22,204 bases of DNA from a virus, in the IMG/VR virus record IMGVR_UViG_3300030099_001550, positions 1 through 22,204 of that record; one strand, written 5' to 3'. Shown here piece after piece: positions 1 to 22,204 of the stretch. How positions within the stretch are numbered: position 1 is the first letter of the stretch; each line of letters opens with the position of its first letter. Below the pieces are notes generated by a model. The model was not told the DNA's origin and did not search any database. It saw only the letters and a program-made list of their open reading frames with translations. The position numbers and the translations under genes are program-made.

Positions 1-2
1 AA

Positions 3-146
3 ATGAGTAAGATGAATAAAAGTAACCGTCCTAGAGTAAAGAACGGTGGTAAGAGTAACAACTTAGGTAGACAAAGCATCATACATGGGATTGATAACAA
101 TCCTAAAGTAACTGCTGCTGACCCTATTGCTAAGTTTATTAAATAA
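3..146 (+). CDS. small basic protein, 47 aa, unknown function
   Basis: A complete short reading frame starts at the very edge of the window (ATG at 3) and ends in TAA. The protein is rich in Lys, Arg and Asn in its first half (MSKMNKSNRPRVKNGG) and more neutral in its second half, ending in AKFIK. No domain is recognised. It is the first of a row of small basic genes on the same strand, 19 bases ahead of the next start, which supports its being real. A longer upstream start outside the window cannot be excluded. Function is unknown; a DNA- or RNA-binding or virion role would be guesswork from charge alone. Confidence 0.5.
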   Translation: MSKMNKSNRPRVKNGGKSNNLGRQSIIHGIDNNPKVTAADPIAKFIK

Positions 147-165
147 CAAATAAATATATATAGAT

Positions 166-324
166 ATGCCAACAGTAACATACACTTGTCCTGATACGGG
201 CAAAAAAATGACAAGAACTTTTCCATACAATGCAGTAGGAAAAGCACAAGCTGATACACTTCAGAAATTAATGGGAGGTTCTAAGAAGAACAATCCGGGA
301 CCTCGAATGGAAGTTAAGTATTAA
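166..324 (+). CDS. small conserved-looking phage protein, 52 aa
   Basis: The frame runs from ATG to TAA and encodes 52 residues. It begins MPTVTYTCPDTGKKMTRTFPY, reading like a short beta-hairpin with a CPDTGKK turn, then an Ala/Gln/Lys-rich helix (residues 24-40) and a Lys/Asn/Pro tail. I recall similar short proteins, with T-Y-x-x-P-x-T-G-K and F-P-Y motifs, in marine phage genomes next to other tiny basic genes. There is only one Cys, so a zinc site within one chain is unlikely. The start is one base from the next gene's ATG (stop 322-324, next start 326), which suggests coupled translation. Function unknown. Confidence 0.6.
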   Translation: MPTVTYTCPDTGKKMTRTFPYNAVGKAQADTLQKLMGGSKKNNPGPRMEVKY

Positions 325-325
325 G

Positions 326-577
326 ATGGGTGAGCTTAAGAAGTGGCGAGACCAAAAGTGGGTTCGTATTGGAACCGATGGTTCTATACTAGGTGCATGT
401 GGCACTAGTAAGAATAAGAAGAACCCGGACAGATGTTTGCCATTAGCTAAAGCTCGTTCTATGTCTAAAGCTGAAAGAGCTAGGACAGCAAGAAAAAAGA
501 AGAGAGCCGGTAGAAGAGGTCAAACGGTAGTTGCTAATACTAGAGCAGGTAGAGTAACTAAAAAATATACCTCATGA
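326..577 (+). CDS. small basic Lys/Arg-rich protein, 83 aa
   Basis: An 83-residue, strongly basic protein. Residues 1-35 hold a compact motif with W-R-D-Q-K-W-V-R-I-G-T-D-G and then C-G-T-S-K-x-K-K-N-P-D-R-C, with two Cys about 13 apart. Residues 40-83 are a helix-prone Ala/Arg/Lys run (ARSMSKAERARTARKKKRAG) and a basic tail. From memory, the N-terminal motif matches a small family found in marine phages and in large DNA viruses of algae, possibly annotated as DUF5872-like; that name needs checking. The charge pattern would suit binding DNA or packaging with the genome. The end overlaps the next ORF by ATGA. Confidence 0.75.
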   Translation: MGELKKWRDQKWVRIGTDGSILGACGTSKNKKNPDRCLPLAKARSMSKAERARTARKKKRAGRRGQTVVANTRAGRVTKKYTS

Positions 578-705
578 TAAATCGTTCTGAACAATGGTAC
601 GTTGACCAATACAATCGTAACCGTGAAAAGAAAGATTGGGTTAATTCATTTACCGAACTTCAACAAGAGACACAAAAAAGATTATGGCGAACAAATCAAA
701 AATGA
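574..705 (+). CDS. tiny charged protein, 43 aa, overlapping both neighbours
   Basis: This short frame starts in the ATGA that also holds the stop of the upstream gene, and it ends 22 bases inside the next gene. The protein begins MINRSEQWYVDQYNRNREKK and continues as a single helix-prone, charged, aromatic-containing chain ending RLWRTNQK. It fills what would otherwise be a 106-base gap, and the ATGA coupling is the same used by surer genes in this window. Those two facts are the main support. No family is recognised and function is unknown. Confidence 0.5.
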   Translation: MINRSEQWYVDQYNRNREKKDWVNSFTELQQETQKRLWRTNQK

Positions 706-974
706 AATGCAATGTCGTTAGACCAAGTACTAGACCGGGTAAAAAGAAAATGGTTAAAGCTTGTGAAGGTGGAAAAGAAAAGCTTATTCACTTTGGAGCA
801 AAAGGATATGGACATAATTATTCAAGAGCTGCAAGGAAAAGCTTTCGAGCACGACACAAATGTTCAACAGCCAAATCAAAATTGACTGCAAGGTATTGGG
901 CATGTAAGAATTTATGGGCAGGCAAAGGTGGTAGTACCAAGTCATCACCGAAAAATAGACAAGGAAAATATTAG
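684..974 (+). CDS. small basic Cys-containing protein, 96 aa
   Basis: A 96-residue basic protein. The core (residues 20-80) carries the pattern K-K-K-M-V-K-A-C-E-G-G-K-E-K, then F-G-A-K-G-Y-G-H-N-Y, then R-K-S-F-R-A-R-H-K-C and finally K-L-T-A-R-Y-W-A-C-K. There are three evenly spaced Cys in this core (plus Cys9) and two His, so a metal-binding module is possible. I recall this R-K-(S/A)-F-x-A-R-H-x-C...T-A-R-Y-W-x-C family from cyanophages, other marine phages and some algal giant viruses, always as a small uncharacterised protein. It ends on TAG, and a TAnnTTTG promoter-like site begins on the very next base. Likely virion- or nucleic-acid-associated, by inference. Confidence 0.8.
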   Translation: MANKSKMKCNVVRPSTRPGKKKMVKACEGGKEKLIHFGAKGYGHNYSRAARKSFRARHKCSTAKSKLTARYWACKNLWAGKGGSTKSSPKNRQGKY

Positions 975-982
975 TATATTTG
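975..982 (+). promoter_or_regulatory. candidate Bacteroidetes-type -7 element (TATATTTG)
   Basis: TATATTTG fits the TAnnTTTG consensus known for Bacteroidetes housekeeping promoters. It starts right after the stop codon of the upstream gene and lies 32 bases before the ATG at 1015. No TTG/TTTG was seen at the expected -33 distance, so this is among the weaker sites of the set in this window. Confidence 0.35.
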
Positions 983-1014
983 TAAACAGTAATAACATTT
1001 AAAAATAAATTATC

Positions 1015-1224
1015 ATGCAAGGATATAACGACAGACTAGACGAGTCATTAGGAATGAAGCACAGAGGTGCAAAGAAGCAATCTATGAAAGCAAGAAGAGA
1101 CGAGTCTAAAGGAATGGCTAAAGCAATGACAGGTCACGCATACTCAGGTAATCATTCTATGAAAGAAGACAAGCATTACCCAAGCGATGTACACGGTCAT
1201 TTAGGTAGCTTAATTAGAAAATAA
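1015..1224 (+). CDS. small conserved-looking phage protein, 69 aa
   Basis: A 69-residue hydrophilic protein with a repeated feel: D-R-L-D-E-S-L-G-M near residue 6, then Q-S-M-K-A-R-R-D-E-S-K-G-M near residue 22, so R-x-D-E-S-x-G-M occurs twice about 20 residues apart. The rest is rich in His, Ser, Lys and Met. From memory, D-R-L-D-E-S-L-G-M proteins are found in many marine and Bacteroidetes phages as small unknowns, often beside other tiny basic genes, as here. No catalytic motif is visible. The next gene starts 6 bases after the stop. Function is unknown; a virion-cargo or genome-binding role is only a guess from company and charge. Confidence 0.72.
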   Translation: MQGYNDRLDESLGMKHRGAKKQSMKARRDESKGMAKAMTGHAYSGNHSMKEDKHYPSDVHGHLGSLIRK

Positions 1225-1229
1225 AAATC

Positions 1230-1427
1230 ATGGCTAAAGAAAAGAAACCTTTAGGCGAAATGATTAGCAAAGGCAATCAAGGCAAGTTCACGGCATGGGC
1301 AAAGAAGAACATGCCGGGCAAGTCTGTTTGTGGAGCAGCAAAAGCTGTTATGTCAAACAAAGACAAGTACAATGAGAGAGTTGTCAAGATGGCTAACTTT
1401 GCTAATAACTTTGGCTGTAAAAAATAA
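1230..1427 (+). CDS. small basic protein with helical fold, 65 aa
   Basis: A 65-residue basic protein. It has the pattern G-N-Q-G-K-F-T-A-W-A-K-K-N-M-P-G-K-S-V-C-G-A, then V-M-x-N-K-D-K-Y-N-E-R-V-V-K-M-A-N-F-A-N-N-F-G-C-K-K. This reads as two or three short helices with a Cys near residue 34 and another near the end. Similar short proteins with the A-N-F-A-x-N-F-G ending are recalled from marine phages and large algal viruses. It lies 5 bases after the preceding stop and 3 bases before the next start, so the three genes from 1015 to 1571 are very likely one transcript. No biochemical function can be read from the sequence. Confidence 0.7.
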   Translation: MAKEKKPLGEMISKGNQGKFTAWAKKNMPGKSVCGAAKAVMSNKDKYNERVVKMANFANNFGCKK

Positions 1428-1430
1428 AAC

Positions 1431-1571
1431 ATGGGAAAAGCATTAGTAAAATTAGGAATGTGGATTCAAAAAGCATGGGTAAAATCTTTATGTAAATGGA
1501 ATTGGTTAATATCAAAACTAATTGTCAACGTAAAGGAATGTCCTGTTGCTCAATGTATGTGTAAAAAATAA
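1431..1571 (+). CDS. 46-aa amphipathic, Cys-rich peptide
   Basis: This frame is too short for a usual 60-residue cutoff, but it fits exactly between its neighbours: 3 bases after the preceding stop and 21 bases before the next ATG. The first 35 residues alternate Lys with Trp, Leu, Ile and Val (WIQKAWVKSLCKWNWLISKL), as in an amphipathic, membrane-seeking helix. The last residues hold three Cys (CPVAQCMC) before a Lys-Lys end. The protein could attach to membranes, bind metal or be disulfide-linked. It might also be a virion-packaged peptide. No family recognised. Confidence 0.55.
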   Translation: MGKALVKLGMWIQKAWVKSLCKWNWLISKLIVNVKECPVAQCMCKK

Positions 1572-1592
1572 TAACAAGTAAATAAATAAACA

Positions 1593-2348
1593 ATGGCAGT
1601 AATACCAAATGATGAACAATTTCACGCTGTATCGGCAGATGTGAATACCGAAGAAAGAGGTTCGGCTTTACAACAGAGTAGAGTAGCTTCATATACTATG
1701 GCTGATATAACTGAAACAGTAATTTTAAATGGTGGTGGTGGTGGACTTGCCGGTGCAGGTACAGCAGGGTTTTTATCAAGATGGATTTCACCAACTCAAT
1801 TAGGAGATAGTGATATAGAAAAAACTGCAACTTATACTGCACCTAATGGAGGTCAGTATGAGTTAAGAGGTAACTTAAAAATATTTGGAGAGTCAAGCAC
1901 AAGTGGAGTAGCAGCTTTATTTGTGGAGGATAGTCAAGGTGCACAAATAGAAGTAAGAGATGTTGATGCAGCAACAGGTGCAATTAATTCTGAATTGGAT
2001 ATTACTGCGTTTGATAATTTTATAACAATAGGTACTTCAGCTACAAGTCCTGATGTGCCTTTGCATTTTAATAGAGTAGGTCAGACTCTTATTACGATGA
2101 GTAGTATAACTAACCCAAGCACAGGGGTAGATTTGTTTTCTTTTCATCCTGCAGGTCCTAATAATACTGCGCTAGGAGACCCTGATGGTGGACCTAACAC
2201 TTGGAAAAATATACACTTTAACCCTCCGGCATTTGCAGATGATGCAGCAGCAGGAGCAGGTGGGGTACTCTCTTATCAAGTTTATCAAACTGACGGAACA
2301 GGAGCAGCACCTTTAAATGTTGCAGGTATCATGATGATTAAGCAGTAA
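1593..2348 (+). CDS. virion surface / fibre-like protein, 251 aa
   Basis: A 251-residue, Gly/Ala/Thr-rich protein with very few Lys or Cys, typical of fibrous phage surface proteins. Residues 1-45 form a polar head section. A run of five Gly and a G-A-G-T-A-G stretch follow at about 48-62, then a beta-rich body. Near residues 195-215 it has A-L-G-D-P-D-G-G-P-N-T-W-K-N-I-H-F-N. This resembles the L-G-x-x-x-x-x-W-K-x-I/L-x-F motif found before the tip of many tail fibres that depict serial beta repeats. It starts a fibre gene cluster reaching 4692. Likely part of a tail fibre or head appendage; receptor binding is inferred, not shown. Confidence 0.65.
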   Translation: MAVIPNDEQFHAVSADVNTEERGSALQQSRVASYTMADITETVILNGGGGGLAGAGTAGFLSRWISPTQLGDSDIEKTATYTAPNGGQYELRGNLKIFGESSTSGVAALFVEDSQGAQIEVRDVDAATGAINSELDITAFDNFITIGTSATSPDVPLHFNRVGQTLITMSSITNPSTGVDLFSFHPAGPNNTALGDPDGGPNTWKNIHFNPPAFADDAAAGAGGVLSYQVYQTDGTGAAPLNVAGIMMIKQ

Positions 2349-2359
2349 ATTAAATTGAT

Positions 2360-2367
2360 TATCTTTG
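2360..2367 (+). promoter_or_regulatory. candidate -7 element TATCTTTG, leaderless geometry
   Basis: TATCTTTG exactly fits TAnnTTTG. Only four bases separate its final G from the ATG at 2372. In Bacteroidetes the transcript usually starts a few bases after this element, so the mRNA would begin at or next to the start codon. No convincing TTG at -33. The site at 4717 has the same four-base gap to its ATG. Confidence 0.5.
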
Positions 2368-2371
2368 TGAT

Positions 2372-2539
2372 ATGAAATGGAATGCTAAATCAAGAGGTCT
2401 TGGAGACACGGTGGAAAAATTTACAACTGCCACAGGAATCAAAAGAGTTGTAAACAATGTATCCAAAGTCATGAAAAGCGACTGTGGGTGTAACGAAAGG
2501 AGAGATACTTTAAACAGAGTATTCCCTTATAAAAGATAA
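2372..2539 (+). CDS. small phage protein with DCGC motif, 55 aa
   Basis: A 55-residue basic protein too short for standard ORF cutoffs. The N-terminal part has S-R-G-L-G-D-T-V-E-K-F-T-T-A-T-G-I-K, the middle V-V-N-N-V-S-K-V, and the end D-C-G-C-N-E-R-R-D-T-L-N-R-V-F-P-Y. I recall this C-G-C-x-x-R-(R/K)-x-x-L-N-x-x-F-P ending, with G-L-G-D-x-(I/V) upstream, as a conserved tiny protein in Bacteroidetes and marine phages, usually near tail or fibre genes. The paired Cys could bind metal if the protein assembles as an oligomer. It has its own promoter-like site directly in front, and the next gene begins 6 bases after its stop. Biochemical role unknown. Confidence 0.7.
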   Translation: MKWNAKSRGLGDTVEKFTTATGIKRVVNNVSKVMKSDCGCNERRDTLNRVFPYKR

Positions 2540-2545
2540 AAAATT

Positions 2546-3025
2546 ATGGCGTACCAAAAGTTAAATACAAGTAGAGCATGGAAAGTAGTTCCTTCTGACA
2601 ATGCACCAATCCCCGGTTTCATGTTAAAGGACGGAACGGGTTCAGCTACGTCAACAGGAGCTGACGGCTTTGCCGACAATACAGTAGACTTCAACACTGC
2701 AGGAGTTAAAGTAGGAATGATTGTAGTTAATACTGCAAATGGAGCTTCTGCTATAATATCAGGAGTTCAAGGTGACACTATCCTTGTAAGAGCCGGAACA
2801 AATCCTATACAAGCTATAGGAGATACCTATGCTATATATGGTGGACTAGAACAAAACGGTGGTGCAGTATTATATGTGGGCACTACAGGAAACGTAAGAG
2901 TTATGACAGCAGGTGGAGATGATGTAGTTTTCGTAGCAGTACCGGCAGGACAATTTATTCCTGTAAATGTTGTTCAAGTATTTTCTACTGATACTACTGC
3001 CTCGGACATTTTAGCACTTTGGTAA
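2546..3025 (+). CDS. beta-rich virion decoration/tail protein, 159 aa
   Basis: A 159-residue protein of short beta strands. Residues 5-25 are a start section with P-I-P-G. Residues 50-100 have V-G-M-I-V-V-N...I-S-G-V-x-G-D-T-I-L-V, ending A-I-Y-G-G. The C-terminus has G-A-V-L-Y-V-G-T-T-G-N-V-R-V, then P-A-G-Q-F-I-P-V-N-V-V-Q-V-F-S-T-x-T-T-A-S-D-I-L-A-L-W. The last part is a motif I recall from many phage virion proteins (x-V-F-x-T-G-T-T-A-x-D-I-x-A-L-W), often minor structural or decoration proteins. No Cys, no signal peptide. It sits inside the fibre cluster with 1-6-base gaps on both sides, so a shared transcript and a surface role are likely. Confidence 0.68.
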   Translation: MAYQKLNTSRAWKVVPSDNAPIPGFMLKDGTGSATSTGADGFADNTVDFNTAGVKVGMIVVNTANGASAIISGVQGDTILVRAGTNPIQAIGDTYAIYGGLEQNGGAVLYVGTTGNVRVMTAGGDDVVFVAVPAGQFIPVNVVQVFSTDTTASDILALW

Positions 3026-3026
3026 G

Positions 3027-3185
3027 ATGCCTTTAGGAATAGGAATAGGAATAGGGATACCGTTTTTACAACAAGTTGGTGTAAGCGCACCCCCTCCTCA
3101 AAATTTTATAATAACAGAAAGCACATTTGCTCCACCGGATGACCCTATAACAGACGAGAATGGAGTTAATTTAATAGTAGAATAA
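3027..3185 (+). CDS. 52-aa linker-like protein with Gly-Ile repeat
   Basis: A short frame fills the gap between the 159-residue protein and the fibre gene, with one base on each side. The protein starts M-P-L and then has a (Gly-Ile)x4 run, followed by PFLQQVG, a Pro-rich bend (APPPQ) and an acidic C-terminal half rich in Thr, Asp and Pro. I recall short phage proteins beginning M-P/A-L-G-(L/I)-G-(L/I)-G close to fibre genes. The hydrophobic start could be a strand that inserts into a partner, or a membrane-like anchor. Because it abuts the fibre gene, a role in attaching the fibre or a fibre chaperone is a possibility only. Confidence 0.55.
   Translation: MPLGIGIGIGIPFLQQVGVSAPPPQNFIITESTFAPPDDPITDENGVNLIVE
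3036..3059 (+). repeat. short tandem repeat (GGAATA)x3 plus GGGATA
   Basis: Three perfect GGAATA units (3036-3053) and one variant GGGATA (3054-3059) encode the Gly-Ile run of the 52-residue protein. The unit is six bases, so gain or loss of a copy keeps the frame and only changes the length of the Gly-Ile run. Confidence 0.85.
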
Positions 3186-3186
3186 T

Positions 3187-4692
3187 ATGGCAACTAAGTT
3201 TTCACAATTCGGTTCAGTATCACCCTCAGCCACTACAGAGATTGTAGGTTTAGACGGAGGACTAAATAGTAAGTTTCAGGTAGGGAATATAGACGTTAGT
3301 AATCTAACAGGATTTCCTTTAACAATACAATTAGGAGGTACAGGCGCAACTACTCCAAAGGCTGCATTAAATAATATTACAGACGCTACCACTCAAACTA
3401 TTGGTGATGTACTTACTATAGTAGATGACAATGGAGTTAATGTTGCAGAGTTTCAAGCTCCAACATCTCCTACAAGTCCATTCGTAACAAAAGCAGGTGG
3501 CAATACTATCACTTGGGATTTAAAGACAGATGGACCAAACCTTATCGTTAATCTTACTTTGTCTGAAAACAAATTAGTAGTTGCTAATGCGACTGATTTT
3601 GATGACGGCAGTACAGGGTATGTAATTTTTAACCCTGTAACTTCTTCAAACTATAAACTGCCTGATGTTGACCATGGTAGTGGCGCAGGTATTACTAGTA
3701 AACTTACGAATGGTAATACAAGCTTGGGGGGAACTAACTTTGTGTTATGGCAATGGGTATATGACGGTGGAAGCAGTACATTCTATTGGCAGAAATTTGA
3801 AAATATGTTGAAGGGTATATACCCTCCTAATATTAATTTCCCTTTAACTGACCTTGTTGCATACTATTCACCTGAAGCATTTAACCAAGCTAATCAAGGA
3901 AATGTACAATCAGGAGCTGCAGTAGTAAACTTAACTTCAAGTAATACAATTGGAGATTTACAAATCTCTAGTAATACAACTAACTTTCAGTTCTTTCCAA
4001 AAACTGCAACTAGTCCTGCTTATTGGTCAATGGGTTCAAGCGCCAATGCGATAACAAGAGGTTCAACTCTATCTTCAGGAATAACAACTCAGTCTACATT
4101 TATGGGATATATGCAAGGACCATATTTGAGTCAAACCTTTGGAGGTATATTCGACTTCCTTGGAACTCAATCAGGTGCTGCATTTGACCAAGGATTTTAT
4201 TTAAGTAATTTAAGTTTCTTATTATTCTCACCTAACTATATATTTGGATATCCTTCGTTGATAAATTATAGTGCAACAGGTGGAGCAGATTTAACAACCG
4301 ATTGGATATTTATGGCACTGCAGTTTTTCCCATCTACAACAACAGGCTCTAATGACGGAAGTGTAAAACTTACAGTTGGATGTCAGAGTTCATATGATTG
4401 GGCACAAGCAAACCCTCCGGTAGCACCGGCAACAACAACTGATTGGGACTATCAAAACGGAGATGGAACAGGTAATACAGTTCCGGTCACTGCTGAAGGA
4501 CTCTATATAGAGCAATCAGGAAGTAGTCTAGATATAGATGAGTTCTTATTTGAAAATGTTATTCTAGGTAACGCAGCTAACTTTGCAGAAAACAATCCAT
4601 GTCATTATGGGGAGTTCGGAATATTCAATAACACAATTTCTGATGCACAAATTGAAGCAAGTTGGATTGCTTCAAGAGACACATATTTCTAG
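3187..4692 (+). CDS. tail fibre with lectin-like C-terminal domain, 501 aa
   Basis: A 501-residue fibre protein. Near residues 50-62 it carries L-G-G-T-G-A-T-T-P-K-A-A-L-N-N-I, the classic phage fibre repeat signature (G-G-T-G-A-T-T-x-x-x-A-x-x-N-L). Residues 60-210 are a beta-rich shaft. From about 215 a section starting F-P-L-T-D-L-V-A-Y-Y-S-P-E-A looks like a concanavalin/LamG-type domain. The end, G-E-F-G-I-F-N-N-T-I-S-D-A-Q-I-E-A, matches the typical final strand of LamG-like modules (G-E-x-x-I-x-x-x-x-L-S-D-x-E-I). Such domains bind surface sugars, so this is the best candidate receptor-binding protein here. It ends on TAG and is followed by a T-rich gap. Confidence 0.82.
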   Translation: MATKFSQFGSVSPSATTEIVGLDGGLNSKFQVGNIDVSNLTGFPLTIQLGGTGATTPKAALNNITDATTQTIGDVLTIVDDNGVNVAEFQAPTSPTSPFVTKAGGNTITWDLKTDGPNLIVNLTLSENKLVVANATDFDDGSTGYVIFNPVTSSNYKLPDVDHGSGAGITSKLTNGNTSLGGTNFVLWQWVYDGGSSTFYWQKFENMLKGIYPPNINFPLTDLVAYYSPEAFNQANQGNVQSGAAVVNLTSSNTIGDLQISSNTTNFQFFPKTATSPAYWSMGSSANAITRGSTLSSGITTQSTFMGYMQGPYLSQTFGGIFDFLGTQSGAAFDQGFYLSNLSFLLFSPNYIFGYPSLINYSATGGADLTTDWIFMALQFFPSTTTGSNDGSVKLTVGCQSSYDWAQANPPVAPATTTDWDYQNGDGTGNTVPVTAEGLYIEQSGSSLDIDEFLFENVILGNAANFAENNPCHYGEFGIFNNTISDAQIEASWIASRDTYF

Positions 4693-4716
4693 AAATTTTC
4701 TCTTCTTTTTTTTCTT

Positions 4717-4724
4717 TATCTTTG
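4717..4724 (+). promoter_or_regulatory. candidate -7 element TATCTTTG, leaderless geometry
   Basis: TATCTTTG lies in a pyrimidine-rich gap after the fibre gene. As at 2360, four bases separate the last G from an ATG (4729). It would drive the lysis and envelope block to 7618. The stretch at -33 is almost all T and C with no clear TTG. Confidence 0.5.
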
Positions 4725-4728
4725 TTGT

Positions 4729-4836
4729 ATGGAATACAATCAATTCAACTCTTTATTATTAGATATCAAAGTAAATTATGAATTTGTAGAATCCTCCGAG
4801 AAAGATGGCAGAGAAACAATTGACAAGCGAAAGTAA
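4729..4836 (+). CDS. possible 35-aa leader ORF overlapping next gene
   Basis: A 35-codon frame opens four bases after a promoter-like TATCTTTG and ends with TAA 32 bases inside the following gene, in another frame. The peptide begins MEYNQFNSLLLDIKVNYEF and ends in a charged DKRK. It has no recognisable family and could be spurious. Because a transcript from the promoter would begin at about this ATG, ribosomes would probably meet it first. It could therefore act as a leader that feeds or tunes translation of the next gene at 4805. Support is positional only. Confidence 0.35.
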   Translation: MEYNQFNSLLLDIKVNYEFVESSEKDGRETIDKRK

Positions 4837-5116
4837 ATTTAGCCTTAGTATAAAAGAATTAATTGCAGCAGCTATAGGCTTCAGCTCATTAATAGGAATG
4901 TATTTTACATTGCAAGCTGACATAGCACGAGCAATGGAACTGCCAACTCCTGAAATACAAAAAGTTGAGTTCGAGTATAAAGATAAATTAATTAGGTCGA
5001 CCATTGAGAAAATAGAAGCTGATGTTGTAACGGTCAAAGATGATGTAAGTGAAATTAAAAGCTCACTTGAAAAAATGGATGAGCGATTATATGAAATCAG
5101 CAAACAAAGAAGATGA
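4805..5116 (+). CDS. membrane-anchored coiled-coil protein, 103 aa
   Basis: Residues 1-17 are polar. Residues 18-37 form one transmembrane segment (ELIAAAIGFSSLIGMYFTLQ), and residues 57-100 form a charged heptad-like coiled coil (for example IRSTIEKIEADVVTVKDDV). An N-terminal anchor plus a long coil would place an oligomer at the inner membrane with the coil in the periplasm, or the reverse. Similar proteins are recalled from marine phages without assigned function. Position ahead of an amidase and a holin suggests a lysis role such as holin regulator or inner-membrane spanin-like part, but no lipobox or spanin partner is seen. It overlaps the next gene by ATGA. Confidence 0.62.
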   Translation: MAEKQLTSESKFSLSIKELIAAAIGFSSLIGMYFTLQADIARAMELPTPEIQKVEFEYKDKLIRSTIEKIEADVVTVKDDVSEIKSSLEKMDERLYEISKQRR

Positions 5117-5448
5117 GATGGTTAATAATAATATTATTATATTCTCAAGCTTTTTTCTCTCAAGATTTTAAAGACGGCATATCCTTAGTACAGTTCAACG
5201 CTTCATTCCTAGAAGAAAACTCAATATCATTAGACCCTATTACAGATGCCGATACTCATTCACTTATGATGGGTAAACACCCTGATGTATTTGAACGAGA
5301 AAAAATAATATATCTACCTACTCTAGTTCTTTATCACAATGGCAAAGAAATTGTAAGAGTAGAGAGCGATATATCTTTGAAGCTTCCTGAAGATGCTTTG
5401 AGTATTATTCAAGAAGAGATTGATTTAATTATTGAAAGTAAATTTTAA
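5113..5448 (+). CDS. secreted thioredoxin-fold protein lacking CXXC, 111 aa
   Basis: Residues 1-17 are a clear signal peptide (MRWLIIILLYSQAFFSQ). The rest resembles a thioredoxin fold. A strand S-L-V-Q-F-N-A-S-F lies where thioredoxins have their F-W-A-x-W-C-x-x-C strand and loop. Then H-P-D-V-F-E-R-E-K-I-I-Y-L-P-T-L-V-L-Y-H-N-G-K-E-I follows, like thioredoxin's Y-x-I-x-x-x-P-T-L-x-x-F-x-N-G. Pro69 would be the cis-proline. The protein has no Cys at all, so it cannot carry out disulfide exchange. It probably works as a binding or structural domain in the periplasm or outside. Start overlaps the preceding stop by ATGA. I recall related Cys-less proteins in other Bacteroidetes phages. Role unknown. 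Confidence 0.65.
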   Translation: MRWLIIILLYSQAFFSQDFKDGISLVQFNASFLEENSISLDPITDADTHSLMMGKHPDVFEREKIIYLPTLVLYHNGKEIVRVESDISLKLPEDALSIIQEEIDLIIESKF

Positions 5449-5449
5449 C

Positions 5450-6682
5450 ATGAACAGAAAACAAAAAACAGAAGAGTATGCAATCAATGGTGTTATATGT
5501 CTGCTAATAGTAGTAGCATTCTTATTAGTATCTAGTGTTGCTCTCGGACAAGAAAATAAAAAAGACAACATCTTTGATAAAGTATATGACGAGTTGTTCA
5601 AGTATGGAACCGTGTATGTTGCAGGAGATGCGAGGAACTCATTTGAAACTCAAAGTCCAAGCTACTTTGTAAGAACAAATCCAAACAATCTTTATGATGT
5701 TCCACAAGTTATAGACAATACAGTATATCATCCTTTTGATTATCGAGTAGGCGTTGGTTTTCGTAAGCTAGCTAGATTTGACTATGAGATAAAAGCAAAA
5801 AATTATTATGATGGAAAAGAAAACAACATCGCTCTATCTTCTCCGACATCAGCAGTAAAAGGATTGGAGTATTTATTGCATTATGAAAAAGAAAGAGAAA
5901 GAGGAGTAGAGTTTAATAATTCACGATACTTCGTTAGACATACAGGAGATTATCATATAATTAAGTTTGAACAAAGAGAACAAGGAAACGTAGGATTTAA
6001 ATATATGTCAGGAGAAGTTAGAGCTAGACTTCCTATTGGCAAAAAGCTTAGTATATCAGCAGGCGCAATCTATCGTACTCATCAACGTCCTTACGGATAT
6101 AACCCGATTGAAATATGGCTAAACGAGATAGATGAATTTGGATTCCCGGTGAATCCATGGTACAGTCTAGGTTACCAATATGGGTTTCAAGATATAGGAT
6201 ATACTCAAACAGATGATTACGGAAATGAAATATACGATTGGTATTGGGTAAACTCTCAGGGAGTAATAGTTGCTCATACTGACGTACAGTTCCGGGACTT
6301 AGTGTTTGGTAAATTAATGAACAGGTTCAATCAAGAAAAATGGGCAGAGCTAGATGTCTTTGGTGAAGTCGCACCTGTAGTTGGCTTTGACTTTTATGAC
6401 TATAAGAAAAACTTTTGGATTCATGTGTATGGCAATTGGATATTACCTTATCACAAATACATTCAAGGTAACGAAGATTTCTCATATCTGAACAGAAGCA
6501 ATTGGGGTCTAGGTGGGTTGAGACAAGACGCAGAGCCGGAACAGTGGGATGACTATCAGGCAGGCTTAATATTTGGATGGAAAATTTCTAGGACCCTTGG
6601 CTTTTTTGTAGAAGCTGAGTACACAGAGTTTTGGGATTCTAAAATATATAATAGCTCAGTAGGAATTAATTTTAGATTATAA
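5450..6682 (+). CDS. candidate outer-membrane beta-barrel protein, 410 aa
   Basis: The frame is open from 5432, but that ATG lies inside the previous gene. The ATG at 5450, right after the preceding stop, gives a normal export signal: a charged N-terminus, a hydrophobic run at about residues 15-31 (ICLLIVVAFLLVSSVALG) and a likely cut near residues 33-34. The mature part is rich in Tyr, Trp, Phe and alternating polar/hydrophobic stretches, for example R-A-R-L-P-I-G-K-K-L-S-I-S-A-G-A, and ends S-S-V-G-I-N-F-R-L. That end resembles the last strand of Bacteroidetes outer-membrane barrels, although Leu rather than Phe is last. It sits between a secreted protein and the amidase. Roles to consider are blocking superinfection, helping lysis, or a virion part. 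Confidence 0.62.
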   Translation: MNRKQKTEEYAINGVICLLIVVAFLLVSSVALGQENKKDNIFDKVYDELFKYGTVYVAGDARNSFETQSPSYFVRTNPNNLYDVPQVIDNTVYHPFDYRVGVGFRKLARFDYEIKAKNYYDGKENNIALSSPTSAVKGLEYLLHYEKERERGVEFNNSRYFVRHTGDYHIIKFEQREQGNVGFKYMSGEVRARLPIGKKLSISAGAIYRTHQRPYGYNPIEIWLNEIDEFGFPVNPWYSLGYQYGFQDIGYTQTDDYGNEIYDWYWVNSQGVIVAHTDVQFRDLVFGKLMNRFNQEKWAELDVFGEVAPVVGFDFYDYKKNFWIHVYGNWILPYHKYIQGNEDFSYLNRSNWGLGGLRQDAEPEQWDDYQAGLIFGWKISRTLGFFVEAEYTEFWDSKIYNSSVGINFRL

Positions 6683-6804
6683 TGGCAAGAAGAGCAAACG
6701 TAGTTCAGTTTAGAAAAAGAAAAAGAAAGTCACATCCTCATAGCAAAAATGCAAGTAAAGGACAGACAGGTTATGTTAAAAAATATATAGGACAAGGGAG
6801 ATGA
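6682..6804 (+). CDS. 40-aa Arg/Lys-rich protein
   Basis: This tiny frame starts on the last base of the preceding TAA (TAATG) and ends in ATGA shared with the amidase start, so both junctions are coupled. The peptide begins MARRANVVQFRKRKRKSHPH and ends Y-V-K-K-Y-I-G-Q-G-R, with about 15 basic residues in 40. I recall small proteins with an R-K-R-K-R-x-x-x-H-x-K-S-K pattern and a Y-K-G-Q-G-R ending in other Bacteroidetes phages. Such charge suits nucleic-acid binding, cell-wall or membrane interaction, but nothing in the sequence decides between them. Its exact fit between two genes supports it strongly as a real gene. Confidence 0.68.
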   Translation: MARRANVVQFRKRKRKSHPHSKNASKGQTGYVKKYIGQGR

Positions 6805-7220
6805 AAACACAAGATGTAGAAAAAATAATAGTACATTGTTCAGCAACAAGAGAAGGTGATGATTCCGTTAACGTAGAAGTTATAGACAAGTGGCACAAAG
6901 CTAGAGGATGGCGTGGGTGTGGATATCATTTTGTAGTTTTAATAGACGGCAAGATAGAAGTAGGTAGAAAGATAGATGAGTGTGGTGCACACACCAAAGG
7001 AATTAATTGTAAGTCTTGGGGTGTATGCTACATCGGTGGCGTAGAAAAAGATGGCAAAACTCCTAAAGATACTAGAACAAAAAAACAAAAAGAATCTCTA
7101 GAGTATTTATTATACTTCTTAAAATTATTACAACCTAACGCAAAGATACATGGACACAGAGACTTTGCTCCTAAAGCTTGTCCTAGTTTCGATGCAACTA
7201 CAGAATACGAAAACTTATGA
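6801..7220 (+). CDS. phage endolysin, zinc N-acetylmuramoyl-L-alanine amidase, 139 aa
   Basis: A 139-residue, single-domain enzyme of the Amidase_2 (T7 lysozyme-like) family, which cuts the bond between N-acetylmuramic acid and L-alanine of peptidoglycan. Near the start is I-I-V-H-C-S-A-T with His12 as zinc ligand. G-Y-H-F at 41-44 provides the conserved Tyr42. I-H-G-H-R-D at 116-121 gives His119, and K-A-C-P-S-F-D at 125-131 gives Cys127 as the third ligand and Lys125 near the catalytic site. Length is that of T7 lysozyme (about 150). There is no signal peptide, so it needs the holin encoded next door. It overlaps the upstream and downstream genes by ATGA. Confidence 0.95.
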   Translation: MKTQDVEKIIVHCSATREGDDSVNVEVIDKWHKARGWRGCGYHFVVLIDGKIEVGRKIDECGAHTKGINCKSWGVCYIGGVEKDGKTPKDTRTKKQKESLEYLLYFLKLLQPNAKIHGHRDFAPKACPSFDATTEYENL

Positions 7221-7618
7221 AAGATTTATTAGGAAAAATATTTGGCGCAGCCGGAGGTGGAGTAGCTGAAAAACTATCTAACATAGTAGATAAATTTGTA
7301 AAGACACCTGAAGAAAAAGATGCTTTTGAAAAAGAAATGACCGAGCTGTTTATGAAACATGAAGCAGATATAGAAAAAAATATTACAGATAGATGGCTAT
7401 CAGACAATGCAGCCTCTTGGTTAACTAAGAATGTCAGACCAATAATACTAATGTTCTTAGTGGTATCTACAGTTATTATGATATTTATTGACGCAGGTAT
7501 GATAACATTTGAGGTAGAAGATAAATGGACAGACCTATTGCAGCTTACTTTGATTACTGTTATTTCAGCTTATTTCGGTGGGCGTAGTTTTGAAAAGATA
7601 AATAAAAATAAAAAATAG
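7217..7618 (+). CDS. holin, 3TM/GTA-type, 133 aa
   Basis: A 133-residue membrane protein. Residues 1-20 form a Gly/Ala-rich amphipathic start (KIFGAAGGG), followed by a charged helical section to about 60. W-L-T-K-N-V-R-P at 68-75 precedes a transmembrane segment at about 75-92, and a second lies at about 107-122, ending Y-F-G-G-R-S-x-E-K with a basic tail. The W-x-x-(K/R)-N-x-R-P motif and layout match the holin family known from gene-transfer agents and many phages (Phage_holin_3-like). Position after the amidase and ATGA coupling fit a lysis pair: the holin opens the inner membrane for the amidase. It ends on TAG, and a promoter-like site follows immediately. Confidence 0.82.
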   Translation: MKDLLGKIFGAAGGGVAEKLSNIVDKFVKTPEEKDAFEKEMTELFMKHEADIEKNITDRWLSDNAASWLTKNVRPIILMFLVVSTVIMIFIDAGMITFEVEDKWTDLLQLTLITVISAYFGGRSFEKINKNKK

Positions 7619-7626
7619 TATCTTTG
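7619..7626 (+). promoter_or_regulatory. candidate -7 element TATCTTTG (followed by TATAAA)
   Basis: TATCTTTG begins on the base after the holin's TAG stop and lies 20 bases before the ATG at 7647. The extended string TATCTTTGTATAAA recurs at 17751, and TAACTTTGTATAAA at 14187. The nearest upstream TTTG is about 26 bases away, somewhat far for -33. Probably starts the transcript for 7647 and the genes beyond. Confidence 0.55.
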
Positions 7627-7646
7627 TATAAATAAAATTAAATAAA

Positions 7647-7901
7647 ATGGAAGTAAAATTAAACTCAGAGAGTAAAGAAATTAAGTTAGAAGAAAAAGAA
7701 TTGGCAGAGCTAAAAGAAGCCAAGCTAATGTTAGATAGACACAAGTTAGCTATTGGTGATTTAGAGCTGCAAAAGAAAAGTTTGTTTGAAGCAGTAACAG
7801 TATTACAAGCTGACTTTAGAAAGCTAGAAGACAAGCTAATAAGTAAATATGGAAAAGACTCCGTAATCAACATGGAGAGTGGAGTTGTAAAACAAAAATA
7901 A
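7647..7901 (+). CDS. small coiled-coil protein, 84 aa
   Basis: An 84-residue, almost wholly helical and charged protein. Heptad-like hydrophobic spacing runs from about residue 8 to 70 (EEKELAELKEAKLMLDRHKL and a second helix around LQKKSLFEAV), with a slightly helix-breaking G-D-L-E in the middle, so a helical hairpin is likely. The end has K-Y-G-K-D-S-V-I-N-M-E-S-G. I recall this size and the K-Y-G-x-x-x-x-N-x-x-x-G ending from many phage genomes, placed between lysis or fibre genes and packaging genes and described only as unknown or prefoldin-like. It may be a small assembly helper; this is inference. First gene after a promoter-like site; the next start follows by one base. Confidence 0.68.
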   Translation: MEVKLNSESKEIKLEEKELAELKEAKLMLDRHKLAIGDLELQKKSLFEAVTVLQADFRKLEDKLISKYGKDSVINMESGVVKQK

Positions 7902-7902
7902 A

Positions 7903-8427
7903 ATGAGCAAGATAGAACAATACCCCGTAGTTAACCCGGAAGTCGGTGACAAAATTATTATAACGCAAGTTAAAGGAACACCAACCGATGCAACTAAAAA
8001 CGTAACTGTTCAGGGTATTATAGATTTAGTTCCCCTGCCAATTGAGGTAACAGTTAATGTACCTAGCGCAGCTATATTAAATATGCAATCAACACCTGTT
8101 GAGTTAGTGGCAGCACAAGGAGCCGGTACCTATATTAAAGTTCTTGAAGTAAGTTTGTTTTTAAATTTTAATACTACTCGTTATACTCAAGCAGGCACTG
8201 TTGAGTTTACAGTAGGTACAGACTTTCAAGCAAAGCTATCAAATTCAGTAGACATACTTACAGCGAATCAAGACCAAGTTGGTACCTTAGAGTTGGTTAG
8301 CAATGGAGCAGCTATTATAGCTGAAAATACTGCTTTGAGAATGGAAACAGCAGACCCAATAACTGTTGGGGATAGTAACCTTGAAGTAAAGATTAGATAC
8401 CAAGTATTAAATAAATCTAACTTTTAG
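7903..8427 (+). CDS. beta-rich virion protein, likely head fibre/decoration, 174 aa
   Basis: A 174-residue protein with few Lys and no Cys. Residues 1-45 look like a short attachment section: Y-P-V-V-N-P-E-V-G-D-K-I-I-I-T, a start motif often seen in phage fibre and appendage proteins, and a V-T-V-Q-G-I-I-D-L. Residues 50-174 are beta-rich, with S-A-A-I-L-N-M-Q-S-T-P-V-E-L-V-A-A-Q-G-A-G-T-Y-I-K-V-L. This motif (I-L-x-L-x-x-x-P-x-x-L-V-x-A-x-G-x-G) is recalled from knob or jelly-roll domains of head fibres in many phages. The likely role is a surface appendage that helps adhesion. Starts one base after the previous stop. Confidence 0.66.
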   Translation: MSKIEQYPVVNPEVGDKIIITQVKGTPTDATKNVTVQGIIDLVPLPIEVTVNVPSAAILNMQSTPVELVAAQGAGTYIKVLEVSLFLNFNTTRYTQAGTVEFTVGTDFQAKLSNSVDILTANQDQVGTLELVSNGAAIIAENTALRMETADPITVGDSNLEVKIRYQVLNKSNF

Positions 8428-8449
8428 TATTATTTTTTAATTTAATTAA

Positions 8450-8680
8450 ATGGAAATAAGAAAGATTTCTATAGGTCCTGACTATAAGTCAGGGGGAATG
8501 CATTATATAGTTGGACAAACTATATTAAGTGGCACCCATACTATTCACTTGATTAAATATAATTCAGACGAAAACTGTTATCAGATATATATTGAAGATG
8601 ACAGGGAGAATGAAATTATGTTGTGGAAACAATTCAATGGAACAATGCCTATATCTTTAGAATATAATATTCATTTTTAA
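8450..8680 (+). CDS. conserved-looking unknown protein, 76 aa
   Basis: A 76-residue mixed alpha/beta protein. It begins M-E-I-R-K-I-S-I-G-P-D-Y-K-S-G-G-M-H-Y-I-V-G-Q and ends M-P-I-S-L-E-Y-N-I-H-F, with an acidic middle section. I recall proteins with S-I-G-P-D-Y-K and M-P-x-S-x-E-Y-N motifs next to packaging genes in other Bacteroidetes phages, without known function. The stop TAA shares its last base with the next gene's ATG (TAATG), so the two are probably co-translated and possibly co-functional. No transmembrane or signal sequence, one Cys. No function is proposed. Confidence 0.7.
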   Translation: MEIRKISIGPDYKSGGMHYIVGQTILSGTHTIHLIKYNSDENCYQIYIEDDRENEIMLWKQFNGTMPISLEYNIHF

Positions 8681-9255
8681 TGAAGTCCCCAAATCAATTT
8701 ATTGTAACACCTGTTAATGACAGAAGATACGACAACACAAAAGCTATAGCCGGGACAGATTTAATACTAAACACTTCAGAAGAATCAGCTTCTTTCTCAA
8801 ACAGAGAAGCTAAGGTTATAAGCACACCGATATATTATAAAGGACCTGTTAAGGAAGGAGATACTATTTTGGTTCATCATAATGTTTTTAAATTTTATAA
8901 CGATATGTATGGAAGAAGACAGAGTGGTAAAAGCTATTTTAAAGACAACAAATTTTTTGTTGATGAAAATCAATATTATATGTATAAAAAAAAAGATGAG
9001 TGGATGGCTGTTGAGCCTTTTTGCTTTGTTGCTCCTTTACCAAAAACAGAATCATATATATATAAAAACATAACCAATGAACCTTTGATGGGTGTTATGA
9101 AATATCCTTGTCAATCTATATTGACACATGGAATTAAAAAAGAAGATATAGTAACTTTTATGCCGGATTCAGAATACGAGTTCAGATTAGAAGACAGTAT
9201 CCTTTATAGAATACGTTCTAAAAATATAGTAGCATATGAATCTAAAAGAAACTAA
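8680..9255 (+). CDS. unknown protein upstream of packaging genes, GroES-like fold suspected, 191 aa
   Basis: A 191-residue soluble protein. Around residues 52-72 it has Y-Y-K-G-P-V-K-E-G-D-T-I-L-V-H-H-N-V-F-K, where V-K-x-G-D-x-(I/V)-(L/I)-(V/F) recalls the core of co-chaperonins (GroES). Y-F-K-D-N-K-F-F-V near 87-95 and a second E-Y-E-F-R near 165 follow. The protein is about twice GroES size, and no GroES mobile loop was identified, so chaperonin function is only a possibility. The family is remembered from marine phages, directly upstream of the terminase. A co-chaperone for capsid folding would suit that location. It overlaps its downstream neighbour by 20 bases. Confidence 0.65.
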   Translation: MKSPNQFIVTPVNDRRYDNTKAIAGTDLILNTSEESASFSNREAKVISTPIYYKGPVKEGDTILVHHNVFKFYNDMYGRRQSGKSYFKDNKFFVDENQYYMYKKKDEWMAVEPFCFVAPLPKTESYIYKNITNEPLMGVMKYPCQSILTHGIKKEDIVTFMPDSEYEFRLEDSILYRIRSKNIVAYESKRN

Positions 9256-9508
9256 ACTACAAATAATACAGGCAGGCTACCGAGCCGTAGAGCAACTAAT
9301 TAAAGTTGCAAAAGAAGATATTATCAAGATTGATAAAGATGATGACTTGGCTGCCGACAGACTTAAAAACGCTGCAGCAACAAAGAAGCTAGCTATCTTT
9401 GATGCTTTTGAGATTCTAACTAGAATTGAATCAGAAAAAGAAGCTATAGAAATGGGTGAGGGTAAACCAAGTTCAAAGCTAGGCTTTGCAGAAAGAAGGT
9501 CTAAATGA
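9236..9508 (+). CDS. possible small terminase subunit, 90 aa
   Basis: A 90-residue helical protein placed exactly where many phages have the small terminase gene, overlapping TerL by ATGA. Pattern: K-x-x-I-I-Q-A-G-Y-R-A-V-E-Q-L-I-K-V-A near residues 8-25, D-D-L-A-A-D-R-L-K-N-A-A-A-T-K-K-L-A-I-F-D-A-F-E-I near 37-60, ending G-F-A-E-R-R-S-K. I recall this G-Y-R-A-V-E-Q-L-I-x-x-A family upstream of TerL in other marine and Bacteroidetes phages. No helix-turn-helix is obvious, and 90 residues is short for a small terminase. The call rests on position and helical content. It begins 20 bases inside the upstream gene. Confidence 0.6.
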   Translation: MNLKETKLQIIQAGYRAVEQLIKVAKEDIIKIDKDDDLAADRLKNAAATKKLAIFDAFEILTRIESEKEAIEMGEGKPSSKLGFAERRSK

Positions 9509-11727
9509 TAAAAGAAATAAAAAATTATATACCGAAAAATGTAGTCTCTAATAAAAACAGAGCAAGAAGTTGGAGGTATGGATATAATAAAAAATATGAT
9601 TTAATTATTATATCAAAGAGTGGACAGCTTGGCAAGATAGTAAAGATTTCTAATTTAATCATCGGTTTACCTAAAGCTCCTAAAAAAGTCTACACAAGAA
9701 ACTCGAATAGGCTTAGTCAATATTGGGAAAGAGTTGAACTACCAAAGCAACTTGGCAGAATCAAATCAATATTTCAGTGGAATGACATGCCTAACACATT
9801 CAAAGATAAATATGTAGATTACATTGAAAGTGAATTTGATTACCGAGAACAAGGCTATTGGTTTATGAATAGAGGAGTTCCAACATACATTACAGGCTCT
9901 CATTATATGTATTTGCAATGGACAAAGATTGATGTTGGATATCCTGACTATAGAGAAGCAAATAGAGTGTTTTTTATTTTTTGGGAAGCGTGTAAAGCAG
10001 ACTCAAGAAGTTATGGAATGATATACTTAAAGATTAGACGTTCAGGTTTTTCATACATGGGTTCATCCGAATGTGTTAATACAGCCACATTGGCTAAAGA
10101 TTCTAGGATAGGCATATTATCTAAAACAGGTTCTGATGCAAAAAAAATGTTTACTGACAAGGTTGTTCCTATATCCAACCGACTTCCTTTCTTTTTCAAA
10201 CCCATTCAAGATGGTATGGATAAACCTAAATCTGAATTGGCTTACAGAGTTCCTGCTTCTAAGATTACTAAAAAAAATATGCATGAAATATTTGAAGATG
10301 ATATGGAAGGATTGGACACAACTATTGATTGGAAAAACACAGATGATAACTCTTATGATGGTGAAAAACTATTATTACTTGTACATGATGAAAGTGGAAA
10401 GTGGGTCAAGCCAAATAACATATTAAACAATTGGAATGTAACTAAAACTTGTTTAAGACTAGGGAGTAAGATTATAGGTAAGTGTATGATGGGAAGTACA
10501 TCTAATGCGCTAGACAAAGGTGGTAGTAATTTTAAAAAACTTTTTGATGATTCTAGCGCAGCAGAAAGAAACGCAAACGGTCAAACAAAAAGTGGCTTAT
10601 ACAAATTGTTTATTCCTATGGAGTGGAATATGGAAGGATTTATTGACAGGTATGGAATGCCTGTATTAGAAAAACCCAAGGTAGAAGTAGAGGGAGTTGA
10701 TGGTGAGCCTATATATACAAGTTCAATAGAGTATTGGAAAGCTGAAGTGGATTCTTTGAAATCAGATGCTGATAACCTAAATGAATTTTACAGACAGTTT
10801 CCTAGAACTACAGCACATGCGTTTAGAGATGAAAGCGTATCGTCAATATTTAATTTAAGTAAGCTCTATCAACAAATAGATTATAACGACTCAATGATTA
10901 AAGAACACCACATAACCACCGGAAAGTTTGTGTGGGAAAACGGAATAAAAGATTCCAAAGTAATTTGGGTTCCTGATAAAAAAGGTAGATTCAATATATC
11001 TTGGTTGCCTTCATCTAATATTCAAAATAACGCACATGAAAGAAATGGTAGAAAGATTCCGGGCAATGAACACCTAGGCGCTTTTGGTTGTGACTCGTAT
11101 GATATTAGTGGAGTCGTAGGTGGTGGAGGTTCTAATGGAGCTCTACATGGCTTAACTAAATTTAATATGGATGACGCTCCTAGTAACGAATTTTTTCTAG
11201 AGTATATAGCTAGACCCCAAACTGCTGAAATATTTTTTGAAGACGTATTGATGGCTTGTGTATTTTATGGAATGCCTATATTAGTTGAAAACAATAAACC
11301 AAGATTGTTGTATCATTTTAAAAATAGAGGATACAGAAAGTATTGTTTGAACAGACCTGATAAACCTTTAACCAAACTTTCTAAAACAGAAAGAGAGCTA
11401 GGAGGTATTCCTAACACTAGCGAGGAAGTAAAACAAGCGCATGCTGCAGCAATCGAGTCGTATATTGAAAAGCATATTGGAGTAGACTTTGAAGAAGTTT
11501 TTAGACCTTCAGATGAAATGGGAACTATGCCTTTCAACAGGACGCTTTTAGATTGGGCAAAGTTTGATATTAACAACAGAACTAAGTATGATGCTAGTAT
11601 CAGCTCCGGTTTAGCTATAATGGCTTGTCAGAAGCACTTATATGTTGCTGAAAGAAAAGAATCAAAAATAAAACTTAACTTTGCAAGGTATACTAATACC
11701 GGCATAAAAAGCGAATTAATTAGATGA
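9505..11727 (+). CDS. terL: terminase large subunit (ATPase and nuclease), 740 aa
   Basis: The packaging motor protein, 740 residues, at the size expected for crAss-like phages. The ATPase half has an unusual Walker A region at about 176-188, K-I-R-R-S-G-F-S-Y-M-G-S-S, with Arg and no G-K-(S/T). Walker B is at 289-296 (LLLLVHDE), with Asp295 and Glu296. The nuclease half shows an RNase H-like set of acids: Asp530 in A-F-G-C-D-S-Y-D, Glu595 in P-I-L-V-E-N and Asp696 in K-Y-D-A-S. The last two match the usual places of the second and third nuclease motifs. It couples ATP use to filling the prohead through the portal and then cuts concatemers. ATGA junctions join it to both neighbours. Confidence 0.93.
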   Translation: MIKEIKNYIPKNVVSNKNRARSWRYGYNKKYDLIIISKSGQLGKIVKISNLIIGLPKAPKKVYTRNSNRLSQYWERVELPKQLGRIKSIFQWNDMPNTFKDKYVDYIESEFDYREQGYWFMNRGVPTYITGSHYMYLQWTKIDVGYPDYREANRVFFIFWEACKADSRSYGMIYLKIRRSGFSYMGSSECVNTATLAKDSRIGILSKTGSDAKKMFTDKVVPISNRLPFFFKPIQDGMDKPKSELAYRVPASKITKKNMHEIFEDDMEGLDTTIDWKNTDDNSYDGEKLLLLVHDESGKWVKPNNILNNWNVTKTCLRLGSKIIGKCMMGSTSNALDKGGSNFKKLFDDSSAAERNANGQTKSGLYKLFIPMEWNMEGFIDRYGMPVLEKPKVEVEGVDGEPIYTSSIEYWKAEVDSLKSDADNLNEFYRQFPRTTAHAFRDESVSSIFNLSKLYQQIDYNDSMIKEHHITTGKFVWENGIKDSKVIWVPDKKGRFNISWLPSSNIQNNAHERNGRKIPGNEHLGAFGCDSYDISGVVGGGGSNGALHGLTKFNMDDAPSNEFFLEYIARPQTAEIFFEDVLMACVFYGMPILVENNKPRLLYHFKNRGYRKYCLNRPDKPLTKLSKTERELGGIPNTSEEVKQAHAAAIESYIEKHIGVDFEEVFRPSDEMGTMPFNRTLLDWAKFDINNRTKYDASISSGLAIMACQKHLYVAERKESKIKLNFARYTNTGIKSELIR

Positions 11728-14159
11728 AAGATGTAATTGTAAACATATCCGACACAGCTTTCCCAAATCAATTTGTATCTGATGCAGAAAAAGAAACCAT
11801 GGAGTATGGTTTGCAGATTGGGCAAGCCATACAATACGAGTGGTTTCGCAGGGATGGTATGAGTTGTAGGTTCTATAATCAGTTTAGAAACTTTCATAGA
11901 CTACGACTATATGCAAGAGGCGAACAGTCAATAAGAAAATATAAAGATGAATTAGCTATCGATGGTGATTTATCTTATTTAAATCTTGATTGGACACCTG
12001 TTCCTATCATTCCTAAATTTGTAGATATAGTTGTAAACGGAATGTCTGATAGGCTATTCAAGGTAAAGGCATATGCACAAGATGCAATGTCACAATCAAA
12101 AAGAAGTAAGTATCAAGACATGGTTGAAGCTCAAATGGTTTCAAAAGATTTCTTGATGAGCTTACAAAAAGAATCCGGGTTTGACCCCTTCATGGTTTCG
12201 CCTGACCAACTTCCTCAAACAGACGAAGAGCTGTCGTTATACATGCAGCTTAATTATAAACCTGCAATTGAGATTGCAGAAGAAGAAGCTATCAACACTA
12301 TATTTGAAGAAAATCATTATGTAGATTTAAGAAGACGATTAGACTATGACTTAACAGTTTTAGGTATAGCCGTAGCTAAACACGAGTTTTTGCCGGGCGC
12401 AGGAGTAGAGGTTAAATATGTAGACCCTGCGAATATGGTTTATAGTTATACAGAAGACCCACACTTCAAAGATTGTTTCTATTGGGGTGAAGTAAAAACT
12501 TTACCTATAGTAGAATTATTAAAGATTGACCCTGACTTGACAACAGAAGATTTAGATGAAATAAGCAAGTATAGTCAGAATTGGTATGACTACTACAATG
12601 TAGCTCAGTTCTACGAGAATGATATGTTCTATAAAGATACATGCACACTTCTTTATTTTAACTACAAGACCACAAAAAAAATAGTATATAAGAAAAAAAT
12701 TATGGCTACCGGTGGTAGCAAGGTAATTGAAAAAGATGACCAATTCAATCCACCTACTGAGGTTATGGAAGATGGCAACTTTGAAAAAATAGAAAAGACT
12801 ATTGACGTATGGTACAATGGTGTAATGGTTATGGGAACTAACATATTGCTAAAATGGGAGTTAGCTCACAACATGGTCAGACCTAAGTCATCATCTCAAC
12901 ATGCATTGCCAAACTATGTAGCAGTTGCTCCTAGAATGTATAAAGGAGTGATTGAATCTTTGGTTAGAAGAATGATTCCTTTTGCAGATTTAATTCAAGT
13001 AACACATTTGAAGCTGCAACAAGTAATTGCTAGAACTGTTCCTGATGGAGTCTTTATTGATGCCGATGGTCTAAATGAAGTTGACCTTGGTACCGGAAAC
13101 GCTTACAATCCTGAAGATGCATTGCGTCTATACTTTCAAACAGGTAGTGTTATTGGTAGAAGCTATACTCAAGATGGAGACTTTAACCAAGCACGAGTTC
13201 CAATAAAAGAAATAAATACAAACTCCGGTGCTTCTAAAACTCAGATGTTAATTGCAAACTACAACCATTATCTTGGAATGATTAGACAAGTAACAGGACT
13301 AAATGAAGCTAGAGACGCAAGTATACCTGACCCAAACTCTTTAGTGGGTCTACAAAAACTTGCTGCTCTTAATTCTAATGTTGCAACAAGACATATCTTA
13401 GATGGCGCACTATATATATACAGAAGTTTATCTGAGGCATTAACATATAGAGTGGCTGATATTCTTGAGTATTCTGATTTTAAAGATGATTTCATAAATA
13501 AAATTGGTAAGTATAATGTTAGCATATTAAATGATATCTCAGACCTATATATATATGACTTCGGAATATTTATTGACGTTGCTCCTGATGAAGAGCAAAG
13601 ACAGCAACTCGAACAGAATATACAAATGGCTTTATCCAAACAAGATATCAACTTGGAAGACGCTATAGATATTCGAGAGTTAAAAAACTTAAAGCTTGCA
13701 AATCAATTGTTAAAATTAAAGCGTAAGCAAAAAGGTGAGCAAGAGCAAAAGATGAAAATGCAAATGCAGCAACAACAATCTCAAGCTCAACTGCAATCAC
13801 AGCAAATGGCTGCTCAAACTGCAATGGCTAAAATACAAGCAGAAACACAGCAGAAGATGCAAATCAAACAAGCAGAGATTGCTTTTGAAATAGAAAAAAT
13901 GAAAAACGAAGCACAGCTCAAGAGTTCATTAATGGCTGAAGAGTTTAGTTATAACCAACAGCTTCGAGGTATTTCAGAGCAAGCCTTAGCTTTTAGAGAA
14001 GGTGAAAGAGATAAAGCAAAGTCACAAAGAATTAGTCAGCAAAATACTGAACAATCTAGAATGATAGCGCAACGTAAAAACAATCTCCCACCACAAAACT
14101 TTGAATCAAATGAAGACAGTCTAGACGGATTTGACTTAGCTGAGTTCGACCCTAGATAG
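11724..14159 (+). CDS. portal protein with Gln-rich coiled-coil tail, 811 aa
   Basis: An 811-residue protein directly after TerL, overlapping it by ATGA. The N-terminal part has V-P-I-I-P-K-F-V-D-I-V-V-N-G-M-S-D-R-L-F at about 93-112, then K-A-Y-A-Q-D. I recall this P-K-x-V-D-x-V-V-N-G pattern from crAss-like portal proteins. The middle contains a V-K-Y-V-D-P-A-N and a helical core up to about 640. Residues about 670-765 are a Gln-, Met-, Lys-rich coiled coil, followed by a short acidic end D-G-F-D-L-A-E-F-D-P-R. The portal forms the 12-fold vertex through which DNA enters and leaves. Large size and the Q-rich tail fit short-tailed phages. Ends on TAG. Confidence 0.88.
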   Translation: MKDVIVNISDTAFPNQFVSDAEKETMEYGLQIGQAIQYEWFRRDGMSCRFYNQFRNFHRLRLYARGEQSIRKYKDELAIDGDLSYLNLDWTPVPIIPKFVDIVVNGMSDRLFKVKAYAQDAMSQSKRSKYQDMVEAQMVSKDFLMSLQKESGFDPFMVSPDQLPQTDEELSLYMQLNYKPAIEIAEEEAINTIFEENHYVDLRRRLDYDLTVLGIAVAKHEFLPGAGVEVKYVDPANMVYSYTEDPHFKDCFYWGEVKTLPIVELLKIDPDLTTEDLDEISKYSQNWYDYYNVAQFYENDMFYKDTCTLLYFNYKTTKKIVYKKKIMATGGSKVIEKDDQFNPPTEVMEDGNFEKIEKTIDVWYNGVMVMGTNILLKWELAHNMVRPKSSSQHALPNYVAVAPRMYKGVIESLVRRMIPFADLIQVTHLKLQQVIARTVPDGVFIDADGLNEVDLGTGNAYNPEDALRLYFQTGSVIGRSYTQDGDFNQARVPIKEINTNSGASKTQMLIANYNHYLGMIRQVTGLNEARDASIPDPNSLVGLQKLAALNSNVATRHILDGALYIYRSLSEALTYRVADILEYSDFKDDFINKIGKYNVSILNDISDLYIYDFGIFIDVAPDEEQRQQLEQNIQMALSKQDINLEDAIDIRELKNLKLANQLLKLKRKQKGEQEQKMKMQMQQQQSQAQLQSQQMAAQTAMAKIQAETQQKMQIKQAEIAFEIEKMKNEAQLKSSLMAEEFSYNQQLRGISEQALAFREGERDKAKSQRISQQNTEQSRMIAQRKNNLPPQNFESNEDSLDGFDLAEFDPR

Positions 14160-14186
14160 TAAATAATTTGAACGAAATATATTTAT

Positions 14187-14194
14187 TAACTTTG
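14187..14194 (+). promoter_or_regulatory. candidate -7 element TAACTTTG (followed by TATAAA)
   Basis: TAACTTTGTATAAA lies between the portal and scaffold-like genes, 16 bases before the ATG at 14211. A TTTG at 14167-14170 is 16 bases upstream of the element, near but slightly closer than the usual 17-23 for a -33 box. This is the most complete promoter of the set and would serve the scaffold-like and capsid genes. Confidence 0.6.
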
Positions 14195-14210
14195 TATAAA
14201 ATTTAATCTA

Positions 14211-15353
14211 ATGGAAATAAAAGTAAGAGACCTTGGGTCTGCTGAAGAAAAATCAGTAGCTCAAAAAGAACAAGAAGTTCTAGATAACGCAGCCTCGAAA
14301 GATGTTGCAGAAGTAAAAGTGGCTGAAGTCGAAGCTCCAAAAGTAGAAGCTGAACCACAAACAACAGATAGTGAAGAGCCTAAAAGCGAATCACCAAAAG
14401 AAGTAACTCAGTCTTCGGAGTTAAGCGAAGACGATGTTCTTTCATTTATAAAGAATAGATACGACAAAGATGTTGCATCAGTTTCTGACTTGTTTGTTGA
14501 AAAAGAAGCAAACGAGGAATTACCTGAAGATGTTGCAGCATATATGGAGTATAGAAAAAAAACAGGACGTAGTTTTGAAGACTACTCTAAATTAAATAGA
14601 GACTTCAAAGCTATGGATGAGAAGCAACTTCTTAGAGAATATTATCAGGCTACTGAAGATTCATTAGATGCAGATGATATTAATTACATGCTAGAAGATT
14701 TTTCGTATGACGCAGAGCTAGACGAAGAAAATGAAGTAAAGAAAAAGAAGTTGGCTTTCAAAAAAGAGATTGGTAAAGCTCGTAAGTTTTTTGAGAAGCA
14801 AAAAGAAATGTATAAAGAGCCACTTGAGTCAAGTACGGCATCTATTTCTGAAGACCAACAAAAAACAATTGACGCTTATAATCAATATGTAAAGGATGCT
14901 CAGACCTATGAAGAGGAAGCAAAAAGAAAGCGTGATTGGTTTTTAGAGAAAACCGATGAAGTTTTTTCCCCGGAGTTCAAAGGTTTTGACTTCAAAGTTG
15001 GTGAAGACAAAGTAATTACTTTTTTACCTTCAACGAATGTAGATGAAATCAAATCTCAAAACAGCGATTCGTTTAATATCTTTAGAAGATATCTCGATAG
15101 CGAAAGTGGTTTGATGAAAGATACAGTAGGTTACCATAGAGCTGCATCCGTTGCTCAAAATCCTGAAAGGTTTGCTAGGTTCTTTTATGAGCAAGGCAAA
15201 GCTGATGCGACAGAAGATGTGACAAAAAAAATAAAAAATGTCAATATGTCTACGAGGACGAGTCCTCAAGTTGCTAAGAAGGATGGTATGACAATTAGAG
15301 CTCTCAACCCTAGTGAGGGTAGAGGACTCAAAATTAAAAGTAAAAAAAAGTAA
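14211..15353 (+). CDS. acidic scaffold-like protein, 380 aa
   Basis: A 380-residue, strongly acidic, mostly helical protein with no Cys, lying between portal and capsid genes where scaffolding proteins are normally found. Residues 1-75 are a Glu/Ala/Val/Pro-rich disordered stretch (EVKVAEVEAPKVEAEPQTTD). Residues 75-300 are charged helices with D-Y-S-K-L-N-R-D and Y-M-E-Y-R-K-K near 110-130. The end turns basic (SEGRGLKIKSKKK), as in scaffolds whose C-terminal basic helix binds the coat protein. No protease motif is visible. A head scaffold is the best guess; a virion internal protein is an alternative. It stands behind its own promoter-like site, with a 23-base gap to the capsid gene. Confidence 0.7.
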   Translation: MEIKVRDLGSAEEKSVAQKEQEVLDNAASKDVAEVKVAEVEAPKVEAEPQTTDSEEPKSESPKEVTQSSELSEDDVLSFIKNRYDKDVASVSDLFVEKEANEELPEDVAAYMEYRKKTGRSFEDYSKLNRDFKAMDEKQLLREYYQATEDSLDADDINYMLEDFSYDAELDEENEVKKKKLAFKKEIGKARKFFEKQKEMYKEPLESSTASISEDQQKTIDAYNQYVKDAQTYEEEAKRKRDWFLEKTDEVFSPEFKGFDFKVGEDKVITFLPSTNVDEIKSQNSDSFNIFRRYLDSESGLMKDTVGYHRAASVAQNPERFARFFYEQGKADATEDVTKKIKNVNMSTRTSPQVAKKDGMTIRALNPSEGRGLKIKSKKK

Positions 15354-15376
15354 ATAATAATTAAAAATTAGAAAAA

Positions 15377-16873
15377 ATGGCAGGTAGTTTACAAGCAAAT
15401 CCAACATTTTCTTTGCAGCCTTCTGCACAGAAAGTACCGTTGGAAACAAATTACATTACCAACTTTGACTTCTTGAATCAGTATCTTCCTGATACATATG
15501 AGAAAGAATTTGAAAGATATGGTAATCGTACACTTAGCTCGTTCCTAAGAATGGTGGGAGCTGAGATGCCTTCTAACTCTGACCTTATCAAATGGGCAGA
15601 GCAAGGCAGACTACATATTAAATATGTACAAGTAGGTACTGCAGCAGCACAAGGTGCAGCTACAGCAACCTTCCAAATTAACGACCCGGCAATTGGTGCA
15701 AACCCTGCAGGGACAGTTATTACAGGTAGCAACCCATTTGACGCTCAAGGAGCTCCGGCTTTAAGAGTTGGACAAACAGTGGTTGTTCACCAAAATGATG
15801 GCTCAGGTGAAAACAAAGCTATTATCACAGACGTTGCAGTCGGTGGTAATATTCTTGTGTTTGATGTTGCTTTCTATGAAACTGCAGGTTTAGTAACTGC
15901 AGGAACAGGAGCAGGTAACGCTGATGTCACAGTATTTATTTATGGTTCTGAGTTCCAAAAAGGAACAGCCGGAATGCAAGGTTCTTTAGAGTCTGATGAC
16001 TACATCTTTGAGAACAACCCAATCATTTTAAAAGATACTTATCTAGTAAATGGTTCGGACATGGCTCAAATCGGATGGATTGAAATCACAACTGAAGACG
16101 GTGCAACAGGTTACTTATGGTACTTAAAATCAGAGCACGAAACTAGATTAAGATTCGATGACTACTTAGAAACTTCTATGATTGAAGCAGTTCCTGCTGA
16201 AAACGTAGGGGGTGTTGCATCAGGTGCATTAGCTGCAGGACTTATTGGTTCTGAAGGTGTATTCCATGCAGTAGGAACAAGAGGTAACTTATGGGGAGCA
16301 GGAAATCCTGATGCCTTAGCTGACTTCGATGTTGTTATTGATAGATTAGACAAGCAAGGAGCAATTGAAGAAAACGTAATCTTTGTTAACAGACAGTTTG
16401 GATTCGATATCGATGATATGTTAGCAGCTCAAAACTCTTATGGTGCAGGTGGTACGTCTTACGGACTATTTGACAATGACGAGGAGATGGCTCTTAACTT
16501 AGGATTCACAGGATTCAGAAGAGGTTATGACTTCTACAAGTCTGATTGGAAATACTTAAACGACCCAACTATGCGTGGAGGTTTAGCTCGAGGCGCAGTA
16601 GGTGTAGGTGGTTCAGGTGCAATCAACGGGTTAATGGTACCGGCAGGTTCTACAAGTGTTTATGACCAAGTTCTTGGTAAGAACGCTAAGAGACCTTTCC
16701 TTCATGTACGTTATAGAGCTTCAGAAACTGAAGACAGACGTTACAAGACTTGGATAACAGGTTCAGCAGGTGGAGCAGCTACTACAGACATTGATGAGAT
16801 GAGAGTTAACTTCTTATCAGAAAGATGTGTTTGTGTTATGGGTGCTAACAACTTCGTATTATTCGAAGACTAA
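15377..16873 (+). CDS. major capsid protein, HK97-type expected, 498 aa
   Basis: A 498-residue protein after the scaffold-like gene and before a strong terminator, as major capsid genes often are. Near 29-86 it has N-F-D-F-L-N-Q-Y-L-P-D-T-Y, Y-G-N-R-T-L-S-S-F-L-R-M-V-G-A-E and K-W-A-E-Q-G-R-L-H. I recall this set from capsid proteins of crAss-like and flavobacterial phages. A beta-rich insertion at about 95-200 (R-V-G-Q-T-V-V-V-H ... F-I-Y-G-S-E-F) is followed by the main alpha/beta domain and an end C-V-C-V-M-G-A-N-N-F-V-L-F-E-D. No clear N-terminal delta domain or protease site, so cleavage may be limited. It probably forms most of the head shell. Confidence 0.88.
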   Translation: MAGSLQANPTFSLQPSAQKVPLETNYITNFDFLNQYLPDTYEKEFERYGNRTLSSFLRMVGAEMPSNSDLIKWAEQGRLHIKYVQVGTAAAQGAATATFQINDPAIGANPAGTVITGSNPFDAQGAPALRVGQTVVVHQNDGSGENKAIITDVAVGGNILVFDVAFYETAGLVTAGTGAGNADVTVFIYGSEFQKGTAGMQGSLESDDYIFENNPIILKDTYLVNGSDMAQIGWIEITTEDGATGYLWYLKSEHETRLRFDDYLETSMIEAVPAENVGGVASGALAAGLIGSEGVFHAVGTRGNLWGAGNPDALADFDVVIDRLDKQGAIEENVIFVNRQFGFDIDDMLAAQNSYGAGGTSYGLFDNDEEMALNLGFTGFRRGYDFYKSDWKYLNDPTMRGGLARGAVGVGGSGAINGLMVPAGSTSVYDQVLGKNAKRPFLHVRYRASETEDRRYKTWITGSAGGAATTDIDEMRVNFLSERCVCVMGANNFVLFED

Positions 16874-16887
16874 TACCTTAATATATT

Positions 16888-16915
16888 GATACGGGTGCCT
16901 TCGGGCACCCATATC
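16888..16915 (+). terminator. UUCG-capped hairpin after the capsid gene
   Basis: GGGTGCC (16893-16899) and GGCACCC (16904-16910) form a seven-base-pair stem closed by a TTCG loop. Outside it, GATA (16888-16891) pairs with TATC (16912-16915) across one C/A mismatch. Only a short T run follows (16916-16919), so it may be a partial terminator or may mainly protect the 3' end of the abundant capsid mRNA. Confidence 0.75.
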
Positions 16916-16919
16916 TTTT
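16912..16919 (+). promoter_or_regulatory. weak promoter-like TATCTTTT before 16939
   Basis: TATCTTTT differs from TATCTTTG in one base and lies 19 bases before the next ATG, a spacing like that of the clearer sites (16-20). It overlaps the outer right arm of the hairpin, so terminator and promoter could share these bases. Only suggestive. Confidence 0.25.
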
Positions 16920-16938
16920 AATAATTAAATTTAATATA

Positions 16939-17685
16939 ATGAAAAAGAAACAAGAAATTAAACAACGAATCTATCGTTTAAAAAGAGGTATAGCTCCGAT
17001 GAGTTATATACTCCCTTCCAAAAGTTCAAAGCGTAGACCTTTACTTTGGTTTGATGAAGAATCAGGAGAGAACAGAGAAATAAGATACGCAACTAACCAA
17101 TCAAGTCCTTTTAAAGATGAGCAAGATGGCAATGCTATTGTAAGTCCTGTAATTTTTGAGTCAGGACTACTAACTGTAAGAAAAGAAAACCAAGCTCTAC
17201 AAAGGTTTCTTGAATATCATCCATTGAACGGTAAAAAGTTTGAAGAGGTAGATGTTGCTAAAGATGCAGCAAAAGAAGTAGAAACCTTAAATGTTGAGGT
17301 AGACGCATTGATTGCAGCCAAAGAAATGTCAATTGAAGAAATGGAATCAGTTGGTAGAGTTATACTTAATGGTGATGTAACCAAGATGTCAACTTCTGAA
17401 TTGAAAAGAGATATACTAGTATATGCTCGTTCATATCCGAATGATTTTATTCAAACGCTAAATGACCCGGCTATGAAGTTACATTCGTCTATTCAAAAAT
17501 TCTTTGATGAAAAATTATTATCATACAGAAACAATAACAAAGATGTATACTTTAATTTACCATCAAACAAGAAAAGACTTTTAACTATTCCATTTGGGGA
17601 AGACCCGTTATATGTTATGGCTTCATACTTTAAAACAGATGAAGGTGTAGAAAAACTTGAGTATTTAGAAAAACAATTATCGTAG
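16939..17685 (+). CDS. capsid-associated protein of unknown role, 248 aa
   Basis: A 248-residue soluble protein between the capsid gene and the ring genes. Residues 8-80 include G-I-A-P-M-S-Y-I-L-P-S-K-S-S, R-R-P-L-L-W-F-D and R-Y-A-T-N-Q-S-S-P-F-K-D-E-Q-D-G. Near 95 comes L-E-Y-H-P-L-N-G-K-K-F and an acidic helical middle. Near the end L-L-T-I-P-F-G-E-D-P-L-Y-V-M-A-S-Y-F-K-T-D-E-G. I recall proteins with the A-T-N-Q-x-S-P-F-x-D-E-Q and H-P-x-N-G motifs after the capsid gene of many marine phages. They are thought to be structural but have no established function. A head-stabilising or head-completion protein is plausible. It ends on TAG before a terminator. Confidence 0.75.
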   Translation: MKKKQEIKQRIYRLKRGIAPMSYILPSKSSKRRPLLWFDEESGENREIRYATNQSSPFKDEQDGNAIVSPVIFESGLLTVRKENQALQRFLEYHPLNGKKFEEVDVAKDAAKEVETLNVEVDALIAAKEMSIEEMESVGRVILNGDVTKMSTSELKRDILVYARSYPNDFIQTLNDPAMKLHSSIQKFFDEKLLSYRNNNKDVYFNLPSNKKRLLTIPFGEDPLYVMASYFKTDEGVEKLEYLEKQLS

Positions 17686-17714
17686 TGTAGGCACACATTG
17701 TGATTTGGTTAGAG

Positions 17715-17747
17715 GAGGGTTGATTTTTTCAACCCTCTTTTTTTTTT
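17715..17747 (+). terminator. rho-independent terminator
   Basis: GAGGGTTGA (17715-17723) and TCAACCCTC (17729-17737) form a perfect nine-base-pair stem with a TTTTT loop, followed by ten T (17738-17747). This is a textbook intrinsic terminator. It closes the transcript that includes the capsid and 248-residue genes, and a promoter-like site begins 3 bases after the T run. Confidence 0.93.
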
Positions 17748-17750
17748 GTT

Positions 17751-17758
17751 TATCTTTG
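17751..17758 (+). promoter_or_regulatory. candidate -7 element TATCTTTG (followed by TATAAA)
   Basis: TATCTTTGTATAAA immediately after a strong terminator and 16 bases before the ATG at 17775. Because transcription ends just upstream, a new start is needed here, which makes this the best-supported promoter by context. A -33 TTG is not at the expected place; the terminator occupies that stretch. Confidence 0.65.
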
Positions 17759-17774
17759 TATAAAATATTTATTA

Positions 17775-18527
17775 ATGATTAACTCAGTCCGAAATACGGT
17801 ATTAGCGATACTTAATAAAAATAATTACGGATATATATCTCCACAAGATTTTAACCTTTACGCAAAGCAAGCTCAGTTAGATATCTTTGAAGATTATTTT
17901 TATCAGTACAACTACCAAGTAAACAAAGAAAATGCAAGGCAATCAGGAACAGGATATGCTGATATTAAAAAAGGTTATGAAGAGGTTATAGATTTGTTCT
18001 CTGTTTTTTCACCCTTGAATTTTGTGGCTACTCAGTCTTATAACATGCCTTCTTTGGCAACTACTAATTCTGATTACTATCTTATTAATAAAGTATTATT
18101 TTCTCCAAGTCAAGCAGCAGCAGGTATATTGGCAACTGACTTTGTTGAATGTGAAAGAGTATCACATAAAAAAATTAATTTGTTAAGGTCTTCGTTACTT
18201 ACTTCACCTAATGAAATATATCCTGCATATACAACAGAAGGAGATTTATTAACTGTATTTGGTCCTGCAGGTTTGGTGCAAGACAGTATATGGTGTCAAT
18301 ACATCAGATATCCAAGAGACCCACAATGGACATTCACAACTTTAGTAGGTGGTGAACCTGTATTCAACCAATCGAACCCATCGTTTCAAAACTTTGAATT
18401 ACCATTGGATGATGAACCAACTTTAGTTTTAAAGATACTACAGTTTGCAGGAATGTCAATTAGAGAATTACAAGCTGTTCAGTTTGGACAAGGCTTGGAA
18501 GCAACTGAAAACCAAGAAGAAAAATAA
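17775..18527 (+). CDS. crAss-like ring/neck protein, 250 aa
   Basis: A 250-residue protein starting M-I-N-S-V-R-N-T-V-L-A-I-L-N-K-N-N-Y-G-Y-I, then F-N-L-Y-A-K-Q-A-Q-L-D-I-F-E-D-Y-F-Y near residues 26-43 and A-R-Q-S-G-T-G-Y-A-D-I near 55-65. Around 175-185 is W-C-Q-Y-I-R-Y-P-R-D-P, and near the end L-V-L-K-I-L-Q-F-A-G-M-S-I-R-E-L, an ending with a long helix. I recall this combination from proteins encoded next to the ring and muzzle genes of crAss-like phages. They stack between portal and tail. The role would be head-to-tail connection. First gene after a promoter; the next gene starts 6 bases after its stop. Confidence 0.72.
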   Translation: MINSVRNTVLAILNKNNYGYISPQDFNLYAKQAQLDIFEDYFYQYNYQVNKENARQSGTGYADIKKGYEEVIDLFSVFSPLNFVATQSYNMPSLATTNSDYYLINKVLFSPSQAAAGILATDFVECERVSHKKINLLRSSLLTSPNEIYPAYTTEGDLLTVFGPAGLVQDSIWCQYIRYPRDPQWTFTTLVGGEPVFNQSNPSFQNFELPLDDEPTLVLKILQFAGMSIRELQAVQFGQGLEATENQEEK

Positions 18528-18533
18528 TAAAGT

Positions 18534-19457
18534 ATGACTTATATATCAGCTTATCAATATTACGAGAACGGGGGTAACCCACCTGAAAATGCTAATTGGG
18601 GGTCATATCAATATGTGAGCCTTGAAGATATTGTTACCAATTTTCTTTTGATGTACTCCGGCAATCATTCTTTAGTAAACAATGAAGAGAGATACAAAAT
18701 ATTATTTCATGCTAAAAGAGGCATACAAGAATTAAACTACGATGCATTTAAAGAAATAAAAATTCTTGAGCTAGATGTATGTAATAATTTAAGATTTGTT
18801 CTACCACCTGACTACGTTAATTGGGTGAGAATACAAGTGTTTAGAAATGGTTTACTATATCCTTTAACAGAAAACATCCAAACTAATTATAGTGATGCCT
18901 ACCTACAAGACCATGACTGCAGAATTTTATTTGACCAAGATGGTAATGTGTTGAAACCTCAGTACTCGGATTTAGATTTTGAAAGAATTACAAGTGGCTT
19001 GAGAAGTATTTACTTAAACAAGAATAGTATTTTTTATGGATTTGAAGGATACTGCTGTGATGGTTATTGGTACTTTGATTATGAGATAGGCGCAAGGTTT
19101 GGCTTGAACACAGAAACAGCAAATGCAAATCCTACTTTTTCTATTGACAGAAAAGGTGGAGTAATTAATTTTAGCTCAGGCATGGCTAACGAAAAATGTA
19201 TTTTAGAATATGTATCTGATGGTATGGAAAACGGCAACGATTCATTGGTAACAGTAAATAAATTATTTGAAGATTATATTTATGCATATATCGAATATGC
19301 TATTCTAAGTTCAAAGTTAAATGTGCAAGAGTATATTGTAAACAGAGTCAAGAAAAAGAAAGCTTCTCTTTTACGAAACGCAAAGATTAGAATAAGCAAT
19401 ATTCACCCCGGAAGATTATTAATGAATCTAAGAGGTAGAGATAAATGGATAAAATAG
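18534..19457 (+). CDS. crAss-like ring/adaptor protein, 307 aa
   Basis: A 307-residue protein with the pattern Y-V-S-L-E-D-I-V-T-N-F-L-L-M-Y-S-G at about 27-43, R-Y-K-I-L-F-H-A-K-R-G-I-Q-E-L-N-Y-D-A-F-K-E-I-K at 53-76 and L-P-P-D-Y-V-N-W-V-R-I near 93-103. I strongly recall the H-A-x-R-x-I-Q-E-L-x-x-D and L-P-x-D-Y-V-N-(Y/W)-V triple from a conserved virion protein of crAss-like phages, placed beside the muzzle protein as here. There it works as a ring in the neck below the portal. The C-terminus is basic and helical (VKKKKASLLRNAKIR). Ends on TAG one base before the next ATG. Exact ring number is not decidable here. Confidence 0.78.
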   Translation: MTYISAYQYYENGGNPPENANWGSYQYVSLEDIVTNFLLMYSGNHSLVNNEERYKILFHAKRGIQELNYDAFKEIKILELDVCNNLRFVLPPDYVNWVRIQVFRNGLLYPLTENIQTNYSDAYLQDHDCRILFDQDGNVLKPQYSDLDFERITSGLRSIYLNKNSIFYGFEGYCCDGYWYFDYEIGARFGLNTETANANPTFSIDRKGGVINFSSGMANEKCILEYVSDGMENGNDSLVTVNKLFEDYIYAYIEYAILSSKLNVQEYIVNRVKKKKASLLRNAKIRISNIHPGRLLMNLRGRDKWIK

Positions 19458-19458
19458 A

Positions 19459-22204
19459 ATGGCAAACACAAGCAGAAATTTTGTAGCAGGTAAGATGAAT
19501 AAGGGTCTTGATGAAAGACTCTTGCCTAATGGTCAGTATATTGATGCTGTTAATGTGCGCTTGGGTTCTACTGAAACAACAGAAATTGGTGCTGTAGAAA
19601 ACTCAAGAGGAAATGAAAGGCTTACGTCTATTGAGTTTAACAATCAACCTCTTTCAAATGATGCTATATGTATTGGTGCCTTTGGCGTGGGTGAAGAAGA
19701 AACTATGTATTGGTTTGTACACGACCCTTCATTTGGTTTAGGTTCAACCGGAAAGTGTGACATGATTGTTTCATTTAACACCAACTCAGAAGTGTTAACT
19801 TATCATGTTGTAAGTATTGATGACGGAGGTGGTGTAAATACTACCTTAAATTTTGACCCACAATTCCTTGTCTTAGGTGTTACATATGTTGATGACTTGT
19901 TATTTTTTACAGACAACAACAACCAACCTAGATTTATAAATGTAAGAAGAAACTACAACGCACCATTAACTCCAAATTATATTGACGAGTTTACTGCTGA
20001 ATCTTTATTGGTAATTAAAAAACCACCGGTTACTGCACCATTGGTTTCACCACAATCAGGAGGAGATAATAATTATTTAGAGGATAGATTTGTTTGTTTC
20101 GGATATAGATATAGATATGCTGACAATGAATACTCAGCCACATCTCCTTTTTCTCAACCTTCTTTTATACCGGGACCTTTTAATTTTTCTCCACAAACTT
20201 TTCTTAACGATGGGATGCTTAACACAACTAATATAGCTGAGATTACTTATAACTCAGGAGATGAATTAGTAGTTGGTATTGACTTGTTATTTAAAGATAT
20301 GAACTCAGGAACGATAAAGGTAATCGAAAAGCTAGACAAATCTGACCTAGGTATTCCAAATAATTCTGAACAGCAATATACGTTTAGTAATAGTAAGATA
20401 TTTACCATTTTGGCAGATTCAGAAATTTTAAGACTATATGATAATGTTCCATTAAAAGCTAAAGCTCAAACTTTAATGGGTAACAGATTGATGTATGGTA
20501 ATTATTTTGAGGGATATGATTTGGTAGACGCAGCAGGTACAGCTATAAAATTAGAATACACTACTGAACTAATTAGTGAATTTGTAGAATTTAGAGAACT
20601 AGAGGTAAATCTTAGTGCAGGAGATTATACTATTGCAGGAGGTGCTGCTGTAAGTATACCTGATACCGTGCTAAATATTGATTTAACTGACATAGATTTA
20701 GTTGCAGGTGCGAGTATTAATATTGATTTTGATATTGTACATCAATCATTCGATGCTTCAGGTCAACAATTGACAGATACCAATGGAAACATTGAGCTAA
20801 CATATAATTATCTACTAACTCAAGATTATCCCACTTTACAAGATTTATTAAATGACGCAGACTTTATAGACTCCATACAATTATTAGAACCTAATTTTGC
20901 TGACGCTTGTAATGGGACTTCACTTACAGATGAATTTAATTGTGACCTTCAATTAACTCTTGATACTACTTATGAAAAAACAGGCACAGGTATTACAGGA
21001 ATTGGTGAACCTTTTCTTCTTGCATCAGGAAGTCCTACCAACCCCAATACTTTAGTTATACAAATTAATGCAGCCGAATATGTAGACTCAACAAACCCTG
21101 CAAATGTTGCATATGAGTATTTACAAATGTCACTAGCTCAAGCTGAGTACACTAAGGTAGCTAATGCCAAAAGCTTAAAAAGTAATAGAGGATATGAAAT
21201 TGGTATAATATATTTAGATGAGTTTATGAGAGCAAGTACAGCTCTTGTTAGTCCCAACAATACACAATCAGTTCCATGTGAATTGTCTGTTAGTCAAAAT
21301 AAAATAAGAGTAGAGATACCACCTACTCAGCTTCCACCTTCTTTTGCCAAGTATTATAAGTTCTGTATAAAGGCTGATAAAGAAGGCTATGACGTTATTT
21401 ATAGCAACCTTTATTTTAAAGATGCAACTCTAGGAGCCACATGGTTTAGACTTGAAGGTGAAAACTCTCAGAAGATAGAAGTGGGTGACAAGTTGTTTGT
21501 AAAAGCTGATACTAATGGACCAAAGCGAAGATGTACTGAAGTAACTGTATTAGAAAAAGAAGCTAAAGAAGAAGACTTTATAGAACCACCACCTTCTGAC
21601 GCAGCCGGAGAACCCGTAGTAGTTCCATCAGGTACATATATGTTAATAGCTACAAATCAAATATCAACAGAGCTTGGAGACAACCCTGTGATAGAAGATG
21701 ACAAAAGCGCTAAGTCAAACAAGAATTGTCCTAAAGTGTTTATGAATGTTTGTACAATTCCAAACCCTGACTATGACCCTGCAACTTATGACCCTTTAGA
21801 CCCTACAACTTTTGCATTTATACCCTTCGATATTCCTGCAGGTTCCACGATGAGAATAAACTATTTTAACAGAAGAAATGGTGGTGCCGGAAACAAATGT
21901 GAATTAAGAGAATGTGTATGGGAAACTGTAGCTACAGCTTCTCAAGACTATGCAAATGTAAAAGATTTCTTCGATGGAGATAATATATTCGGACTTACAA
22001 GTCAATCACAATGCAGAACAGATACGAGTGACTCACCTTCTGTTTTTTCTTATGACCCAACGCTAGGAACTTTTGACGTAATAACAATCTTTGGAATAAA
22101 CAGAGAAACTTCATCCGACCTAGATTGCGAATTAGGAACTAATTTTATTAGATTTTTAGATTACAATGGAACCGACCAAGAACTATCAGGTAAACAAACT
22201 CTTG
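19459..22204 (+). CDS. muzzle/tail stabilisation-type protein, N-terminal 915 aa (cut by window end)
   Basis: An open frame from ATG at 19459 reads without a stop to the window edge, at least 915 residues. The N-terminus has N-K-G-L-D-E-R-L-L-P-N-G-Q-Y-I-D-A-V-N-V-R (14-34), then G-A-V-E-N-S-R-G-N near 44-52. I recall this set from the large tail muzzle or stabilisation protein of crAss-like phages and from big structural proteins of other marine podoviruses. Later sections are beta-rich, with W-F-V-H, A-K-A-Q-T-L-M-G-N-R-L-M-Y-G-N-Y near 335-350 and P-D-Y-D-P-A-T-Y-D-P-L-D-P near 770. It probably forms the end of the short tail. Several Cys lie in the last 200 visible residues. Confidence 0.75.
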   Translation, partial: MANTSRNFVAGKMNKGLDERLLPNGQYIDAVNVRLGSTETTEIGAVENSRGNERLTSIEFNNQPLSNDAICIGAFGVGEEETMYWFVHDPSFGLGSTGKCDMIVSFNTNSEVLTYHVVSIDDGGGVNTTLNFDPQFLVLGVTYVDDLLFFTDNNNQPRFINVRRNYNAPLTPNYIDEFTAESLLVIKKPPVTAPLVSPQSGGDNNYLEDRFVCFGYRYRYADNEYSATSPFSQPSFIPGPFNFSPQTFLNDGMLNTTNIAEITYNSGDELVVGIDLLFKDMNSGTIKVIEKLDKSDLGIPNNSEQQYTFSNSKIFTILADSEILRLYDNVPLKAKAQTLMGNRLMYGNYFEGYDLVDAAGTAIKLEYTTELISEFVEFRELEVNLSAGDYTIAGGAAVSIPDTVLNIDLTDIDLVAGASINIDFDIVHQSFDASGQQLTDTNGNIELTYNYLLTQDYPTLQDLLNDADFIDSIQLLEPNFADACNGTSLTDEFNCDLQLTLDTTYEKTGTGITGIGEPFLLASGSPTNPNTLVIQINAAEYVDSTNPANVAYEYLQMSLAQAEYTKVANAKSLKSNRGYEIGIIYLDEFMRASTALVSPNNTQSVPCELSVSQNKIRVEIPPTQLPPSFAKYYKFCIKADKEGYDVIYSNLYFKDATLGATWFRLEGENSQKIEVGDKLFVKADTNGPKRRCTEVTVLEKEAKEEDFIEPPPSDAAGEPVVVPSGTYMLIATNQISTELGDNPVIEDDKSAKSNKNCPKVFMNVCTIPNPDYDPATYDPLDPTTFAFIPFDIPAGSTMRINYFNRRNGGAGNKCELRECVWETVATASQDYANVKDFFDGDNIFGLTSQSQCRTDTSDSPSVFSYDPTLGTFDVITIFGINRETSSDLDCELGTNFIRFLDYNGTDQELSGKQTL

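Follow-up and report, generated by a model that had tools for sequence, protein, structure and literature searches.

In two-component spanins of the lambda Rz/Rz1 type, a type II inner-membrane protein with a coiled coil is paired with a small outer-membrane lipoprotein, and the two genes are adjacent and overlapping and often adjoin the gene for the endolysin. Unimolecular spanins, such as T1 gp11, form a trans-periplasmic link between the membranes with a single protein that has a lipobox and a C-terminal transmembrane (TM) helix. We know of no spanin with a third, thioredoxin-fold partner. In a survey of spanins, approximately 13% of phages, among them some with Bacteroidota hosts, had no recognisable spanin (PMC6139136), and Kongari et al. 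raised, as an untested possibility, an outer-membrane protein in the role of the o-spanin (PMC6139136).

The locus of concern here lies in a window (the whole stretch of DNA analysed) of 22.2 kb, out of a 30.2 kb IMG/VR record from a tailed phage. Three genes on the plus strand, A (4805..5116), B (5113..5448), and C (5450-6682), form a cassette that is proposed, with not quite even confidence, to be a three-part spanin equivalent in which a barrel, not a lipoprotein, is the outer-membrane anchor. The integrity and mobility of this module, its signals and fold classes, and its linkage to lysis genes were computed in this study. As in the Rz/Rz1 type, the cassette has a type II inner-membrane coiled-coil protein (A) and an outer-membrane partner (C), encoded by adjacent and overlapping genes that often adjoin an endolysin; however, the outer partner is a predicted beta-barrel of approximately 400 amino acids, a periplasmic thioredoxin-fold protein is always present as the third member, and no sequence relation to these spanins was found. 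The putative link across the periplasm is shared with the T1 gp11 type, but would be formed by three proteins instead of one, with neither a lipobox nor a C-terminal TM helix. The open-access literature on lysis systems and phage-borne barrels, in the portions available, holds no account of an A-B-C module or of a barrel as a spanin, which is weak evidence.

Source of the sequence and likely host

The terminase, portal, and capsid genes of the window match PHROGs head-and-packaging families. The terminase has 74% identity to that of a metagenome podovirus (60.9 kb) and approximately 44% to those of the Flavobacterium elemo phages, and on this similarity the host of the window phage is likely to belong to the Bacteroidota. 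The other carriers of the cassette are likewise uncultured phages, probably infecting Bacteroidota.

Gene C and its relatives

Gene C encodes 410 amino acids from its ATG, and a TTG at 5432 is also a possible start. An earlier note, made from the letters of the DNA, had described a 410-residue exported protein, and this description stands: all aligned full-length relatives have a signal-peptide-like N-terminus without conserved letters, typically ending in ...NAQ or ...GQE. The reading frame is conserved with 57-97% identity across hundreds of viral contigs and is therefore no chance ORF; C is confirmed as a genuine gene. Profile scans of IMG/VR, the contigs of which are fragments, recovered first 442 loci and then, in a single scan, 536, on contigs of up to 213 kb, so C is an exception to the remark of the earlier note that phage barrels are uncommon. 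The scans were seeded with conserved C peptides and degraded copies are thus under-sampled.

No match to C was found in Pfam, NCBIfam, or the PDB sequences, and PHROGs gave very weak matches only. Approximately 50,700 annotated phage records gave no match to C, and one chance-level match to a consensus query. TIMP-2, matched in a PDB profile search at E 0.09, dropped out with a deeper alignment, and C as a lipid-modifying barrel enzyme was rejected as no enzyme family matched. Profiles of A, B, and C found nothing in the cultured relatives MW202828, elemo, phi19:3, phi38:1, and Gundel_1, some of these records being covered in part. Across 84,980 species genomes of bacteria and archaea, C is present on two MAG contigs only, and at least one of these (L090) shares its gene order with the viral contig L046; C as a host-derived moron was rejected on these grounds. 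Such near-absence is as expected for a lytic function.

Predicted fold of C

Structure prediction, which the earlier note had suggested for counting strands, gives 14 long strands in both of two AlphaFold2 models built from different alignments (mean pLDDT 77.3 and 79.9; pTM 0.64 and 0.69, a moderate confidence). In both models the loops contain short strands and a helix spans approximately residues 278-300, and residues ~110-134 are poorly modelled. The 50 PDB matches listed by Foldseek for each model are all bacterial outer-membrane or organellar beta-barrel entries, with query TM-scores that are low, mostly 0.2-0.3. The nearest protein by fold is A0A516LKJ4 (E 9.1e-27, 25% identity).

In the strands of C, the lipid-facing positions are hydrophobic and variable while the lumen-facing positions are polar and conserved. 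Entropy is 1.20 outward and 0.54 inward, a contrast of 0.66 that compares with 0.07 +/- 0.13 after shuffling (largest shuffle 0.45), and a larger alignment (A5) has the same pattern (1.18 outward, 0.62 inward). The C-terminal strand is of the outer-membrane type, VGINFRL in the window and VGLNFTFR or similar in relatives. The barrel-like strands first noticed in the letters are borne out by the models, the Foldseek matches, and the entropy contrast, and C combines a signal peptide with alternating amphipathic strands and this C-terminal strand, as outer-membrane beta-barrels do. The barrel fold class is well supported, and C is an exported protein and very probably an outer-membrane beta-barrel, putatively closed and inserted in the membrane. 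In signal peptide, amphipathic strands, and general fold class, C resembles the phage-encoded porin-like proteins of uncultured Caudovirales and the outer-membrane protein of phiAS5; unlike these, it has no detectable sequence family, is strictly partnered with A and B, and has conserved long loops. The loops are probably surface-exposed and are approximately as conserved as the strands.

The predicted lumen is lined by sixteen almost invariant charged residues. This lumen, and the ribonucleotide reductase genes that adjoin the cassette in phages of approximately 100 kb, would be consistent with C supplying the infected cell as a specific channel energised or gated via A and B. Such an uptake role is nevertheless unlikely: host genomes have no homologue save the two MAG contigs, no porin family of Pfam or NCBIfam matches C, and the recurrent association with endolysins would be left unexplained.

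Genes A and B

A (103 amino acids) has one predicted N-terminal TM helix followed by a periplasmic coiled coil, a layout similar to that of i-spanins. Members of the family have approximately 100 amino acids, the TM helix starts at a median of residue 17, and the C-terminal part is coiled-coil-like. The charge bias over 132 sequences (N-flank +0.5, C-flank -1.9) is consistent with an N-in/C-out orientation, and judged by sequence only, A has the N-terminal TM helix and periplasmic coiled-coil domain of a type II inner-membrane protein. The known spanin families of PHROGs are unmatched by A, with phrog_739 at a non-significant E of 0.37.

B (111 amino acids) overlaps A by an ATGA and has a signal peptide and a predicted thioredoxin fold without CxxC. 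The family has approximately 110-140 amino acids and is predicted to be secreted. Three homologues exceed the cut-off of the thioredoxin profile PF00085 (26.6-32.2 bits, cut-off 23.5), while the window's own B is below it at 12.7 bits. B differs from thioredoxin in being secreted and in having no CxxC active site in any of 128 sequences, and so it is not a redox thioredoxin.

A paralogue of A, here called A', has a TM helix and a coil and is found at 2422-2733 of L048, where it has the motif EFRIKWPRGEMGALPDDAKQDLRI. An A' homologue in the Pelagibacter phage HTVC027P, gp15 (MN698241, 9830-10252), is two genes ahead of an M15 endolysin, and no recognised B or C is near it.

Integrity and mobility of the module

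There are 123 distinct C loci, 87 of which have at least 2.5 kb of flank on each side, and both A and B are present in all 87; C without A and B was never found where these flanks allow. Only loci from the first scans went into the A and B profiles; those added by the later scan give the same result. Conversely, all B loci of the ABC type that have 1.8 kb of flank on each side also have C (64/64). This strict co-occurrence supports the suggestion of the earlier note that the barrel could form an undescribed envelope system together with a "membrane coil" (A) and a "Cys-less thioredoxin" (B).

A and B are found without C on two contigs, so the pair can stand alone: in L105 it adjoins an amidase, and in L339 (1473-2107, a 14-kb contig) it is among siphophage tail genes. 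The latter setting would fit a virion or entry component, which the earlier note had considered for C. Such a role is very improbable, because C and B both bear Sec-type signal peptides and the cassette is common to phages without any detected shared structural proteins.

The junction of A and B is an ATGA overlap in 56 of 126 cases and is within 30 bases in 124 of them, and the B-C and C-A junctions are also mostly within 30 bases. Gene order is ABC in 45 loci, CAB in 61, and ABCAB in nine; the C tree requires at least six changes of order, and the trio is never separated. The ABCAB arrangement, with its second A-B pair, is found in L055, L065, L073, L076, L199, L205, L222, L224, and L228. 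The second B is clearly divergent in L055, L065, and L073 (LLHINAKWN... type), and a similar B accompanies A in L105, without C.

The detectable proteins common to a 60-kb and a 114-kb carrier are limited to three: C (58%), A (43%), and a holin-like protein (39%). The 60-kb carrier likewise has three in common with a carrier of 164 kb, namely C (59%), A (43%), and a 68-aa two-TM protein. These phages are otherwise nearly unrelated, and A-B-C has therefore passed between phages as a unit. A-B-C is thus a strict three-gene module. Pairwise distances correlate at 0.63 for A-B, 0.57 for B-C, 0.43 for A-C, and 0.27 for C and the endolysin, values confounded by shared descent; the pattern would suit B in the central position, though common descent alone could yield it.

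Lysis neighbourhood

Downstream of the cassette in the window, on the plus strand, are genes for a basic peptide, an Amidase_2 endolysin (6801..7220; phrog_822), and a holin-like protein (7217..7618; phrog_3427, E 2.3e-22, with a likeness to GTA_holin_3TM below the cut-off). The barrel gene is therefore in a lysis block, as the earlier note had it, but not directly before the amidase, since the 40-codon basic ORF (6682-6804) is between them. An M15 or amidase endolysin is within 2.5 kb in 78 of 109 assessable cassette loci. All ABC and ABCAB cassettes (50/50) are followed by the endolysin, compared with 28/59 for CAB; in the other 31, neither an M15 nor a small-amidase endolysin is within 2.5 kb. 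Along the C tree there are five switches of endolysin type, and in the 164-kb phage the cassette adjoins a third type (PG_binding_1+Amidase_2) and a Phage_holin_4_1 holin.

The CAB cassettes with no such neighbour weigh against a lysis role, as do carriers of approximately 95-114 kb, in which the cassette is beside the ribonucleotide reductase genes nrdA and nrdB; in one of these (G009, 114 kb) the endolysin is approximately 39 kb away. Spanin genes can be unlinked from those of the holin and endolysin. A cassette by nrdA/nrdB-like genes, often with a lipoprotein gene and with no adjoining endolysin, is found in L008, L010, L179, L182, L185, L188, L190, L192, L212, L218, L232, and L239.

The endolysin neighbourhood could mirror a general late-gene block. 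The position of the cassette in the large phages, away from the endolysin, would favour superinfection exclusion, in which A-B-C would seal or alter the envelope during infection and stop the DNA entry of further phages. A set of proteins spanning inner membrane, periplasm, and outer membrane could block entry, and the module shifts between unrelated phages as accessory gene sets do. Exclusion is nonetheless improbable: the long loops of C are conserved approximately like its strands, which is not the pattern of a receptor decoy or of a blocker aimed at particular rivals; the 84,980 species genomes contain no copy on a prophage; and every ABC or ABCAB cassette is within the late lysis block. 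Between lysis and exclusion, the genomic evidence for C leans to lysis.

A census with a simple pattern found no credible lipobox ORF in the window and the rest of its record, nor in three carrier contigs of 60-65 kb, which are possibly incomplete. These three contigs have almost no other envelope proteins and no unimolecular spanin with lipobox and C-terminal TM helix in one protein, and with no credible lipoprotein in them, no classical o- or u-spanin is visible. For this reason a role in lysis timing or regulation is quite unlikely, as the phages would then have no visible outer-membrane disruption factor. In that role A would be a partner of the holin, and B and C would delay lysis by sensing or stabilising the envelope and would not rupture the outer membrane; the position of A beside endolysin and holin genes, the A-like genes ahead of endolysins without B or C, and the A-B pair without C beside the amidase of L105 are consistent with it.

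Proposed function as a spanin equivalent

As a spanin equivalent, A would be held in the inner membrane with its coiled coil reaching into the periplasm, C would be inserted as an outer-membrane barrel that substitutes for the o-spanin lipoprotein as the outer anchor, and B, as a redox-dead thioredoxin-fold periplasmic protein, would bridge the two. With the peptidoglycan gone through the action of holin and endolysin, the joined A-B-C complex would draw both membranes together and disrupt the outer one. A two-membrane bridge acting after peptidoglycan removal agrees with the strict linkage, with the lysis neighbourhood, and with the predicted locations in inner membrane, periplasm, and outer membrane; the localisation of the three proteins, their physical contact, and their membrane-disrupting action are inferred. 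Counting against a spanin role are the lack of a significant match of A to spanin families, the third, thioredoxin-fold partner, and the two contigs with A-B but no C.

From sequence and model evidence, the trio looks like a new means of bridging and breaking the host outer membrane at lysis. Somewhat more tentatively, a mobile three-component spanin with a barrel anchor and a redox-dead thioredoxin bridge may constitute a third architectural class of outer-membrane disruption, and it is suggested with the same reserve that this class is widespread in uncultured phages, the hosts of which are probably Bacteroidota. Found via co-occurrence, A-B-C offers a concrete candidate, in three expressible genes, for phages without a recognisable spanin (PMC6139136), and C represents a family of outer-membrane barrels almost confined to phages that travels as part of a unit between otherwise unrelated ones.

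Neighbouring genes and relatives without the cassette

The Arg/Lys-rich peptide (6682..6804, plus strand, 40 amino acids), which the earlier note had suggested as a possible part of the system, is a neighbour outside the module: it is present in 27/86 loci, at varying places, and also in relatives without the cassette. As a disruptin-like member it was rejected on the same grounds. It ends in ...SKNASKGQTGYVKKYIGQGR (commonly RPGVHAKTKSS.LKSSK.Y.K.YRGQGR), and instances with and without the cassette, at shifting positions, are found in the window and in L168, L170, L171, L115, and L117.

Among cultured or complete relatives without the cassette, a protein of approximately 180-215 amino acids combines an N-terminal TM helix with a C-terminal end rich in strands, and in several of them its gene is near the endolysin (L092, 13470-14093; L093, 12180-12725; L095, 20185-20784; L096, 28442-29089). 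It is only a suggestion that this is a single-protein counterpart, possibly a spanin reaching from inner to outer membrane in one protein. In terminase relatives without the cassette, a two-TM holin-like protein of approximately 52 amino acids is ahead of the endolysin (L100, 4900-5061; L110, 6672-6833; L170, 5867-6025). In the window, the holin-like gene is followed at 7647-7901 by a gene for a coil-rich protein of 84 amino acids without a TM helix, which recurs in relatives.
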